From Candidatus Bipolaricaulota bacterium (GTDB lineage Bacteria > Bipolaricaulota > Bipolaricaulia > UBA7950 > UBA9294), in NCBI GenBank assembly GCA_028278555.1, contig JANQEA010000026.1:62001-126000 (forward strand): a DNA stretch of 64,000 bases, in the 5' to 3' direction. This document shows positions 1-64,000 of the stretch, piece by piece; within the stretch, counting starts at the first letter, position 1; the number at the start of each line of letters is the position of its first letter. Position numbers and translations under genes: made by a program. The notes beneath the pieces are model-generated. The model was not told the DNA's origin, did not search any database, and saw nothing but the letters and a program-made list of their open reading frames with translations.

Positions 1-255
1 CGCCTCGAGACAGGTCTTTCCTTCTTTCGTGTCTGTCGGACGGCCGCCGAGACCGTCCGCGATGACTAAGATCCCGTGCATGGTCACCTTTCCCCACAAG
101 TCACCCGGTCAGGTGCACGATACTTCACGCTCCTCCGCGTTTCAACGCGCTTCCGCCCCCTTCGAGAACGGCATATACGCTTGCGGTACGACCCAGACTG
201 CGCATACTGTCGCGCGGCCACGCGCATCACTCGTCAAGGAGGCGGATCGAGTCGG
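1..255. other. Upstream region of sucC, no gene seen
   Basis: About 250 bases with no credible reading frame of its own. A possible weak sigma70 promoter is TTGCGG at 181-186, a 16-base spacer and CATACT at 203-208. This would give a leader of roughly 40 bases before the sucC start. The GGAGG at 238-242 is the likely ribosome binding site, at a rather long distance from the ATG. Confidence 0.35.
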
Positions 256-1425
256 ATGAAGATCCACGAGTACCAAGCGAAGGAGCTGTTCGCCATCTAT
301 GGCATCCCTGTGGCGCTCTCAAGAGCCGTCACGAGCGTCGAGGATGCCGTCAACGCTGGCAAGGAGATCGGATCGCCGGTTGTCGTCAAGGCGCAGATCC
401 ACGCCGGCGGACGCGGAAAAGGTGGCGGGATTGCGCTCGCCAAGGACGAAGCGGCCGTTCGAGAGGCAGCCGATCGCATCCTCGGGACGGCGCTCGTCAC
501 GCCGCAGACCGGCCCGGAGGGTCGCGTCGTCCGGACACTCCTGATCGAGAAGGCAAGCGAGATCGCCTCCGAGTTCTATCTGGCGATCACGGTCGACCGA
601 GCGCGACGTCAGGCCGTCGCCATCGCCAGCCGAGCGGGTGGCGTCAACATCGAGGAGACAGCGGAGAAGGATCCGGACGCGATCCTCAAGGAATGGATCG
701 AGCCTGCGATCGGACTCCGCCCCTTCCAGGCGCATCGGCTCGTGCGAAAGCTCGGCCTCCCCAAGGCGGCCGTCCGGCCGGCGACGAAGCTGATCCTCAA
801 CCTCTACAAGCTGTTCTGCTCTGAGGATTGCTCTCTCGCCGAGATCAACCCACTCGCCATCACCGCGGACGATGAACTCGTCGCGATCGACGCCAAGCTG
901 ACCTTCGACGACAGCGGCCTCTTCCGTCACCCGGCAACACAGGAACTGCGCGATCTCTCCGAGGAGGATCCGCTCGAGGTCGAAGCGACCGCCGTCAACC
1001 TGAACTACATCAAGCTCGACGGCAACGTCGGCTGCCTCGTCAACGGCGCCGGTCTCGCGATGGCGACGATGGATCTGATCGACCACGTCGGCGCGCGGCC
1101 GGCCAACTTCCTCGACGTCGGCGGCGGCGCCACCGCCGAGATGATCGAGAAAGGCTTCCGCATCCTCGTCGGCGATCCGGATGTCGAAGCCGTCTTCATC
1201 AACATCTTCGGCGGCATCCTCCGCTGCGACATCCTCGCCGAGGGTGTCGTCGCGGCGGCGAAGGCGGTCGACGTGAAGCTCCCGGTCATCGTCCGACTCG
1301 AGGGAACGAACGTCGAAGCCGGGCGCGAGATTCTCGCGAGCTCCGGGCTCGAATTCCGGACGGCATCCGACCTCGAAGAGGCGGCCGAAATGGTCGGCGA
1401 CGTGGTGAAGGGGGTGGCGACATGA
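256..1425 (+). CDS. sucC: Succinyl-CoA synthetase (ADP/GDP-forming) beta subunit
   Basis: Nucleotide-binding and succinate-binding subunit of succinyl-CoA synthetase, which interconverts succinate and succinyl-CoA with substrate-level phosphorylation. The 389-residue product starts with the family's [12 protein letters not shown] and has the ATP-grasp glycine-rich stretch GGRGKGGG near residue 55. It also has the C-terminal CoA-ligase part with the [18 protein letters not shown] segment. Length is normal for SucC (about 385-390). The ATG at 256 is chosen because family homology begins there, although the frame is open further upstream. The stop overlaps the sucD start by four bases (ATGA), so the two subunits are translationally coupled. 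In this context it can run in the direction that feeds succinyl-CoA to the Kor enzyme encoded downstream. Confidence 0.95.
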
Positions 1426-2294
1426 GCATCCTGATCGATGAGCAGACGCGCGCAATGGTGCAGGGGATCACCGGTGGCGAGGGCCGCTTCCACACCGAGC
1501 GAATGCTCCAGGATGGAACGAACATCGTCGCTGGCGTCACGCCTGGCAAAGCGAGCGAGTCCGTCGAGGGCGTTCCTGTGTTTGACACCGTCTCCGACGC
1601 CGTCGCCGAGACGGGCGCGAACGCGTCGATCCTCTTCGTGCCCCCCCCCTTCGCGGCCGACGCGATCCTCGAAGCGGCCGAAGCGGGCATCGAATTGATT
1701 GTCTGCCTGACGGAGGGAGTTCCCGTTCACGACATGCTCCCCGTCCGACGCTACGTCGACCTCGTCGGCACGAAGCTGATCGGGCCGAACACGCCAGGCT
1801 TGATCAGCCCGGGCAAGTCGAAGCTCGGCGTCATGGCCGGCTACATCCACAAGCCGGGCTCGATCGGCATCATCTCCCGCAGCGGCACGCTCACCTACGA
1901 GGTCGTCCATCAGCTGACGACCCTCGGGATCGGCCAGTCGACGTGCGTCGGCATCGGTGGCGACCCGATCGTCGGACTCTCCTACAAGGAGCTCCTGCCG
2001 ATGTTCGAGCAGGATCCCGAAACGGAAGGGATCATCCTGATCGGCGAGATCGGCGGCTCGGCCGAGGAAGAGGCCGCAGAACTGATCGAGAGGGAGATCT
2101 CGAAGCCCGTCGTCGCCTTCATCGCCGGTCGAACGGCCCCGCCCGGGCGGCGGATGGGCCACGCCGGGGCGATCATCGCCGGCGGCTCCGGCACCGCCGA
2201 AGCGAAGATGCAAGCGCTCATCGGCGCCGGCGTGACGGTCGCTGCCAGCCCGGCCGAAATCGGCGCATCGATGGCGGAGAGGCTCAGTTCGTAG
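1422..2294 (+). CDS. sucD: Succinyl-CoA synthetase alpha subunit
   Basis: CoA-binding, phosphohistidine-carrying subunit of succinyl-CoA synthetase (290 residues, family usual about 288). The N-terminal Rossmann-like CoA-binding domain is followed by the ligase domain with [10 protein letters not shown] near 151-160. The [10 protein letters not shown] motif contains the catalytic His at about residue 247. It overlaps sucC by four bases. After the stop there is a 263-base gap before korC, which carries regulatory palindromes. sucCD is therefore probably a separate transcription unit that works with the 16-gene run that follows. Confidence 0.95.
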
Positions 2295-2557
2295 TCACCG
2301 CCAGTGCTGGCCTCGTGGCGGCAAACGAGCGAGCGTGAGCCAGACTCTCCGCACGAGAAGCGAGCCGCTCCATTCCCGGTCGGGACTGGCTTTCGGTGGC
2401 CGAGCAGCCTGCATCATAGCCCGTTTCTCGCATATCGAGATCCAGTCAGCGGACACTGATCACCCCGCGTAGATTTCGATGTCATACCACCCTAAGATAC
2501 GTGCATCCTAAGATCCTGAGGCGGTCATTTCGTCTCGTATAGCGAGATCATAAGACG
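2295..2557. promoter_or_regulatory. Regulatory gap before korC with two TCTCG-N5-CGAGA palindromes
   Basis: The gap holds two copies of one inverted repeat: TCTCG-CATAT-CGAGA at 2426-2440 and TCTCG-TATAG-CGAGA at 2533-2547, with centres 107 bases apart. The second covers a TATAGC (2538-2543) that could be the -10 element of the operon and ends only ten bases before the korC ATG. A CCTAAGAT direct repeat lies between the two. No Shine-Dalgarno sequence precedes korC. A dimeric repressor binding both sites, possibly with looping, is an inference from the geometry. A short CCGCCA/TGGCGG stem right after sucD lacks a U-run. Confidence 0.6.
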
Positions 2558-3112
2558 ATGAGAACTGAGATTCGATTCGCAGGATTCGGCGGACAAGGGA
2601 TCATCTCGGCCGGCAAGATCACCGGCAAGGCAGCCACGATCTTCGACGGAAAACACGCCGTGATGATGCAGTCGTACGGCCCTGAGGCGCGTGGGGGCGC
2701 CTGCAACGCGGACCTCGTCGTCGCCAACGCGATGATCGGGTCTCCTCAACTCGAACTCCCCGTCCAGGCCGTCATCATGTCGCAAGAGGCGTACGAGAAG
2801 TACGGCCAAGCCATCGACCCGGAAGGAACCCTCATCGTCGACGAGGACCTCGTCGACATGTCGGAGATCCCTCCGCCTGTCAGCAAGGTCTACAAGATCC
2901 CGGCGACTCGCATCGCTGACGGACTCGGAAAGAAGATCGTCTCCAACGTGGTCATGCTCGGAGCGATGACGGCGATCACCGGCATCGTCTCCAAGGACGC
3001 GATGCGCGACGCGATTCTCTCCTCAGTGCCTCCTCATACGAAGCAACTCAACGAACAAGCGTATGACGCAGGCTACACGCAGGGAAGGGAGGCACTGAGT
3101 GGCGACTCCTAG
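2558..3112 (+). CDS. korC: 2-oxoacid:ferredoxin oxidoreductase gamma subunit (KorC)
   Basis: Gamma subunit of the 2-oxoglutarate:ferredoxin oxidoreductase, whose other subunits are encoded at 12.1-14.5 kb in the same run. The 184-residue product begins RTEIRFAGFGGQGI, the KorC/PorC signature, and has QSYGPEARGGACNADLV around residues 36-54. Length is typical of the family. There is no visible Shine-Dalgarno sequence, and a -10-like TATAGC lies only about 15 bases upstream, so the message may be nearly leaderless. The 3' end overlaps hdrA by 14 bases. The split of korC from korDAB, with the whole Mvh-Hdr-Frd module between them, suggests that all these subunits are made together. Confidence 0.92.
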   Translation: MRTEIRFAGFGGQGIISAGKITGKAATIFDGKHAVMMQSYGPEARGGACNADLVVANAMIGSPQLELPVQAVIMSQEAYEKYGQAIDPEGTLIVDEDLVDMSEIPPPVSKVYKIPATRIADGLGKKIVSNVVMLGAMTAITGIVSKDAMRDAILSSVPPHTKQLNEQAYDAGYTQGREALSGDS

Positions 3113-5057
3113 AATCGGCGTCTTCGTCTGCCGGTGCGGCCTGAACATCGAGCGAACGGTCGATACTCAGGTCGTTGCCGATGCTCTCGCCGAGCATCCG
3201 GGCGTCGCGCACGCGGACGTCTACGACTACATGTGCTCCGATCCAGGACAGGTCAAGATCAAGGACGCGATCGTCGAGCATCGTCTGACCGGCATCGTCG
3301 TCGCCGCCTGTTCCCCGTCGATGCACGAACCGACGTTCCGCCGCGCCGCGGCCGAAGTGGGCATGAATCCCTACCTCGTCGAGATGGCCAACATCCGCGA
3401 GCACTGCAGCTGGGTGCACGACGACCGGGGAGACGCAACCGAGAAGGCGGTGCGCATCACGCGGACGATGATTGAGAAAGTCAAGGGAAACCATCCGCTC
3501 GAGGACGTCCAGATCGACCACGTCGACAAGTGCCTGGTCATCGGCGGTGGCATCGCCGGAATCCAGGCGGCCCTCGACGTCGCCGAGGCCGGCTTCGAGG
3601 TTCTTCTCGTCGAGAAGGAGCCGACCCTCGGCGGCCACATGGCCCAGCTCTCCGAGACGTTCCCGACCCTCGACTGCTCGCAGTGCATCCTGACGCCGAA
3701 GATGGTCGAGGCCTCCAGACACCCGAACATCACCGTCCACACTTACAGCGAGGTGCTCGACGTTTCAGGATACGTCGGCAATTACACAGTCAAGATCCGC
3801 AAGAACCCGACCTACGTCGATCCGGAGAAGTGCAACCTCTGCGGCGACTGCACCGAGGTCTGCCCGGAGTCGACCAAGTCCGAGTTCGAACGCGGCCTCG
3901 CCGAGCGCAAGGCGATCTACATCCCGTTCCAGCAGGCAATCCCCTCGTCGTACACGCTGGACGAGAAGACGTGCCTCGGCCTGCACCCGCTGCGTTGCAG
4001 CGAGTGCCAGAAGGTCTGCGAGCCGGGTGCGATCGACTACGACATGGTCCCCGAAATCCTCGAAGAAGAGGTCGCGGCGATCATCGTGGCCACCGGCTAC
4101 GACCCCTATCCGATCCTGAACCTGGCCGAGTACGGTGCCGGCGACGTGCCGGACGTCATCGACGGCCTCCAGTTCGAGCGGCTCCTGTCGGCCTCCGGCC
4201 CGACGGGAGGCGAGGTCCGACGTCCGTCCGACGGACGCGTCCCGAAGAAGGTCGTCTTCGTTCAGTGCGCCGGTTCCCGCGATCCGGAGAACCACAATTC
4301 CTACTGCTCGAAGATCTGCTGCATGTACACAGCAAAACATGCCCTCCTCTACCGCCACGCCGTCCACGATGGCGAGGCGACCGTCTTCTACATCGACGTG
4401 CGCGCCGGCGGGAAGGGCTATGAGGAGTTCATCCAGAACGCGACCGAGGAGGAGCGGATCCGCTACCTCCGCGGCAAGGTCGCCCGCATCTTCCGTGAGG
4501 GCGAACAGGTCAAGGTCTGGGGCGTCGACACGATCTCGGGCAAGCGCGTCGATCTCGACGCCGACCTCGTCGTGCTGGCGACGTCGATGGATCCGCACCC
4601 GACGACCGAGGCCATCACGAAGACGTTGAAGATCAGCTGCGGCGGAGAGGGATTCCTGAAGGAAGCGCATCCGAAACTCCGCCCGGTCGAGTCGTTGACC
4701 GCCGGCGTTTTCGTCGCCGGCGCAGGCCAGGGGCCGAAGGACATCCCCGAGTCGGTCGCTCAGGCGAGCGGGGCCGCCGCGAAGGCGATCGCTCTCCTCG
4801 CACAGGAGAAGCTGACGCATTCCCCGGAGGTCGTATCGATCGATGAGGAGGTCTGCGGTGGCTGCGGCGTCTGCGTAGGAATGTGCCCGTACGGCGCGCT
4901 GTCGCTGAACGGAGCCGGCGTCGCCGAGTGCAACGAGGTCCTCTGCGAGAGCTGTGGCACCTGCGTCTCAGCCTGTCCGACCGGCGCGGCGCAGCTGAAG
5001 AACCTAACGGACGACCAAGTCCGGGAGATGATCGAGGTGGCACTCGCCAATGTCTGA
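3099..5057 (+). CDS. hdrA: HdrA-type electron-bifurcating flavoprotein
   Basis: FAD- and iron-sulfur-containing HdrA subunit, the site of flavin-based electron bifurcation in Hdr complexes. The 652-residue product matches the usual length. In order it shows an N-terminal Cys motif (FVCRCGLNI), a dinucleotide fold (GGGIAGIQAALDVAEAGF near 148), the conserved TLDCSQCILTPKM region, a ferredoxin domain starting CNLCGDCTEVCP near 247, a further Cys-rich segment (CSECQKVCEPGA), an ATGYDPY flavin segment, CSKICCMYTAKHA, and a C-terminal two-cluster ferredoxin (CGGCGVCVGMCP and CESCGTCVSACP). GTG at 3099 is preferred because AGGGAGG precedes it. It overlaps korC and mvhD. In methanogens the partner oxidants are CoM-S-S-CoB and ferredoxin. 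Here the frdAB genes suggest fumarate as the high-potential acceptor. Confidence 0.93.
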   Translation: MATPRIGVFVCRCGLNIERTVDTQVVADALAEHPGVAHADVYDYMCSDPGQVKIKDAIVEHRLTGIVVAACSPSMHEPTFRRAAAEVGMNPYLVEMANIREHCSWVHDDRGDATEKAVRITRTMIEKVKGNHPLEDVQIDHVDKCLVIGGGIAGIQAALDVAEAGFEVLLVEKEPTLGGHMAQLSETFPTLDCSQCILTPKMVEASRHPNITVHTYSEVLDVSGYVGNYTVKIRKNPTYVDPEKCNLCGDCTEVCPESTKSEFERGLAERKAIYIPFQQAIPSSYTLDEKTCLGLHPLRCSECQKVCEPGAIDYDMVPEILEEEVAAIIVATGYDPYPILNLAEYGAGDVPDVIDGLQFERLLSASGPTGGEVRRPSDGRVPKKVVFVQCAGSRDPENHNSYCSKICCMYTAKHALLYRHAVHDGEATVFYIDVRAGGKGYEEFIQNATEEERIRYLRGKVARIFREGEQVKVWGVDTISGKRVDLDADLVVLATSMDPHPTTEAITKTLKISCGGEGFLKEAHPKLRPVESLTAGVFVAGAGQGPKDIPESVAQASGAAAKAIALLAQEKLTHSPEVVSIDEEVCGGCGVCVGMCPYGALSLNGAGVAECNEVLCESCGTCVSACPTGAAQLKNLTDDQVREMIEVALANV

Positions 5058-5538
5058 CAAGAACGGATCCTTTGAACCGAGAATCGTCGCCTTCCTCTGC
5101 CGCTGGTGCTCGTACGCGGGAGCCGACCTGGCCGGCGTCAGTCGGATGCAGTACCCGCCGAACGTGATCCCAATGCGTGTCAACTGCTCGGGCCGCGTGG
5201 ACGCAGGTGCGGTGATGAAGGCCCTCGAGAAGGGGGCCGACGCCGTCCTCATCGGAGGCTGCCACCCGGGCGACTGCCACTATGTCAGCGGCAACTACAA
5301 GACGCGCCGAAGGATCATCCTCCTGAAGCGCGCCCTCTCCGAGGTCGGCATCGACCCGCGCCGCGTCCACCTGGAGTGGATCAGCGCGAGCGAGGGGGGC
5401 AAGTTCCAGAAGACGATCACCTCGTACGTCGATCTCATCCGGTCCCTCGGGCCGAGCCCTGTCGGGCTTGCGAAGGGCCAGGACAGCGGCAGCGAGGAGA
5501 CGGAGAAGGTCGCTGTGGGGGTGGCCGATGCCGAATAG
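5050..5538 (+). CDS. mvhD: MvhD-type iron-sulfur adapter between hydrogenase and Hdr
   Basis: Small [2Fe-2S] protein that passes electrons from the hydrogenase MvhAG to HdrA. The 162-residue product has the MvhD (FlpD) hallmarks: FLCRWCSYAGADLAG near the N-terminus, MRVNCSGRV near residue 55, and GGCHPGDCHY near 80-90, carrying the cluster cysteines. It overlaps hdrA by eight bases and mvhG by eleven, consistent with a fixed-stoichiometry complex. Length agrees with the family (about 140-160). Its presence beside hdrA is strong evidence that the hydrogenase feeds HdrABC rather than another acceptor. Confidence 0.93.
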   Translation: MSDKNGSFEPRIVAFLCRWCSYAGADLAGVSRMQYPPNVIPMRVNCSGRVDAGAVMKALEKGADAVLIGGCHPGDCHYVSGNYKTRRRIILLKRALSEVGIDPRRVHLEWISASEGGKFQKTITSYVDLIRSLGPSPVGLAKGQDSGSEETEKVAVGVADAE

Positions 5539-6508
5539 TGACGGACCGAAGCTGAAGATCGGCGTCTACTGGGCTGCCTCCTGCGGCGGCTGCGACTGCG
5601 CCCTGCTCGAAGTCAACGAGAAGATCCTCGACGTCGCCGCGGCGGCCGACATCCTACTCTGGCCCTGCGCCGCCGACGCGAAGTACTCCGACCTTCGGGA
5701 CTACAAGAATGGCGAGATGGATCTCGTTCTCTTCAACGGCGCGATGCGCACCGAGGAGAATAGAGAAATCGCCGAGCTGATCCGGGCGAAGACGAAGTAC
5801 CTCGTCGCCTTTGGATCCTGCGCCCACACCGGCGGCGTGATCGGACTCGCCAACCTCTCGACGCGCGAGGAGATCTTCTCTCGCGTCTTCGGGGACAAGG
5901 CGAACTGGCCGGAGCTCGAGGTCTCCCAGAACGGCGGGACGCTTCATCTGCCCGAATTCCTCAACACGCTGACGCCGCTCGACGCGGTCGTCGACGTCGA
6001 CTACTACGTCCCCGGCTGCCCGCCGCCGGTGGGCATCGTGAGCGATCTCTTCGGTGCGCTCCTCGAGGGGAACCTCCCGCCGACGGGCACCGTCTTCGCC
6101 TCGTCGAAGAACCTGTGCGACGAGTGCGCGCGGGAGCAGGAGCAGCTCAGGATCTCGCAGATCCTGAGGCCACATGAGCAGGAGCCCGACCCGGTGAAGT
6201 GTCTGCTCGATCAGGGCTTCGTCTGCATGGGACCTGCCACGCGCGGCGGCTGCAAGGCCGTCTGCCCGGCGGCCAACATGCCGTGCACCGGCTGCGCAGG
6301 CCCGACGGCCAACATCGAAGATCAGGGCGCCGCGATGCTGAACACGCTCGCCTCTCTCGTCGGAACCGGCGAGGAGGGGGAGGACCAGCTCGAGGCCGAG
6401 GACGCCATCCTGGCGCAGCTCGACGACGTGGTCGGAACGTTCTACCGCTTCAGCTCCGCCACAACGCTCTTCAAAGGACGCTACCATGAGCCCAACGCGA
6501 CAGGTTAG
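5528..6508 (+). CDS. mvhG: [NiFe]-hydrogenase small subunit, MvhG type
   Basis: Electron-transferring small subunit of a cytoplasmic group 3c (Mvh/Vhu-like) hydrogenase. The 326-residue product has the proximal-cluster motif GVYWAASCGGCDCALLE near the N-terminus, FGSCAHTGG near 95, PGCPPP near 165, and a Cys-rich C-terminal part with CKAVCPAANMPCTGCAGP. No twin-arginine signal is present, so the enzyme is cytoplasmic. The ATG at 5528, inside the end of mvhD, is preferred because similarity starts with MPNSDGPKLKIGVYW. The reading frame further upstream gives only low-complexity Arg/Ala sequence. Confidence 0.93.
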   Translation: MPNSDGPKLKIGVYWAASCGGCDCALLEVNEKILDVAAAADILLWPCAADAKYSDLRDYKNGEMDLVLFNGAMRTEENREIAELIRAKTKYLVAFGSCAHTGGVIGLANLSTREEIFSRVFGDKANWPELEVSQNGGTLHLPEFLNTLTPLDAVVDVDYYVPGCPPPVGIVSDLFGALLEGNLPPTGTVFASSKNLCDECAREQEQLRISQILRPHEQEPDPVKCLLDQGFVCMGPATRGGCKAVCPAANMPCTGCAGPTANIEDQGAAMLNTLASLVGTGEEGEDQLEAEDAILAQLDDVVGTFYRFSSATTLFKGRYHEPNATG

Positions 6509-7949
6509 CATCGACCCGATCACGCGTCTCGAAGGGCACGGCAAGATCGAACTCTTCCTCGACGACGCCGGAAACCTTCAGGACGCCTTCTTCCAGATTC
6601 CAGAGCTACGCGGATTCGAGGAGTTCTGCCGCGGCCGCCAGGGCGAAGACATGCCCCAGATCACCGAACGGATCTGCGGCGTCTGCCCGGAGGCGCACCA
6701 CTTCGCCTCCACGAAGGCGCTCGACGCCTGCTACGGCGCGCCGCCGCCGCCGCGAGCCAAGCTCCTGCGCGAACTCCTCTACAACGCGTACACGTTCTCC
6801 GACCACCTGCTCCACTTCTACTACCTCGGCGGACCCGACTTCCTCGTCGGCCCGTACGCGCCACCGCTCGAGCGGAACATCCTCGGCGTCGTCGCCAAGG
6901 TCGGACTGGAGCTCGGCGGAGAGGTGATCAAGCACCGCGCCTACGGCCAGAAGATCATCGAGATCGTCGGCGGCCGGCCGATTCACCCGGTCACCGGGAT
7001 CCCGGGCGGTCAATCGAAGGGGATTACGCCGGAGGAGCAGGAGGAGATCCGGGCGATGACCGCATCGGCGGTCGAGTTCGCCAAGGCGACGATCGACATC
7101 TTCCACAACGCGCTGCTGAAGGACGAGAACTTCACGAAGTTCATCTCCGACAAGGCCCAGCACATGCCGACGTACTACATGGGCCTCGTCGACGAGACGG
7201 GCGCGATCAACTTCTACGACGGCGAAGTTCGGATCGTCGGTCCGGACGGCTCGCAGTTCGCGCAGGTCGGTGCGGACGAGATCCTGAACCTGATCGACGA
7301 GCGGACGGAGCCCTGGACCTACGTCAAGATCCCATACCTCAAGGATGTCGGCTGGAAGGGCTTCGAGGCGGGTGCCGACAGCGGCATCTATCGCGTCGGC
7401 CCGCTGGCGCGCGTCAACATGTGCACGCACATCGGGACCCCGCTGGCACAGGCCGAGTACGAGCGATTTACCGAGTACTTCGGCGGCGGGCCTGTCCACG
7501 CCACGTTCGCCTTCCACTGGGCACGGCTGATCGAGATGCTCTCGGCAGCCGAGCGAACCGCAGCGATCATCGAGCAGCCGGAACTGATGGACGGACCGCT
7601 GCGAACACCCCTCGGCGAGCCGGGCTCCGGCGTCGGCGTGATCGAAGCTGCCCGCGGCGTGCTCATTCATGACTACAAGCTGGACGAGCGGGGACTGATC
7701 GACGATGTGAACCTGATCGTTGCGACGACGCACAACGTCGCCGCGATCTCCCTCTCGATCAAGGACATGGCGAAGGCCGTCGTGAAGGATGGGAACGTCG
7801 ACGAGGGGATCCTGAACCTCGTCGAGATGAGCTTCCGCAATTACGACCCCTGCCTCGCCTGCGCGACCCACGCCCTTCCCGGGCAGATGCCGCTCGTCAT
7901 CGACGTGCATGACGCCGACGGAGACGTGGTCGAGAGGATCGAACGATGA
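6486..7949 (+). CDS. mvhA: [NiFe]-hydrogenase large subunit, MvhA type
   Basis: Catalytic subunit that splits H2. The 487-residue product carries both nickel-binding motifs: RICGVCPEAH with C64 and C67, and DPCLACATH with C456 and C459. A roughly 24-residue tail follows the last motif and is the probable substrate of the maturation protease encoded immediately downstream. The opening SIDPITRLEGHGKIE is typical of group 3 enzymes. It overlaps mvhG by 23 bases and the protease gene by four (ATGA). No FrhB-like F420 subunit and no NAD-linked subunit lies nearby, so electrons most likely go through MvhD to HdrA. Confidence 0.95.
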   Translation: MSPTRQVSIDPITRLEGHGKIELFLDDAGNLQDAFFQIPELRGFEEFCRGRQGEDMPQITERICGVCPEAHHFASTKALDACYGAPPPPRAKLLRELLYNAYTFSDHLLHFYYLGGPDFLVGPYAPPLERNILGVVAKVGLELGGEVIKHRAYGQKIIEIVGGRPIHPVTGIPGGQSKGITPEEQEEIRAMTASAVEFAKATIDIFHNALLKDENFTKFISDKAQHMPTYYMGLVDETGAINFYDGEVRIVGPDGSQFAQVGADEILNLIDERTEPWTYVKIPYLKDVGWKGFEAGADSGIYRVGPLARVNMCTHIGTPLAQAEYERFTEYFGGGPVHATFAFHWARLIEMLSAAERTAAIIEQPELMDGPLRTPLGEPGSGVGVIEAARGVLIHDYKLDERGLIDDVNLIVATTHNVAAISLSIKDMAKAVVKDGNVDEGILNLVEMSFRNYDPCLACATHALPGQMPLVIDVHDADGDVVERIER

Positions 7950-8419
7950 AGACGCTCGTCGTCGGTTGGGGAAACCGGATCGCAGGAGATGACGCCGTCG
8001 GTATGACGGCCGCCGAGACCATCGCCGATCGGCTCGGAGACCGCAAAGACATCGATGTCATCGTCACGTCGCATGGCGGGTTCCGGCTCGCCGAACGAAC
8101 GCTCGACTTCGACTCGGTCGTCGTCCTCGACGCCCACATTGGCCAATGGGACGAGACCGCGGATGTCTCGATCACGCGGATCAAGCCGCGGAAGCTCGAG
8201 CCCCCGACGGCGACTCGTCACGACGGATCCCTCGTCGATGCGTTCCGCGCATTCAAGGCGCTCGAGAGCGAACGGCTTCCGAGCGAGATCGTTCTGATCA
8301 GCGTTCCGATCGACCCGCCGACCGAATGGTCGGAAGAGATGACGCCGGCTGCATTGGCGGCAGCCGATCGGCTGGCCGGTGCTGCGCTCCGAGAGCTGGA
8401 GGGGATTCCTGTTGGCTAG
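7946..8419 (+). CDS. [NiFe]-hydrogenase maturation endopeptidase
   Basis: Protease of the HycI/HyaD family that removes the C-terminal tail of the large subunit after nickel insertion. The 157-residue product starts with the family signature VVGWGNRIAGDDAVGM, which contains the conserved metal-binding acidic residue, and has a HGG motif near residue 40. Its start codon overlaps the mvhA stop by four bases, and mvhA has the matching cleavable tail. Its place inside the structural operon suggests it serves this hydrogenase alone. The Hyp accessory genes are not in the window. Confidence 0.85.
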   Translation: MKTLVVGWGNRIAGDDAVGMTAAETIADRLGDRKDIDVIVTSHGGFRLAERTLDFDSVVVLDAHIGQWDETADVSITRIKPRKLEPPTATRHDGSLVDAFRAFKALESERLPSEIVLISVPIDPPTEWSEEMTPAALAAADRLAGAALRELEGIPVG

Positions 8420-8810
8420 GACCAAGACGATTCCACGAGAGAACCTGCGCGAGCGCGTCGAGGAGCTGTCCGGCGAGCGCGTCTTCGCCTGCTACCAGTG
8501 CGGGATGTGCTCCTCCGGCTGCCCCTACGCTGAGCAGATGGACCGGCTGCCGAGCCAAGTCATCCGCGACCTGCAGCTCGATGACGAGACGCTGCTCGAC
8601 TCGAACGCGATGTGGGTCTGCGCGAGTTGCCTTGCCTGCGAGGTCCGCTGCCCGAAAGGCGTCGACCTCGCCAAGCTGATGGAGGCGCTCCGGCAGATAC
8701 ACCTGCGCAAGGCGCTTGATCGCGTCTCCCTCGATGACCTGTCGAAGGACGAGATCAAGAAGCTTCCCCAGATCGCGCTCGTCGCGAGCCTGAGAAAGAA
8801 GAGCGGGTGA
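8412..8810 (+). CDS. hdrC: HdrC-type two-cluster ferredoxin subunit
   Basis: Iron-sulfur subunit linking HdrA to HdrB. The product (about 132 residues) has two [4Fe-4S] motifs, CYQCGMCSSGCP near residue 27 and CASCLACEVRCP near 72, in the arrangement of HdrC. The TTG at 8412 is taken as the start because GGAGGGG sits seven bases before it and it overlaps the protease stop. A GTG at 8379 is in frame but has no better binding site. hdrB follows after seven bases. Confidence 0.88.
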   Translation: MARTKTIPRENLRERVEELSGERVFACYQCGMCSSGCPYAEQMDRLPSQVIRDLQLDDETLLDSNAMWVCASCLACEVRCPKGVDLAKLMEALRQIHLRKALDRVSLDDLSKDEIKKLPQIALVASLRKKSG

Positions 8811-8817
8811 TCGGAAC

Positions 8818-9693
8818 ATGACGAAGCTCGCGTACTTCCCCGGCTGCAGCCTGAAGGACAACGCGAAGCGGTTCGAAGATGCCGCCTTCTTCGTAATGGA
8901 GACCCTCGGCGCACCGCTCGAGGAACTCGAGACCTGGAACTGCTGCGGCACGGTCTACTCGCTCGCCGACGACGATCTGATGCATCACATCGCTTCGGTC
9001 CGCAACTTCATTCGCACAAAGGAGGCCGGCTCCGAGGAGCTCGTGACCCTCTGTGCGATGTGCTACAACACGCTCGCTCGTGTCGCGGGCCGTGTCGAGG
9101 CCCACGCCGACGAACTCGAGAAGATCAATGCGTTCATGGATCGCGAGGAGGATTACGAGGGCGGGATCCGGATCCGGCACATCCTTCAGGTGCTGCGCGA
9201 CACGATCGGCTGGGAGGCTCTCTCCGAGACCGTCGTGCGTCCTCTCGACAACTTGAAGATCGCCGCCTACTACGGCTGCACGCTCGTGCGACCGCAGGAG
9301 ACGGGGATCGACGACATGGAGCGGCCGGTCGTGATGGCTGACGCCCTCGCAGCCGTCGGCGCCGAGCCGGTGACCTTCCCGTTCGAGGCCGAGTGCTGTG
9401 GAACCTATCAGATCGTCGATGAACCGCATCTGGCCCTCGAACAGTCGAACCGAATCCTCCGCTCGGCCAGACTGGCCGGAGCCGACGTCGTCGTCACCGC
9501 CTGCCCCCTTTGTCAGCACAACCTGGAGCAGGCGCTCATAGCGCCCGTCGGCGAATCCGAGGAGATCAAGAGTATCCAGGTGGTCTACTTCACCGAACTG
9601 CTGGCCGCTGCACTGGGCGCGGACGAGGCGACGATGTCGCCGGTCGTCCGCGAAATCCTCTCGACGAGTGTCACGGCCGAAGGAGGCGCGTAA
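8818..9693 (+). CDS. hdrB: HdrB-type subunit with two CCG domains
   Basis: Subunit that in methanogens holds two non-cubane [4Fe-4S] clusters and reduces the heterodisulfide. The 291-residue product keeps both complete cysteine-rich CCG motifs: C10-x31-C42C43-x35-C79xxC82 and C154-x38-C193C194-x34-C229xxC232. All ligands expected for the two clusters are therefore present, and this is not a degenerate copy. Bacteria do not make CoM/CoB heterodisulfide, so its true acceptor here is unknown. The next two genes encode soluble fumarate-reductase-like subunits, which makes FrdB/FrdA the best candidate partner. Confidence 0.9.
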   Translation: MTKLAYFPGCSLKDNAKRFEDAAFFVMETLGAPLEELETWNCCGTVYSLADDDLMHHIASVRNFIRTKEAGSEELVTLCAMCYNTLARVAGRVEAHADELEKINAFMDREEDYEGGIRIRHILQVLRDTIGWEALSETVVRPLDNLKIAAYYGCTLVRPQETGIDDMERPVVMADALAAVGAEPVTFPFEAECCGTYQIVDEPHLALEQSNRILRSARLAGADVVVTACPLCQHNLEQALIAPVGESEEIKSIQVVYFTELLAAALGADEATMSPVVREILSTSVTAEGGA

Positions 9694-9696
9694 CGC

Positions 9697-10416
9697 ATGG
9701 CGGATGAGAAGCTGACGCAGATCTACATCATGGGCAAGGCCTACGACGTACCCGTCGGTGTCACGATCATGGACGCGATGGAGTACGCCGGGTATCGGTT
9801 CATCCGCGGCGCCGGCTGCCGATCCGGCTTCTGCGGCGCGTGTGGAACCGTCTACCGGAAGGCGGGCGAATACCGACTGGAGTTCGTCCTCGCCTGTCAG
9901 GAGATGGTCGAAGAAGGCATGCACCTGACGCAGCTCCCGTTCACGCCAGCCCCGAGAAGCGACTACACCCTCGCCGAGCTCGACCCAAGCGAGAACGTGC
10001 TCCTTCAGCACTACCCGGAGATCGCCCGGTGCGTCTCCTGTAACACGTGCACCAAGGCGTGCCCGCAGGAGATCGAGGTCATGGACTACATCCAAGCCGC
10101 CCTCCGCGGCGACGTCGCGAAGGTCGCCGAGCTCTCCTTCGACTGCATCGCCTGCGGTCTTTGCGCCATGCGCTGTCCGGCCGACATCAAGCATTACCAC
10201 GTCGGGCAGATGGGCCGCCGCCTTCACGGCGTCGCCGACTTGGCGACCCCGGAGCATCTGACCGCCAGGATCGCCCAACTCGACGGCGGCGCCTTCGACG
10301 GGGAAATGGAGACGCTCGCCAGCGCGAGCCTCGCCGATCTGAAGGCGAAGTACGCCGAGCGCGTCATCGAGAAAGTCCAGGAGCCAGAAGTCGCCACCGA
10401 GGAGGTCGCCACATGA
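9697..10416 (+). CDS. frdB: Fumarate reductase-like iron-sulfur subunit
   Basis: Iron-sulfur subunit carrying an N-terminal [2Fe-2S] domain (CRSGFCGACG near residues 37-46 with a distal LACQ) and a C-terminal domain with CVSCNTCTKACP and CIACGLCAMRCP. Both C-terminal motifs are of full CxxCxxCxxxCP type, so they fit two [4Fe-4S] clusters. Classical FrdB/SdhB instead has one [4Fe-4S] and one [3Fe-4S]. The 239-residue product has no CCG domain, unlike methanogen TfrB, which fuses an HdrB-like part; here HdrB is separate and adjacent. No membrane-anchor gene (frdC/D, sdhC) is nearby. It overlaps frdA by four bases. Confidence 0.88.
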   Translation: MADEKLTQIYIMGKAYDVPVGVTIMDAMEYAGYRFIRGAGCRSGFCGACGTVYRKAGEYRLEFVLACQEMVEEGMHLTQLPFTPAPRSDYTLAELDPSENVLLQHYPEIARCVSCNTCTKACPQEIEVMDYIQAALRGDVAKVAELSFDCIACGLCAMRCPADIKHYHVGQMGRRLHGVADLATPEHLTARIAQLDGGAFDGEMETLASASLADLKAKYAERVIEKVQEPEVATEEVAT

Positions 10417-12083
10417 CCGGGCCCCAGTTCGCCGGACTGCAGGATGGATACCCCGACTACATGCGGGCGTCGATCGAGAAGGTCGAAGCGACGCGAGCCC
10501 GCCGCCTGAAGGAAGGGACGCTGGCGCCGATGAGCGCCGAAGCGCGTGCCGAACTCCTCGAGGCGTGGCACCCGGACTACAAGGTCGACCGGAAGCGCGA
10601 TCTCTCCGTCGGCCCGTCGAAGGGCGCCCGGATGCCGCACGAGGTCGCCGATCTCTTCGAGGCGTATCCGACGGTCGACCCGGACTCGATCGATCTCTCG
10701 AAGCCCGATTTCGATGTCTCCGTCCTGATCCTCGGCGGCGGCGGCGCGGCGAGTGTCGCGGCGCTTCACGCTGTCTACGAGGGGATCTCGCCGGACGACA
10801 TTCTCATGGTCACGAAGCTTCGCCACGGAGACTGCAACTCGGTGATGGCCCAGGGCGGCATCCAGGCTGCCGACCGGGAGAACGACTCCCCGGCCATCCA
10901 CTACCTCGACGTTCTCGGCGGCGGCCACTACACGAACAAGCCGGAGCTCGTCCGCGCCCTCGTCGAAGACGGGCCGCGGATGATCGAGTGGCACGAGAAG
11001 CTCGGCGTCCTCTACGACCGAGTGAACGGCGACTACCTCGAAGCCCATGGCGGCGGGACGTCGCGGATGCGGATGCACTCGGCCAAGGACTACACGGGGC
11101 TCGAGATCATGCGCGTCCTCAAGGACGAGGTCCTCAACGTTGGGATCCCGACGATCGAGTTCGCACCGGCGATTGATCTCCTTCTCGATGAGGCAGGTCA
11201 GGCGGCCGGCGCCGTCCTGTTCAACCTGGAAACGGAAGAGCAGGTCGTCGTCCGTGCACGGGCGACGGTTCTCGCCACGGGAGGATTCGGTCGGCTCCAT
11301 ATCCAGGGATTCCCGACGACCAACCACTACGGCGCGACGGCCGACGGCCTCGTCATGGCCTACCGGGCCGGCGCCGGGGTCATCGACATGGATTCCGTTC
11401 AGTACCACCCGACGGGCGTCGCCTACCCGGCAGCGATCCTCGGTCAGTTGGCAACGGAGAAGCTCCGCAACCAGGGTGCCGAGCCGGTCGACTCCGAGGG
11501 CGAGTCCTTCGTCTATCCGCTGGAGCCCCGCGACGTCGAGTCGGCAGCGATCATCCGCCAGTGCTACGGCGAGGAGAAGGGAATCGAGACCCCGTCCGGA
11601 ATTCGCGGAGTCTGGCTCGACACGCCGATGATCGACGAGATCCACGGACCGGGGACGCTCAAGAGCCGGCTGGCCGCCATGTGGATGATGTGGCACCGCC
11701 ACGGGATCGACATCACGGTGGACCCGGCCCTCGTCTTCCCCACGCTTCACTACCAGAACGGCGGCGTGGAGATCGACGCCGAGGGTGCAACCTCGATCCC
11801 CGGCCTGTTCGCCGGCGGCGAGGTGGCCGGCGGCGTTCACGGGAAGAACCGACTGATGGGGAACTCTCTCCTCGACTACAACGTCTTCGGACGGCGCGCC
11901 GGCATCTCGGCCGCCCGGTGGGCGAAAGCGAACGAACCGAAAGGCCTCTCCCTGAAGCATGTGAAGACGTACGTCGAGGAACTCAAGTCTGCAGGTGTCG
12001 GCGAGGACCGGACCGCCCCGATGATCCTTCCCGATTACCGTCGAGAGGCCGTGACCGAGCGGCGGCTCGACGCGCTGCACTAG
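10413..12083 (+). CDS. frdA: Soluble fumarate reductase-like flavoprotein subunit
   Basis: FAD subunit predicted to reduce fumarate to succinate. The 556-residue product has the dinucleotide motif LILGGGGAASVAALHA near 105 and four residues matching the fumarate-reductase active site: H332 (QYHPTG), R373 (EPRDVE), H446 (LHYQNGG) and R480 (GKNRLMGNS). The position of the covalent-FAD His in FrdA/SdhA is an Asn here (CNSVMAQGG, N142), as in enzymes with non-covalent FAD such as NadB and TfrA. There is an N-terminal extension of about 100 residues, and the usual C-terminal helical domain is very short. ATG at 10413 overlaps the frdB stop. L-aspartate oxidase was considered but fits the context less well. 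Confidence 0.85.
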   Translation: MTGPQFAGLQDGYPDYMRASIEKVEATRARRLKEGTLAPMSAEARAELLEAWHPDYKVDRKRDLSVGPSKGARMPHEVADLFEAYPTVDPDSIDLSKPDFDVSVLILGGGGAASVAALHAVYEGISPDDILMVTKLRHGDCNSVMAQGGIQAADRENDSPAIHYLDVLGGGHYTNKPELVRALVEDGPRMIEWHEKLGVLYDRVNGDYLEAHGGGTSRMRMHSAKDYTGLEIMRVLKDEVLNVGIPTIEFAPAIDLLLDEAGQAAGAVLFNLETEEQVVVRARATVLATGGFGRLHIQGFPTTNHYGATADGLVMAYRAGAGVIDMDSVQYHPTGVAYPAAILGQLATEKLRNQGAEPVDSEGESFVYPLEPRDVESAAIIRQCYGEEKGIETPSGIRGVWLDTPMIDEIHGPGTLKSRLAAMWMMWHRHGIDITVDPALVFPTLHYQNGGVEIDAEGATSIPGLFAGGEVAGGVHGKNRLMGNSLLDYNVFGRRAGISAARWAKANEPKGLSLKHVKTYVEELKSAGVGEDRTAPMILPDYRREAVTERRLDALH

Positions 12084-12100
12084 AGGATGTGAACTGAACG

Positions 12101-12400
12101 ATGGCAACGGCGACGACCAAGCGCTGGAAGACGAAGTACGGCTACCTCTACATCCAGGATGACGAGTGCAAAGGCTGCGGCTTCTGCATCGAGTTCTGTC
12201 CGAAGGAAGTCCTCGAGGAGTCGGACAAGTTCAACGCCAAGGGCTACTACCCGCCGCGACCGAAGGACCCGGAGGCTTGCGTGAACTGCACGTTCTGCGA
12301 GCTGATCTGCCCCGACTTCGCGATCTGGAGCGAGAAGCCGGAGGAAGAGAGCACGGCCGGAGAGAAGACCGAAGCTCAGGAGGCGAAGAGCGATGGCTGA
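12101..12400 (+). CDS. korD: 2-oxoacid:ferredoxin oxidoreductase delta (ferredoxin) subunit
   Basis: Two-cluster ferredoxin subunit of the KorABCD enzyme. The 99-residue product has CKGCGFCIEFCP near residues 25-36 and CVNCTFCELICP near 59-70, with YYPPRP between them, all typical of KorD/VorD. The C-terminus is acidic and Glu-rich. It starts 17 bases after frdA and overlaps korA by eight bases. It carries electrons between the thiamine enzyme and external ferredoxin, the same ferredoxin pool that HdrA would reduce. Confidence 0.9.
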   Translation: MATATTKRWKTKYGYLYIQDDECKGCGFCIEFCPKEVLEESDKFNAKGYYPPRPKDPEACVNCTFCELICPDFAIWSEKPEEESTAGEKTEAQEAKSDG

Positions 12401-13550
12401 GCGGATTCTGGCCGGGACGCACTTCCTGAACGGGGACGAAGCCTGCGCCGAAGGCGCGGTGGCGGCCGGATGCGAGCTCTTCGCTGGCTATCCGATCACG
12501 CCCCAGTCGGAGATCGCCGAACGCATCGCCCGGCGTCTCCCTCAGGTCGGGGGAGTCTTCATTCAGATGGAGGACGAGATCTCGTCGATGGCTGCCACCC
12601 TTGGCGGAGCGTGGGGCGGGAGGAAGGCGATGACCGCCACCTCCGGACCGGGATTCTCGCTGATGATGGAGAACCTTGGCTTGGGGATGATGACGGAAAC
12701 GCCGTGCGTTGTCGTCAACATCCAGCGCGGCGGCCCGTCGACGGGCCTTCCGACCCTTGTGGCCCAAGGTGACATGATGCAGGCACGTTGGGGCTCGCAC
12801 GGGGACTACGGCGTCGTCGCCCTCGTTCCCTCCTCGCCGCAGGAGGCGTTCGAGCTGACTGTCCGCGCCTTCAATCTGGCCGAGACCTTGCGTATGCCGA
12901 TTCTCGTCATGGCCGACGAGGTCGTCGGTCACATGTTCGAGCGCGTCGTCATCGACCCAGAGGCGATCGAGATCGTCGAGCGAAAGGCGCCCAACAAGCC
13001 GCCGGGCGAGTTCCTCCTCTATGAGCCGGGCGAGGATCTCGTTCCGCAGGGGATGCCGGCCTTGGGGGACGGCTACAAGGTGCACGTCACGGGACTGACG
13101 CACGACGAGCGCGGCTACCCGGTGCTGAACGCCGAGACCCAGGAGAAGCTCGTTCCTCGCCTGAGAAACAAGATCACGCACCACATCGACCAGATCGTCG
13201 ACTACGAGGAGACGGACCTCGATGACGCCGAGGTGATCATCGTGACCTACGGGATCTCGGCCCGCTCCTCCCTCGGCGCCCTCCGCCTGGCGCGTGAGAA
13301 GGGCCTCAAGGTCGGCATGCTTCGATTGAAGACCGTCTGGCCTTTCCCAGGCGACGTTCTCAAGGGACTCGCCGATCGCGTCGGCGGATTCGTTGTTCCC
13401 GAGCTGAACCTGGGGCAGATCGTGCTCGAGGTGGAGCGCGCAGTCTGCGGAAACGCGATCGTTCAACACGTTCCCCACGCGGGGGGCGCGATTCACGATC
13501 CGGAGACGATCCTCTCCGCGATCGAGGAGGTGTTCGCTCTTGCTCACTAA
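12393..13550 (+). CDS. korA: 2-oxoacid:ferredoxin oxidoreductase alpha subunit (KorA)
   Basis: Alpha subunit of 2-oxoglutarate:ferredoxin oxidoreductase, which interconverts succinyl-CoA + CO2 + reduced ferredoxin and 2-oxoglutarate. The 385-residue product begins with the pyrimidine-binding-domain signature around GDEACAEGAVAAGC, then ITPQSEIAERIA near 35 and QMEDEISSMAATLGGAW near 56-72. TATSGPGFSLMMENLG follows near 80. Length suits KorA. Neighbouring sucCD makes 2-oxoglutarate/succinyl-CoA the likely substrates rather than branched-chain acids, though the sequence alone cannot exclude a broader range. Confidence 0.92.
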   Translation: MAERILAGTHFLNGDEACAEGAVAAGCELFAGYPITPQSEIAERIARRLPQVGGVFIQMEDEISSMAATLGGAWGGRKAMTATSGPGFSLMMENLGLGMMTETPCVVVNIQRGGPSTGLPTLVAQGDMMQARWGSHGDYGVVALVPSSPQEAFELTVRAFNLAETLRMPILVMADEVVGHMFERVVIDPEAIEIVERKAPNKPPGEFLLYEPGEDLVPQGMPALGDGYKVHVTGLTHDERGYPVLNAETQEKLVPRLRNKITHHIDQIVDYEETDLDDAEVIIVTYGISARSSLGALRLAREKGLKVGMLRLKTVWPFPGDVLKGLADRVGGFVVPELNLGQIVLEVERAVCGNAIVQHVPHAGGAIHDPETILSAIEEVFALAH

Positions 13551-14481
13551 GACCAAGCCGGCACCGGAGGGTGAGGTCCTCGAGAACGTCTCCCACCCAA
13601 TGGATCGGTTCCTGCGAACCGATCGGCTCCCGCACATCTGGTGTTCGGGCTGCGGGCTGGGAACGGTTCTCTCGTGTTTCACCTACGCCCTCGACGAGCT
13701 CGGGCTCACCGAGTCGGACGTCGGCATCGTCTCCGGCATCGGCTGCACCGGTCGAGCGGCCGGCTACCTGAACCTCGACTCCTACCACACGACGCACGGC
13801 CGCGCGATCGCGTTTGCGACCGGGCTTGCCGTCGCCAAGCCGGACAAGAAGGTCGTCGTGATCTCCGGCGACGGGGACCTGTTCGCCATCGGCGGGAACC
13901 ACTTCATTCACGCCGCACGCCGAAATGTCAACATGACCGTCCTTTGTGTCAACAACTTCAACTACGGGATGACGGGCGGGCAGTTCGGCCCGACAACGCC
14001 GATCGGTTCGCGCGGAACGACGGCTCCCTACGGCAACTACGAGAGCCCGTTCAACCTGCCATACCTGGCCGCGTCGAGCGGCGCCGTCTACGTCGCCCGC
14101 TGGACGAGCCTGCATGCCCGCCGGCTGAAGGAAGCGATGATCGAGGCCCTGACGATCCCCGGCTTCACGTTCGTCGAAGCCGTCTGCCCATGTCCGACGA
14201 ACTACGGCCGGCGGAACAAGATCGGCGAAGGACTCGACGAGCTGAAGTACTACTCGGACCGAAGCGTGATCAAACACGGCGCCGATCCGGCGGAGGGAGA
14301 TCTCCTTCCCGGCAACGACGTCGTCATCGGACGGTTCGTGCACAGGGAGCGGCCGACGTTCTTGCAGGCCTACGAACAGCAGATCATCGACAAGCAGCAT
14401 TTCGTCAAGCCGCAGGGAATGGGCAAGGGTCCGCATCGGATGTCCGGAGCGACCTCGACCGACCGAAGGGAGTCGTCGTGA
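13540..14481 (+). CDS. korB: 2-oxoacid:ferredoxin oxidoreductase beta subunit (KorB)
   Basis: Thiamine diphosphate-binding subunit. The 313-residue product shows RTDRLPHIWCSGCGLGTV near the N-terminus and GIGCTGRAAGYLNLDSYHTTHGR near 67. The ThDP motif runs from GDGDLFAIGG to NNFNYGMTGGQ (about 110-150). The start is taken as TTG 13540, with GAGGAGG eight bases before it inside the end of korA. The stop overlaps the GTG of the fumarase alpha gene (GTGA). This completes a four-subunit Kor enzyme, with korC placed first in the operon. Confidence 0.92.
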   Translation: MLTKTKPAPEGEVLENVSHPMDRFLRTDRLPHIWCSGCGLGTVLSCFTYALDELGLTESDVGIVSGIGCTGRAAGYLNLDSYHTTHGRAIAFATGLAVAKPDKKVVVISGDGDLFAIGGNHFIHAARRNVNMTVLCVNNFNYGMTGGQFGPTTPIGSRGTTAPYGNYESPFNLPYLAASSGAVYVARWTSLHARRLKEAMIEALTIPGFTFVEAVCPCPTNYGRRNKIGEGLDELKYYSDRSVIKHGADPAEGDLLPGNDVVIGRFVHRERPTFLQAYEQQIIDKQHFVKPQGMGKGPHRMSGATSTDRRESS

Positions 14482-15344
14482 GCGGGGAGGGCGTGAAGCA
14501 GACGGTCGCCGAAGCGCTCCGAATCGCCTCGACCGTCCTGCCAGCGGATGTCGTCGACGCGCTGAAGGCGGCGCGAGCCCGCGAAACCTCCGACTTGGGA
14601 TCGGCTCAACTCGATGCGATTCTGGAGAACGTCGACATCGCGCGAGAAGGCTCGATTCCGATGTGTCAGGACACGGGCCTTCAGACCTTCTTCGTCGAAG
14701 CGGGCGCGACGAGTCCGTTCCTCGCCGAGATTCGCGACTGGATCGAAGCGGCTGTCGTCGATGCGACGGCGGCGATCCCACTGCGGCCGAATACGGTCGA
14801 TCCGTTCACCGGGGCAAACCCAGGGAACAACACCGGGCGGTTCATGCCCTACATCAACTGGGAGATCGTCGCCGGGGACGAGGTCACGATCACAGTCCTC
14901 CCGAAAGGCGGCGGAAGCGAGAACATGTCGACCGTCAAGATGCTCCCGCCCGGCGTTGGCCTGAAGGGGATCAAGAAGGCCGTCGTCGAGCACATCGTCT
15001 CCTGCCAAGGGAAGCCTTGCCCGCCGGTCGTCGTCGGTGTCGGCATCGGGGGCGGCGCGGACATCTCCCTCAAGCTCGGCAAGAAGGCGATCCTGAGGAA
15101 GATCGGCTCGGCCCATCCGAATCCTGACGTCGCCGCGTACGAACGTGAACTCCTCGAGCTCGTCAACATGAGCGGCGTCGGCCCGATGGGCGTCGGCGGG
15201 GAGACGACGTGCCTCGCCGTCCACGTCGAGTATGCGAACCGTCATCCGGCGAGTCTTCCCCTCGGGATCCTGGTCCAGTGCTGGGCCGACCGGAGGGCGC
15301 AGGTCGTGGTCAAAGCCGACGGAACCGCCGAGGTGATCTCGTAA
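14478..15344 (+). CDS. Class I fumarase alpha subunit (iron-sulfur hydratase)
   Basis: Large subunit of a two-subunit class I fumarase that interconverts malate and fumarate. The 288-residue product contains IPMCQDTGLQTFFVE near 55-70 with a cluster-ligating Cys, and FTGANPGNNTGRFMPY near 110. GGGSENMSTVKMLPPG follows near 140, and GETTCLAVHVE sits near the end. All are typical of the fumarase/tartrate dehydratase alpha family. GTG at 14478 overlaps the korB stop, and the end overlaps the beta-subunit start. Oxygen-labile class I fumarase fits an anaerobe. Tartrate dehydratase is excluded mainly by context: frdA supplies or consumes the fumarate. Confidence 0.9.
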   Translation: MSGEGVKQTVAEALRIASTVLPADVVDALKAARARETSDLGSAQLDAILENVDIAREGSIPMCQDTGLQTFFVEAGATSPFLAEIRDWIEAAVVDATAAIPLRPNTVDPFTGANPGNNTGRFMPYINWEIVAGDEVTITVLPKGGGSENMSTVKMLPPGVGLKGIKKAVVEHIVSCQGKPCPPVVVGVGIGGGADISLKLGKKAILRKIGSAHPNPDVAAYERELLELVNMSGVGPMGVGGETTCLAVHVEYANRHPASLPLGILVQCWADRRAQVVVKADGTAEVIS

Positions 15345-15943
15345 TGGAGAGACGAATCGACCTTCCGATCGACGAAGCCCAGGCGCGTGAGCTACGCGTC
15401 GGCGACATCCTCTTCTTGACTGGACAGATCTTCACCGCACGGGACGAGGCGCACCTGACGATGCTCCACGCCCGCGAAGCGGGTGAGGACTTGCCGTTCG
15501 ATCCGGGCGCGATGGCCCTCTTCCACTGCGGCCCCGTCGTCCGCAAAGCGGGCGACGGCTGGGATGTCATCGCCGCCGGGCCGACGACGAGCGTTCGGAT
15601 GGAGATCTTCGAGGATCGGTTCCTCGAAGCGTTCGCCCCGCGCATCGTCATCGGCAAGGGAGGCATGGGAGACCGCACGCAGGCCGGCCTGGAGAAGGTC
15701 GGCTCCGTTTATGCGCACTACACCGGCGGGGCCGGTGCCCTGGCCGCGAAGCGAATCGAGCGGGTGGAGGACGTCCATTGGCTCGATGAACTCGGCATGC
15801 CGGAAGCAGCCTGGATCTTCGCAGTCAAGGACTTCGGCCCGCTCCTGGTCACGATGGACAGCGCCGGGGGGAATCTCTACAAGGATCTCGAACCGAAGAT
15901 CGCCGAGAACATGAAGGCGATCGCGGCACGAATCGAGGGATAA
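15344..15943 (+). CDS. Class I fumarase beta subunit
   Basis: Small subunit of the class I fumarase. The 199-residue product has the C-terminal hydratase-domain features GDILFLTGQIFTARDEAH near 20-38, FHCGPVV near 60 and AAGPTTSVRME near 77-87. IGKGGMGDRTQAGLEK follows near 102, and YTGGAGALAA near 125. ATG at 15344 overlaps the last base of the alpha stop codon (TAATG), a typical coupled arrangement; an in-frame extension further upstream runs through the alpha gene and is not used. With the alpha subunit it makes a complete enzyme. Confidence 0.9.
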   Translation: MERRIDLPIDEAQARELRVGDILFLTGQIFTARDEAHLTMLHAREAGEDLPFDPGAMALFHCGPVVRKAGDGWDVIAAGPTTSVRMEIFEDRFLEAFAPRIVIGKGGMGDRTQAGLEKVGSVYAHYTGGAGALAAKRIERVEDVHWLDELGMPEAAWIFAVKDFGPLLVTMDSAGGNLYKDLEPKIAENMKAIAARIEG

Positions 15944-15987
15944 GGACGAGGCGGCCCGGAAAGGGCGGCGCAAGGAGGCTTTGCCAC

Positions 15988-17346
15988 ATGGGGGACGAGA
16001 AGAGCTTGACGGTTGAGGAGCGGCTGGAGCGTGCCAAGCTGCCTGGGAAGAAGGCACCGGGCATGCACGCGTTCTATCGGGGGAAGGTCGAGACGACGCT
16101 CAAGTGCGCCGTGACGAGCTTCGACGATTTCGGCATCTGGTACACGCCCGGGGTCGCTGCCCCCTGCAAGGAGATCCACGCCGATCCAGCGAAGGCTTTC
16201 GAATACACGAACAAGGCGAACGCGATCGCTGTCGTCTCCGACGGCTCCCGCGTCCTCGGCCTGGGGAACATCGGGCCGATGGCCGGCCTTCCCGTGATGG
16301 AGGGAAAGGCGCTCCTGTTCAAGTATCTCGGGGGCGTCGGTGCGTTCCCGATCGTGCTCGACACGCAGGACACCGAGGAGATCATCCAGGCCGTCAAGTG
16401 GATCGCGCCCGGCTTCGGCGGGATCAACCTGGAGGACTTCGCCAATCCGAAGTGCTTCGAGATCCTCGACCGCCTGAGAGATGAGCTCGACATCCCCGTC
16501 TGGCACGACGATCAGCAGGGCACCGCCTCGATCACGCTCGCCGGCGTCATCAATGCCGTCAAGTTCGTCGGCAAGGACATGAAGAAGGTCACGTACTCCG
16601 TGATCGGCTCCGGCGCGGCGAACATCGCCTTCGTGCGCATCTTGATCAAGGCCGGCGTGCCGGCGGAGAACATCATCCTTGTCGACTCAAAGGGGATCCT
16701 CCATCCGGGGCGTGAGGATCTCGAGGCCGACAAAGAGAACAACCCCTACAAGTGGAAGTACGCGGTCGAGACGAACGGGGAGGGCCGCACCGGCGGAATG
16801 GCCGAGGCGATCGCGGGGACCGACGTCCTCATCGCCGCATCGAAGCCGGGGCCGGACACGATCCAGAAGGCGTGGCTTGAGAAGATGAACTCCGATGCGA
16901 TCGCGTTCGTGATGGCCAATCCGATCCCCGAGATCTGGCCGTGGGAGGCGAAGGAGGCCGGCATTCGTGTCGTCGGCACCGGCCGGAGCGACTTCCCGAA
17001 TCAGATCAACAACTCAATCGGCTTCCCGGGCATTTTCCGAGGGACCCTCGACGTCTTCGCGACCACGATTACCGACGAGATGGCGATCGCGGCCGCCGAG
17101 TCGATCGCCAAGACGGCGGAGAACAAGGGCCTGAACGAGGAGTACATCGTTCCGACGATGCTCGAGACGGACGTCTTCATCAATGAGGCCGTCGCCGTCG
17201 GGCTGAAGGCGATCGAGCAGGGCATCGCCCGCCGACCGCTCTCGGAGGCCGATCTCCGCAAAGAGGCGGAGACGAAGATCCTTCGAGCGCAGGCAGAGAC
17301 CAAGGCGCTGATGGATGCAGGAGTCATCCCACCGCCATCGCAGTAG
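15988..17346 (+). CDS. Malic enzyme (oxaloacetate-decarboxylating malate dehydrogenase)
   Basis: Converts malate to pyruvate and CO2 with NAD(P), or the reverse as a carboxylating step. The 452-residue product is the short prokaryotic form without a phosphotransacetylase domain. It shows IWYTPGVAAPCKEI near 50, GLGNIGPMAGLPVMEGK near 92, and DVPVWHDDQQ-like IPVWHDDQQGTAS near 170. The Rossmann segment SVIGSGAANIAFVRILI lies near 207. AAGGAGG precedes the ATG, and 44 bases separate it from the fumarase genes. It is the last gene of the run before a strong terminator and links the C4 branch to pyruvate. Confidence 0.92.
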   Translation: MGDEKSLTVEERLERAKLPGKKAPGMHAFYRGKVETTLKCAVTSFDDFGIWYTPGVAAPCKEIHADPAKAFEYTNKANAIAVVSDGSRVLGLGNIGPMAGLPVMEGKALLFKYLGGVGAFPIVLDTQDTEEIIQAVKWIAPGFGGINLEDFANPKCFEILDRLRDELDIPVWHDDQQGTASITLAGVINAVKFVGKDMKKVTYSVIGSGAANIAFVRILIKAGVPAENIILVDSKGILHPGREDLEADKENNPYKWKYAVETNGEGRTGGMAEAIAGTDVLIAASKPGPDTIQKAWLEKMNSDAIAFVMANPIPEIWPWEAKEAGIRVVGTGRSDFPNQINNSIGFPGIFRGTLDVFATTITDEMAIAAAESIAKTAENKGLNEEYIVPTMLETDVFINEAVAVGLKAIEQGIARRPLSEADLRKEAETKILRAQAETKALMDAGVIPPPSQ

Positions 17347-17366
17347 CAAGCCAACCTAGAATGCAG

Positions 17367-17399
17367 ACGCCGCCCGGAGTTCTTCACCGGGCGGCGTTT
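17367..17399 (+). terminator. Strong terminator after the 16-gene run
   Basis: Perfect 11-base inverted repeat ACGCCGCCCGG / CCGGGCGGCGT (17367-17377 and 17387-17397) with a 9-base loop, followed by TTTCG. It lies between the malic enzyme gene and the convergent Nif3-like gene. Confidence 0.85.
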
Positions 17400-17433
17400 C
17401 GCTTCACTTCCACCTCAGGACAGCGTCCTCTGG

Positions 17434-18198
17434 CTAGGTCAGAAGCTCACCGATCTCGAATCCTTCTTCTCGGATCGGAATGAGTTCGAGTCCCGTTTGA
17501 GCCGCCAGGCGCTCGCAGAGGCGTTCCATTCCGGGGAACTCGGTCTGCGTGTGCGTCCCCACAATGAGGTTCATCCGGCGGTATTGCGCGTACTCGACCG
17601 AGTAGAGCGCCGATTCCCCGGTCACGAACGTATCGCATCCAAGATCTGCAGCTTCACGGAGGACGTCGGTCATGTTCCCGCCGCCAGGGGCGACAGCGAC
17701 CCGCCTCACCTCGGAGTCGTTGCATGCCCAGACTCTCACACCGGCGCCGGTCACGGTCCGCAGGTTCGCAGCGATCGTTTGGAGCGGCATGGGAGACGGA
17801 GCCTCGCCGATCCGGCCGCAGGGGAGGCCCTCGACCAGTGCGAATGAGTCGACGATCCGAAGACCGAGCCCCTCCGTGAGGTCGGCTGCGGTCCCGAACG
17901 GTGCGGCATCGAGGGGCAAGTGGACGTAGGCATGCGAGATCGCCGCTCGTTTGAGGATCTCCAGCGTTTCGGTTCGGAGTCCGTAGAGGAAGTCCCACGC
18001 GTCGTGGTGCGTTAGCAGGCCGTCAACGCGCGCTTCGATCGCGCGGGCGGCCGTGGTCGGATTCAGATTGGTCGCGAACCCGATTCGCGCTACGTCCTCC
18101 TCTGAGTTGACGACGTAGCCGAATTCCCCCTCGTACGCCGCCGGGCGGATCGGATCGAACGCGACCTCCAACTGTGCGATGAACTCGATGAATCGCAT
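17434..18198 (-). CDS. Nif3-like dinuclear metal-center protein (DUF34)
   Basis: Member of the Nif3/GTP cyclohydrolase I type 2 family, which binds a dinuclear metal site. Its cellular role is still unsettled, with links to nucleotide-like or cofactor repair proposed. The 254-residue product shows LTHHDAWDF near 60-68 in place of the usual HHP-type metal motif, a central VAVAPGGGNMTDVLREA segment near 167, and GTHTQTEFPGMERL near 220, matching the C-terminal metal-ligand H..E region. It is transcribed toward the terminator and next to ybjQ-like and small membrane genes on the same strand. Confidence 0.8.
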   Translation of the reverse strand: MRFIEFIAQLEVAFDPIRPAAYEGEFGYVVNSEEDVARIGFATNLNPTTAARAIEARVDGLLTHHDAWDFLYGLRTETLEILKRAAISHAYVHLPLDAAPFGTAADLTEGLGLRIVDSFALVEGLPCGRIGEAPSPMPLQTIAANLRTVTGAGVRVWACNDSEVRRVAVAPGGGNMTDVLREAADLGCDTFVTGESALYSVEYAQYRRMNLIVGTHTQTEFPGMERLCERLAAQTGLELIPIREEGFEIGELLT

Positions 18199-18210
18199 GA
18201 CGGAGCCGAT

Positions 18211-18528
18211 CTACTCGCTCAGGCGAACCGCGGTCCCGTAAGCGAGGATCTCAGCGGCACCCTGCATCGTCTGCGAGGTCGTGAACCGGACGCCAATCAC
18301 CGCGTTCGCCCCGAGCGCTTCGGCCTGCTTCAGCATCCGCTGGATCGCCTGATCGCGCGCTTGATCGAGCATCACCGTGTAATCCTTGATCTCGCCGCCG
18401 ACGAGCGTCCGAAACCCGGCCATGATGTCTCGTCCGACGTGTCGCGCGCGGATCGTGTTCCCGCGAACCAACCCGAGCGTCTCGTCGATCCGACGCCCCT
18501 CAATCCCTTCCGTCGTCGATAGGAGCAT
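18211..18528 (-). CDS. YbjQ/UPF0145 family protein
   Basis: Small heavy-metal-binding-like domain protein of unknown function. The 105-residue product has family features: LLSTTEGIEGRRI at the start, GLVRGNTIRARHVGRDI near 20-36, and ANAVIGVRFTTSQTMQGAAEILAYGTAV at the end. The ATG at 18528 is chosen because AAAGGAGG lies about six bases before it; a longer frame upstream runs into the small membrane gene. It sits 12 bases before the Nif3-like gene and overlaps the end of the membrane-protein gene, so the three form one unit. Confidence 0.85.
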   Translation of the reverse strand: MLLSTTEGIEGRRIDETLGLVRGNTIRARHVGRDIMAGFRTLVGGEIKDYTVMLDQARDQAIQRMLKQAEALGANAVIGVRFTTSQTMQGAAEILAYGTAVRLSE

Positions 18529-18724
18529 CCTTCTCCTCCTTTCGCCTTTCACGCACCAGTCCGACCACAACGAGAACGGCGCCCACTCCGGCGAGGAGGA
18601 TCACCGCCTTGAAGAACCAATGGATCCCCGGGGCCGTCACGAGCACGCGGATGATGTGATAGCCGACAAACCCGACGGCACACGCACCGGCGAGCATCAG
18701 CAGCCCGTATCCGAACTTCAGCAT
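18500..18724 (-). CDS. Small two-helix membrane protein, unknown
   Basis: A 74-residue product with two hydrophobic stretches (residues about 4-26 and 33-53) and a charged, Lys/Glu/Asp-rich tail, predicted to lie in the inner membrane with its tail in the cytoplasm. No family is recognised. ATG at 18724 has GAGGAGG five bases upstream. Its end overlaps the ybjQ-like gene by 29 bases, implying co-expression. Confidence 0.6.
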   Translation of the reverse strand: MLKFGYGLLMLAGACAVGFVGYHIIRVLVTAPGIHWFFKAVILLAGVGAVLVVVGLVRERRKEEKDAPIDDGRD

Positions 18725-18841
18725 CCCGTCCTCCTCTCGAATTCGATGGTCCGCCATTCAACGCTGCTCCAATTGTACCTCGAGTCGCGGGGCGGCTCGC
18801 ACCGTGGTTTTTCGCATGGAAACTAGAGAGACGGGAGGTCT

Positions 18842-18870
18842 TTGTCATGACCAGTGTCATTGCATAGGAT
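18842..18870 (+). promoter_or_regulatory. Promoter of the AbrB-PhoU gene with an internal inverted repeat
   Basis: TTGTCA (18842-18847), 17-base spacer, TAGGAT (18865-18870). The spacer carries ATGAC-CAGT-GTCAT (18847-18860), an inverted repeat overlapping the end of the -35 box and so a candidate operator, possibly for autoregulation. Confidence 0.5.
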
Positions 18871-18903
18871 ATGGATCACTCTCAAGAGCATCCGGGAGGG
18901 ACC

Positions 18904-19905
18904 ATGTTCGAGAGGAAAGTTCAGAAGACCGGCGGCTCAACGTACTTTGTCACACTCCCGAAGGAGTGGGCAACGGAAATCGGTATCTCGCAAGGGTCCG
19001 TCATCACCCTGATGCCGAACGATTCCGGCTCCCTCCTCCTGGTCCCCGAGAGCCTGTCTCAGGTCAACCGCTGCACGATCGACCTCCAGGACTGGGATTT
19101 CGACCGATTCCAGCGCGAGATCATCTCCCGCTACATCGTCGGGTACGACATCATCGAGATCCGGCGTGACCGGATCCGCCCGGAGCAGCGGCGGATGATG
19201 CGCGAGATCGCCCAGGGGCTGGTCGGTCTCGAGATCTTTGACGAAACGCAGGAGGCTGTCCTTCTCCAGGCAATGGTCAACGTCCGCGATTTCCCTGTCG
19301 AGCGGACGCTCGCCCGGATCTTCGACATCACCCACGCGATGCTGACCGACGCGGTCAGTGCGTTCAGCCAACACGATGAGGAACTGGCGCGAGACGTCCT
19401 CGAGCGCGACGGCGACATCGACCGGCTCGTCCTTCTCGTCGCCCGGCAATTCAGTCTCCTCCTTCGGGATCTTCTCCTCGAAGAGGACGTCGGCCTCTCC
19501 AGGCTTTCGTTCCTTCACTATCACACCGTCGCCGATCAGCTCGAGCGCGTTGCCGATCACGCCGGCAAGATCTCCGACGCGACGCTCGCCCTGCCAGGAC
19601 CGGTGCTCGCCGACGTCGCCAAGGAGATCGAACAGCGATCGCGCGACGCAGTCTCCGTCCTCGGCCGCGCTGTTCAGGCATTCGAGAACGGGAACACCGA
19701 CCTCGCCAACGAGGTCCTCAAGGAGAAGGAGCACGCGGAACAGCTCTTCCAAGTGACCCGGCGGACAGCGGCGGAGAAGCAGCCGGACGCGGCGCCGTCG
19801 ATCAGCATTGTCATCGACAGCCTGCTCCGGATCCGCGAGTACGCGTTCAACATCGCCGAAAGCGCCCTCGACGCACCGAGTTCCGTCGATCTTCGAACGA
19901 CCTAG
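18904..19905 (+). CDS. AbrB/SpoVT-PhoU fusion, phosphate regulator
   Basis: The 333-residue product joins an N-terminal swapped-hairpin AbrB-type DNA-binding domain to two PhoU four-helix repeats. The first part (ERKVQKTGGSTYFVTLPKEW, residues about 3-22) is followed by EIGISQGSVITLMPNDSGSLLLVP. The PhoU part starts near residue 115 and includes the HYHTVADQLERVADHAGKI segment, with conserved acidic metal-ligand positions. This architecture is common in archaea and is proposed to repress phosphate-uptake genes. ATG at 18904 with GGGAGGG is preferred to one 33 bases upstream. Divergent pst genes and arsC follow, so it is probably the local phosphate regulator. Confidence 0.82.
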   Translation: MFERKVQKTGGSTYFVTLPKEWATEIGISQGSVITLMPNDSGSLLLVPESLSQVNRCTIDLQDWDFDRFQREIISRYIVGYDIIEIRRDRIRPEQRRMMREIAQGLVGLEIFDETQEAVLLQAMVNVRDFPVERTLARIFDITHAMLTDAVSAFSQHDEELARDVLERDGDIDRLVLLVARQFSLLLRDLLLEEDVGLSRLSFLHYHTVADQLERVADHAGKISDATLALPGPVLADVAKEIEQRSRDAVSVLGRAVQAFENGNTDLANEVLKEKEHAEQLFQVTRRTAAEKQPDAAPSISIVIDSLLRIREYAFNIAESALDAPSSVDLRTT

Positions 19906-19950
19906 TTAGCCTCCCACACGCGGTTCGCGCGATCCGCGCACTACTACGGC

Positions 19951-19996
19951 TTGCAAGTCCAGACTCGCTCTATATACTTATCTCGTATCGTATATA
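19951..19996 (+). promoter_or_regulatory. arsC promoter with TATATAC/GTATATA inverted repeat
   Basis: TTGCAA (19951-19956), 16-base spacer, TATACT (19973-19978). The -10 box lies in the left arm of the inverted repeat TATATAC (19971-19977) - 12 bases - GTATATA (19990-19996). A protein bound there would block initiation. Similar TATATA-centred palindromes lie at the pstC and pstS promoters. Confidence 0.55.
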
Positions 19997-20024
19997 TCCC
20001 GGGGACTAGGACAAGGGGATCTGC

Positions 20025-20450
20025 TTGAAGAAGCGCGTTCTGTTCGTCTGCACCCACAACGCATGTCGCTCCCAGATGGCCGAAGGGTTGCTCCGCCTTC
20101 GCCACGGGGAAGAGTACGAAGCGTTCAGCGCGGGCACCTCCCCGTCTCGGGTGAATCCCTGGGCGATCCGCGTGATGCGAGAGATCGGAGCCGACATCTC
20201 AGGTCAGATCTCGAAGCATCTCGATGGCTACTTCGAGAGCGAGTTCGACGTCGTCGTCACGACGTGCGACTCCGCCAGGGAGGTCTGCCCCGTCTTCCCG
20301 GACGCGAAGAAGTCGATCCACCACAGTTTCGAAGACCCCGCGGCGGCGGCCGGATCGAACGAGCGGATCCTCGCCGCCTTTCGTCGCGTCCGAGACGAAA
20401 TCGATCGCTGGATTCAGAAGACCTTCGGGCCAGCGCGTACCGAGGACTAG
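20025..20450 (+). CDS. arsC: Thioredoxin-type arsenate reductase / low-molecular-weight phosphatase
   Basis: Reduces arsenate to arsenite with a cascade of three cysteines. The 141-residue product has the P-loop CTHNACRS (C9 nucleophile, R15) and the redox pair C81 and C88 ([11 protein letters not shown]), the seven-residue spacing of thioredoxin-coupled ArsC. Start is TTG at 20025 with AGGGGATC upstream. The stop overlaps the end of the convergent pstB by four bases. No arsenite exporter gene is nearby. Its place beside the phosphate transporter genes suggests it handles arsenate that enters through Pst. Confidence 0.85.
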
Positions 20451-21295
20451 CCAAACCGCCCGCAGAGGTAGTCCGCGACCCGTTCGTCCTGCGGGCTTTC
20501 GAAGATAGAACGTGTCGGACCAAACTCCGCGAGTTCCCCATCGGCCAAGAGGACGGCGACGTTGTCGCTCACCCGTCCCGCCTGCTGCAGGTTGTGGGTC
20601 ACGATGATGACGGTCAGCTCCTCGGCCAGCTCACGTGCCGTGTGCTCGATTCGGTCGCTCGCCTTCGGATCGAGCGCAGAGCACGGCTCGTCCATCAGAA
20701 GGATCCTCGGTCTGACCGCGAGCGCTCGCGCGATGCACAGGCGCTGCTGCTGTCCTCCGGAGAGGGAGAACGCGCTGTCCTTCAGCCGATCCTTCACTTC
20801 ATCCCACAGAGCGGCGCGATGAAGCGCATCCTCGACGAGATCGGCCAGCTTACGCCGATTGCGTAGCCCGTGAATCCTCGGCCCGTACGCGACGTTGTCG
20901 AAGATCGACTTCGGGAACGGATTCGGCCGCTGGAAGACCATCCCGATCTTGTGCCGGAGGATGACCGGATCGGACTTCAAGAGGTTCTCCCCCTCGAAGA
21001 TGACTTCACCAGTTGCCCGCGCACCGGGCACGACTTCGTACATCCGGTTCAGCGTGCGTAGAAGCGTGCTCTTCCCACAGCCGGACGGGCCCATGATCGC
21101 AGTCACCCCGTCCTTGGGGATTCCCAGTGAGACGTCGTGAAGGACCCGATTTCGTCCGTAGAAGAAGTCGAGATCCCAGATTTCAATGATTGTCTCACCA
21201 TAGAACGTTCGCTTCACCCAAGCACGAGTGGCGTCCACCTGCGCGTCTCGTCCCGCAGTAGCGTCGATCTCGCGATGCTCAGGGCGCTTTACCAT
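20447..21295 (-). CDS. pstB: Phosphate ABC transporter ATP-binding protein
   Basis: ATPase of the PstSCAB high-affinity phosphate importer. The 282-residue product has Walker [10 protein letters not shown], the Q-loop region [20 protein letters not shown], signature [15 protein letters not shown] and Walker [13 protein letters not shown]. About 30 extra N-terminal residues precede the ABC domain. ATG at 21295 overlaps the end of pstA and has GAGGAGGAAGAAGG upstream, so pstA and pstB are translationally coupled. The frame continues far upstream through pstA, but that is coincidental. Confidence 0.93.
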
Positions 21296-22194
21296 GCCTT
21301 CTTCCTCCTCACTCGGGTACGCCAGATGATGGCTGTCAGGTTCAGCAGCGTGACGACCACCATGAGCACGAACACGGTCCCGTACTGGATCGCCTTGGTC
21401 TCGTTGTAGTGCTGGCTGATCTTGATCAGCCCGAACAGGTGATAGGGGAGCGTCGCGACCTTCTCGAACAGGGATGTCGGCCAAGGATTCGACAACATGA
21501 ACGCCGTCGCCGTGAACATGATCGGCGCCGTCTCGCCGATGGCCCGCGCCATGCCGAGGACCGAGCCGGTCAGAATCCCAGGGATCGCTGTCGGCAGGAC
21601 GACCGTGCGAATCATGTACCAGCGCGTCGCGCCGAGGGCCAACGCGCCCTCTCGGAAGGATCGGGGCACGGACCGGAGCGCCTCTTCCGACGCTCGGATC
21701 AGGATGGGAAGCGAGAGCATCGCCAGCGTGCACATTCCGGCGAGGAGAGAAACACCGAAGTCGAAAACGAAGACGAATAGGCCAAGTCCCACCAGTCCAA
21801 AGACGATCGACGGAACGCCTGCAAGCGTGTTGACACCGATGCGGATGGCACGGAGCCACCATCCTTTCCATGCGTATTCCGAGAGCCAGATGGCAGATCC
21901 GAGAGCGAACGGCATCGCGACCAGGAGCGCGCCCCCGGTGATGTAGATTGAGCCGACGATCATCGGCGCAATGCCTCCTGCACGCGCCATGTCTCTGGGC
22001 GCCGCCGTGAGAAACTCCCAGCTGATAGCCGACGCGCTCTGGCTGATGACCCAATAGAGGATGAACGCCAGAAAGAAGAAACCGAACAGGGATCCGATGC
22101 CGAGAAGGACGAACGCAGCCCACTGAGTCATCGAGCGCTTCCTCCGCTCCTGCATGACGGCCTGCTCCTTCTGGATCTCTTGATCCACAGTCAT
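21289..22194 (-). CDS. pstA: Phosphate ABC transporter permease PstA
   Basis: Inner-membrane permease of the phosphate importer. The 301-residue product has a cytoplasmic N-terminus of about 28 residues, roughly six membrane segments, and the ABC coupling (EAA) loop around residues 195-215 ([19 protein letters not shown]). [13 protein letters not shown] near 80 is typical of PstA. It starts one base after pstC and overlaps pstB by seven. Confidence 0.92.
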
Positions 22195-22195
22195 G

Positions 22196-23182
22196 CTAGC
22201 CCTCCCGGATCCCCTGGCGCCTCAGCAGGCGCACGTGGAACCACTCCGCCGTCCAGTTCATGACAAGCGCGATCAACAGGAGCATCGCCCCCAACGCGAA
22301 CAAGGCGTGATAGTGAGCCGAGCCATGGACGGACTCGGCCATATCGAGGGCGATTCCAGCCGTCAGGGGGCGCATCGACCGGAAGATGTTCCACGTCAGG
22401 AACGCGCTGTTCCCTGCGACAAGAAGCACAGCCATCGTTTCGCCGACCGCCCGGCCCATGCCGAGAATGCCGGCCCCGATAACTCCCGAAGAGGCTGCGG
22501 GAATGAGCGTCCGCCAGATCGTCTGCCACTTGGTCGCTCCCAAAGCGAGAGACGCCTCGCGATAGGTGTTCGGCACGGCATGAAGCGCGTCCTCGGCGAG
22601 GCTAGCGATCGTCGGAAGGGCCATGATGCTCAGGATCAGCGCTGCCGACAGTCCGTTGCTCCCGCTCACGACGTCGAAGCTCTCGCGCACCCACGGGGCA
22701 ATGATGATCAACCCGAAGAAGCCGTAGACGATCGACGGAACGGCCGCCAGGAGTTCCAGGACCGTCTTGAAGATGTCCTTAAGCCACCTCGGGCCCACTT
22801 CGCCCACGAAGACCGCCGCACTCAGGCCGAAGGGAATCGCCAAGGCCATAGCCCCGAGCGTGATCACCGTCGTTGCAACGATCATCGGCACCATGCCGAA
22901 GAATTGGTGCTTGTAGCTCGCCGGGCTCCACCTCGTCGAGAAGAGGTCCCAGAGTCTCGTATGGGAGTAGTCCTGCCCCCATTTGACGATCGCACCCATG
23001 CCTTCGGGAACCACCTTCAGCTTGCCCACGAAGGGAATCGCCTGCGCAAAGATGAAGTACAGGATTACGCCGAGCGCCACCAGCGAGATCAGCGCCAAAG
23101 TGAAGAAGACATAGCAATCAATGTTCCGATTCTTCATCCGTATCTTGAGACCAGGACCGAGTTCATCCATTGAGACGCTCAC
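22196..23182 (-). CDS. pstC: Phosphate ABC transporter permease PstC
   Basis: Second permease of the phosphate importer. The 328-residue product has a first membrane segment near 22-45, a periplasmic part with GMVPMIVATTVIT near 95, LLAAVPSIVYGFFGLIIIAP near 145-164, and the EAA loop NTYREASLALGATKWQTIWR near 205-224. GTG at 23182 is preceded by GGAGGGGG. A strong promoter lies about 60 bases upstream, separate from pstS, so pstCAB can be transcribed without the binding-protein gene. Confidence 0.92.
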   Translation of the reverse strand: MSVSMDELGPGLKIRMKNRNIDCYVFFTLALISLVALGVILYFIFAQAIPFVGKLKVVPEGMGAIVKWGQDYSHTRLWDLFSTRWSPASYKHQFFGMVPMIVATTVITLGAMALAIPFGLSAAVFVGEVGPRWLKDIFKTVLELLAAVPSIVYGFFGLIIIAPWVRESFDVVSGSNGLSAALILSIMALPTIASLAEDALHAVPNTYREASLALGATKWQTIWRTLIPAASSGVIGAGILGMGRAVGETMAVLLVAGNSAFLTWNIFRSMRPLTAGIALDMAESVHGSAHYHALFALGAMLLLIALVMNWTAEWFHVRLLRRQGIREG

Positions 23183-23239
23183 GACACCCCCTCCCGGCCG
23201 GGCGATAACACTGGCGCTATCTATAAAGAATTAGATGCT

Positions 23240-23267
23240 AGTATATACCTTCGCGCAGATCTGTCAA
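23240..23267 (-). promoter_or_regulatory. Strong promoter of pstCAB
   Basis: Read on the minus strand: TTGACA (23267-23262), 16-base spacer, TATACT (23245-23240). The -10 region contains the palindrome GTATATAC, resembling the inverted repeats at the arsC and pstS promoters. Confidence 0.75.
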
Positions 23268-23371
23268 CAACGCGAAACGATTCTTCAAGAGCCCCCTCTT
23301 CTCTGAGAGAGGGAGAGGGGGGGATATCCTGTGAAGTGCTTCACGGGGTCCTGCTTCGGTGTGAGTTCTTG

Positions 23372-24202
23372 CTAAAACCCCATATCCGAGCAGTCGCACG
23401 CGCAAGGCCACACGGAGATGAACTTCTCAGCGAGCGTGGCGCAACCGCCGACTCGGCCCATGAAGGCATCCACGACGGTGGCGACGTCACCGGTCGGCAG
23501 GCCATTCGTGGAGATGAACAGCGCGCGGCCGATCGGGTAGGCGGAGGAGGTAAGCTCGATCCCGTCGACCATGATGATCTTGACGCCCTCCACGAAGGCG
23601 AGACCGACGTAACCGATCGCGTTGGTGTTGTTGCGGACGAGTTCCTGCATCTCGGGGTTGCCGGCGACAACGGCCACATTCGTGCCCGTGTAGTCGGCAT
23701 CGTCGAGGACGATGTCGGTCCAGACGCCGTAGGTGCCGGATGAGGTATCGCGAGAGCCGAAGAGGATCGGCTCATCGTTGCCGCCGAGCTCGCTCCAGTT
23801 CGTGATCGTTCCCATCCAGATGCCGTACAGCTGTTCCAGAGTGATGGTATCGACCGGGTTCGAGGGATGAACCGCCACGGCGATCTTGTCGCGAGCGATC
23901 GTGTAGATTACCGGGAAGACACCATTCTCGACGGCCTTTCCGAACTCCGCATTCTTCATCGGGCGGGAGTGCATGGCGATATCGGTCGTACCGTTGATCA
24001 GAGCGGCAATCCCGGTACCGGAACCGGTCGCACTGATCGTGACAACGATGTCGGGGTTGTTGGAGATGAACCACTGTTGAACAAGCGTCGCTATCGGACC
24101 AACCGTTGTCGAACCGTTGATCTGGACCTCACCAGTCATCGCCGCGAACCCGCACAGCGCTAGTGCCAACAGCCCAACCAGCCATACTCGAGTCTGTGTC
24201 AC
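23372..24202 (-). CDS. pstS: Phosphate-binding periplasmic protein PstS
   Basis: Secreted solute-binding protein that delivers phosphate to PstCAB. The product (about 276 residues) has a hydrophobic signal segment at residues 5-22. Family motifs follow: VQINGSTTVGPI, ATGSGTGIAALINGTTDIAMHSR (phosphate-coordinating Ser/Gly/Asp) and SRDTSSGTYGVW. GTG at 24202 fits AGGGTGG six bases upstream; a TTG two codons earlier is possible. A Cys in the signal (LALC) is a weak lipobox. The Cys-rich end (CACDC) is unusual. A C-rich/G-rich imperfect stem near 23291-23323 might end the message, but has no U-run. Confidence 0.9.
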   Translation of the reverse strand: MTQTRVWLVGLLALALCGFAAMTGEVQINGSTTVGPIATLVQQWFISNNPDIVVTISATGSGTGIAALINGTTDIAMHSRPMKNAEFGKAVENGVFPVIYTIARDKIAVAVHPSNPVDTITLEQLYGIWMGTITNWSELGGNDEPILFGSRDTSSGTYGVWTDIVLDDADYTGTNVAVVAGNPEMQELVRNNTNAIGYVGLAFVEGVKIIMVDGIELTSSAYPIGRALFISTNGLPTGDVATVVDAFMGRVGGCATLAEKFISVWPCACDCSDMGF

Positions 24203-24237
24203 GTGCAACCACCCTTCACTATAAATTTGATGCCATA

Positions 24238-24266
24238 ACTATATAGTTGTCCACCGTTCTATGCAA
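24238..24266 (-). promoter_or_regulatory. pstS promoter with AACTATATAGTT palindrome
   Basis: Minus strand: TTGCAT (24266-24261), 17-base spacer, TATAGT (24243-24238). The -10 lies within the 12-base perfect palindrome AACTATATAGTT (24237-24248), a candidate operator. Confidence 0.65.
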
Positions 24267-24520
24267 GGGATCGCAGACCGCTTCTCGTGCAGGTTCACGC
24301 AGCTCGCGGCCCCGGAGACATGATTCGGGACGGAACTCGCCGGCGTTGAATCCACATCCCTTCGACGTTTTCGCCCGCCTGCAGCTTCGCGCCCACGGCG
24401 AACAGACATCGATCCCCTATCGTGAAAGTGCCGCGCGTCCGGTTTCGCGCACTCGTGACTTGCCGCTGAACGCTGGCGAGGGATATGCTCGAGATCATCC
24501 AAGAAGCATGAGGAGCGACC
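24267..24520. other. Gap between divergent pstS and PNPOx-like gene
   Basis: Apart from the pstS promoter at its left end, this stretch has no gene. A weak plus-strand promoter candidate is TTGCCG (24460-24465), 18 bases, TATGCT (24484-24489), about 30 bases before the next start codon. Confidence 0.35.
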
Positions 24521-24952
24521 ATGTCACGATCGATCGATGAGATTCAACAGGAGGTCTGGGGTCTTCTGAAGGAGTCGCAGTGCGTCTACCTCGCCACCGC
24601 CGAAGCCGACCAGCCACGTGTCCGCCCGGTCACGCTGCTCGATCTCGACGAGAAGTTCTGGATCGCCACCAGCCCGCGAAGCGCCAAAGCACGGCAGATT
24701 CAACGAAACCCTAACGTCGAGTTCTGCATCCCACTTCAAGATGAAAGCGGGAATGGGTACGTCCGCGTCGCCGGGGTTGCATCGATCATCACCGATCTTG
24801 AGACCCGCTCAACCATCGGGAATCAGATTCCTTTCCTGACCGAGCATTGGACCGGCGCGAACGACCCCAATTTCTGCCTGATCCGGGTGACGCGAGTCGA
24901 GATCGAGTACATGAAGCCCGGGGAGATGGAGCCGACGACGTTTATGGTCTAG
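24521..24952 (+). CDS. Pyridoxamine 5'-phosphate oxidase-like flavin-binding protein
   Basis: A 143-residue split-barrel protein of the PNPOx-like superfamily, which binds FMN, F420 or heme. It shows the typical order: helix, CVYLATAEADQPRVRPV (residues about 21-37), FWIATSPRSAKARQIQRNPNVEF near 45-67, and a strand-rich C-terminal half with VRVAGVASI. True PdxH is longer and has extra substrate-binding residues, so a general-stress or oxidoreductase role is more likely. ATG at 24521 has GAGGAG upstream. Substrate and cofactor cannot be told from sequence. Confidence 0.75.
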   Translation: MSRSIDEIQQEVWGLLKESQCVYLATAEADQPRVRPVTLLDLDEKFWIATSPRSAKARQIQRNPNVEFCIPLQDESGNGYVRVAGVASIITDLETRSTIGNQIPFLTEHWTGANDPNFCLIRVTRVEIEYMKPGEMEPTTFMV

Positions 24953-25006
24953 CCGTTCGTCCCCGCTTCAACCGATCGATGCAGGCGACACGATCAGTCT
25001 GACAAC

Positions 25007-25079
25007 TTGGCAGACTGACTCCGCTTGACTATCATAGGTGTTCGCGTGACCCGATGAGGCGTGCTGCTCTCGCGAGAGC
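25007..25079 (+). promoter_or_regulatory. Promoter TTGGCA-17-TATCAT and 14-base palindrome
   Basis: TTGGCA (25007-25012), 17-base spacer, TATCAT (25030-25035), the same boxes as the promoter at 38336. About 30 bases downstream is the perfect palindrome GCTCTCGCGAGAGC (25066-25079), a possible operator or leader hairpin. The next gene starts at 25267, leaving a leader of more than 200 bases with nothing else recognisable. Confidence 0.5.
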
Positions 25080-25266
25080 GCATCGGGCGAAGAGAGCGAG
25101 AACGACGATTCGGCGACGGCACCTCCCAGGCAAGGGATACAGTGGGACGAACTCAACGGGGCCGTCGCCGGACCTTTTCGAGCCTCGCCAGCGACCCGTC
25201 TCCTCTCCGTCTCAGAGCCGCCTTCCTCTTGCACGCACACGAGACCCCGCATACTCTCTGAGCGCC

Positions 25267-25872
25267 ATGCGCAATCCACGATGTCGCCTCGTTCTCCTCA
25301 TCTCTTCGATGATCCTTCTGTCTCTCCTGACCGTGCCCGCCGGCTCCTCTGATGGCGACTTCCGCGCCCATTCGGACACCGTCTATCCGATCGCCGTCAC
25401 GGCCACCCGATCGTTCGCTGACATCTCTACCAACGCTCTCGATGGAGGCCGCAAAGGGTGCCAATGCAGCGAAGCGAGCGAGATCTCTCGAGAAGCTCCA
25501 GAGAACCCATGCGTCCAATGCGTGGCCGTTTGCCTGATGTCCCGCGGTTTCCTGATCGCGCAAATGTCGATTCCGTTCACCAATGGGATCGGAGCCGACC
25601 TGCTCATCTACGAGTGGGGAGACCGCTGTAGCGGTGTCGACGATGCGTTCTCCGTCTATGTAAGCGAGAACGGCCACCAATGGGTCCTCGTCGCCGAGGA
25701 GATCCGGAACGACCCCGAGGACATTCGGGCTTCGATCGAACTCGGTGAGCTGAACGGCAGTTACCTCTTCGTGAAGATCGTGCCCGCCGTCAACGGAGGA
25801 TTCGGCTCGATCAGCGGTCCGGAGATCGTCGCCATTCAGGCGGTTCATCCCGCCGTCGGAATAGGGCTCTGA
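25267..25872 (+). CDS. Secreted protein with a beta-sandwich-like domain, unknown
   Basis: A 201-residue product beginning with a good Sec signal (RNPRCRLVLLISSMILLSLL, cleavage near residue 25). A central Cys cluster (CQCSE near 60, CVQCVAVC near 76-83) precedes a C-terminal half rich in strands, with GADLLIYEWG, AFSVYVSENGHQWV and GSYLFVKIVPAVNGGFG. This pattern recalls extracellular domains in which a surface feature is scored against a reference, but no family is assigned. The ATG at 25267 is chosen for the signal peptide; its ribosome binding site is poor, and an ATG at 25054 in the same frame would add a 71-residue Arg-rich leader. Confidence 0.55.
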   Translation: MRNPRCRLVLLISSMILLSLLTVPAGSSDGDFRAHSDTVYPIAVTATRSFADISTNALDGGRKGCQCSEASEISREAPENPCVQCVAVCLMSRGFLIAQMSIPFTNGIGADLLIYEWGDRCSGVDDAFSVYVSENGHQWVLVAEEIRNDPEDIRASIELGELNGSYLFVKIVPAVNGGFGSISGPEIVAIQAVHPAVGIGL

Positions 25873-25940
25873 GCTCCGGCGAAGAGGACACCTTCAACGG
25901 TCGACGACCGTCTGCCGAGATACTCCTCGCTCGCCTCACC

Positions 25941-25968
25941 TTGAACCCACGATCGGCTCGTCTATAAT
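25941..25968 (+). promoter_or_regulatory. Strong promoter of the two-gene unknown unit
   Basis: TTGAAC (25941-25946), 16-base spacer, TATAAT (25963-25968), a perfect -10 box. Transcription should start near 25975, giving a leader of about 235 bases before the gene at 26211. Confidence 0.7.
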
Positions 25969-25978
25969 GCTCGACGAT

Positions 25979-26077
25979 ATGAAGGCCGCGAAGCGTTACC
26001 CGACTTGTGAGAATCCGCACGGTCTGGTCATGCTTTGGGTCTTCCAGACGATCGTCGGACGGACGACGCGCGGCTAG
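25979..26077 (+). CDS. Possible leader peptide (32 residues)
   Basis: An open frame starting with ATG only a few bases after the predicted transcription start, so it would be leaderless. It encodes MKAAKRYPTCENPHG followed by a hydrophobic part and stops at 26077, inside the left arm region of the structured leader. It could be an attenuation peptide, or chance. There is no run of one amino acid to suggest which residue it would sense. Confidence 0.25.
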   Translation: MKAAKRYPTCENPHGLVMLWVFQTIVGRTTRG

Positions 26078-26147
26078 CGGCCAAGCAGCCAACGCGAAGA
26101 CCGTCCGACAAGCGAACGCAGGCTACGGCCTGCGATTTTGCTTGTCG
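26054..26147 (+). ncRNA. Structured 5' leader with two mutually exclusive hairpins
   Basis: Hairpin A: GTCGGACGG (26054-26062) pairs with CCGTCCGAC (26101-26109). Hairpin B: CGACAAGC (26106-26113) pairs with GCTTGTCG (26140-26147), enclosing CGCAGGC/GCCTGCG (26117-26123 and 26128-26134) with a four-base loop. Bases 26106-26109 are needed by both, so only one can form at a time. This is the geometry of a riboswitch or attenuator. No known riboswitch class was recognised, and hairpin B has no U-run after it. The RNA would control the genes at 26211 and 26426. Confidence 0.45.
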
Positions 26148-26210
26148 AGTCGGCGCGCGACCCTGCGCATGGACAACGCGCCCCGATCCATGGGGCTCCA
26201 GGAGGTGACG

Positions 26211-26429
26211 ATGTACACAAGGAAGTCACGAATCGCAAGACAGCTCGAACGGAACAACGGTCATCGCACGATTGCTCGGTTCCGCGGTCTGCCGATGTAC
26301 CGCCGCGGGATTGCTGCCGTCGTCGGCGCGACGGCGTCGACCATCGCCGCCTTCACGCTATGGGTCGATCGAGGAGCGCCCTGTCATGCCGCCGATTCGG
26401 ACGCCGAGCGAAGGGAGGGACCCCCATGA
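26211..26429 (+). CDS. Small single-helix membrane protein, unknown
   Basis: A 72-residue product with a strongly basic N-terminal third (Arg/Lys/His) and one hydrophobic segment at about residues 33-52, then a short acidic tail. The layout resembles a small membrane-anchored protein or an exported peptide with a long n-region. The ribosome binding site AGGAGG is excellent. It overlaps the next gene by four bases (ATGA), so both are translated together. No family recognised. Confidence 0.5.
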   Translation: MYTRKSRIARQLERNNGHRTIARFRGLPMYRRGIAAVVGATASTIAAFTLWVDRGAPCHAADSDAERREGPP

Positions 26430-26770
26430 CACTCGATGAGCAAAGAGACGTGCTGGTCGTCCTCCATCGGGCCGGTGAACCTTCCGGGGAACCTTCCAAG
26501 GAGAAGGCCGAACAACGCCTTCGACTTCCCGTCGGGGCGGGATTCTCGGACTTGCTCCGCGAGCTCGAGCGAGAATCGCCGACGATGTACACGGAGATCC
26601 GCGAACGGATCCTCCGTTCCGCCGGCCGGGTTCTCGCCTACGGGAAGGACGACGACCTTCTGCCGGCACTGACCCAACAGCTTGCGAACGGCGGCCCGGT
26701 CATCTTCCCGGCCGACGCCGAACCCATTCGAACGAACAGCCAGCCGGGTGGGGTGAACAATCCCGGCTGA
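26426..26770 (+). CDS. Hypothetical soluble protein, unknown
   Basis: A 114-residue, charged, probably helical product with no signal or membrane segment and no family recognised. Residues about 40-70 (FSDLLRELERESPTMYTEIR) look like an amphipathic helix pair. ATG at 26426 is preceded by GGGAGGG and overlaps the stop of the small membrane protein gene. A strong terminator follows directly, so this pair is a self-contained unit with its own promoter and leader. Confidence 0.5.
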   Translation: MTLDEQRDVLVVLHRAGEPSGEPSKEKAEQRLRLPVGAGFSDLLRELERESPTMYTEIRERILRSAGRVLAYGKDDDLLPALTQQLANGGPVIFPADAEPIRTNSQPGGVNNPG

Positions 26771-26777
26771 GCACTCC

Positions 26778-26827
26778 AACGGCGCCTCTGCCCCGCGCCT
26801 CCGATATCCCGCAGAGGCGCCGTTTCT
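26778..26827. terminator. Strong bidirectional terminator
   Basis: Perfect 14-base inverted repeat AACGGCGCCTCTGC (26778-26791) / GCAGAGGCGCCGTT (26811-26824), with TTTC after it on the plus strand. It lies between convergent genes and can serve both. Confidence 0.85.
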
Positions 26828-26859
26828 CCCCTCTCGTCCGAGCAGAGAGGGAGGACCTC

Positions 26860-27204
26860 CTAGAGGCCCTCTCGAAGACCCTCGAGCGTCGCCTTCGCGT
26901 CGGGGACGAAACCGAAGAACTCCGTCAGCTTCTCGCAGGCGTAGTCATCACATTCCGCACAGGTGTCGACGCCCTTCTCTACGCCGCAGGCACGGATTCC
27001 ACACTCGGCGCAGTGCGACATCCACGGGCCGCTCTCCGAGTGGCAGCCATCACACCGGCAGTCCTCCGCGGTGAGCTGCGCGTTATACTCCGCACTCCAC
27101 ATCTCGGCGACCTTCGCAATCGCTTCCGCGTCCTGGCTCTGCGTCGCGATGTAGCCGGGGCACTCCGTACAGATCAGCCCGCAAGTTGCGATCTTCCTCT
27201 CCAT
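26860..27204 (-). CDS. DUF3795 cysteine-rich protein
   Basis: A 114-residue protein with many cysteines in zinc- or cluster-ligand spacing: ATCGLICTECPGYIAT near the N-terminus, CRCDGCHSESG near 50, CAECGIRACG near 66-75, and CAECDDYACEKL near 81-92. This is the pattern of the DUF3795 family, frequent in anaerobes, function unknown. ATG at 27204 is used because AGGAGG lies six bases upstream. It is divergent from the flavoprotein gene at 27349. Confidence 0.75.
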   Translation of the reverse strand: MERKIATCGLICTECPGYIATQSQDAEAIAKVAEMWSAEYNAQLTAEDCRCDGCHSESGPWMSHCAECGIRACGVEKGVDTCAECDDYACEKLTEFFGFVPDAKATLEGLREGL

Positions 27205-27348
27205 CCTCAACCTCCTTCGAACGACGAATCATACCGAGATGGATCGGCGATTGCGCGATGCCCCGAATCGACTGTAGATGAGGATTCGACCGGCTATACT
27301 TGCGAGCACAATCGGTACCGATCGGCCGAGGACAGGAGGAACTTGACG

Positions 27349-28755
27349 ATGCGCTACGACTACGACGTCGCCGTCATCGGGCTCGGGCCCGCGGGGATGG
27401 CCGTATCGATCATGGCTGCGGAGATGGGGTTGCGCGTCCTCGGGATCGAGCAGCGGGCCCTCGGCGGCGAGTGCATGAACGTCGGATGCATCCCGAGCAA
27501 GGGGCTTCTCCGAATGGCGCACGTCCGCCACCTCGTCGGACGACTCTCCGAGTACGCGTTGTCTGATGTCGAACCTCCAGCGCCGACTGAGCCCTTCGCT
27601 CGAATCGCAGAGCACCTTCGCTACATCACCGAGAAGAAGACGACCAAGATGTTCGAGAAGGTCGATCTCCGGCTCGGCGAAGGGCCGGCGTCGTTCGTCA
27701 ATCCGCATACGGTCTCGGTCGGCGGCCGGACTGCCACGGCGAAGCGGATCTTCGTCTGCGCCGGAACCCGCCCGTGCACCCCGGCGATTCCGGGCCTCGA
27801 TAGGGTCGACTATCTGACGAACGAGACGATCTTCGACCTGGAGACGATCCCCGAGAGCCTGCTGATCATCGGCGGCGGAGCAATCGGCTGCGAAATGGCG
27901 CAGGCGTTCCGGCGCCTCGGTGCTCGCGTAACGATCGTTCATCTCGATCCCCACCTCCTTCCGCACGGCGACTGGGATGCCGGCAAGCTCCTTGAGGAGG
28001 TCTTCGTCAACGAGGGAATCAGCGTCTACAACGCACGCGGTGTGCGACGCGTTGCTCGCGAGAACGCGGTGATCACCCTGCAGACCGATCACGGCGAGCT
28101 CTTCCGCGGGGAGAAGCTTCTCGTCGCCGCCGGCCGGCAGTACGCGTTCGACGGGCTCAACCTCGAGGCGGCCGGCGTCAAGTACGGCGAGAACGGGATC
28201 GAGGTCGACAGCCGCCTCCGAACCTCCGTGCCGCACATCTATGCGCCGGGCGACTGCAACGGAGCCTACCTCTTCTCCCACGCGGCGATGCATCAAGGGA
28301 TGATCGCTCTAATGAATGCCGCCGCGCCGTGGCCGATCCGGTTCGATTACCGTAAGTACGTCGTTCCGTGGGCCGTCTTCACCGAACCGCTCGTCGCCCA
28401 CGTCGGCGCCCTTGAGCGCGATCTGAAGGCGAACGACGTCCCCTACGAGGTCGTCGAGGAGAGCTACGCCGATTACGGCGCCGCAATCGCGGAAGGGGTT
28501 GCGATCGGCTCCGTCCGAGCATACGTCAGCAAGGCCGGCCGGATCTACGGCGTCCGAATCATCGGCGAGGGAGCCGGGGAGATGATCAACGAGTGGGGGT
28601 TGGCTATTCAGAATCGGCTTCGCCTCCACAAGATCATGTTCCTGCAGCACGCCTTCCCATCGATGTCGTTCCTCACCAAGCGCGTCTCGGAACGGTGGAT
28701 GATGAATCGGATGGAGAGTCCGCTCCTCCGTCGCCTCGTCCGCTGGCTCTTCTAG
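27349..28755 (+). CDS. Lpd/mercuric reductase-like flavoprotein disulfide reductase lacking the His-Glu base
   Basis: A 468-residue class I pyridine nucleotide-disulfide oxidoreductase. It has the FAD motif VIGLGPAGMAVSIMAAEMG, the redox disulfide GGECMNVGCIPSKG (C42, C47), NAD-binding GGGAIGCEMAQAFRRLGA near 185, and the second FAD motif IYAPGDCNGAYLFSHAA near 300. In true lipoamide dehydrogenases the C-terminal motif HAHPTxSE supplies the catalytic His-Glu; here it reads HAFPSMSF, with both replaced by Phe (F436, F441). The C-terminus is basic and aromatic, possibly membrane-seeking. It is not beside 2-oxoacid dehydrogenase genes. A quinone or metal reductase role is an inference. AGGAGG precedes the ATG. 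Confidence 0.82.
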   Translation: MRYDYDVAVIGLGPAGMAVSIMAAEMGLRVLGIEQRALGGECMNVGCIPSKGLLRMAHVRHLVGRLSEYALSDVEPPAPTEPFARIAEHLRYITEKKTTKMFEKVDLRLGEGPASFVNPHTVSVGGRTATAKRIFVCAGTRPCTPAIPGLDRVDYLTNETIFDLETIPESLLIIGGGAIGCEMAQAFRRLGARVTIVHLDPHLLPHGDWDAGKLLEEVFVNEGISVYNARGVRRVARENAVITLQTDHGELFRGEKLLVAAGRQYAFDGLNLEAAGVKYGENGIEVDSRLRTSVPHIYAPGDCNGAYLFSHAAMHQGMIALMNAAAPWPIRFDYRKYVVPWAVFTEPLVAHVGALERDLKANDVPYEVVEESYADYGAAIAEGVAIGSVRAYVSKAGRIYGVRIIGEGAGEMINEWGLAIQNRLRLHKIMFLQHAFPSMSFLTKRVSERWMMNRMESPLLRRLVRWLF

Positions 28756-28797
28756 CGCCGACCTCTGCATGGCCGGCAAATGGCCAAACGATGGGCG

Positions 28798-28826
28798 TTG
28801 ACACCCCATCGCGGGTCAAGTATCAT
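28798..28826 (+). promoter_or_regulatory. Promoter of the rpsI unit
   Basis: TTGACA (28798-28803, consensus), 17-base spacer, TATCAT (28821-28826). It gives a short leader before rpsI. Confidence 0.8.
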
Positions 28827-28893
28827 CCGTCCATCTGTTCATGGGTATGCTTGCAGGAGGTGTTTCCCTTTCGTGGAGCAGGGTGAGCGACGA

Positions 28894-29310
28894 TTGCCAA
28901 AACGAGTCAACGGAGCGTTCCACGCCGTCGGACGCCGGAAGAGCGCGACGGCTCGCGTCTACCTTTCCGAAGGCGGCGGCGAGCTCCTCATCAACGGCCG
29001 GCCGGCGGACGAGTATTTCTCTCCGTATCTGAACGCATCCGAGTATCTCGAGAAGAGCCTGAAACAGCCGTTTTACGTAACCGGAACGACCGGTAAGTAC
29101 GATGTCAAGGCGCGGGTTCGCGGCGGCGGATTCACCGGGCAGCTAGAGGCCGTCCGGCTCGGAATCGCCCGTGCGCTGATCGGCGTCACCGATGAATACA
29201 AGCTCCCGCTCAGGCAAGCCGGTCTGTTGACCCGCGACGCCCGCGAAGTCGAGCGGAAGAAGATCAACCGGCGCAAGGCCCGGAAGAGCGAGCAGTACTC
29301 CAAGCGCTAG
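28894..29310 (+). CDS. rpsI: 30S ribosomal protein S9
   Basis: Small-subunit ribosomal protein with GRRKSATARVYL, NGRPADEYF, GGGFTGQLEAVRLGIARAL and the basic tail ERKKINRRKARKSEQYSKR that contacts the P-site tRNA. The start is uncertain: TTG at 28894 (138 residues; AGGGTGAG upstream) fits family length best, while GTG at 28873 has AGGAGG 12 bases upstream. The usual upstream partner rplM (L13) is absent here. The gene starts a unit with rpmE and a DUF1385 gene. Confidence 0.95.
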   Translation: MPKRVNGAFHAVGRRKSATARVYLSEGGGELLINGRPADEYFSPYLNASEYLEKSLKQPFYVTGTTGKYDVKARVRGGGFTGQLEAVRLGIARALIGVTDEYKLPLRQAGLLTRDAREVERKKINRRKARKSEQYSKR

Positions 29311-29329
29311 GGATCGAAACGGAGGAATC

Positions 29330-29542
29330 GTGAAGCAGGGCATTCATCCCGAGCTGAAAGCGGCAAAGGTCCACTGCGGATGCGGTGCCGAGCACGACAC
29401 GCTCTCCACGGTCGAGGAAATGCGCGTCGACATCTGCTCGAAGTGCCACCCGTTCTTCACCGGCGAGGAGCGCTTCGTCGACACCGAAGGGCGCGTCGAG
29501 CGGTTCAACCGGAAGTACGCCAAGGCGGAGAAGGAAGGCTAA
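29330..29542 (+). CDS. rpmE: 50S ribosomal protein L31 (zinc-binding type)
   Basis: The 70-residue product opens MKQGIHPEL and carries the four zinc-ligand cysteines of type 1 L31 (CGCG near 16-19, CSKC near 36-39), then HPFFTGEERFVDTEGRVERF. GTG start at 29330 has GGAGGAATC upstream. It lies between rpsI and the DUF1385 gene; the latter starts on the base after its stop. Confidence 0.95.
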   Translation: MKQGIHPELKAAKVHCGCGAEHDTLSTVEEMRVDICSKCHPFFTGEERFVDTEGRVERFNRKYAKAEKEG

Positions 29543-30436
29543 GTGAAGCCGCCCATCGGCGGTCAAGCGGTTATCGAAGGCGTCATGATGCAGAACGGCG
29601 ATCGCATAGCGGTCGCCGTTCGACGTCAGTCCGACGGGGAGATCGTCGTCCGGCCGATCCCGGCCCGGTTCCGATTCAAGCGGCTCGGTCAAGTCCCGTT
29701 CCTGCGAGGCCTCTTCCGGATGTACGACATGATGTCTCTCGGGCTCCGGGCGCTGAACCTCTCGACCCAGATCGCCTTTCCCGAGGAAGAGCAGCTGAGC
29801 CGAAGCGGAACGGTCTTCACGTTCGTCATCGCCATCGCCGTAGCCATCGGCGCGTTCATCGTCCTTCCGCTCTATCTGACGAACAACATCGGCGGGCTCC
29901 GTTTCGGCAACTCGATCCTGTTCAACCTCGTCGAGGGGATGATCCGGCTGTCGTTCTTCTTCCTCTACTTGCTGGTCATCTCGCGAATGAAGGACATCCA
30001 CCGCGTCTTTCAGTATCACGGTGCGGAGCACAAGGCCGTCTACGCGTACGAGGCCGACGAGCCGCTGACAATCGAGAGCGCCAGAGCCCATACGACGCTC
30101 CATCCACGCTGCGGGACCGCATTCCTGATGACCGTCTTCGGTATCGCGATCCTCGTCTTCTCGCTCGCCGGCAATCCGACCCTCTGGTTGAAGATCCTCT
30201 CGCGCCTCCTCCTTCTCCCGGTCGTCGCCGGGCTCTCGTACGAGGCGCTCCGATTCTCCGGCCGTCACTACGATCGATGGTGGGTCCGGATCCTGGCGCA
30301 GCCGGGGCTCTGGCTCCAGCGGCTGACGACATCGAAGCCGGATGACGATATGCTCGAGGTCGCGCTGACCGCGCTGAAGAGCGTGTTGGATGATGGTCAG
30401 CCCGAGCCGGCGCTCGAACCGACGCCCGCCGAGTAG
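29543..30436 (+). CDS. DUF1385 membrane protein (YqhQ family)
   Basis: A 297-residue protein with the family opening IGGQAVIEGVMMQNGDRIAVAVR, about four membrane segments (residues near 93-115, 132-150, 195-215 and 225-240), and the conserved loop YHGAEHKAVYAYE near 158-170 followed by HPRCGTAF near 187, which looks like a metal-binding His/Glu/Cys site. Function is unknown. The family is often linked with rpmE and prfA, which fits the present neighbourhood. It starts directly after rpmE with GTG. Confidence 0.88.
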   Translation: MKPPIGGQAVIEGVMMQNGDRIAVAVRRQSDGEIVVRPIPARFRFKRLGQVPFLRGLFRMYDMMSLGLRALNLSTQIAFPEEEQLSRSGTVFTFVIAIAVAIGAFIVLPLYLTNNIGGLRFGNSILFNLVEGMIRLSFFFLYLLVISRMKDIHRVFQYHGAEHKAVYAYEADEPLTIESARAHTTLHPRCGTAFLMTVFGIAILVFSLAGNPTLWLKILSRLLLLPVVAGLSYEALRFSGRHYDRWWVRILAQPGLWLQRLTTSKPDDDMLEVALTALKSVLDDGQPEPALEPTPAE

Positions 30437-30470
30437 AAGCTCGAGACTACAACCTCACTCGGAGCTCCTC

Positions 30471-31508
30471 CTACGCCGCCGTTTCCGTGTTCTGTACGCC
30501 GATCCCGAGAGACGGATCCGGCGCGAGCGATAGCGGATGGGATTCCCCGAGTTGCCGGTGCCTGAACGCACCGACGGCGGCGATCATCGCCGCGTTGTCG
30601 GTGCACAAGCTGAGCGGCGGGAACGAAACGCCAATTCCTCGTTCTTCGCCGGCTTCGACGAGCTCCCGCCGCAGATGCGAGTTCGCCGCCACGCCGCCGA
30701 CAACGACCAGGCGCTTCCGATGGTACCGGCGAGTCGCCTCGATCGACTTCTTCGTCAGGATCCCCACGACGCTCGCAAGGACCGATGCAGCAATGTCCTC
30801 CGGCCGCTCGCGGGGATGCTTCCTCAGGTGGTAGAGGACCGCCGTCTTCAGTCCGGCGAAGCTGAAGTCGAAACCGGGCGAATCGGCCATCGGCCGCGGG
30901 AACGGGATCGCCTCCGGATTCCCCTCCCCGGCCAGTCGATCGATCTCCGCGCCAGCCGGATAGCCGATCCCGATCATCTTCCCGATCTTGTCGAGCGCCT
31001 CCCCGGCCGCATCGTCGACCGTCTGACCGACCAAGTGGTACTCGCCGTACGCCGAGACGTCGATCAGGCTCGTGTGCCCACCGGAGACGATCAACGCAAG
31101 AAACGGAGGCTCGTCATCCGGTGCGCTCAGACGATGTGCGAAGACATGCCCCTCGAGGTGATTCACTCCGAGGAACGGGACCTCGAGACCGAACGCCATC
31201 CCTTTGCCGTGGGAGAGGCCGACGAGAAGCGGTCCGACCAGCCCGGGCCCGCGCGTCGCCGCGATCAGGGAAAGATCCTTGAGCGAGACCTTCGACGTCT
31301 CGATCGCCTCCCGGACGAGGTACGGGAGCTTCCGGACGTGATCCCGCGACGCGACCTCGGGGACGACGCCGCCGTACTGAGCATGAAGCTCCGCCTGGGA
31401 GTAGACGAGATTGACGAGAACGTCGGTCTCGCCGTCCAGGATCGCAACCGACGTCTCGTCGCAGGATGTCTCGATTCCGAGCGTGAGGAACTGGCCGCCC
31501 TCGGTCAT
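30471..31508 (-). CDS. tsaD: tRNA N6-threonylcarbamoyladenosine synthase component TsaD
   Basis: Kae1/YgjD-family ATP-binding protein that transfers the threonylcarbamoyl group to A37 of tRNAs reading ANN codons. The 345-residue product has LGIETSCDETSVAI at the start, the metal-binding HLEGH near 113-117, IVSGGHTSLIDV near 137, and VVVGGVAANSHLRREL near 275. ATG at 31508 overlaps the hpt stop by four bases, so translation is coupled. The frame stays open upstream through hpt, without meaning. Confidence 0.95.
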   Translation of the reverse strand: MTEGGQFLTLGIETSCDETSVAILDGETDVLVNLVYSQAELHAQYGGVVPEVASRDHVRKLPYLVREAIETSKVSLKDLSLIAATRGPGLVGPLLVGLSHGKGMAFGLEVPFLGVNHLEGHVFAHRLSAPDDEPPFLALIVSGGHTSLIDVSAYGEYHLVGQTVDDAAGEALDKIGKMIGIGYPAGAEIDRLAGEGNPEAIPFPRPMADSPGFDFSFAGLKTAVLYHLRKHPRERPEDIAASVLASVVGILTKKSIEATRRYHRKRLVVVGGVAANSHLRRELVEAGEERGIGVSFPPLSLCTDNAAMIAAVGAFRHRQLGESHPLSLAPDPSLGIGVQNTETAA

Positions 31509-32083
31509 CGGATGAATTCCGGCTTCAGAACACCGATGAACGGCAGATTGCGGTACAGCTCGGCGTAGTCCATTCCGTATCCGACGATGAACGCATCCTC
31601 TTCGAGCGTGAATCCGATGTAGTCGATCTCGACCGGCGTCTCCCGGCGGACGGTCTTGTCGACAAGCGTGCAGACTCGGACCGACGCCGCATTCCGCGCG
31701 GCGAAGCTCCGCTTCAAATACTCGATCGTGAACCCTGTATCGATGATGTCCTCGATGATCAGGACGTCTCGCCCGCCGATCGGCTTCTCGAGATCCTTCA
31801 CTAGACGGACGGCGCCCGGAGCGGTCCCGTTCCCGTACGACGAGATGCTGATCAAATCGTACTCGACGGGCATCGGAAATCGGCGTGCGAGATCGGACAT
31901 GAAGACGAGGGCGCCTCGGAGGATGCCGACCAGCAGGATCGGACGACCTTTCGAGTCCGCAGCGAATCCGCGGTCGCCATAGTCGCCGGCGATCTGCTCC
32001 GCCAGCGCTCCGACCCTCCGCTCGATCTGTTCTTCCGAGTAGAGGATCTTGGAGATCCGGTCCCCGAGCTGCTCTTGCTTCAT
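31505..32083 (-). CDS. hpt: Hypoxanthine phosphoribosyltransferase
   Basis: Purine-salvage enzyme making IMP/GMP from hypoxanthine/guanine and PRPP. The 192-residue product has the PRPP-binding loop VLIIEDIIDTGFT near 108-120, VGILRGALVFMSDLAR near 52-67, and the Lys (LVDKTVRR) and aromatic (EDAFIVGYGMDY) base-contact segments. It overlaps the end of the upstream FBP aldolase/phosphatase gene by four bases and tsaD by four, so the three are one unit. Confidence 0.93.
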   Translation of the reverse strand: MKQEQLGDRISKILYSEEQIERRVGALAEQIAGDYGDRGFAADSKGRPILLVGILRGALVFMSDLARRFPMPVEYDLISISSYGNGTAPGAVRLVKDLEKPIGGRDVLIIEDIIDTGFTIEYLKRSFAARNAASVRVCTLVDKTVRRETPVEIDYIGFTLEEDAFIVGYGMDYAELYRNLPFIGVLKPEFIR

Positions 32084-33195
32084 TCGTCTGCCGCCTCCGA
32101 TCGGAGGGCGAATCGTCCGTCGAGCGCGTCCAGGCGGTGGCTGATTCCGACGTACTCCAGATCGTGGATCCCGAGCATCGCCGGTCCGGAGAAGCCCTGC
32201 TGGCGGATGTCGTGCGCCTTCTGCGCCGCTTTCTGACGGACCCAATCCCAATAGGGGTGGTCGAAGGCATCGACCGGCTCGGTCAGCGTCCCGTTGCGAA
32301 TCGAAAACGCGAGGCAGGAGACGACCGGCGGCCCGTCGAAGAACGACACGCTGCTCCGCGCCTTCACCGGCATCAGCGGGCCGATATGGCTGCCTCGCAT
32401 GAACCCGGAGACGTGGTGGCAGATCTCGAACGGCGCAAGAACCTCCCCGGTCGCGGGGAAGCTCTTCTGTGTCCGGACGAGCATGATCGGGTCGTCCTTC
32501 CCGACATACTTGCCGGCGATGTTTCGGAGGCGCGTCGTGCACGAGGAGACAGCGATATCCCCGTCGTGGCGGGAGTGGATCGACTCGACGACGAAGCGTC
32601 CGTTGTCGCGGAGGAGCGCGGCCAGGTCGTAGAGATCCTCCGGCGTCACGAGTTCGATCACCCGATCCCCTTTGGTGCAATCGACGTCCATCACCGTGAA
32701 CCGATACCCCTTCCCACCGTTCGGCGAGAGGATCAGCCCCGCGTTGTACATCGGGTCGGAGAACGCTAAGAAGAGAGGGAGGTTGTACGCGCCCGGCTCG
32801 GTCTTATCGGCCGTGAACATCAGGAACGGCTCGTTCGGCCGTTCCTCGAACTCCATCTCCGCCACCGCCGGGCCGAGACCGCGCGTGTTCCCGGAGAACG
32901 CGTCCTTGAGGATGTCCTGTCCCGCACCGTAGAGCCCCTGCTCCTTCGCCGCATCCGTGCCCGCGAGGAACGCATCCCACGCCAGGCGGTGGACGCTCTC
33001 GTCGTCGATCCCCCGATCGTGTGTCAAGAGAATGGCGACGTCATCGCCGGTGTAGTTGAGGGAGTAGTCGAGGATCAATCCCTTCCCACCGTTGACGACC
33101 GTCTCCTCCACCGCAGCGAGGAGCCTCTCGCTCGGACAGATGTGCCCGCCGATGCTCCCCACGTCCGCCTTGATCGCTGTGAGCGTGACCTTCAT
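32080..33195 (-). CDS. Bifunctional fructose-1,6-bisphosphate aldolase/phosphatase (archaeal type V)
   Basis: Unidirectional gluconeogenic enzyme that condenses triose phosphates to FBP and dephosphorylates it to fructose 6-phosphate. The 371-residue product matches the archaeal/deep-bacterial family in length and order: KVTLTAIKADVGSIGGH at the start, HDRGIDDESVHRLAWDAF near 59-76, NPNEPF-like segment near 120, LILSPNGGKGYRF near 155, and HISPLMPV-like SHIGPLMPV near 270. ATG at 33195 with GGAGGTGAG upstream is preferred over a frame 19 codons longer. The family is typical of thermophilic chemoautotrophs, which supports an autotrophic or gluconeogenic, possibly thermophilic lifestyle. Confidence 0.9.
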   Translation of the reverse strand: MKVTLTAIKADVGSIGGHICPSERLLAAVEETVVNGGKGLILDYSLNYTGDDVAILLTHDRGIDDESVHRLAWDAFLAGTDAAKEQGLYGAGQDILKDAFSGNTRGLGPAVAEMEFEERPNEPFLMFTADKTEPGAYNLPLFLAFSDPMYNAGLILSPNGGKGYRFTVMDVDCTKGDRVIELVTPEDLYDLAALLRDNGRFVVESIHSRHDGDIAVSSCTTRLRNIAGKYVGKDDPIMLVRTQKSFPATGEVLAPFEICHHVSGFMRGSHIGPLMPVKARSSVSFFDGPPVVSCLAFSIRNGTLTEPVDAFDHPYWDWVRQKAAQKAHDIRQQGFSGPAMLGIHDLEYVGISHRLDALDGRFALRSEAADE

Positions 33196-33316
33196 GACCG
33201 CGCTCACCTCCCGCTCAAAGGATGGATGCCAATAGCGCATCGCTACTGGCACGCGCCGATTATATCGATGGGGGGAATCGCGACAACCGCCGCAAGACCG
33301 CGGGTTCTTCGCAGAG

Positions 33317-35791
33317 CTAGCCGCCGGAGAGATTCACACGGCGCAGGCGGTTCGCATTGGTCACCACGTTGATCGACGAGAGGGCCATTGCCGCTTCGGC
33401 GATCAGCGGATGAAGGAGCCCGAGAATCGCAAGGGGGATGGCGAATACGTTGTAGAAGAACGCCCAGAACAGGTTCCCGCGAATCTTGCCGAATGTCGCC
33501 CGCGACAGACGGACCGCGCGGACGAGCGCATCGAGATCGCCGGAGACGAGCGTCACATCGGCCGCTTCCATCGCGACGTCGGTCCCCGTGCCAATTGCGA
33601 TCCCCACATCGGCCGCTTTCAGCGCCGGGGCATCGTTGATCCCGTCCCCGACCATCACGACGCGCTCGCCGTTCGCCTGGAGCCGGCGGATCGCGTCGAG
33701 CTTCTCGTTCGGACGAACGTCGGCGATCACGTTTTCGATCCCGACCGAAGCGGCGACCGCCTCGGCCGTCGCCTCGTGGTCCCCGGTCAACAGCATTGAA
33801 TCGATCCCCATCGTCTGAAGAGCCGCAATCGCTTCCCTCGCTCCATCCTTCACACGATCGGAGATCGCGATCAGCCCGATCATGCCGTCGGTCTCGCGGG
33901 CGACCCCGACCACCGTCTTCGCCTCGCCGGCGAGCGACTCCCACGTCTCGGTCACAGGATTGAGGTCATAGCCCAGCTCGGTCAGCCAATCGCGCGTCCC
34001 GGCGACGACACCAACCCCGTCGACCCTCCCTCGAACGCCCTTCCCCGTCACGGCGGCAAACCCCACGACCGGGGAGAGTGCGAGTTCGCGATCTTCTCCC
34101 TCGCGGACAATCGCTCGCCCGATCGGGTGCTCGGACCCAACCTCCAGGCTCGCTGCAACCCGGAGCAGATCATCGCGGTCGATGCCGAGCGGATGCATGT
34201 CGGTAATCCCCGGTCGGCCGACCGTGATCGTTCCCGTCTTGTCGAAGACGACGCGACGCGTTTCCTGCAGCGTCTGGATCGCTTCGCCGGAGCGGAACAG
34301 GATCCCATTCTCTCCGCCGATCCCGCTTCCGACCATCAGGGCTGTCGGGGTCGCCAGACCGAGCGCGCATGGACAGGCGATCACCAGAACGGCGATCGCG
34401 GCGTACAGCGCGCGGGAGAGGAGACCGAGGTCGGCATCGACCCACGGAAGGAAGCCGCCGGCCCATTCAACGATCGCCCCGAGCGCTCCGGGGAAGGCGA
34501 CCCAGACGACAAGCGTGACCAGTGCCACGCCGAGGATCACCGGAACGAAGATCCGTGTCACGCGGTCGGCGAACGCCTGAATCGGCACCTTGGTCGACTG
34601 CGCCTCCTCGATCATCCGGACGATCTGAGCGAGGAATGTCGTCTCTCCGACGTTCGTTGCCCGGACATGGAGGAGTCCCCCGCCGTTCAGCGTCGCCCCG
34701 ACGACCGGGTCTCCGACGCCCCGTCGAACCGGGTTCGACTCCCCGGTCACCAGCGACTCATCGATGTGGCTCTCGCCCGAGACGATCACCCCGTCGGTCG
34801 GGATCTTCTCGCCCGGTCGAACGATCATCATGTCATCGACTCCGACGGCATCGGCCGGAACCTCGACCTCCTCTCCGTCACGGAGGAGGCAGGCGGTCTT
34901 CGCGCCGAGTTCCATCAATCGGCGGATCGCCTGGGATGCGCGCCCTTTCGCTGTCGTCTCGATCCACCGTCCGGTCAGATGGATCGCGATGATCATCGCC
35001 GAGATCCCGGCGTAGTCGAGCGATCGGGCCGACAGACCGAGCTCTCCCAGCACGGCAAGGATACCGGTGAGAAACGAGACGGTCACACCGAGCGCGATCA
35101 GCGTGTCCATCGACGGCGAGCGATGGATCAGCGCGCGGAAGCCGGCCCGGATCGTCGGTCCGCCGGCAGCGACGAGTGGGATTGCGGCCAGCACAACCAT
35201 TCCGACGTGGAAGAGCAACGGATTCGGCCACATGATCCCGAGGAACATCTCCGGGATCATCCAGCCCATGATCGGGATCGCGAACGCCCAGGCGAGCTTC
35301 ATCCGTCGGGATGCTTCTCGGGCGCGCCGTTCATCCTTCGCGAGGCGTTCCTCTTCAGCCGCAGACGCCTCGGCGCGCCGTCCGACGCCGTAGCCTGCCT
35401 GCCGGACCGCCGCCTTGAGTACGTCGTAGCCGACCCGTTCCTCGACCACGACACTCGCACGCTCGGTCGCCAGGTTGACGGCGACCGAGCGAACGCCGTC
35501 GACCCCTGCGAGCGCCCGTTCGACCGCGTTGGAACAGCTTGCGCACGTCATCCCTGCAATCTCGAGGTCCATCCGGCGATCCGACGTGACCGCTTCCGCA
35601 GCGAATCCGGCATCGGCGACCGCAGCGATCAGCCGTTCAATGTCGACCCGCTCATCGTGCTCGACCGTCGCCCGTTCCGTCAGAAGCTGAACGGCCGCAG
35701 ACTGCACGCCTTCCACACCGACAAGCGCACGTTCGACGGCCTGAGCGCACGACGCGCAGTGCATCCCCTCGATTCGGAGTTCCTGGTGCAT
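33317..35791 (-). CDS. copA: Copper-transporting P1B-type ATPase
   Basis: Copper exporter (824 residues) with two N-terminal metal-binding domains (GMHCASC near 10 and GMTCASC near 80), eight predicted membrane helices, and the ion-binding [10 protein letters not shown] in helix 6. The phosphorylation site is DKTGTITVG, with SEHPIGRAI and [10 protein letters not shown] in the catalytic domains. The last helices carry [16 protein letters not shown], the Cu(I)-ATPase pattern. ATG at 35791 has GGAGAGGG upstream. It lies downstream of a small Trp-rich peptide and a CDF exporter on the same strand. Confidence 0.94.
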
Positions 35792-35896
35792 CCCTCTCCT
35801 TCGTAGCCGATCGAGCTCAACCAGAGCATAGGGTGGCAACCAACATCGTCAAGGGGTGAGGTTCCCGTGGGGAGAATGTGGACCGCTGCCCAAAGA

Positions 35897-35925
35897 GAGC
35901 GGGGCCCGGATTCCGAGCCCCGCTC
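35897..35925 (-). terminator. Probable terminator upstream of copA
   Basis: Nine-base inverted repeat GAGCGGGGC / GCCCCGCTC (35897-35905 and 35917-35925). On the minus strand it is followed by a short TCTTT, so it could end the CDF/small-peptide transcript before copA. Confidence 0.5.
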
Positions 35926-35985
35926 CCCTGAAAAAGGACCCTCTCAAGTCCGCGATCGACGCTTACCGAGCGCCGAACGCACGGC

Positions 35986-36075
35986 TTAGCAGATGCCGCC
36001 GCACCACCATCCCCCAAACGCAAAGACCCAAAATGCCCAGAAGAACGACAGAAGCAGCCACGCGGTCACGCACAT
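35986..36075 (-). CDS. 29-residue Trp/Phe-rich membrane peptide, unknown
   Basis: Too short for standard gene calling. The minus-strand ATG at 36075 has AAGGAGG eight bases upstream, an ideal ribosome binding site. The product is a single very hydrophobic helix with five Trp, five Phe and three Cys, ending GGWWCGGIC and stopping with TAA. It lies between the CDF exporter gene and copA. A metal-responsive membrane peptide or transporter partner is a guess from position and the terminal cysteines. Confidence 0.5.
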   Translation of the reverse strand: MCVTAWLLLSFFWAFWVFAFGGWWCGGIC

Positions 36076-36143
36076 CGAGCACACCTCCTTGGCAGTACTA
36101 CACGTAGGCTGAAAGAAGGTTTCACGAGGCAGCAACGTACGCT

Positions 36144-37046
36144 CTAGGATGAATGACAGTCATCGTCACAGCCGGAGCAGTCCGTTTCCCGCTCGATCTC
36201 GATCGTCGCGTGGCGAATCCCGAGTGGCTTGAGTCTGTCGCGGATTCCACGTCGAAGCTCGCCAGCCTCGCCGAGGGTCGTCTCCTCGGCGGCGACGACA
36301 TGCGTCGTTAGAACGTGGCGCTCTCCATCCTGCGTCCAGATGTGCGTGTGATGTACATCACAGACACCCGGCATCAATCGGATCACGGCCTCAACGCGGT
36401 CGACCGACAAGCCCTCCGGCGTCCCCTGCAGGAGGATCACCAGCGTCTCCTTCAACCTCCGGCCGACATTCCAGAGGACATAGAGGGTGATCAGGATCGA
36501 AAGGACCGGATCGAGAATCCGGATGTCGGTCAACGACATGACGATGCCCGCGATGAGAACAGCAAGCCAGCCGAGAACATCCTCGACGAAGTGCCACGTC
36601 ACCACGCGTTCGCTCAGGCTCCGGCCCCCGTGGGTCCGCAGCGCGGCGATTCCATTGATCGCAATCCCAGCGATCGCGAGGTAGATCATTCCACGGGCGT
36701 TCGCCGTCTCCGGCGACAGGAGTCGCGGAATCGCCTCGAACAGGACGACGAAGCCTCCGCCGAAGAGGACGAACGACATGACGAGGGCGCCGAGAAGCGA
36801 GAAGCGGCGATAGCCGAACGTGAAGGCCTCGTCTCCCTTTCGCTCGGAGACCCTGGCGAAGTGCCAGGTCAGTCCAAGCGCAATACTGTCCCCGAAGTCG
36901 TGGAGCGCGTCGGAGAGGACGGCCATGCTGTTCGTCCACAGTCCGCCGACGATCTCGAGGACGGCGAATGCGAGATTCAGCCAGAATGCGACGCCGATCC
37001 GGCTTCCGATCGAGTACCCGTGATGATGATGGTGGTCGTGTGCCAT
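36144..37046 (-). CDS. Cation diffusion facilitator, probable Zn(II) exporter
   Basis: The 300-residue product has a His-rich N-terminus (AHDHHHHHG), six predicted membrane helices, the zinc-site motifs HDFGD in helix 2 and HFVED in helix 5, and a cytoplasmic C-terminal domain with DVHHTHIWTQDGERHVLTTHVV. It ends in a Cys-rich tail (DCSGCDDDCHSS) that may sense metal. ATG at 37046 is chosen because the GGGAAAGGGAG site precedes it. A metal-exporter pair with copA is likely. Confidence 0.9.
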   Translation of the reverse strand: MAHDHHHHHGYSIGSRIGVAFWLNLAFAVLEIVGGLWTNSMAVLSDALHDFGDSIALGLTWHFARVSERKGDEAFTFGYRRFSLLGALVMSFVLFGGGFVVLFEAIPRLLSPETANARGMIYLAIAGIAINGIAALRTHGGRSLSERVVTWHFVEDVLGWLAVLIAGIVMSLTDIRILDPVLSILITLYVLWNVGRRLKETLVILLQGTPEGLSVDRVEAVIRLMPGVCDVHHTHIWTQDGERHVLTTHVVAAEETTLGEAGELRRGIRDRLKPLGIRHATIEIERETDCSGCDDDCHSS

Positions 37047-37100
37047 GCTCCCTTTCCCCGATTGGAATGGTGAACCGGCCACAGCGCCGTTTCAACTTGG

Positions 37101-38270
37101 CTATCGCCGATGGATAATCCGACCGAGAAGGGGGACGTGAAGCTCGATTGCCGCTTCCGGGCACATCTCCTGACAGCAGTAGCAGCGGATACAGCGCTCG
37201 TAGCGATGCACCGGCGGGGACGAGCGGTCCTCGGTCTCGAAACCGATCGCCTTCGGCGCAACTGGGCAGACGCTTACACAGGTGCCGCACCTCGTACACC
37301 GGGTCGGGAGGACGATCGGCCTCGGGACAACGAAGCGCCGCGCGAGACGGCTGTAGCGTCCTGGCTCGCCGGTCGTCGACGATCGGCGGCGGTTCACGTC
37401 GAAGTCTTCGGCAAGGAACGAGCCAACCAGATCTCCGACGGTCTCGATCTCGAATGCACGACCGAGCCCAAACGCTTCCCCGTAGACAATCGGGGGGACA
37501 AGCGTCGGATCGAGCCCGATGAGCGAGCCAACCGTCGCATCGAGCGCGACCGGATCGGTCGAGAGAAGCAGGATGTTCATCGGGCGCGGAGTCCCGCCCT
37601 GCGGGCCGTTCCCCTCCATCGCGACAATCCCGTCCATCACGAAGAGACGCGGGCGGAGGAAGCGGTTCAGGTCGACGAGCATCTGCGAGAAGAGATCGGC
37701 GTTCGGGAGCCGGGCGTGGAATTCCGCTTTCAGCGGTCCGGGAATGCACCCATACTGGTTCTTGATCGCGCCGGTGATCCGAGTCAGGCCGTGGGTCTTC
37801 AACTTCGGGAGCGAGACGATCCCTTCGGCCGCGAGAACCCCCTCGGCGAGCGTGAACTGCTTGATCAGACGCCCGTCGGAGAACGACACCGTTCGGCCGC
37901 GCGAGAAGTCGGCCAGCCCGAACCCGAGATCCTCGGCCACGGTGGCGAGGCCGGCCCGGCGAGCGACCGCCGAGAGGCGCCCGAACCCGGGCGAGTCGCC
38001 GTAGGAGACCGCGGCGCCTGCGTCGATGAATCGCCGCGCGATCGCCCGGAAGACGTTCGGATGGGTCGTCACTGCCCGATCGGGATCCCGTCCGACCAGA
38101 AGGTTTGGCTTCAGCTGGATCGTCTCGCCCGGTTGCGCGAACCGTTCGATCCCGCCGAGCAGTTCGAGCCCACGGCCGATGGCAGCATCGACCACACGCT
38201 CTTCGTACGAGGGACACCGGACAAGCGCGACCACAGACGAATGAGCATCTGGCGAGCTACTTCCGGGCAT
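37101..38270 (-). CDS. DUF362 iron-sulfur protein
   Basis: A 389-residue protein with an N-terminal DUF362 domain (QLKPNLLVGRDPDRAVTTHP near 56, SLPKLKTHGLTRITGAIKN near 154, and DATVGSLIGLDP near 244). A C-terminal two-cluster ferredoxin domain follows (CTRCGTCVSVCPVAPKAI and CIRCYCCQEMCPEAA). Such proteins are common in anaerobes; the function is unknown, though a redox role is likely. ATG at 38270 with AGGAGGGGG upstream is preferred to a start 24 codons earlier. Divergent from the molybdenum hydroxylase operon. Confidence 0.85.
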   Translation of the reverse strand: MPGSSSPDAHSSVVALVRCPSYEERVVDAAIGRGLELLGGIERFAQPGETIQLKPNLLVGRDPDRAVTTHPNVFRAIARRFIDAGAAVSYGDSPGFGRLSAVARRAGLATVAEDLGFGLADFSRGRTVSFSDGRLIKQFTLAEGVLAAEGIVSLPKLKTHGLTRITGAIKNQYGCIPGPLKAEFHARLPNADLFSQMLVDLNRFLRPRLFVMDGIVAMEGNGPQGGTPRPMNILLLSTDPVALDATVGSLIGLDPTLVPPIVYGEAFGLGRAFEIETVGDLVGSFLAEDFDVNRRRSSTTGEPGRYSRLARRFVVPRPIVLPTRCTRCGTCVSVCPVAPKAIGFETEDRSSPPVHRYERCIRCYCCQEMCPEAAIELHVPLLGRIIHRR

Positions 38271-38335
38271 GTCCCCCTCCTGATCGGAGTCCGGAGCGAT
38301 CATACCCGAACCGGAATCGCAACCTGTCAGGCGAC

Positions 38336-38364
38336 TTGGCAAATCCGCGCACGTTGTCTATCAT
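38336..38364 (+). promoter_or_regulatory. Promoter of the molybdenum hydroxylase-carbamoyltransferase operon
   Basis: TTGGCA (38336-38341), 17-base spacer, TATCAT (38359-38364), followed by a leader of about 90 bases. The same boxes occur at 25007. Confidence 0.65.
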
Positions 38365-38458
38365 GGACGCGTGACGAGGCTGATGCAGCCCGTCTTTTCG
38401 CCTTTCAACGGGCAGCATCGAGCCGTCACCGGAAGCATTCGTGGGAAAGGAGCAACCC

Positions 38459-39304
38459 GTGCTCGGAGCGTTCGACTACGTCCGCGCCCGTTCTGTCGAG
38501 GAGGCATGCCGGCTTCTCGCCGAGCGCGACGACGCGGTGATCCTCGCCGGAGGGACGGACCTTCTCGTCGAAGTTCGCAACGGGCTCCGCGAGCCGAAGC
38601 TCGTGATCGACGTCAAGGCGATCGACGAGCTCGCCCGTCTCGATCCGTCGGACGAAGAATGGATGATCGGAGCTGCCGTCCCGCTGAATCGGCTTGCCGA
38701 GCATCGGGCGATCCGCGAGTCGGTTCCTGCGCTCGCCGACGCGGCCCTCTCGATCGGGACCTACCAGCTCCGAAACCGCGCCACGCTCGTCGGAAATCTC
38801 TGCAACGCGTCCCCTGCCGCCGACGCTGCGCCGGTCCTCCTGACGCTCGATGCGAAGCTGTCCGTTGCCGGCCCGAAAGACTTCAGGACGATCCCGATCG
38901 CCGAGTTCTTCACCGGCGTCAAGCGGACCTGCCTCACGGACGGAGAGGTCGTCACCGACATCCGCATTCCGGCGCCACCGCAGGGACTGAAGACCGTGTT
39001 CTTCAAGCAGCAGCGGATCCGCGGACATGACCTCGCAGTCGTCAACGTCGCCGGTTCGTACGACCCGACTGCGAAGACGCTGAAGGTCGCTGTCGGGAGC
39101 TGCGCCCCAACGCCGGTTCTCCTCGAACCAACCGAGGCGACCGGCTCCACAGCGGCAATCGCCGAACGGGTGGTCGAACTCGCCGAGGGTGCGACCTCGC
39201 CGATCAGCGACGTCCGTGCATCGGCCGAGTACCGCCGCGCCGTCCTCCCGGTCCTCCTCCGGCGACTCGTCGATCGGCTCCTCAGCGAAAGGAGCGGAGC
39301 GTGA
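38459..39304 (+). CDS. Molybdenum hydroxylase FAD subunit (CoxM/XdhB type)
   Basis: FAD-binding middle subunit of a xanthine dehydrogenase-family enzyme. The product (281 residues) has AILAGGTDLLVEVRNG-like VILAGGTDLL near 24 and QLRNRATLVGNLCNASPAAD near 102. The CO dehydrogenase flavoprotein C-terminal domain follows. GTG at 38459 is chosen for AAAGGAG six bases upstream; another GTG 18 bases earlier is in frame. It overlaps the iron-sulfur subunit gene by four bases. First gene of the operon. Confidence 0.9.
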   Translation: MLGAFDYVRARSVEEACRLLAERDDAVILAGGTDLLVEVRNGLREPKLVIDVKAIDELARLDPSDEEWMIGAAVPLNRLAEHRAIRESVPALADAALSIGTYQLRNRATLVGNLCNASPAADAAPVLLTLDAKLSVAGPKDFRTIPIAEFFTGVKRTCLTDGEVVTDIRIPAPPQGLKTVFFKQQRIRGHDLAVVNVAGSYDPTAKTLKVAVGSCAPTPVLLEPTEATGSTAAIAERVVELAEGATSPISDVRASAEYRRAVLPVLLRRLVDRLLSERSGA

Positions 39305-39786
39305 CCCACGAGATCGTCCTGACCGTCAACGGGCAAACCGAGCGAGCGACGGTTCCGGCATCGATGACATTGCTCGAACTTCTCCGTGAGCCGCTTCATC
39401 TGACCGGAACGAAGGAAGGCTGCGGAATCGGCGAGTGCGGCGCCTGCACGGTCCTCCTCGACGGAGCGGCCGTCACCGCCTGCCTCGTCCTCGCCGTCGA
39501 AGCGGACGGTTGCGACGTCCAGACGATCGAGGGCGAAGCGAACGACGGGCAGCTGTCGACTCTCCAGCAGGCGTTCATCGACGCCGGCGCCGCCCAGTGC
39601 GGATTCTGCACGCCGGGGATGATCCTGTCGGCCCGCGCGCTCCTCGATCGGAGCCCAAATCCGACCGACGAGGAGATCGTCGAGGCAATCGCCGGCAATC
39701 TCTGCCGATGCACCGGCTACGAAGCGATCATCGCCGCGGTCCGGCGGGCCGCCGACCGGATCGGGGGGGAGGGGTCCGATGGCTGA
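39301..39786 (+). CDS. Molybdenum hydroxylase [2Fe-2S] subunit (CoxS/XdhC type)
   Basis: Small subunit (161 residues) with a plant-type [2Fe-2S] domain (CGIGECGACTVLLDG near 41-55, distal Cys in VTACLV) and the helical second-cluster domain (QCGFCTPGMI near 100 and CRCTGYEAI near 138). Length and both motifs are complete. GTG start overlaps the upstream gene, and the stop overlaps the large-subunit start by eight bases. Confidence 0.93.
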   Translation: MTHEIVLTVNGQTERATVPASMTLLELLREPLHLTGTKEGCGIGECGACTVLLDGAAVTACLVLAVEADGCDVQTIEGEANDGQLSTLQQAFIDAGAAQCGFCTPGMILSARALLDRSPNPTDEEIVEAIAGNLCRCTGYEAIIAAVRRAADRIGGEGSDG

Positions 39787-42121
39787 GCTTCGCTACGTCG
39801 GAAAGCCGGTCGCGCGCGACGACGCGATCGACAAGGTAACCGGCGCGGCCCGATACACCCACGATCTCGCCGTCCCCGGGATGCTCCACGCCGTGATGGT
39901 CACCTCGCCGCACGCCTCGGCAAGGATCGTCCGGATCGACACATCTGATGCCGAAGCACTCCCCGGCGTCCGTGCTGTCCTGACCGGCGATGGCCTAAGC
40001 TATCGCGTCGGACTGTACATGGTCGACAAGCGGATCCTCGCCCGCGGCGTCGTTCGATACCATGGCGAGCCGGTCGTCGGCATCGCTGCAGACACGATCG
40101 ACATCGCGCGCGCAGCCTGCCGCTTGGTGAAGGTCGACTACGAGCCGCTCGAGCCTGTTCTCGATCCGCGCGACGCGTTGAAGGAGGAGTCTCCGCTCGT
40201 CCATCCCGACCTGGAGACCTACGAGCACGCGAAGGGTGTTTTCTTCCCTGAGCCGAAGACGAACATCGCCCACCACCAGAGGGTCCGGAAGGGCGACTTC
40301 GACACGGCATTCGCTTCGGCCGACGTGACGCTGACCGCCAAGTTCTACAACCCACCGGTCCAGCACGTCCCGATGGAGACGCACGCGACGATCGTCCAGA
40401 CCCTTCCCGGTGATCGGGCCGAGATCTGGTCGTCGAGCCAGTCGCCATACACCGTCCGGCACCTGCTGAGCGTCTGCTTCGGCCTCCCGCACGCGAACAT
40501 CCGCGTCCACGTCCCCTATGTCGGTGGCGGTTTTGGCGGGAAGGCCGGCCTCCATCTGGAGCCGCTCGCCTACGTCCTGTCGAAGGCATCCGGCGGACGA
40601 CCGATCAAGATCGTGGCGACACGCGAAGAGGAGTTCAACACGCTTCCGTCGCGACAGGGCCTCCATTCGACCGTCGAGATCGGCACAGACAAGAGCGGCC
40701 GAATCGTCGCCCTGAAGGCGACCTACGTCTGGGACGCCGGCGCGTACGCCGACTACGGGGTCAACGTCGGCCGCGCCGCCGCCTACTCCGGTGGCGGCCC
40801 GTACGTCATCCCGAACTGCTGGATCGACTCCTACGTCGTCTACACGAACAAGATCTTCGGCACCGCCTACCGCGGGTTCGGCCACCTCGAGGTCCTCTGG
40901 GGAATCGAGCGGGCGATCGACATGATGGCCCGGAAGCTCGACATGGATCCGGTCGAATTCCGTCGTCTGAATCTCCTCCGCGAAGGGGAGACGACGATCA
41001 CCGGCGAAGCGTTCACCGCCGGGCACGGAAGCCCGGTCGAGTGTCTCGACGCGGCCGCGAAGGCGATCGAATGGGGTACGCCGAGCGAGCCGGCATCCAA
41101 GCCGTACAAGGTCCGCGGCAAGGGGATCGCGATGCTCCACAAGGCGCCGGCGATGCCGACCTACACGTCATGCGCCGTTGTGATCAAGCTCGACGAAGAT
41201 GGCGCAGCAGACGTCCTCGTCTCCGGCGTCGACTACGGCCAGGGGACCTACACCGTCCTCAAGCAGATTGCCGCCGAGGAGTTGAGGATCCCGATCGAGA
41301 AGGCCCACGTCACCTGGGAGTGCGACACGGCCTTCTCGCCGTACGACTGGCAGACCGTCGCCAGCCGGTTCGCCTACATGGGCGGGAACGCGATCATCGA
41401 AGCCGCCGCCGACTGTCTCCGGCAGATCCGCGACGTCGCAGGTCAGGCGTTCGACGTCCCGCCCGATAAGATCGTCTGCGAAGACGGTGTCGCGTTCGTC
41501 GATGGAGATCCGGATCGGCGGATCCCCTATGCGAAGCTCGCCCTCGGCTACACGTTCGAGAACGGCAACTCGATCGGCGGACCGATCATCGGTCATGGGC
41601 GATTCATCGCGACCGGGCTGACGCATCTCGACCCGGAGACCGGGCAGGGGCTCCCGGCGCAGTACTGGACCTACGGCGCGCACGCGGTCGAAGTCGAGGT
41701 CGACACGCAGACCGGAGAGATCGAAGTTCTCGACATCGCCACCGTGGTCGACGCCGGGAAGGTTCTCAACCCGAAGCTCTGCGACGGTCAGGTCGTCGGT
41801 GGCGTCGTTCAGGGGCTCGGGTCGGCCCTCTGGGAGGAGTTCCGGTTCGACGAGAGCGGTCGGTTCCTCAACCCGGCGTTCGTCGACTACAAGATCCCGA
41901 CCGCGAAGGACATTCCGCGCAACACTCAGCGGATCCTCCTCGAGAACCCACAGCCCGGCGGCCCGTACGGCGCACGCGGTGTCGCCGAGCATCCGATGAT
42001 CTCCGTCCCCGGGGCGATCGGGAACGCACTCCACGACGCGCTCGGCATCGAGTTCACCACGCTCCCGCTCAACTACGAACGGATCCTGCTTCGCATCCTA
42101 GAGCAGGGCGATCGCGGATGA
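39779..42121 (+). CDS. Molybdenum hydroxylase large (Mo-cofactor) subunit, xanthine dehydrogenase-like
   Basis: Catalytic 780-residue subunit. It shows YVGGGFGGKAG near 245, AYRGFGHLEV near 362 with the Arg that contacts heterocyclic substrates in XDH, and the C-terminal catalytic Glu in GARGVAEHPMISVPGAIGNA near 730-750. The CO dehydrogenase active-site loop (AYxCSFR) is not present, so this is not a carbon monoxide dehydrogenase. The substrate cannot be read directly. Together with downstream carbamoyltransferase and cyclase genes, an N-heterocycle such as a purine, pyrimidine or hydantoin-like ring is likely. A cofactor-insertion gene (XdhC chaperone) is not seen nearby. Confidence 0.9.
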   Translation: MAELRYVGKPVARDDAIDKVTGAARYTHDLAVPGMLHAVMVTSPHASARIVRIDTSDAEALPGVRAVLTGDGLSYRVGLYMVDKRILARGVVRYHGEPVVGIAADTIDIARAACRLVKVDYEPLEPVLDPRDALKEESPLVHPDLETYEHAKGVFFPEPKTNIAHHQRVRKGDFDTAFASADVTLTAKFYNPPVQHVPMETHATIVQTLPGDRAEIWSSSQSPYTVRHLLSVCFGLPHANIRVHVPYVGGGFGGKAGLHLEPLAYVLSKASGGRPIKIVATREEEFNTLPSRQGLHSTVEIGTDKSGRIVALKATYVWDAGAYADYGVNVGRAAAYSGGGPYVIPNCWIDSYVVYTNKIFGTAYRGFGHLEVLWGIERAIDMMARKLDMDPVEFRRLNLLREGETTITGEAFTAGHGSPVECLDAAAKAIEWGTPSEPASKPYKVRGKGIAMLHKAPAMPTYTSCAVVIKLDEDGAADVLVSGVDYGQGTYTVLKQIAAEELRIPIEKAHVTWECDTAFSPYDWQTVASRFAYMGGNAIIEAAADCLRQIRDVAGQAFDVPPDKIVCEDGVAFVDGDPDRRIPYAKLALGYTFENGNSIGGPIIGHGRFIATGLTHLDPETGQGLPAQYWTYGAHAVEVEVDTQTGEIEVLDIATVVDAGKVLNPKLCDGQVVGGVVQGLGSALWEEFRFDESGRFLNPAFVDYKIPTAKDIPRNTQRILLENPQPGGPYGARGVAEHPMISVPGAIGNALHDALGIEFTTLPLNYERILLRILEQGDRG

Positions 42122-43665
42122 AACGTGTCCTGATCGAACGGAATCGCTACTTCGATTCCGTCTTCCTGATGCGGATCAGCCACGAGCTCAAGCAGCTTCC
42201 TGACGTCGGCCAGGCGATCGTCGCCATGGGAACGCCGGCCAACCTCGAGAACCTCACCGACGCCGGGTTCGTCTTCGACGACGCGACCGGCGAGGTCTTC
42301 CCTCAAGACCTCGTCATCGCAATCGATGCGGCATCCGAAGAGGCAATCGACGAGGCGAACGATCACCTCCGGCTTCTTCTGACCGGCCCGACCATCGAGG
42401 GGGAGAGCACATCCGGCGGACCACGCCCGATGACGATCGGCGAAGCGGTCGAGATCGATCCGGAGACCAACCTCGCGCTGATCTCCGTTCCGGGAACGTA
42501 CGCCGCCCGCGAAGCGCGCCACGCGCTCCAACGAGGTCTTCACGTGATGCTCTTCTCGGACAACGTCTCCGTCGATGAGGAGATGGCGCTCAAGGATGAG
42601 GCGATCGAGCGAGGCCTCCTGCTGATGGGCCCCGACTGCGGGACCGCCATCCTGAGCGGCGCCCCGCTCGGATTCGCCAACGTCGTCCGGCGCGGTCCAA
42701 TCGGAATCGTTGGCGCCTCCGGAACGGGAATCCAAGAGATCAGCTCCCTCGTCGATCGCCTCGGCGGTGGGATCTCGCAGGCGATCGGAACCGGCGGGCG
42801 CGACCTATCGAGCGATATCGGCGGGCGGATGACCCTCTTCGGGATCGACGCCCTCGCCAACGATCCGTCGACCGAGGTGATCGTCGTCGTTTCGAAGGCG
42901 CCCGCGCCCTGCCTGATTCCGACGATCCTCAACCGGCTGGAGGCTTCCGGCAAGCCATCAATCGTCCAATTCGTCGGCTGGGATCCAGCCAAGGCCGATC
43001 CTGCCTGGCTTGAGTCTCCCGCCGTCTTTGCTGCGACCCTCGCAGAAGCAGCGGAGCAAGCTTGTGCCGTGGCTGGCTTGCCCGCAGCCTCGAAGCCTTC
43101 AGAACCTTGCCTGCCGGATCTAGCACCCTCCGCCGTACAGCAGATCCGTGGCCTCTTCTGCGGGGGGACGCTCGCTCAGGAGGCGTGGAGCCTGTTGCAC
43201 AGCGCGGGGACCAACGTCTTCTCCAATGTCTCCTTCGAGCCGAAAAAGAAAGTCGAAGCAGGTACGGACGTCTCGGGGCACGTGATCTGGGATCTCGGCG
43301 ACGACGCGTTCACCGTCGGGAAGCCTCATCCGATGATTGAGCCGTCCCTCAGGGACGACGAGGTCGCTCATGCAGGTGCCGATCGCAACATCGGGATCGT
43401 CCTCGTCGATTGCGTGCTCGGCTACGGAGCACATCCGGATCCGGCCGGAAGCCTCGCCGACGCCGCTCACCATGCGATCGACGCAGCACGAGAAGACGGA
43501 CGCGATCTCCTCGTCATCGCGTCGGTCACCGGCACCGACACCGATCCGCAGAATCGGACCCAGCAGGTCGTGACGCTGACCGACGCCGGCATCCTCGTCG
43601 CGCCGAGCAACGCGGACGCCGCTCGCTGGGCGATCGAGGCGCTGAAGGGAGGGGCAGATGGCTGA
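42118..43665 (+). CDS. fdrA: FdrA/AllF family protein, carbamoyltransferase component
   Basis: A 515-residue member of the FdrA family, built like a CoA-synthetase (two Rossmann-type halves: LALISVPGTYAAREARHAL near 120 and a GIVGASGTGIQE motif near 195, then ADRNIGIVLVDCVLGYG near 420). FdrA proteins with YlbE (DUF1116) and YlbF (DUF2877) have been reported as the subunits AllF, AllG and AllH of oxamate carbamoyltransferase in enterobacterial allantoin fermentation. All three families occur in this operon. ATG overlaps the preceding stop by four bases. No allantoin genes or carbamate kinase are in the window, so the substrate may differ. Confidence 0.88.
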   Translation: MKRVLIERNRYFDSVFLMRISHELKQLPDVGQAIVAMGTPANLENLTDAGFVFDDATGEVFPQDLVIAIDAASEEAIDEANDHLRLLLTGPTIEGESTSGGPRPMTIGEAVEIDPETNLALISVPGTYAAREARHALQRGLHVMLFSDNVSVDEEMALKDEAIERGLLLMGPDCGTAILSGAPLGFANVVRRGPIGIVGASGTGIQEISSLVDRLGGGISQAIGTGGRDLSSDIGGRMTLFGIDALANDPSTEVIVVVSKAPAPCLIPTILNRLEASGKPSIVQFVGWDPAKADPAWLESPAVFAATLAEAAEQACAVAGLPAASKPSEPCLPDLAPSAVQQIRGLFCGGTLAQEAWSLLHSAGTNVFSNVSFEPKKKVEAGTDVSGHVIWDLGDDAFTVGKPHPMIEPSLRDDEVAHAGADRNIGIVLVDCVLGYGAHPDPAGSLADAAHHAIDAAREDGRDLLVIASVTGTDTDPQNRTQQVVTLTDAGILVAPSNADAARWAIEALKGGADG

Positions 43666-45106
43666 CGAGCGAACGCCGATCCGCGATCTCTTCGCGCAGG
43701 AGCTCCGCGTCGTCAACCTCGGGCTGTCGTCGTTCGCCGAGACGCTCAGGGCACACGGCACGCCGGTCGTCGATCTCGAGTGGAGACCGCCGGCCGGAGG
43801 CGACGCAGAGCTCGCCGAACTCCTCGATCGGTTGACCATCGACGGAGGCTGGATCGAGACGATCGAGCGGGCGAACGTCGAGGCCGTCACGCGTCTGCTC
43901 GAGGCCGAGCCGCGGGTCATCGGAATCGGGATCGCACGAGACGTCATCCCTGGGATGACCGATCGGACGATCCTCCATGCCGGACCGCCGGTGGCCTGGA
44001 AGCGGATGTGCGGCCCGATGCGCGGCGCCGTCATCGGCGGGCTGCTCTACGAACAGCTTGCCGGCTCTCCAGGAGAAGCGGAACAGCTCGCCGCGTCCGG
44101 CGAGATCTCCTTCGATCCCTGCCACCATCACGACGCCGTCGGGCCGATGGCCGGCGTCGTCACGCCGTCGATGCCGGTCTGGATCGTCGAGAATGCCTCC
44201 GCCGGGAATCGTGCCTACTGCACGCTGAACGAGGGGCTGGGGAAGGTCCTCCGCTACGGCGCGTTCGCCGACGAGGTGATCGAACGGCTGAAGTGGATGG
44301 GCGACGAACTCGCGCCGACCCTCGCCGCCGCGATCGAGGCGCACGGACCGATCGACCTCCGAAGTCTGATCGCACAGGCTCTCCAGATGGGCGACGAAGG
44401 GCACAACCGGAATCGAGCCGGGACATCGCTGTTGATCCGCGAGCTGGCACCGTTCCTCGTCCGGCTCGACGGCGCGCGCGATTCCATCGCGCGCGTTCTC
44501 GAGTTCCTGAACGCGAACGACCACTTCTTCCTCAACCTGACGATGCCGGCCGGGAAGTGCGCCCTCGACACGGCGGCGAACGTCGAGAGGAGTTCGCTCG
44601 TGACCGTGATGGCACGAAACGGGACCGAGTTCGGGATCCGCGTCTCCGGGACCGGCGATCATTGGTTCACCGCGCCGGCGCCGATCGTCGATGGCCTCTA
44701 TCTCCCCGGATTCTCCGCTGACGATGCGGCACCGGACATCGGCGACTCGGCAATCACCGAGACGGCCGGCTACGGAGGCTTCGCGATGGCCGCGGCGCCG
44801 GCGATCGTCCAGTTTGTCGGCGGCTCGCCGGACCAGGCACTCGAGACGACGCGGCGGATGCGTCGGATCACCCTCGCCGAGAGCCGCGCGTACCAGGTGC
44901 CGGCCCTCGGCTTCCGCGGAACGCCGACCGGGATCGACGTCCTCAAGGTTGTCGAGACCGGGATCGTCCCGGCGATCAACACCGGGATCGCGCACAAGGA
45001 GCCGGGGATCGGCATGGTCGGCGCAGGTCTCGTCACGCCGCCGTTCGAGTGCTTCGCCGCCGCTGCACGCGCGCTGACTGAGAGGATCGAGAAAACAGAA
45101 GCATGA
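43658..45106 (+). CDS. DUF1116/AllG (YlbE) family protein, carbamoyltransferase component
   Basis: A 482-residue protein that overlaps fdrA by eight bases. Family features include VIGIGIARDVIPGMTDRTIL near 88-107, AGPPVAWKRMCGPMRGA near 109, DPCHHHDAVGPMAGVV near 151-166 (a possible metal or substrate His cluster), and HNRNRAGTSLLIREL near 248. In the reported AllFGH enzyme this subunit acts with FdrA and DUF2877. The order fdrA-DUF1116 and tight overlap support a complex. The stop overlaps an ATGA that opens a doubtful short frame. Confidence 0.87.
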   Translation: MADERTPIRDLFAQELRVVNLGLSSFAETLRAHGTPVVDLEWRPPAGGDAELAELLDRLTIDGGWIETIERANVEAVTRLLEAEPRVIGIGIARDVIPGMTDRTILHAGPPVAWKRMCGPMRGAVIGGLLYEQLAGSPGEAEQLAASGEISFDPCHHHDAVGPMAGVVTPSMPVWIVENASAGNRAYCTLNEGLGKVLRYGAFADEVIERLKWMGDELAPTLAAAIEAHGPIDLRSLIAQALQMGDEGHNRNRAGTSLLIRELAPFLVRLDGARDSIARVLEFLNANDHFFLNLTMPAGKCALDTAANVERSSLVTVMARNGTEFGIRVSGTGDHWFTAPAPIVDGLYLPGFSADDAAPDIGDSAITETAGYGGFAMAAAPAIVQFVGGSPDQALETTRRMRRITLAESRAYQVPALGFRGTPTGIDVLKVVETGIVPAINTGIAHKEPGIGMVGAGLVTPPFECFAAAARALTERIEKTEA

Positions 45107-45313
45107 GCACACAAGCTGAAACGCTGAGTGCGCAGAGCATTCGCAAAGGAGAAGCAGCGGCCGAGTCATCGGGGGAAAACAAAGGGGAGGTGCATGGGTT
45201 ACGGTCAACACCACGAGGCCATCGAGTACGTCCCCCTGCATCTTGGGGTTCCCCTTCTGCGCTTCTCCGCGGCCTCTGCGTTGGATGAAGTTCAGAACTG
45301 AAGGAGGAGCAAC
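45107..45313. other. 207-base gap inside the operon, with a doubtful 35-codon frame
   Basis: A frame at 45194-45301 starts ATG after GGGGAGGTGC and would make a 35-residue peptide beginning MGYGQHHEAIEYVPLH. The same stretch contains CTTCTGCGCTTCTCCGCGG and, at its left end, CGCAGAGC...AAAGGAGAAGCAGCGG, an imperfect inverted pair resembling repeats scattered in many environmental genomes. I favour a repeat remnant over a gene. The downstream cyclase keeps its own AAGGAGGAG site. Confidence 0.3.
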
Positions 45314-46183
45314 GTGAGATTCATCGATCTGACGATTCCACTATCGATCGCCACGCCGCCGTGGCCAACCTACGAGCCGCTCCAGGTGAAATACTTCAAG
45401 CGCCTGGCTCCGAACGGGGCGAACGGGCAACTGCTGACGCACTCGAACCACGTCGGCACGCACCTCGACGGGGAGATCCACTTCTACACCCCGGGGAAGG
45501 ACATCGCCGAGCTTGACTTCGACTTCCTCGTCCACGAGGGCGTGATCGTCGATCTCTCCGAGGCCGCCGGCGACTACGACATCTACACGCCGGAGATGAT
45601 CGAGGAGCGCGTCGAGGTGAAGGAAGGCGACGTCCTGATCATCCACACCGGCTACCACCACTACGGCTGGGATCAGCCGACCGCCGACGAGGTTCGGTAC
45701 ATGGTCAAGCACCCCGGCCCGGACCGCGATTTCGCCGTCTGGTGCCGCGAGAAGAAGATCCGCTGGATCGGCGTCGATTGCGGAAGCGCCGATCATCCGA
45801 TGAACACGATCATCCGCGATTGGATGCCGCGCCAGGCGAAGGAGGCCGAGGCCCACTTCCAGGAGACCTACGGGATGGGACTCGCCGAGCGGTTCGATGC
45901 GTCGAAGTACCAGCTGATGCACATCGAGCTGTTCAACCACGGGATCATCCACGCCGAGTGTCTCGGCGGCGACATCGATCTTCTCCTCGATCAGCGGGCG
46001 ACGATCGGCTGCTTCCCATGGCGCTTCGTCGACGGCGAGAGCTCGATCGCTCGAATCGTTGCAATCGTCGACGACGATCGGTACGACGAACTGATGCAGG
46101 TCAAGTCCGAGTGCGTCCTGACCAAGTTCGGCGACATCGCTGGCGCGAAGAACCCGCACCTCCACGAGATCGGTCGAACCTGA
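45314..46183 (+). CDS. Metal-dependent cyclase/amidohydrolase (kynurenine formamidase-like)
   Basis: A 289-residue member of the cyclase family (Pfam Cyclase), which includes kynurenine formamidase and isatin hydrolase and cleaves cyclic or linear amides. It starts MRFIDLTIPLS and has the metal motif HVGTHLDGEIHFY near 47-59 (HxGTHxD). VIVDLS follows near 77, and a C-terminal HIELFNHGIIHAECLGG segment near 198 has the second metal/catalytic His and Glu. GTG start with AAGGAGGAG. Placed between DUF1116 and DUF2877 genes, it probably opens the ring made by the molybdenum hydroxylase or frees a carbamoyl acid. Confidence 0.85.
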   Translation: MRFIDLTIPLSIATPPWPTYEPLQVKYFKRLAPNGANGQLLTHSNHVGTHLDGEIHFYTPGKDIAELDFDFLVHEGVIVDLSEAAGDYDIYTPEMIEERVEVKEGDVLIIHTGYHHYGWDQPTADEVRYMVKHPGPDRDFAVWCREKKIRWIGVDCGSADHPMNTIIRDWMPRQAKEAEAHFQETYGMGLAERFDASKYQLMHIELFNHGIIHAECLGGDIDLLLDQRATIGCFPWRFVDGESSIARIVAIVDDDRYDELMQVKSECVLTKFGDIAGAKNPHLHEIGRT

Positions 46184-46207
46184 GTTCGGCCGTTCTCGGC
46201 TGATGGC

Positions 46208-47011
46208 ATGACAACCGTCACAGCGATCCGAATCGGCGGGCATGCCCATCGCTATCTGGCCGCTGCCGGGAGATCAGGACATGTTGTCTCGGCGTTTCGA
46301 CACGGACTCAACGTCCTCTTCGATGAGGAGCCCGATCCCGGGTTCGTGTCGATTCAGACCTGCGACGTTCCACTTCATCCCTGGGCTGTCGAGATCGGGG
46401 AGCACGCAGACCTGCCGGATGTGGGCACACTGTGTACCACCAAAGCTGATGGTGTCCGCTTCGATGGCGGCTTCCGCGTGATCCTTCCCGAGCAAGCTGA
46501 TGAGCTGACGATCGAACCATACTCTGCAGCGGAAGCAGAGCGGGCACGCGGCCGATGGACGCTCTTGATGGACTGCCTCACAAACGCGCGAAGAGATCGC
46601 CCCCCGGATCCGTTCCAGCCCGAAATCGACACGATCCTCGAACGCTGGCGCGGGACAAGCGATCCGGCGATCCTCCTCGACCTCATCGGTCTCGGCTCCG
46701 GCTCGACCCCGAGCGGCGACGACGTCCTCGTTGGCCTCCTCGCCGGATGGACTGCGTTCGGCGGAATCGAGTGTCTGGCGATACTTCGCGACGAGGGCAT
46801 CGAGTCGCGAACGAGCCTGCCGTCCGCCCAGATGATCCGGGCGGCGGTCGATGGTTCCTTCCCTGAACCGCTCCAGGATCTCACTCTTGCGCTAGGACAA
46901 GCGGAGGTTTCACCGTCGGGGGTGCGGGATTCGGCGGCTCAACTCGCCAACCAGGGCGCCACGTCGGGGATCGCGATGCTCGCGGGAGTCGTCGCAACTC
47001 CGTTCGCCTAG
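46208..47011 (+). CDS. DUF2877/AllH (YlbF) family protein, carbamoyltransferase component
   Basis: A 267-residue protein with the family signature LIGLGSGSTPSGDDVLVGLLAGW near 160-182. This is the third member of the AllFGH set after FdrA and DUF1116. It lies 24 bases after the cyclase gene and is the last gene of the operon; convergent with a beta/gamma-crystallin gene. The presence of all three families in one unit is the main argument that the carbamoyltransferase is functional. Confidence 0.85.
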   Translation: MTTVTAIRIGGHAHRYLAAAGRSGHVVSAFRHGLNVLFDEEPDPGFVSIQTCDVPLHPWAVEIGEHADLPDVGTLCTTKADGVRFDGGFRVILPEQADELTIEPYSAAEAERARGRWTLLMDCLTNARRDRPPDPFQPEIDTILERWRGTSDPAILLDLIGLGSGSTPSGDDVLVGLLAGWTAFGGIECLAILRDEGIESRTSLPSAQMIRAAVDGSFPEPLQDLTLALGQAEVSPSGVRDSAAQLANQGATSGIAMLAGVVATPFA

Positions 47012-47100
47012 TCGCCTTCCAAGAGCAGAAGCCCGCTCGAGAACCCCGAAGCTTCCGTGAGGCACGTCCGGCTGCTGCACGATATCGCTTCGCCCTCCTG

Positions 47101-48075
47101 CTATTGCAGAATCAGGGACGAAATGTCGTCATTCGTGACTCCGATGTCCTCCAGCCACTGGTAGATCCCAGAACTCAGCGCATAAGGATACATGCCCTCG
47201 AAGTTGGCATGTCGGCAGAGCTTCCAGTCGCCGCTGAGCGCCACGAGAGAGGAAACTCTGTCGTTGAAGAAGTTGTCATCTGAAGCGGCGAGATTCGGCT
47301 CGTAGTTGAAGACATGCTTGTGTGCACCGCGGAGGTATCGGTGCTCGAACAGCACTGACTGCCCTCGTATCCAGCCTCCAATCCGTGACGCCGACTCACT
47401 AACCACCTTCATGGACGACATATCGTCGTTCTCGATGTCGTAGTACTTCACCCACTGGTAGATCCCGGGACCTAGAACGTGAGCATACGGAGTTCCGTAG
47501 CTGACGTGTCTGAAGAATCTCCAGTCACCGCTCTGGATCACAATGGAGGAGACTCTGTCGTTGAAGAAGTTGTCATCCGAAGCGGCAAGATCAGACTCGC
47601 GATTGAAGACGTGCTTGTGTGCGCCCCGGAGACTTGCGTGTTCGAAAAGGACAGCGTGACCAAGGATCTCCTCGCCAACAACGGACGGCGGCGCACTCAC
47701 GGCCTGGAGAGAAGAGATGGCATCGTTGTCGAACCCAAGAGAACCCACATTGCGATAGATACCTGGACCCAGAGTTGCTGCATACTGACCTATGTAGTTG
47801 CTGTGCATGTAGAACCTCCATGTCCCACTAAGCACAGCGATCGAGGAGACTCTGTCATTGAAGAAGTCGTCGTCGTGAGCAGCCAGATTGGATTCGCTAT
47901 TGAAGACATGCTTGTGAGCGCCGTGCAGATTCACGTGCTCAAACAGGATAACATGCCCTTTGATCGTGTCCCCTGAAGCTGCGGTCACCGGAACGCCTCC
48001 GAGCAGGAGACCCAACAGAAGCCCTACAGCAATCCACATGGCTACGCTCGAACGAGAGCGCTCTGTACGATTCAC
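47101..48075 (-). CDS. Secreted protein with three beta/gamma-crystallin domains
   Basis: The 324-residue product has a Sec signal (hydrophobic residues 12-29, cleavage near 33) and three tandem repeats of about 100 residues. Each starts with GHVILFEH/GHAVLFEH/GQSVLFEH, then LRGAHKHVF, and carries DDNFFNDRVSS and NDDISS motifs. The (N/D)(N/D)xx(S/T)S motif is the calcium-binding signature of beta/gamma-crystallins; each repeat has two, so six Greek-key motifs. The GTG start has GGAGGTGTCAA upstream. GC content is lower than the neighbouring metabolic genes, suggesting transfer. Likely an extracellular calcium-stabilised protein; role unknown. Confidence 0.85.
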   Translation of the reverse strand: MNRTERSRSSVAMWIAVGLLLGLLLGGVPVTAASGDTIKGHVILFEHVNLHGAHKHVFNSESNLAAHDDDFFNDRVSSIAVLSGTWRFYMHSNYIGQYAATLGPGIYRNVGSLGFDNDAISSLQAVSAPPSVVGEEILGHAVLFEHASLRGAHKHVFNRESDLAASDDNFFNDRVSSIVIQSGDWRFFRHVSYGTPYAHVLGPGIYQWVKYYDIENDDMSSMKVVSESASRIGGWIRGQSVLFEHRYLRGAHKHVFNYEPNLAASDDNFFNDRVSSLVALSGDWKLCRHANFEGMYPYALSSGIYQWLEDIGVTNDDISSLILQ

Positions 48076-48335
48076 TTGACACCTCCGTTCTCAATCCTCA
48101 GTTGCAGTGTTTCGCGTTCCCAGTTCTCTATGAGGTTAACCTCCTCCCCATGGACAATCCCCTGTTCCCAGATCTGATATGATCTGCTATTCGGCCATAT
48201 TCTACGATTTACAGTATAGAAGATACTCTCCCCGGGCGGCCCGAAACCACCTAGAGAACAGCGCTGAGCGCCCTTGACAAGACAGAAATGATTTGGGGGG
48301 CCTGCTGGTATCAGAGTCGCAGCCTGTGCGTTACT

Positions 48336-48899
48336 TCATCCGCCACATTCGTCGAGTGGAGCGAGAAGATCGGCGAGGGGTGTCGCTTCGCTCCGAAGGA
48401 TCGAGAAGAGGAGCAGGTTGAGGTACTCACCCCGATCGAAGTGCGCGTCTCGGAGGGTTCCCTCAAGCGTGTAGCCGACGCGCTCGGCGACGATCCGCGA
48501 CGCTTCGTTCCGCGGGTCGAGGAGGATCTGGATCCGCCCGATCGGCTCTTGCTCGAAGAGGTAGGCAGTCGCCAACCGGACAGCCTCGCTCATGGTCCCC
48601 TTTCCGCGATCCTCGGGCTTGTAGATCCGGTAGCCGAGCTCCCATCCCTCGTAGCTGTGGGACGCCTTGTAGATGTTGATCTGCCCGATCCGGCGACCGT
48701 CCCGATCGGTGATCAGGAAGAGCTTGAAGTCGCTGGTCCACCAGTTCGTCTCCTCGAACTGCTTGAACCACCGGGGCTCGGAGATGCATCCGAGCGGCCA
48801 GAACTCGCCGATTTCACGGACGTCTGACACAAGGTCGTAGAGCCCGTCGAGATCCGACCGACGGAACGGACGCAGGATGACGCGGTGGCCGACAAGCAT
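48336..48899 (-). CDS. GNAT acetyltransferase, RimJ/RimL type
   Basis: A 187-residue N-acetyltransferase with the opening GHRVILRPFRRSDLDGLYDL, the acetyl-CoA region GYRIYKPEDRGKGTMSEAV near 90-108, and NEASRIVAERVGYTLEGTLRD near 133. This is the motif order of Acetyltransf_3 family members acting on protein N-termini, amino groups of small molecules or antibiotics. ATG at 48899 with AGGAGGG is preferred over a start 27 codons earlier. Substrate unknown. One of five GNAT genes in this accessory region. Confidence 0.85.
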   Translation of the reverse strand: MLVGHRVILRPFRRSDLDGLYDLVSDVREIGEFWPLGCISEPRWFKQFEETNWWTSDFKLFLITDRDGRRIGQINIYKASHSYEGWELGYRIYKPEDRGKGTMSEAVRLATAYLFEQEPIGRIQILLDPRNEASRIVAERVGYTLEGTLRDAHFDRGEYLNLLLFSILRSEATPLADLLAPLDECGG

Positions 48900-49049
48900 G
48901 GCGATCCCTCCTGGATTCGGTTCGGACGAGATTCCTGAATTCGGTCGTTCGGCGCAAGCCGGGCGGCTCGGAGCGTTCACGTGGTGAGAGAAGAGGCGGG
49001 CCGGCTTTCACCGACCCGCCCATCGAAACCGTGTGGACCTGCCTTCGAC

Positions 49050-49226
49050 CTAGTATCGCCGGTCGCCACTGCTTCGCGGCGGGCGGCGCTTGCGGTTGCA
49101 CTCATCGCAGTACACAGGCCGATCAGACCTTGGCTCAAACGGAAGCTCGTCGATCGCTATCCCACAATCGGCACACTTCAGATTGAGATGTCGTACATCG
49201 ACCACCCTACGTTCCCCACGACCCAT
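49050..49226 (-). CDS. CxxC-x18-CxxC zinc-ribbon protein
   Basis: A 58-residue gene, below usual length cut-offs. The product begins MGRGERRVVDVRHL, has KCADCGIAIDELPFEP (C18, C21) and VYCDECNRKRRPP (C40, C43), and ends GDRRY. The two CxxC pairs about 18 apart and the basic tail match a small zinc-binding domain found in many bacteria (often noted as CxxC-x17-CxxC). ATG at 49226 has GGGAG six bases upstream. A nucleic-acid-binding role is plausible but unproven. Confidence 0.7.
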   Translation of the reverse strand: MGRGERRVVDVRHLNLKCADCGIAIDELPFEPRSDRPVYCDECNRKRRPPRSSGDRRY

Positions 49227-49538
49227 TCAATCTCCCTTTGCGGTCTCAGTCCGTCAAGCTCCGATTGCCGTAGGCCGAGCCCGCATAAACCACGGTACGC
49301 CAATCGGCGCGAAAAGGAAAGGCCTCCGCAATCGGCCAGTCAGGAGGTGTCCGAGGGATCCTACATCGCGGCGTCGCAACAACCACCTCGCCACCGACCC
49401 GAGTTTGTGACCTCGGCCGCAAACTCGGCCGCGCCGCAAGGCACCGTGCAGGTGAGCTAGGAATGGATCTCGCCTCGCCGCCAACGCGAGTTTGTGACCC
49501 CTGGTCGCAAACTCGCCCGCGCCGCCTAGCGGCGCGAG
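49227..49538. repeat. Non-coding stretch with two REP-like hairpin repeats
   Basis: Two imperfect direct copies of a palindromic element: CCGAGTTTG (49399-49407) pairing with CAAACTCGG (49420-49428), and GCGAGTTTGTGACC (49486-49499) pairing with GGTCGCAAACTCGC (49503-49516). Both are flanked by CTCGCC upstream and CCGCGCCGC downstream. No gene is seen in the interval. The form recalls REP/BIME elements, though a terminator role for the arfB or zinc-ribbon gene is possible. Confidence 0.6.
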
Positions 49539-49883
49539 CTACTCATCAACGCGAGGCTTCTGGCGGAAGAGCTTCTTGAGGCTGCGCCGCTTCTTGTCGG
49601 AGCGCGCTTTCCTGCGGACCGCGCGTGGAACGCTGGTGGGGATGCGCCGACGCACTGGCTTCGCTCGTTCGGCGAGCCTCCGCCGGAGCTCGCCGAGCGC
49701 GATCTGCTTGTTCCGGAGTTGGCTTCGCTCCTGCTGGCAGGTCACGACGATCCCGGTCGGCAGATGCCGGAGCCGGACGGCCGTCTCGCGGCGGTTGACG
49801 TTCTGCCCGCCCGGCCCGCTCGCGCGGAACGTCTCGACCTCGCACATGGCGAGGAGCTTGTCGTCGGTTAGCGGGATGGTCAT
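49539..49883 (-). CDS. arfB: ArfB/ICT1-like peptidyl-tRNA hydrolase
   Basis: A 114-residue ribosome-rescue factor that hydrolyses peptidyl-tRNA on stalled ribosomes. It has the catalytic motif [20 protein letters not shown] near 22-41 and a strongly basic C-terminal tail ([18 protein letters not shown]) that would enter the mRNA channel, but no codon-recognition domain. A truncated second copy of its first 40 codons lies 1 kb away at 50855-50995, on the other side of an acyltransferase-like gene. Confidence 0.88.
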
Positions 49884-49940
49884 GATTCATTGCCCCTGAG
49901 ACAGGATACACCCAGGAGACACCGACGAAGGAGGCACTGC

Positions 49941-50876
49941 GTGGTCCGCATCCGCCGCATCGTGGCCGAGCTGAGAACGTCCCTCGCTTCCGGCGGGATC
50001 GAGGCGATGGCGAAGACGCACTCGGCCGCAATGAAGGACTGCACCTCCTACCGCGTCTTCTGTTGGGTGGTTGGCCTCGTCTATCCGGTGCCCGGCCTCC
50101 TCGATCTAATGAAGGGCCTCGACCGCCAAGTAGGGGAGCGCGGACTCACCGCCGCATCGGAGGAGGTCTTGGACAGGCTGCCGACGTCATGGGGAGCCGA
50201 GTTCCCCGCAGGACGAGAGGACGAGATCAGGACCCGTCCGGTCATCATCTTCGGCAAGCACGGATCGATCTTGACCCCGTTTCTGATCGCCGCGTCTCTG
50301 GACCGTCCGGACATCAAGATGCTCGGCGCCAGCTACGTCGCCACGCTCGGGCCGAACATCGCCCGCTACATGTACCCCGTCCACCTGCCGATCTCCACGT
50401 TTCGGAGGGCCACGAGGAAAGGGTTCCTCCTTCGAATCGGCGCGTGGATGGCCGTCAGGCTCGATTCTCCGGTCGAGAAGGAGACCGCCCAGGAGCGTGG
50501 GCGCGAGTCGCTGGTCCTGTCAGCCGAGCACGTCTGCGGCGGCGGGGCTCTCCTCATTGCGCCGGATGCGCGCAATCCTAGAGCCAAATGGCGTTCGGGC
50601 ATCGGGATCCTCGTGGCGCACGTCGCGAAGGCCGCCGCAGCGGACTGCGATGCCCTCCTCGTGCCGTACCGGATCTGGGCCTCGATCACCGGCATCTTTC
50701 ACCTGCTCTCACGGAACCCCCTCATGAGAGCCCTCGGCCGATGGGAGTATCGCCGCCCGATCCGCGTCGCCTTCGGAGAACCGATCCGCCTCTCCGCAGT
50801 CATCGAAAAGACCGGCATCGACCCGGATGCGATCACCGAACACCTCGAGGCGTACTACCGCAGCCTGGGATTCTGA
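49941..50876 (+). CDS. PlsC-like acyltransferase, atypical
   Basis: A 311-residue protein with the layout of 1-acyl-glycerol-phosphate acyltransferase relatives: IIFGKHGSILTPFLIAAS near 98-115 at the place of the HxxxxD motif, IAPDARNPRAKWRSGIG near 209 at the place of the FPEGTR block, and VAFGEPIRLS near 275. The catalytic Asp of HxxxxD is not present at the expected spacing (His then GSILT), so activity is uncertain. GTG at 49941 has AAGGAGG upstream. It is flanked by direct copies of the arfB 5' end. Confidence 0.55.
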   Translation: MVRIRRIVAELRTSLASGGIEAMAKTHSAAMKDCTSYRVFCWVVGLVYPVPGLLDLMKGLDRQVGERGLTAASEEVLDRLPTSWGAEFPAGREDEIRTRPVIIFGKHGSILTPFLIAASLDRPDIKMLGASYVATLGPNIARYMYPVHLPISTFRRATRKGFLLRIGAWMAVRLDSPVEKETAQERGRESLVLSAEHVCGGGALLIAPDARNPRAKWRSGIGILVAHVAKAAAADCDALLVPYRIWASITGIFHLLSRNPLMRALGRWEYRRPIRVAFGEPIRLSAVIEKTGIDPDAITEHLEAYYRSLGF

Positions 50877-50995
50877 CGGAGCCGGACGGCGGCCTCACGC
50901 CGGTTGGCGTTCTGACCGCCCGGCCCGCTCGCACGGAACGTCTCGACCTCGCACTCGGCGAGGAGGTGGGCATCGGAATCGGGAATGGCTGTCAT
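50855..50995 (-). pseudogene. Truncated duplicate of arfB
   Basis: Minus-strand ATG at 50995 opens a 46-residue frame whose first 41 residues copy ArfB ([15 protein letters not shown] kept exactly, then NANRREAAVRLRQ). It then runs into the antisense of the acyltransferase-like gene and stops. The catalytic GGQ is present, but the basic tail is lost. It is therefore a broken paralogue in the same orientation as arfB at 49539-49883. Confidence 0.85.
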
Positions 50996-51110
50996 CGGAG
51001 ATCCTCAGGCGGAGAATACCACTCATCGACCCTTTGACACCACGCTGAGGGCAGGACTTCCCACAGGAGCCAATTCGATTCAGGCAGCTCCGCCATTGTA
51101 TCCTGGTCCC

Positions 51111-51812
51111 ATGAGATGGTATCGGAAGTATTCCGATGTACTAGCAGCTTCGGTCTTGATCCTAGCCTTTGCGACTGCCCTGGCAAGTCTCACCGCTTTG
51201 GTGCGCTCGCCAGTCATGCGAGATGTCCTCACAGCGGTTCTTCCCAGCATTGCCACACTTGTGATAGCGGCTGCAGCGATTCTTGGGCTGCGCACTTGGA
51301 GGAAGCAAGCATCGCGCACGCTTGCTCGCGAGGTGCTTAGAGCAGCTTGGGTGCTCAAAGATCGAGCCCGTGATGCTGCAACCAGTGGTCGCGGCACAAG
51401 CAGGACGCTTCCCTCCCTGGTCGATAGCTCGGGGATGTTCATCGATACGCCGTGGGGATCAAGAACTGCTCTTGTGGCAGCCGTACTAGACGATCTACGA
51501 GCTAGACGCGGAGAGTTCCTGCAGGCGAAGCTCGACTGGGTGGTCGCTTGTGAGGAGGTCAGAACATCGGCTTGGGTTCACGTGGCCGAAGCAGCAGATC
51601 AAGTTACCGCACTTGCTGAACGCCTATCCACGCAGCTGATGTACATCCAATCACTAGCTGGAGTCTGGCGAACCGCTGAACGCGTGGCAGAACCTGAGAA
51701 GCAGCGATCACGGCTCAAGGAACAAGAAGGCCGCTTCGACGAAGCAGCAGATGGAATCAGCGAGGCAGTGCAGAAGGTTCAAGAGATTCTTCGAGGTCAT
51801 CTTGGCCTCTAG
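51111..51812 (+). CDS. Membrane-anchored coiled-coil protein, unknown
   Basis: A 233-residue product with two N-terminal membrane segments (about residues 10-31 and 41-62) and a long soluble helical C-terminal part rich in Glu, Ala, Arg and Gln (residues 150-233), probably coiled coil. No family recognised. Base composition is less GC-rich than the metabolic genes, and no clear ribosome binding site precedes the ATG, so it may be a recent arrival or a leaderless gene. It stands alone between a broken arfB copy and a large gap. Confidence 0.5.
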   Translation: MRWYRKYSDVLAASVLILAFATALASLTALVRSPVMRDVLTAVLPSIATLVIAAAAILGLRTWRKQASRTLAREVLRAAWVLKDRARDAATSGRGTSRTLPSLVDSSGMFIDTPWGSRTALVAAVLDDLRARRGEFLQAKLDWVVACEEVRTSAWVHVAEAADQVTALAERLSTQLMYIQSLAGVWRTAERVAEPEKQRSRLKEQEGRFDEAADGISEAVQKVQEILRGHLGL

Positions 51813-52195
51813 TCTCACTCTGCTAGTCGCCACCCCCGTACCGCTCTCAATGACAGCAGGTAGGAGGCGGACTCTCGCCAACTAGCAAAGCTGAGCTTGC
51901 GCAGGGCCATTGACCGCTGCTCAGACGTTCGGTTAACCTGTCCACCACACCCGCCCCCACGTCGGGCAACCTCTCAAGGAGGCAAGCCGATGATGATTCT
52001 GTCGTTCCAACAGACAACCTAGGCTGCCTCTGTTTCGATTCTCAGCGTAGTCCGAAACTCCGATACCCTATCCGACACGATGTTGCATCGAACGCACGGC
52101 AACTGCATTTCGGCCGTGTCAGTTGGATGTAACTCGGCCGAACCCGGAGGGTTCGCAGGCAGCACACAGCCCAATTCACACGAAAGCGAGAACCG
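51813..52195. other. 383-base gap with a 10-codon frame
   Basis: No gene of normal size. At 51990-52022 a 10-codon frame (MMILSFQQTT) follows an ideal AAGGAGG site, which looks like the surviving start of a lost gene or a leader peptide. A TTGACC with a poor TTAACC 17 bases on lies just before it. The downstream GNAT gene has only a weak binding site. Confidence 0.35.
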
Positions 52196-53158
52196 ATGAC
52201 CGCACGAAGGAGAAGCTACGAACCGGACCGCGATTTCCTTCGCGTCCGCGACTTCCTGAACGAGACGTACTCGGCGTTCGACGCTCCGATCAACTGGGGG
52301 CTGGAACGATGGAACTACGCCCGCTACTTCGTCGCGCCGTTCCTCGGCGCGTACGGGAAGGAAGGCGACGCGCTCGAGGACAGCCTCGGCGCGATCCAGC
52401 TCTGGGAAGACATGGTCCGGATCTGGGAAGACAACGCAGGCCGGATCGTCGGCGTCGTGTGTATCGAGACACCCGATCCGACTGATCAGCAGTACGGCGA
52501 GATCTTCGTCCAGCGGCACCCGGACCACGTCGACCTCCTCGACGAGATGGTCGCGTTCGGGGAGGAGCACTACGTTCACCCGGAGAGGAACCGCGTTTAC
52601 ATGTGGGCGTACGAAGACGACGCCGATCTGAATGCCGTCCTCGAAGCCCGCGGCTTCGCCCGGCGGGACGAGCCGGTCCTCCACCATCTGGAGTACGCGA
52701 TCGGCGAGCTTCCTCCGCTGGAGCTCCCCGACGGCTTCCGGCTCCTGACGATGGCCGAGGAGAACGACATCGAGAAGCGCCGCGAGATCTTCGGTCGAGG
52801 ATTCAACCACCCGGATCCGATCGAGTGGCCGTCGGCCTTCTCGTATCGAGAGCTGCAGAGGGCGCCAGACTACCATCTGGAGAACGACTTCGTGATCGTC
52901 GCCCCGGACGAGACGTACGCGTCCTGCTGCATCGTCTGGTACGACGCCGTCAGCCGCATCGCCCACCTTGAACCGCTCGGGACGCACCCCGACTACCGGC
53001 GGAAGGGCCTCGCGACGCAGATCCAGTTCGCGGCGCTCCGCCGGGCGAAAGAGCTCGGCGCGACGCACATGCCGATGACCGGCGGGTTCGAACCGTTCTA
53101 CCGGGCGTTCGGCTTCGAGGAGCGGCGGAAGGAACACCCCTGGGTGAAGGAGTTCTAA
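52196..53158 (+). CDS. Tandem GNAT-fold acetyltransferase
   Basis: A 320-residue protein with two GNAT-like halves. The second half holds the acetyl-CoA signature HLEPLGTHPDYRRKGLATQIQF near 258-279 and the C-terminal FEPFYRAFGFEERRKEHPW. The first half (residues about 1-160) has a degenerate fold with NAVLEARGFARRDE. Such double-GNAT proteins often acetylate small molecules or carry one dead domain; substrate unknown. A bidirectional terminator follows. Confidence 0.75.
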   Translation: MTARRRSYEPDRDFLRVRDFLNETYSAFDAPINWGLERWNYARYFVAPFLGAYGKEGDALEDSLGAIQLWEDMVRIWEDNAGRIVGVVCIETPDPTDQQYGEIFVQRHPDHVDLLDEMVAFGEEHYVHPERNRVYMWAYEDDADLNAVLEARGFARRDEPVLHHLEYAIGELPPLELPDGFRLLTMAEENDIEKRREIFGRGFNHPDPIEWPSAFSYRELQRAPDYHLENDFVIVAPDETYASCCIVWYDAVSRIAHLEPLGTHPDYRRKGLATQIQFAALRRAKELGATHMPMTGGFEPFYRAFGFEERRKEHPWVKEF

Positions 53159-53161
53159 CGT

Positions 53162-53235
53162 AGCGTCCCGCGAACCGGCCGTCGGCCGGTGCACCGGAAT
53201 CGACGGCCGGTTCGCAGGGGGAAACTTCGCTACGC
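53162..53235. terminator. Large bidirectional terminator hairpin
   Basis: Fourteen-base perfect inverted repeat GCGAACCGGCCGTC (53170-53183) / GACGGCCGGTTCGC (53202-53215), with an outer TAGCG/CGCTA pair, between two convergent GNAT genes. Confidence 0.8.
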
Positions 53236-53826
53236 GTTCGATCGATCAGCGGCGCTCGCCGCGATCATCGGTAGGACGACGGTCGACTCGAACTCGGAGG
53301 CGAGGAGATCCATCAGCAAGACATCCTGTTTCAGCGCTCCGTGGATCCGCGCCTCGCGCCTCCGCCCGACGGCCCGGAAGCCGAGCTTCTCGTAGCAGCG
53401 GACCGCGCGGGTGTTGTCCTCGTTCACCCACAGCTCGATGCTGTTCAGATTGCACACGTTGAACCCGTAGTCCAGGAGGAGGCGGAGGGCGTCCTGACCA
53501 AAGCCTTTCGACCACTGAGCCTTCTCACCGATCAGTGCCGCGAGCATCGCCCTCCGCGGGATCGGCTCGAACCGGACCAGTCCGCACCATCCGACCGGCT
53601 GATCGGTCTCGTTCTCGACGATCAGGAAGGGGTGCCAGCGGTTCTTGAGGAACTGTTCGATCGTCTCCCGATACTCAGAGACCGTTCCTGGCGACCTGTG
53701 CCCCGGCGACTGGGCGAGGAGAGCCGTTTCGAGATCGTTGTGCCAGCGGTACCAGAGGCTCGCGTGCTCCGGCGTCATCGGCGAGAGATACGTCTTCTCG
53801 CCTTCAAGCTTCCGTACGTACTCCAT
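53230..53826 (-). CDS. GNAT acetyltransferase, SpeG/RimJ-like
   Basis: A 198-residue acetyltransferase with LEGEKTYLSPMTPEHASLWYRW at the start (written here in two parts in the product), ALIGEKAQWSKGFGQDALRLL near 98-118 for acetyl-CoA binding, and NEDNTRAVRCYEKLGFRAVG near 136-155. Likely acts on small amines or peptide N-termini. It starts with ATG at 53826 and has GGAGGAT upstream. Substrate not determinable. Confidence 0.85.
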   Translation of the reverse strand: MEYVRKLEGEKTYLSPMTPEHASLWYRWHNDLETALLAQSPGHRSPGTVSEYRETIEQFLKNRWHPFLIVENETDQPVGWCGLVRFEPIPRRAMLAALIGEKAQWSKGFGQDALRLLLDYGFNVCNLNSIELWVNEDNTRAVRCYEKLGFRAVGRRREARIHGALKQDVLLMDLLASEFESTVVLPMIAASAADRSNA

Positions 53827-54102
53827 GGCGGATCCTCCTACGGGTGAAAGGCAGGCGGTGTGCGCATCAGCGCACAGGGATTCGGTGAGCTCGTCTCGAT
53901 CTTCGTGATTGACGGTACTCTGCGAAGAGTGCGTCGATTGTCCCCGGCTGTCCGGCAGACCTCAAGTCCCTCCCGCTGCGCTGGACACACGTCTCCAGAC
54001 CCAGTAGCCAGCCTGTCGCTCCTCGCCGAGACAGCGGAGGGGATGCGGCCCGAGAAGATGACTATACTAGTCAACTACTTCATGCGTTCGAAGGGTGGAC
54101 TG
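53827..54102. other. Gap between divergent genes, no gene seen
   Basis: About 280 bases with nothing convincing. A frame continuous with the lipoprotein gene starts at 53860, but its translation is low-complexity and has no ribosome binding site. Confidence 0.3.
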
Positions 54103-54570
54103 ATGAGGGATCGAACGAATCGCTGGCTGTCTGCGAAGAATCGTGCTCGGATTGTGATCGTGGTCATTGCGCTTCTCGCCGCTGGACTGGCCCAAGGATG
54201 CCGGCAGACCGGTGATATCGGAGGTGTGCCGCCCGGCGTCCCATCGGCCGGCCCGATGGTTGCGGAAGGACGCGTCGTCTCGCAGCCGCGCGGGGGGACG
54301 AACGTCACCGAGCTGTCGTGCGAGTTCGAGATGAGCGAAGCCCCCGGGGACGGAACGGCTCCGGTGGCGGTTCACGTCAGCTGGGTCGCGCCGTGCGGTA
54401 CGCACAGGGTCGAGACGTTCGCGTTCGAAGGCGGGACAGAGACGTTCGAATCGACGTACACCGAAGGCGGCTATCCGATCGGGATGACGTTCTGGGCGGT
54501 GATCACCTGGGCCGACGCGCGAGGCCAGCACCGGATCCAAAGCGCCGTCGCCGTCTGCACCGTGCAATAG
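54103..54570 (+). CDS. Putative lipoprotein, unknown
   Basis: A 155-residue product with a basic n-region, a hydrophobic segment (RIVIVVIALLAAGL, residues 16-29) and a Cys at 33 (AQGC) fitting a loose lipobox, so probably anchored to a membrane outer face. The mature part is strand-rich with three further Cys (LSCEFE, APCGTH, AVCTVQ) and resembles an Ig- or beta-sandwich fold; no family recognised. ATG at 54103 with AGGGTGG upstream. Confidence 0.5.
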   Translation: MRDRTNRWLSAKNRARIVIVVIALLAAGLAQGCRQTGDIGGVPPGVPSAGPMVAEGRVVSQPRGGTNVTELSCEFEMSEAPGDGTAPVAVHVSWVAPCGTHRVETFAFEGGTETFESTYTEGGYPIGMTFWAVITWADARGQHRIQSAVAVCTVQ

Positions 54571-54595
54571 CGCAGACGGCGACAGCGGACATGGA

Positions 54596-55522
54596 TCAGT
54601 TGCAGCCAGGCTGGATGAATTTGCACTTCCTGTCGGACGTGTAGAGGCCGAAGTGGCACTCCCATGACTTCCCTGGCGGCTGGCACTTCCACGGCTCGTC
54701 GAACATCTCGAACCACATCGTGATGTACGCGGTGTTGTACTGGTTGTTGCCGTTGATCCAGTCGAGCGTGGCAGCGTAGTTCGTCCGCTCGTTGGCACAA
54801 GTCGTATAGAGCCCGGTTGGATCGTTGCTGTCACTTGGCCAGCCGATCTCGGCGATGACGACGGTCTTTCTCATATGTTCGACCTGCGCCATTCCGTGAT
54901 CGTGTGAGTAGCTCATGTTTCGCACGATGTCGCCGGGCGTGAAGTTGTTGTTCTGTTTCTGGCCGTACCAGGGGTAGATCGTGAGGAAGACGTACTCCTC
55001 GCAGTCGGAGACCACCGACGGCCAGTCAGGCTTGGTCGGGGCTGTGCCGGTGAAGCAGACGGTCAGTGGAATGTTGGCAAGATTCGGGTAGTTCTTTCGC
55101 TGGGTCTTGGCGTAGTCGAGGGCTGTCGACGCGTCGCGATACGAGATGTGGAGGTCGACCTCGTTTCCGATGACGACAATCGGGACGGTCCCATTCGCCT
55201 GGTAGTCAGACGCCTGTTTCAGCGCCCCATCGATCTCTGCGTGCGTTGCATCCCAATCCACCACGCCGTTCGTTTCGACGATCCACGCGCCGAGGGCCAC
55301 CTTGACTCCGGCGGCGTCGGCCGCGGGCACGATGTACTGATTCGAGCCCTGGATCGCCGTATAGGTCCGAATGAAGCCGAATCCGAGGTGGTACTGGTAG
55401 ACCTTGGTCTTGATCAGGTCAATGTCTGCCGCGACGCTGTCCGGCGTGACGTCTTGGTGCAGGTGATAGCAGACGCCCATCCACTGGTTTCCTCCGAAGA
55501 GGGGGTTCGATCCGTTGCTCAT
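54596..55522 (-). CDS. Glycoside hydrolase family 17-like protein (beta-1,3-glucanase fold)
   Basis: A 308-residue TIM-barrel protein with the GH17 residues: acid/base Glu in VVIGNEVDLH (E121) and nucleophile Glu in VVIAEIGWPSDSND (E225). It also has MGVCYHLHQD at the start of the barrel and MWFEMFDEPWKC near 285. Cysteines cluster at the C-terminus. No signal peptide is present from the ATG at 55522 (good GGAGAAGGAG site), which is unusual for a GH17 glucanase. It follows a decayed nuclease gene on the same strand. Confidence 0.75.
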   Translation of the reverse strand: MSNGSNPLFGGNQWMGVCYHLHQDVTPDSVAADIDLIKTKVYQYHLGFGFIRTYTAIQGSNQYIVPAADAAGVKVALGAWIVETNGVVDWDATHAEIDGALKQASDYQANGTVPIVVIGNEVDLHISYRDASTALDYAKTQRKNYPNLANIPLTVCFTGTAPTKPDWPSVVSDCEEYVFLTIYPWYGQKQNNNFTPGDIVRNMSYSHDHGMAQVEHMRKTVVIAEIGWPSDSNDPTGLYTTCANERTNYAATLDWINGNNQYNTAYITMWFEMFDEPWKCQPPGKSWECHFGLYTSDRKCKFIQPGCN

Positions 55523-55560
55523 GCTCTCCTTCTCCTTTCTCGATTGCCGATGTCCGGCGA

Positions 55561-55857
55561 CTAGGCCGGGCCGTACTCGAACTCGGCGCGGACGATCCCG
55601 TGGTCCGTCGTCCCGTCCGCCTTGTGGTCGTCGGTGTTCAGATGGTCGTTGTAGATGTCGAGCTCCTTGAAGAACCAGATCCGGTCGCTGCTGTGGTCGT
55701 AGAACTCCTTGCTGACGAGGATGTGATTCGCCGTCGAGGCGATCTTCCTGGCGCATTGCGCCTGCGTTCAGGGCTTCGAGTTCCGATATATCTTCAGCTT
55801 CGGCTCATTCAGGTTGTACAGGTTGCACGTCGCGAAGCTGAGCTTCTTCCCCGCCAT
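55561..55857 (-). pseudogene. Decayed endonuclease/exonuclease/phosphatase-family gene
   Basis: From ATG 55857 (GGGAGG upstream) the frame reads MAGKKLSFATCNLYNLNEPK and continues to YRNSKP, then meets TGA at the place where the family has Trp. It goes on in frame with TQAQCARKIAST, later WFFKELDIYNDHL, and ends DHGIVRAEFEYGPA with TAG at 55561. These are the N- and C-terminal ends of an EEP-family enzyme with most of the middle, including the catalytic Glu/His region, deleted. So there is both a nonsense mutation and a deletion. Confidence 0.65.
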
Positions 55858-55971
55858 GCCGCGCCTCCCCGCGAGTCATTGGATTCCGCATGGTAGCGTA
55901 TCGTTGGGTTAAGGAGAAATACGGCATCTTCCTTGCTCGATCGGTTTGGCTTCCCGGATGAGCAGGCGGCC

Positions 55972-56724
55972 CTAGAAGTAGTAGACGCAGTACGGACGCT
56001 CGCTTCGAAACGCGAGCTTCCGTGCTACAGCGAGCGAGGGCGCGTTCTCCGTGATGCAGCTCCAGGTGAACGCGTGCCCGCGCCGGCACGTCTCCTCGGC
56101 GAGAAAGGCGCTCGCGATCGAGGCAAGCCCCTTCCCCCGCCATGCGTCGACTGTGCCGACGTTCACCTCGTTTCGTCCATCGCCAAGATAGCCGACGTAC
56201 GACTCGCTGACGATCTCTCCCTCGCTCAGCAAATAGATGCCGTACCCAAAGTCGAAGTAACTGTCGAGAGCCTCGCCGTAGCCTGCCGAAAGCTCTCGGC
56301 GGGAGTGATGAGCCCGCTCGAACAGCGTTCGATCGAGGGGGCGAACCTCGATCCCGTCTGGGAGCCGCTCGCGAAGGGCTCGCAGCTCGTCGCTCGTGAG
56401 GTCGCAATCGTCGAATTGCGTCCGCGAAACCTCCTTGCCACGCGCTCGCACACTGTCAGGCAGTCCCGAGTCGATGACCGACGTCCATCCACGCTGAATC
56501 GCAAGATCGAGAGCTTCGTGAAGGAAGGTTTCCGAGGCGCCGAGGTTGGCGAACGTCTCGCCGCAGTGTGTCCGGATCAGAACCTGGGACGGATTCGCGG
56601 CTCGATCGAGGTACGCCGTCCCGGGGCTCCGCCCGCCGAGCACGGAGCGGAGGATCGGATCGTTCGGTGTGCTCGGATCGAAGAGCGACCACCAGTCGGG
56701 ATTCATCCTCGTCGTGACCTGCAT
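55972..56724 (-). CDS. GNAT-type acetyltransferase (PF12746-like)
   Basis: A product of about 250 residues whose C-terminal half has the acetyl-CoA-binding pattern VNVGTVDAWRGKGLASIASAF near 187-207 followed by AFTWSCITENAPSLAVARKLAF. The N-terminal half is the variable substrate part. This matches the long GNAT_acetyltran family, some members of which modify antibiotics. ATG at 56724 is used; a TTG 54 bases earlier is in frame. It lies 63 bases after the transglutaminase-like gene on the same strand. Confidence 0.75.
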   Translation of the reverse strand: MQVTTRMNPDWWSLFDPSTPNDPILRSVLGGRSPGTAYLDRAANPSQVLIRTHCGETFANLGASETFLHEALDLAIQRGWTSVIDSGLPDSVRARGKEVSRTQFDDCDLTSDELRALRERLPDGIEVRPLDRTLFERAHHSRRELSAGYGEALDSYFDFGYGIYLLSEGEIVSESYVGYLGDGRNEVNVGTVDAWRGKGLASIASAFLAEETCRRGHAFTWSCITENAPSLAVARKLAFRSERPYCVYYF

Positions 56725-56787
56725 CCGATCACCAACCTCGCTGCGTGGCTTCTCAGGATGATACGTGGTTCCGGCCAACCGTTGGGC

Positions 56788-57717
56788 CTAGCAGAGCGGC
56801 GACTCGTATGTCTTGACAACGTATCCGTCGGGCATCCTGAGGCGCGGATGGGCCGCGGACAACTCGAACGCCTCCGTCAGGGCAGCGGAGTCGTTCGCGT
56901 CGATTCCCTTCATGATGCCGATCATCCGATCGATCAGCTCATCGTCTCCGGGTTCGATGCTTCTCGGTTCGCCGATCCCCCACCAACCGTGCACCGGAAG
57001 CTCGTGCCCGGTGACGCCAACGAAGTCAGCGAACAGCTTGTTTCGCCCGTAGGTGAAGCCCGCGTTGACTGGCGGGAAACCGACGCTCTCCGGGACATCG
57101 CCGGCGCGGAGCGCCTCGACCAGCTCCCGGCCGGTGAGGAAGACATCGCGCGGCAGATCGATGACATCCAAGCCCGGCTCGATCGCGGGGACCTGCACCT
57201 CGTCGATCTGCGGATCGGTCAGCTGCCATCGTTCTTCCGCTCCGTTCCAGTGCTCGGTGATGTAGTGATCCTCGATCAGGCGTCCCTCGGGCGCCACGAA
57301 GTGGAGCGCAACACCGGTCCGCACGCGTGCCGGGATCCCCTTGTGACGGAGGATCGAGGTGAGCATCAGCGCGTAGTCGCGGCAGCAGCCGACGCTCCGG
57401 CGATCGACAGGACGGACCGCGTCGAGCGGCCGGTCGTCGAGATCGACGATTTTTCGGAGCCGCTCCTCCGCCGAGCTGAAGCTGAACTCGATGCAGAGTT
57501 CGCGACCGGACGACTTCAACTGCTCGTGCGTGATCCCGTACGTCTTCTCGCTGATCCAGAACATGTGAAGGATCGTCCCGTGCAACGCCGCACAGAGGCT
57601 CGGGACGTCGTCGGGGAGTGCGTCGTAGAGCGACGCGAGTGTGCCGGCCGTCGAGTAGTCCGACTGCTTCCGGTAGATTGCGAGGATGTCTTCGGTCGTC
57701 TCGATCCGCGGAGTCAT
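56788..57717 (-). CDS. Transglutaminase-like protein
   Basis: A 310-residue soluble protein with a transglutaminase/protease-like core. The nucleophile Cys lies in SVGCCRDYALMLTSILRHKG near 108-127, the His in EDHYITEHWN near 150, and the Asp in QLTDPQIDEV near 167. The catalytic triad order is complete. No signal peptide is seen, so it acts in the cytoplasm, perhaps as an amidase or protease. ATG at 57717 has AGGAGG five bases upstream. Confidence 0.78.
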   Translation of the reverse strand: MTPRIETTEDILAIYRKQSDYSTAGTLASLYDALPDDVPSLCAALHGTILHMFWISEKTYGITHEQLKSSGRELCIEFSFSSAEERLRKIVDLDDRPLDAVRPVDRRSVGCCRDYALMLTSILRHKGIPARVRTGVALHFVAPEGRLIEDHYITEHWNGAEERWQLTDPQIDEVQVPAIEPGLDVIDLPRDVFLTGRELVEALRAGDVPESVGFPPVNAGFTYGRNKLFADFVGVTGHELPVHGWWGIGEPRSIEPGDDELIDRMIGIMKGIDANDSAALTEAFELSAAHPRLRMPDGYVVKTYESPLC

Positions 57718-58021
57718 GTCCACCTCCTGCTGTCGAAAGTACCGTTCGATTCTTCGTTTTCAAGGTCGCCCGTTTTCCCTGTTTGAGGGGGACGGTTTTC
57801 GCGTCGCGACAGCGGGCGGCTTTCGCTGCGAGATTCGCCAGGGGATCGCCCACCCGCGGCTCCTTCCACTTGTGTATCACGAATCGGACATCTGGGCAGA
57901 AATGGCGCGTGTTCGAGTTCTCTCTCTGGGGGCTTGCGTTTCCGCAATCGAAGCGCGTAACGTGATGGCACGTGCACCCTGCGCAGGATGCCCGACTTCA
58001 CCGCGTGTAGAGGAGGGCATC
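57718..58021. other. 304-base gap between divergent genes, no gene seen
   Basis: I see no gene, repeat or clear promoter here. Two Arg/Ser-rich frames are open across it, but have no ribosome binding site and no resemblance to a protein family. Confidence 0.3.
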
Positions 58022-59014
58022 ATGAACAGCGTCGATCGGGTTCCCGAGGACAAGCGTATCGGCGCATACGAGGAGCTTGCTCAGTTTGCGCTGACCGAAT
58101 ACGGAATCGAGTCGGCTGAACTCACGTTCCTGGGGGATACCAGCAACGTGATGTTCGAGGTCGGAGTTTCAGCACCCCATCCACAAGCGGGGCGATACGC
58201 CCTTCGCATCTGCCGAGCGGAGAGGGCACGCGATGGCCTTCTCTGCGAACAGCATTGGCTTCATGCGCTCCGCCGTGACACGGAACTCTGCGTTCCTGAG
58301 CCGATCTGCGGCTTGGACGGTTCCGTTCTGCGCGAAGTCCGTACCGACTCTCTTCCGAAGCCCCGGCTATGCATGCTCTTCCGATGGGTCGAAGGAGAGT
58401 TCATCGATGCAGACCTCACACCCGATCACCTGAGGGCGGTCGGTCGGTTCATGGCCAAACTGCACAACCATGCGGAGGGCTTTGCATGGCCCACAGAGCT
58501 GAGACCCACCCGGCAGGACGTCGCAAGCCTGCCAGGACTGCTGGCAGGTCTGGAGGCTGTCGAGCGGTATTCGCCAGAAGCGCTCGCGTTGCTCGGGCGT
58601 GGGCTCGACGCCGTTCGGGATGCGATGGACGAACTCGGATCAAGGCCTTCGGTGGTCGGTCCGATCCACGGCGATCTGCAGCAATACAACTACCTGTTCC
58701 ACGGAGACGAGGTCCGTGCGATCGACTTCGAGACACTGACCCATGGCTACTACCTCTACGATCTCGCAACGACCCGGAGCTACCTCGGCGGTGAGAATCG
58801 GGATCTGCTTCGCGAAGCGCTTCTCGAAGGTTACGAGGAAATCCGCCGCCTGCCGCCGAATGCGAAGCGCTACCTCCAGCGATTCGGCTTCCTCCGCGTT
58901 GTTGACACCGCGCGGTGGATTCTGACCACTCCGGGAATTCTGGAGCAGGGATGGGCGGTCGACTATGCCGATGGGGCTCCGCGAGTCGCCGAGAGACTCC
59001 TCGAGACACTCTGA
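58022..59014 (+). CDS. Aminoglycoside phosphotransferase-family kinase
   Basis: A 330-residue APH/choline kinase-fold protein with HGDLQQYNYLF near 220-230 (catalytic Asp and metal Asn), VRAIDFETLTHG near 236 (metal Asp) and the C-lobe DLATTRSYLGG. The N-lobe has GDTSNVMFEV in place of a glycine loop. Closest in style to HSK2/YihE-like kinases that phosphorylate small alcohols, not proven to be a resistance enzyme. ATG at 58022 has GAGGAGGG upstream; the frame is open 112 codons further, but without support. Confidence 0.8.
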   Translation: MNSVDRVPEDKRIGAYEELAQFALTEYGIESAELTFLGDTSNVMFEVGVSAPHPQAGRYALRICRAERARDGLLCEQHWLHALRRDTELCVPEPICGLDGSVLREVRTDSLPKPRLCMLFRWVEGEFIDADLTPDHLRAVGRFMAKLHNHAEGFAWPTELRPTRQDVASLPGLLAGLEAVERYSPEALALLGRGLDAVRDAMDELGSRPSVVGPIHGDLQQYNYLFHGDEVRAIDFETLTHGYYLYDLATTRSYLGGENRDLLREALLEGYEEIRRLPPNAKRYLQRFGFLRVVDTARWILTTPGILEQGWAVDYADGAPRVAERLLETL

Positions 59015-59130
59015 CGCAGGGGAGCATCGGCAGCATCCGTTCCGAGTCGCGAAGTAGCAGTTGACCGCGCGACGATCCGGGGAGTAGGCTGATGCTTCGT
59101 CGCTGCACCGGGCAGCGCAAGGAGGGGGAG

Positions 59131-59538
59131 ATGGGATACTTCACACAGGTCAACTGGATCGCGGTGGTGGTCGGCGGAATCTTCAACATGGTCTTCGGCT
59201 CGCTCTGGTACGGCCCGCTCTTCGGGAAGCTCTGGCTGAAGGTGATCGGCAAGTCGTCGGATGAGATCGAGAGCAGCGCGACAATGTACATCCTGCCGTT
59301 CCTCGCCGGCCTCGTCGCCGCCTACGTCCTTGCGGTGGTGATCGCCGGCTTCGGAATCACACTCTGGTGGCAGGGCGTGCTGATCGGCGTCGTCCTCTGG
59401 ATCGGCATCGGATCGACGGCCACCCTGACGACGGGGACGTTCGAGGACTCTCCCCGCGGCGCGTGGCTCCTGTTCGGGTTCTATCAGCTGATCGTCTACG
59501 GTGCGCAGGGGCTGATGTTCGTCCTCTGGACTCGCTAG
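59131..59538 (+). CDS. DUF1761 family membrane protein
   Basis: A 135-residue protein with four predicted membrane segments (about 7-27, 52-73, 77-98 and 110-132) and the family's NMVFGSLWYGPLFGKLW near 19-35. ATG at 59131 has an ideal AAGGAGGGGG site. Function unknown. A fragment of a tRNA methyltransferase gene follows its stop directly in the same frame, marking a deletion junction. Confidence 0.8.
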   Translation: MGYFTQVNWIAVVVGGIFNMVFGSLWYGPLFGKLWLKVIGKSSDEIESSATMYILPFLAGLVAAYVLAVVIAGFGITLWWQGVLIGVVLWIGIGSTATLTTGTFEDSPRGAWLLFGFYQLIVYGAQGLMFVLWTR

Positions 59539-59787
59539 ACGAGGATTCGGCCCGGTCGGACCCATGGCGTCTTCGCGACGCGCGCCGAGTACCGCCCGAA
59601 CCCGATCGCCATCACGACCTGCAAGATGCTGTGCGTCGACGAAGAAGCGGGAATCGTCCAGATCTCGAAGATCGACGCGCTCGGCGGCACGCCGGTGATC
59701 AACCTCAAACCGAGCTATCCGGTCTGCGACCGCGTTCCCGACGCACGGATCCCGGAGTGGATGCCGGAAGAGGGTCTGGGCCTCTAG
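59539..59787 (+). pseudogene. 5'-truncated TrmO (TsaA/UPF0066) remnant
   Basis: The 82 codons after the DUF1761 stop read THGVFATRAEYRPNPIAIT, then a segment with KIDALGGTPVINLKPSYP, ending at TAG 59785-59787. GVFATRxxxRPNP and the LDxxDGTPVLDIKPY-like block are the hallmarks of the C-terminal part of tRNA (t6A37) N6-methyltransferase TrmO. The SAM-barrel N-terminal part and any start codon are missing, so this is a gene remnant. Confidence 0.75.
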
Positions 59788-59821
59788 CCTCTGCGGCTCT
59801 CCGCTCTGTCGGCTTCGGACA

Positions 59822-60307
59822 TCACTCGTCTCCTTTCGGTCCGACAATCGTCGGAAGGTCTCGGAAGTGGAGGATCAGCTTGTCGAGTAGCGTCTCCAGC
59901 TGCGTGAGCTCCGCCTTCGAGAAACAGGCAAGCGGGTCGTAGCCCCCCGTCTGCCTCTTCTCGGCCTCTCGCAGTTCCCGGAGTTTCTCTCGTCCGGCAT
60001 CGGTGATTCGGATGACGACGTACTTCCGGTTCGTCTCGTCCCGGTCGCGCTCGACCCAGCCGCGGCGTGCGAGGTTGCGGAGGATCACGCTGGTCGTCGG
60101 CCGGTCGCTGAACAGCAAGCTGGCGATCCGTGACGGATTCAACTCGCCGTGACGGTCGAGCTGAACGAGGACGTTGAACTGCGGAACGGTCACGCCGAAC
60201 GCCGCCACGTGTGTTTGGCGATATCGCTTGAACATGTGGATCACCTGAGCCATCTGACTGAGCGCGAGGTACGGTCGAGGCGAGCGGCTTGTCTTCGTTT
60301 CGGTCAT
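59822..60307 (-). CDS. MarR-family transcriptional regulator
   Basis: A 161-residue winged-helix regulator: VTVPQFNVLVQLDRHGELNPSRIASLL near 39-65 (written across helix 2-3), RPTTSVILRNLARRGWVERDRDE near 69-91 with the recognition helix and wing start, and a long C-terminal dimerisation helix pair. Divergent from an esterase gene, with a palindrome between the promoter boxes, so it probably represses that gene. ATG at 60307 has GGAGG upstream. Confidence 0.88.
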   Translation of the reverse strand: MTETKTSRSPRPYLALSQMAQVIHMFKRYRQTHVAAFGVTVPQFNVLVQLDRHGELNPSRIASLLFSDRPTTSVILRNLARRGWVERDRDETNRKYVVIRITDAGREKLRELREAEKRQTGGYDPLACFSKAELTQLETLLDKLILHFRDLPTIVGPKGDE

Positions 60308-60323
60308 CGGCGTTCCGCCTCCT

Positions 60324-60351
60324 TTGCCATGGTTCGAATTCGAAGTATAAT
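60324..60351 (+). promoter_or_regulatory. Esterase promoter with a TTCGAATTCGAA operator
   Basis: TTGCCA (60324-60329), 16-base spacer, TATAAT (60346-60351). The spacer holds the perfect 12-base palindrome TTCGAATTCGAA (60333-60344), ideally placed for a dimeric MarR repressor to block RNA polymerase. Confidence 0.7.
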
Positions 60352-60442
60352 GGCATCATCTCATGATTAGAATACTAACTATAACTATGTGATCGACTGC
60401 CATCCATCGAAGCGCGAATCCATCGCCAAGGGAGGCCATCCG

Positions 60443-61720
60443 ATGCAGGACCAGACATCGATCCGAAGTCCCCGGCTGCGGATCCTCAACGAAGCACTCG
60501 GACGGGGCGAGGCGAGCGCGCTCGCGTCGTTCTGGCACGAGATGTCGGAGCGGGGGACGCCGCTGATCGAGCCGATCGAGGGAGACGAGGCCAACTGCCT
60601 GGTCACGTTCCTCTGGCGTGCGTCTGAGCCGGTCGCCGGGGTGCGTGTCATCGGCTATGTCTTCGGCCGCCACGACAACGGGATGCGGCTCCTCCCCGAA
60701 AGCGACGTCTGGTATCGAAGCTGCGTCCTCGCCAACGACGTCCGAGTTACGTATCAGTTCCACCCCCAGACCGACGCGCAGTCGGGGCAGGTCGGGGGCG
60801 CCGGCCGCTTTGCGGACTCCATCCACGATCCCCTGAATCCGAGGACGTTCGTCTTCGAGAGGGATGAGGAGGATCCGGATGGATTCGAGCTGACGCGCTC
60901 GGTACTCGAGATGCCAAACGCCGCCCCTCAGCCGCTGAACGAACGGGGAGACGGTGTCCCGGAGGGCGCGATCGAGCTTCATCGTCTGAGAAGCGAGATC
61001 CTGGAGAACGAGCGTCGGGTCTGGGTCTACACACCGGCGGGCTACGAAGCTGCTCGCTCAATGTCCTACGATCTGCTTCTCCTCTTCGACGGAACCGGCT
61101 TCGCTAGGTCCCCACTCCCGACGATCCTCGACAATCTGATCGATGCCGGCGCGATTCGACCGCTCGTCGCGATCATGCCCTGCAGCATCAGTCAGACGCT
61201 CCGGCTGAAGGAACTCCTTCTTCACGAGCCGTTCAACGCGTTCCTCGCCGAGGAGCTGATCCCTTGGGCGCGCGAATCGTATCGGCTGACCGACGATCCG
61301 CGGCAGACGGTCGTCGGTGGAGCAAGCGCCGGCGGACTCGCCGCCGCCTACGCAGCGTTCGAGCATCCGGAGCTGTTCGGCAATGTGCTCAGCCTGTCAG
61401 GCGCGTTCGTCTTCGCTCCGGGACTGATGAGTCCCGGCTGGAACGGGGAGCATGAGTGGCTGACACGGCAAATCGCCACCTCGGAGACGAAACCGATCCG
61501 ATTCTACCTCTCGGCGGGCACGCTCGAGATCGTCAGCATGTTCGACCTCTCCGGCGGACCGGCGCTCCTTCCGGGCAACCGGCACCTGCGGACCGTCCTC
61601 GCGCTGAAGGACTACGAGCATTGGCTCGACGAGTTCCCGGGAGCGCACGACATGATCAGCTGGCAGGGGGTCATCCCCGAGGGGCTGCCCACCCTGCTGG
61701 GGGATTGTGCGAACGGTTAG
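60443..61720 (+). CDS. Enterochelin esterase (Fes)-like hydrolase
   Basis: A 425-residue cytoplasmic esterase with an N-terminal Fes-type domain (FLWRASEPVAGVRVIGYVFG near 54-73, written as family context) and a C-terminal alpha/beta hydrolase of the esterase D type. The nucleophile Ser lies in VVGGASAGGLAAAYA near 290, and the catalytic His in GAHDMISW near 402. Siderophore transport genes are not nearby, so the ester substrate could be a siderophore or another conjugate. ATG at 60443 with AAGGGAGG is used. Divergent MarR regulator. Confidence 0.8.
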   Translation: MQDQTSIRSPRLRILNEALGRGEASALASFWHEMSERGTPLIEPIEGDEANCLVTFLWRASEPVAGVRVIGYVFGRHDNGMRLLPESDVWYRSCVLANDVRVTYQFHPQTDAQSGQVGGAGRFADSIHDPLNPRTFVFERDEEDPDGFELTRSVLEMPNAAPQPLNERGDGVPEGAIELHRLRSEILENERRVWVYTPAGYEAARSMSYDLLLLFDGTGFARSPLPTILDNLIDAGAIRPLVAIMPCSISQTLRLKELLLHEPFNAFLAEELIPWARESYRLTDDPRQTVVGGASAGGLAAAYAAFEHPELFGNVLSLSGAFVFAPGLMSPGWNGEHEWLTRQIATSETKPIRFYLSAGTLEIVSMFDLSGGPALLPGNRHLRTVLALKDYEHWLDEFPGAHDMISWQGVIPEGLPTLLGDCANG

Positions 61721-62220
61721 TCGTTCCCCCACCCCCACAGGTGGCCGGTGTGGACCGGCTTCCCCATCAGCTTCAGGTAGTAATAGAGCTGACTCCTGTG
61801 GGATTCGATGTGCGTGACCATAAACCCGAGCTGAGCGCCCAGCGGCAGCGGCGCTTTGTCCCACGGCGCGGCGACCATCCGATCGCAGAAATCGTCATCG
61901 GTCAGCCCATCGAGAACGTCAAGCGCTTTCTTCCGGTCCTCGGCGATCCGCTCCTTCGCCTCGTCGAGGTTGGCGACCGCCGGGAGCTTGTCGGCCTTCG
62001 GCATTCCGCCCTCGGGGAGGTTCCACTCTCCGGTGATGAAGCTTTCCATCAGGACTCCACACGATTGGACAAGGTGATCGAGAAGCTGCCCGATGGTCAT
62101 CCAGTTCTCTCCGGTCGCCGGCTTCCACGCGAGATCGTCATCGGTCAGCTGGGCGAGCAGCCCTTCCGCCGCCTTGTACGCGCCCTCGGTCTGCTTGGTC
62201 AGTGTTTCCTTCCAGCTCAT
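61717..62220 (-). CDS. DinB/YfiT-like metalloprotein
   Basis: A 167-residue four-helix-bundle protein with the three-His metal site of the DinB superfamily: LLDHLVQS near 47, and HIESHRSQLYYYL near 138-150. Related enzymes are thiol-dependent S-transferases (bacillithiol, mycothiol), but no such pathway gene is seen. ATG at 62220 has AAGGAGG upstream. Its stop overlaps the end of the convergent esterase gene by four bases. Confidence 0.82.
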   Translation of the reverse strand: MSWKETLTKQTEGAYKAAEGLLAQLTDDDLAWKPATGENWMTIGQLLDHLVQSCGVLMESFITGEWNLPEGGMPKADKLPAVANLDEAKERIAEDRKKALDVLDGLTDDDFCDRMVAAPWDKAPLPLGAQLGFMVTHIESHRSQLYYYLKLMGKPVHTGHLWGWGND

Positions 62221-62370
62221 CGAAACCTCCTTCTACAAGGTCCTCTTCTCTTGAAGTGGGCAAGCCGCTCATCGCCGAGCCGCTGCTGGCAATGGGCCCA
62301 GAAGCTACCGAAGAAACCACCCGGCTGCCAGCGAAGTGGGGCGGCCAAACGTGTGTGCGAGCTGAGAAGA

Positions 62371-62823
62371 CTACGGGTCGTCTTCGAGCGCCTCAGCGGC
62401 GTGTCGCGCGATGGAGCCACGGTACTTCTGTTCGCGTTCCCGATCCCTCTTGCCGCGGATCCCTCTCTGACAAGCCAAGTAGATCACAGCGCCGACGGCC
62501 CCAAACATGGGAAGAAGAATCGGCGAGAGGAAGATCCCCGGACAAGCGCCAATCGCCTGCACAATCGCTTGCCCCGTGAAGATTGCCAGAAAGCCGACAG
62601 CAAACCCTCCGCCAATCAGCACCACCGGATTGACGTCCTGCCGCTGTCTGGATCCCGCATACGCGAAAGCAGCGCCAGCAGCCGCGCCGATGACCATGTT
62701 GTACGGAATGACGAGGAATGAGAGCGCCACCGCCCTGCAGAAGAACGCGTACGGAATCGAGACCGCGCTTCCCGCCGCCAACCCAACAAGGACTCCTATC
62801 ACAATCACGAACGGATCGCCCAT
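62371..62823 (-). CDS. Four-helix membrane protein, unknown
   Basis: A 150-residue, Gly/Ala-rich membrane protein with four or five hydrophobic segments (about 5-27, 30-55, 66-90 and 96-116) and a basic, Arg/Lys-rich C-terminus in the cytoplasm. No family recognised. ATG at 62823 has GGGAGGTGAG upstream. It is alone on its strand, divergent from a GNAT gene. Confidence 0.6.
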   Translation of the reverse strand: MGDPFVIVIGVLVGLAAGSAVSIPYAFFCRAVALSFLVIPYNMVIGAAAGAAFAYAGSRQRQDVNPVVLIGGGFAVGFLAIFTGQAIVQAIGACPGIFLSPILLPMFGAVGAVIYLACQRGIRGKRDREREQKYRGSIARHAAEALEDDP

Positions 62824-62954
62824 GGACTCACCTCCCACCGCACGAGGCATCATACATGCAAAGTTCGGATGATCAACACACACGCATCGACGCTGTTCTG
62901 GGCCGTGGGCCTCCCGGCATGGCGGCGATCCTTGACCTCCGCTACACTGGCGAC

Positions 62955-63539
62955 ATGCCAGGCACACCCATCCGGCTCGAGACCGATCGCTTGATCGTCC
63001 GCCGCTTCCAGGAGAGCGACGTTCCCGCCATCCTCGACTACTCCCGACACGACGCATCGGACGAGCACCGCCGTCGGAACGTCGATTGGGAGATGACCGA
63101 GACATCGGTCCGCAAGTGGTGGGCACCGATGATGACGATGAGGCCGGAGGAGGCGATCAACTGGCTGTCGCTCGTCATCGAGCTGAAGGGGGAGAGCCGG
63201 GCGATCGGCAACACCGGGTTCAACGCGAAGCGGATCGGCGATGCCTTCCAAGGGCAGACCGGCTGGTTCGTCGGAGAAGCCTACGAAGGGAACGGCTATG
63301 TCACCGAGGCGGCGACCGCGCTCCTCGACTACCTCTTCGGGGCGGTCGGATTCCACCGCGTCTACGCGATGACGTCGCTCGACAATGAGCGATCTTGGGG
63401 CGTGATGGAGCGACTCGGGATGCGGCGCGAGGCACATTTCGTCAGGAACTGCTACCACGACGACGGCTGGGTCGACGAGTTCGTCTACGCGATCCTCGCC
63501 GAGGAGTGGGCCGCGCACCGTGCCGGGCAAGCGACGTAG
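62955..63539 (+). CDS. GNAT acetyltransferase, RimJ/RimL type
   Basis: A 194-residue acetyltransferase with RLETDRLIVRRFQESDVPAI at the start, WFVGEAYEGNGYVTEAATALL near 107-127 for acetyl-CoA, and HRVYAMTSLDNERSWGVMERLG near 138-159 (each a recognised block of Acetyltransf_3). ATG at 62955 is chosen from similarity; no good ribosome binding site is visible, and starts upstream are in frame. Confidence 0.82.
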   Translation: MPGTPIRLETDRLIVRRFQESDVPAILDYSRHDASDEHRRRNVDWEMTETSVRKWWAPMMTMRPEEAINWLSLVIELKGESRAIGNTGFNAKRIGDAFQGQTGWFVGEAYEGNGYVTEAATALLDYLFGAVGFHRVYAMTSLDNERSWGVMERLGMRREAHFVRNCYHDDGWVDEFVYAILAEEWAAHRAGQAT

Positions 63540-63569
63540 ATCCGCTCAACCCAGCATCGGCGGAGGAGT

Positions 63570-64000
63570 TCAGAACGTCTCGTCGATTGACACAATCGGA
63601 CAGACGGCCAGCGCGTTCCCAGAGCGGAGTAGGCGGAGCCCGCCGAGCGCGTAGGCGAACCACGCAGATGGACCCGTTCCGACAGGAGCGAGCAGTTTCT
63701 TCCCGTCCTTGACCTCACGCACCCGGGCACGACGCCCAAGGCCGGCCTTCTCCCGCGCGCGCTCGATTGCGACATCGAGACCGCCGAGCTCGTCGACAAG
63801 CCCGTGTTCCAACGCCTGGCGTCCCGTCCAAACGCGGCCGCCTCCGACCGCATCGACGGCCTCGCGCGACATCCCACGGCTCGCCATGACCCGGTCGAGG
63901 AAGACATCGTAGATCCGATTGATCTGCTCCCACATGCTGCGCCGTTCGTCCTCGGTGAACGGGCGAGATCCGGACATCAGTTCCGCGTGTTCCCCTCGGC
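63570..64000 (-). CDS. sppA: Signal peptide peptidase SppA, partial (5' end outside window)
   Basis: C-terminal part of a serine protease that degrades cleaved signal peptides at the membrane. The frame is open to the window edge; residues before the first Met (63977) continue the family consensus (GEHAELMSGSRPFTEDERR), so the gene is cut by the window. Then follow GRVWTGRQALEHGLVDELGG and a long C-terminal tail. The catalytic Ser and Lys regions lie outside, so full-length integrity cannot be judged. A ClpP-like internal protease of the same family is the alternative. Confidence 0.82.
   Translation of the reverse strand, partial: RGEHAELMSGSRPFTEDERRSMWEQINRIYDVFLDRVMASRGMSREAVDAVGGGRVWTGRQALEHGLVDELGGLDVAIERAREKAGLGRRARVREVKDGKKLLAPVGTGPSAWFAYALGGLRLLRSGNALAVCPIVSIDETF

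Follow-up and report, generated by a model that had tools for sequence, protein, structure and literature searches.

How do two small genes of a Bipolaricaulota bacterium come to be transcribed when a predicted terminator stands between them and the only promoter-like site in their vicinity? The locus that raises this question lies in a 64-kb stretch of DNA (64,000 nucleotides, referred to as the window) from a metagenome-assembled genome of 2.9 Mb in 88 contigs (G000). A sequence-only reading of the window had described a leader RNA with mutually exclusive hairpins ahead of the genes. This observation proved to be real and stronger than described, but the exclusivity was wrong, a long hairpin at the 5' end had been missed, and a terminator lies inside the leader itself. 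Our best explanation, which we put forward tentatively, is that a lineage-restricted transcription attenuator governs an accessory two-gene cassette, with the translation of a leaderless upstream ORF (uORF) as its likeliest sensor. The features are collected in Table 1.

Table 1. Features of the leader and its cassette, with positions in the window
Feature	Position	Strand	Description
Sigma-70-type promoter	25941..25968	+	TTGAAC-16-TATAAT; 10/12 consensus positions; TATAAT at 25963-25968
Putative leaderless uORF, 32 codons	25979..26077	+	ATG at the predicted transcription start; TAG (26075-26077) in the P2 loop
P1, long 5' hairpin	25981..26044	+	GAAGGCC-CGAAGCG / CGCTTTG-GGTCTTC; pairs the start of the uORF with its middle
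P2, hairpin	26054..26109	+	GTCGGACGG (26054-26062) / CCGTCCGAC (26101-26109), exact complements; uORF stop in the variable loop
P3, intrinsic terminator inside the leader	26106..26147	+	Found by terminator scan; core plus A/U-rich base
Gene 1, 72 aa	26211..26429	+	Basic, one hydrophobic stretch; Shine-Dalgarno sequence CAGGAGGTGA at 26199-26208
Gene 2, 114 aa, MoaD/ThiS-like	26426..26770	+	Start overlaps gene 1 by 4 nt
Hairpin after the cassette	26778..26824	+	ACGGCGCCTCTGC / GCAGAGGCGCCGT, then TTCTCC; probable terminator, weak T-run, z -3.6

The leader folded with an energy of -92.1 kcal/mol, compared with -60.6 kcal/mol for shuffled sequences (z -7.5; 0/200 as stable). P1 consists of 13 pairs, five of which are changed on both sides; it carries most of the covariation and is present in the minimum-energy folds. 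In P2, 97% of the cells of the seven core pairs are paired and an A-U pair is replaced by G-C in L004/G012, while the loop has indels of 5 and 8 nt and an invariant CTAG. The core of P3, CGCAGGC-TACG-GCCTGCG (26117-26123/26128-26134), has a UNCG-type loop and is followed by ATTTTG; its stem is kept in 5/5 genomes, G014 being without one closing pair. The A/U-rich base of P3 is formed by CGACAAGC at 26106-26113, which is exactly complementary to GCTTGTCG at 26140-26147. The structure was derived from an alignment of five sequences, of which one genus contributed three. In this alignment, P1, P2 and P3 together left 93.3% of cells paired, and changes on both sides occurred in 10 cells, against 3.6 in shuffles (0/500 as high) and 0-3 when the partners were slid; sliding the partners by 1-3 columns lowered the pairing to 36-46%.

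Much of the earlier description of the RNA therefore holds. The two pairings that it listed, 26054-26062 with 26101-26109 and 26106-26113 with 26140-26147, are exact complements, the covariation that it proposed to look for in homologous loci is present as compensatory changes in both conserved arms of its first hairpin, and the RNA folding that it suggested gives the low energy stated above. However, the overlap of these pairings is limited to 26106-26109, and both are present in the minimum-energy folds. Because they coexist, a switch in which 26101-26109 has two partners is unsupported, and what had been taken for the second switch arm, 26140-26147, is part of the base of the terminator.

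The uORF overlaps P1 and P2 with its frame kept and is 28-33 codons long across the five genomes. Its ATG and CTAG columns are invariant (5/5), indels are multiples of three within it and not so after its stop, and the -10 element ends 6-10 nt upstream of the conserved ATG in all five loci. The arrangement TATAATN{5,10}ATG was observed once in the 64-kb window, compared with 0.07 expected. The sequence weakly suggests that the uORF is translated. No third-position bias was seen: the differences at codon positions 1/2/3 were 63/80/70, whereas gene 1 (195/176/249) and gene 2 (143/97/197) showed a third-position excess, as expected. The openness of the uORF is not significant, with shuffled sequences remaining open for 28 codons about half of the time, and neither a control-codon run nor a conserved arrest peptide was found in it. 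Since amino-acid selection is absent, the sequence of the peptide, if it is translated, would hardly matter. Of the 32-codon leader peptide proposed earlier, the ORF and the position of its stop remain; sensing through the peptide sequence does not, given the lack of third-position bias.

Several other properties of the uORF were seen. Its stop is TAG in every genome, at the invariant CTAG column, and an extra, earlier in-frame TAG is present in G012. The uORF and gene 1 share their frame in four of the five genomes, with no stop other than TAG between them. We discarded a readthrough product that continues past the TAG into gene 1, because G002 and G014 read the conserved P3 DNA in frames that differ and there is no conserved fusion of the two. 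We also rejected the idea that the uORF peptide is a copy of gene 1, the similarity being significant in one of five genomes. Elsewhere in the window, the GTG of a 390-codon ORF on the minus strand (33252) lies 6 nt past a perfect TATAAT, which makes this ORF another candidate leaderless gene.

The alternative that survives best is a riboswitch or protein-binding leader, in which a metabolite or a protein, perhaps one of the gene products, would stabilise P1/P2 and set termination while the uORF stays untranslated. The strong covariation and the absence of a coding signature in the uORF fit a pure RNA sensor, and CUAG, invariant in the loop of P2, could serve as a recognition site. However, the unpaired positions of the leader show little conservation outside CUAG, in contrast to known aptamer cores, and such a sensor needs neither an invariant ATG triplet nor frame-keeping indels. 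Rfam gave no credible match to the leader at gathering or even relaxed thresholds, a tRNA/tmRNA scan of the whole window found none, and a literature search returned no Bipolaricaulota paper that also mentions riboswitches. We regard this explanation as somewhat unlikely, and the riboswitch or stress-response role suggested in the sequence-only reading gained no positive evidence.

The favoured attenuator was followed through related genomes. The leader (approximately 25974-26141, plus strand) is present as one copy per genome in 5/33 family genomes, namely that of the window and G002, G014, G021 and G012, which represent three genera. When 60 relatives were searched at the nucleotide level with 25870-26430, the leader was found in G002 and G014, at 76-78% identity across 107-125 nt. 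A blastn comparison of the gene-2 loci also gave G021 and, for its terminator, G012. A covariance model returned exactly five loci from 100 phylum genomes (E < 1e-30, one per genome); these matches are the model's own seed sequences, so the informative part is the absence of the leader from all other genomes of the 100. With laxer filters, the model run on the 33 family genomes gave the five loci together with matches of 10-17 bits that looked like chance. When the P2 3' arm and P3 were searched as a DNA pattern in 84,980 named genomes, the four relatives were recovered, labelled as Bipolaricaulota except for one that is filed as Atribacteria; four more matches, from unrelated taxa, had the short motif alone in common. 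The pattern was not found in viral contigs and plasmids.

Genes 1 and 2 are located downstream of the leader in 5/5 loci. Among the 100 phylum genomes, the leader was never found without both genes, nor was the cassette form of gene 2 found without the leader. In four of the five loci (window, G014, G002 and G021), a PNPOx-like gene lies on one side of the cassette and a DUF3795 gene on the other, the latter followed by a pyridine nucleotide-disulphide oxidoreductase; the three g3 genomes have an extra PNPOx-like gene between the cassette and DUF3795. G028, a congener of G002, G014 and G021, has the same flanks around an empty site with neither leader nor genes, and in G012, which belongs to a different genus, the whole unit is at another locus with other surroundings. 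The joint presence, the empty site and the relocation show that the leader and the genes behave as one accessory unit. Directly upstream of the cassette, the window also has a 272-aa ORF (25054-25872) without a Pfam match; the syntenic relatives lack it at this place, between PNPOx and the cassette.

As the earlier reading had it, the two genes overlap, and the overlap suggests that they may be translationally coupled. The homologues of gene 1 in the five genomes are 62-77 aa long, with a net charge of +5 to +14 and a single moderately hydrophobic stretch of 17 residues; a search of gene 1 against Pfam, NCBIfam, PHROGs and PADLOC gave no match. The gene 2 proteins are 97-114 aa long and have a net charge between -2 and -6; they were similar to the family's genuine MoaD-like proteins (E 2.3e-7; hhalign 92.8%). 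The search for homologues of the 72- and 114-residue proteins that had been recommended thus yielded the cassette homologues and a MoaD relationship for gene 2, but no database match for gene 1. The cassette proteins did not match the PADLOC defence profiles.

Gene 2 is a MoaD/ThiS-type relative without the Gly-Gly tail. By sequence it is related to this sulfur-carrier family (PF02597), from which it differs in that the C-terminal Gly-Gly is absent from 4/4 intact cassette gene 2 proteins, the window protein has no match in a Pfam scan, and helices replace the middle strands of MoaD in the AlphaFold model (pLDDT 73.5, moderate confidence). The predicted fold is only roughly compatible with a beta-grasp, and a fold search of the model against the PDB gave no significant match. 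A profile search of PDB sequences with alignment A4 alone gave a weak MoaD match; the MoaD matches with alignment A1 are not independent evidence, because A1 contained true MoaD proteins. The nearest relatives of gene 2 are MoaD-like proteins ending in GGG in G005 (L005) and G022 (L007), where the leader is absent. Gene 2 of G002 (L010/L006/L042) is split by a frameshift, with partial matches in different frames, which is either an assembly error or a decaying gene.

The promoter in Table 1 is the sole promoter-like site within 25300-27400. An equivalent promoter (9-11/12) is found at the same place in 4/4 relatives, giving one promoter position per locus in 5/5, and a scan between the P3 terminator and gene 1 detected none in the five loci. 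The TATAAT promoter of the sequence-only reading is present and has TTGAAC 16 nt upstream, and the scan found nothing in favour of a transcription start downstream of 26150, which it had named as a refutation. The strong terminator that it placed after the genes corresponds to a long hairpin, although the T-run is weak. Between P3 and the Shine-Dalgarno sequence (26148-26198), a short hairpin of differing sequence is apparently present by eye in each relative, and it might affect the translation of gene 1.

A terminator between the promoter and the first gene of a single transcription unit is the arrangement of an attenuator. With one promoter upstream of the leader, a terminator within it and no promoter before gene 1, the simplest reading is a transcription unit broken by a terminator, that is, attenuation; we infer that termination is conditional and that attenuation actually occurs. 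Genes 1 and 2 are probably transcribed only once RNA polymerase passes the stop signal of the leader. The notion of a compact regulated cassette behind an undescribed attenuator-like leader is supported in five genomes by conservation, covariation, the single promoter and the in-leader terminator, and also by the lack of a match in Rfam.

A promoter, a structured body of three hairpins in series and a strong intrinsic terminator are also the full anatomy of a stand-alone small RNA of ~165 nt acting in trans, with genes 1 and 2 merely receiving read-through transcription, and the leader DNA is better conserved than the genes, which yield almost no blastn match. We consider this possibility quite unlikely, because leader and cassette were never separated among the 100 phylum genomes and no separate promoter serves the genes. 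It is highly improbable that the uORF encodes a real small protein, ends at a terminator that belongs to it and has genes 1 and 2 as neighbours by accident: the leaderless position of its ATG and the alignment of its TAG in all five genomes would suit such a gene, but purifying selection on its amino acids is absent, its similarity to the gene 1 peptide reaches significance in just one of five genomes, and the cassette moves as a unit.

In the attenuator that we favour, transcription would start ~5-9 nt past TATAAT, essentially at the uORF ATG. By default, P1 and P2 would fold, followed by the P3 terminator, and a leader transcript of ~165 nt would be released; genes 1 and 2 would be expressed solely when P3 is defeated. 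If translation of the leaderless uORF is the sensor, a ribosome held at the first codons, in the P1 5' arm, would free the P1 3' arm, which could then pair with the P3 5' arm, P2 folding between the two and bringing them together. In the calculated folds, the P3 5' arm paired upstream with a probability of 0.02-0.26 when the 5' end was intact and 0.37-0.79, with P2 enclosed, when the first 23 columns were masked as a stand-in for ribosome occupancy. This antiterminator can be drawn in 5/5 genomes, but without excess over shuffled sequence (p 0.10; p 0.125). Because shuffled upstream sequences perform almost equally, it is a workable but unproven switch, and the folding model weakly suggests that the P1 3' arm and the P3 5' arm are used in this way. 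That the attenuator reads the act of leaderless translation, and not a codon or a peptide, is an unlikely but conceivable refinement, for an ORF of 28-33 codons with unconstrained amino acids.

The uORF transcription attenuators of whiB7/wblC and ilvB1 (PMC13236596) also place an intrinsic terminator after a uORF, in leaders of similar size (in ilvB1 the U-tract ends at +126 and the gene is at +168). The Bipolaricaulota leader resembles them in layout. They have codon- or drug-induced stalling and a proposed antiterminator, whereas the Bipolaricaulota leader has neither control codons nor a conserved peptide and its candidate antiterminator does not exceed shuffled sequence; the cargo genes are unrelated. 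In mycobacteria, leaderless-uORF attenuators with polycysteine short ORFs have been described (Canestrari et al. 2020, via PMC9031893), with control through the speed of the ribosome on cysteine codons. As described there, they share with our locus a short leaderless ORF upstream of the regulated operon; they differ from it in that the Bipolaricaulota uORF has no control-codon run and its leader has a conserved intrinsic terminator.

The leader is best classed with the terminator-bearing leader RNAs, a broad kind of which it is a new, lineage-restricted member. It is a covariation-supported regulatory RNA missing from Rfam, and it marks a discrete accessory gene pair without known domain annotation. 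If the leaderless ORF is indeed the sensor, the locus would offer a simple natural system in which to test how leaderless translation regulates genes. If leaderless translation itself is read, expression of the cassette would be tied to the supply of ribosomes that start on 5'-terminal AUGs.
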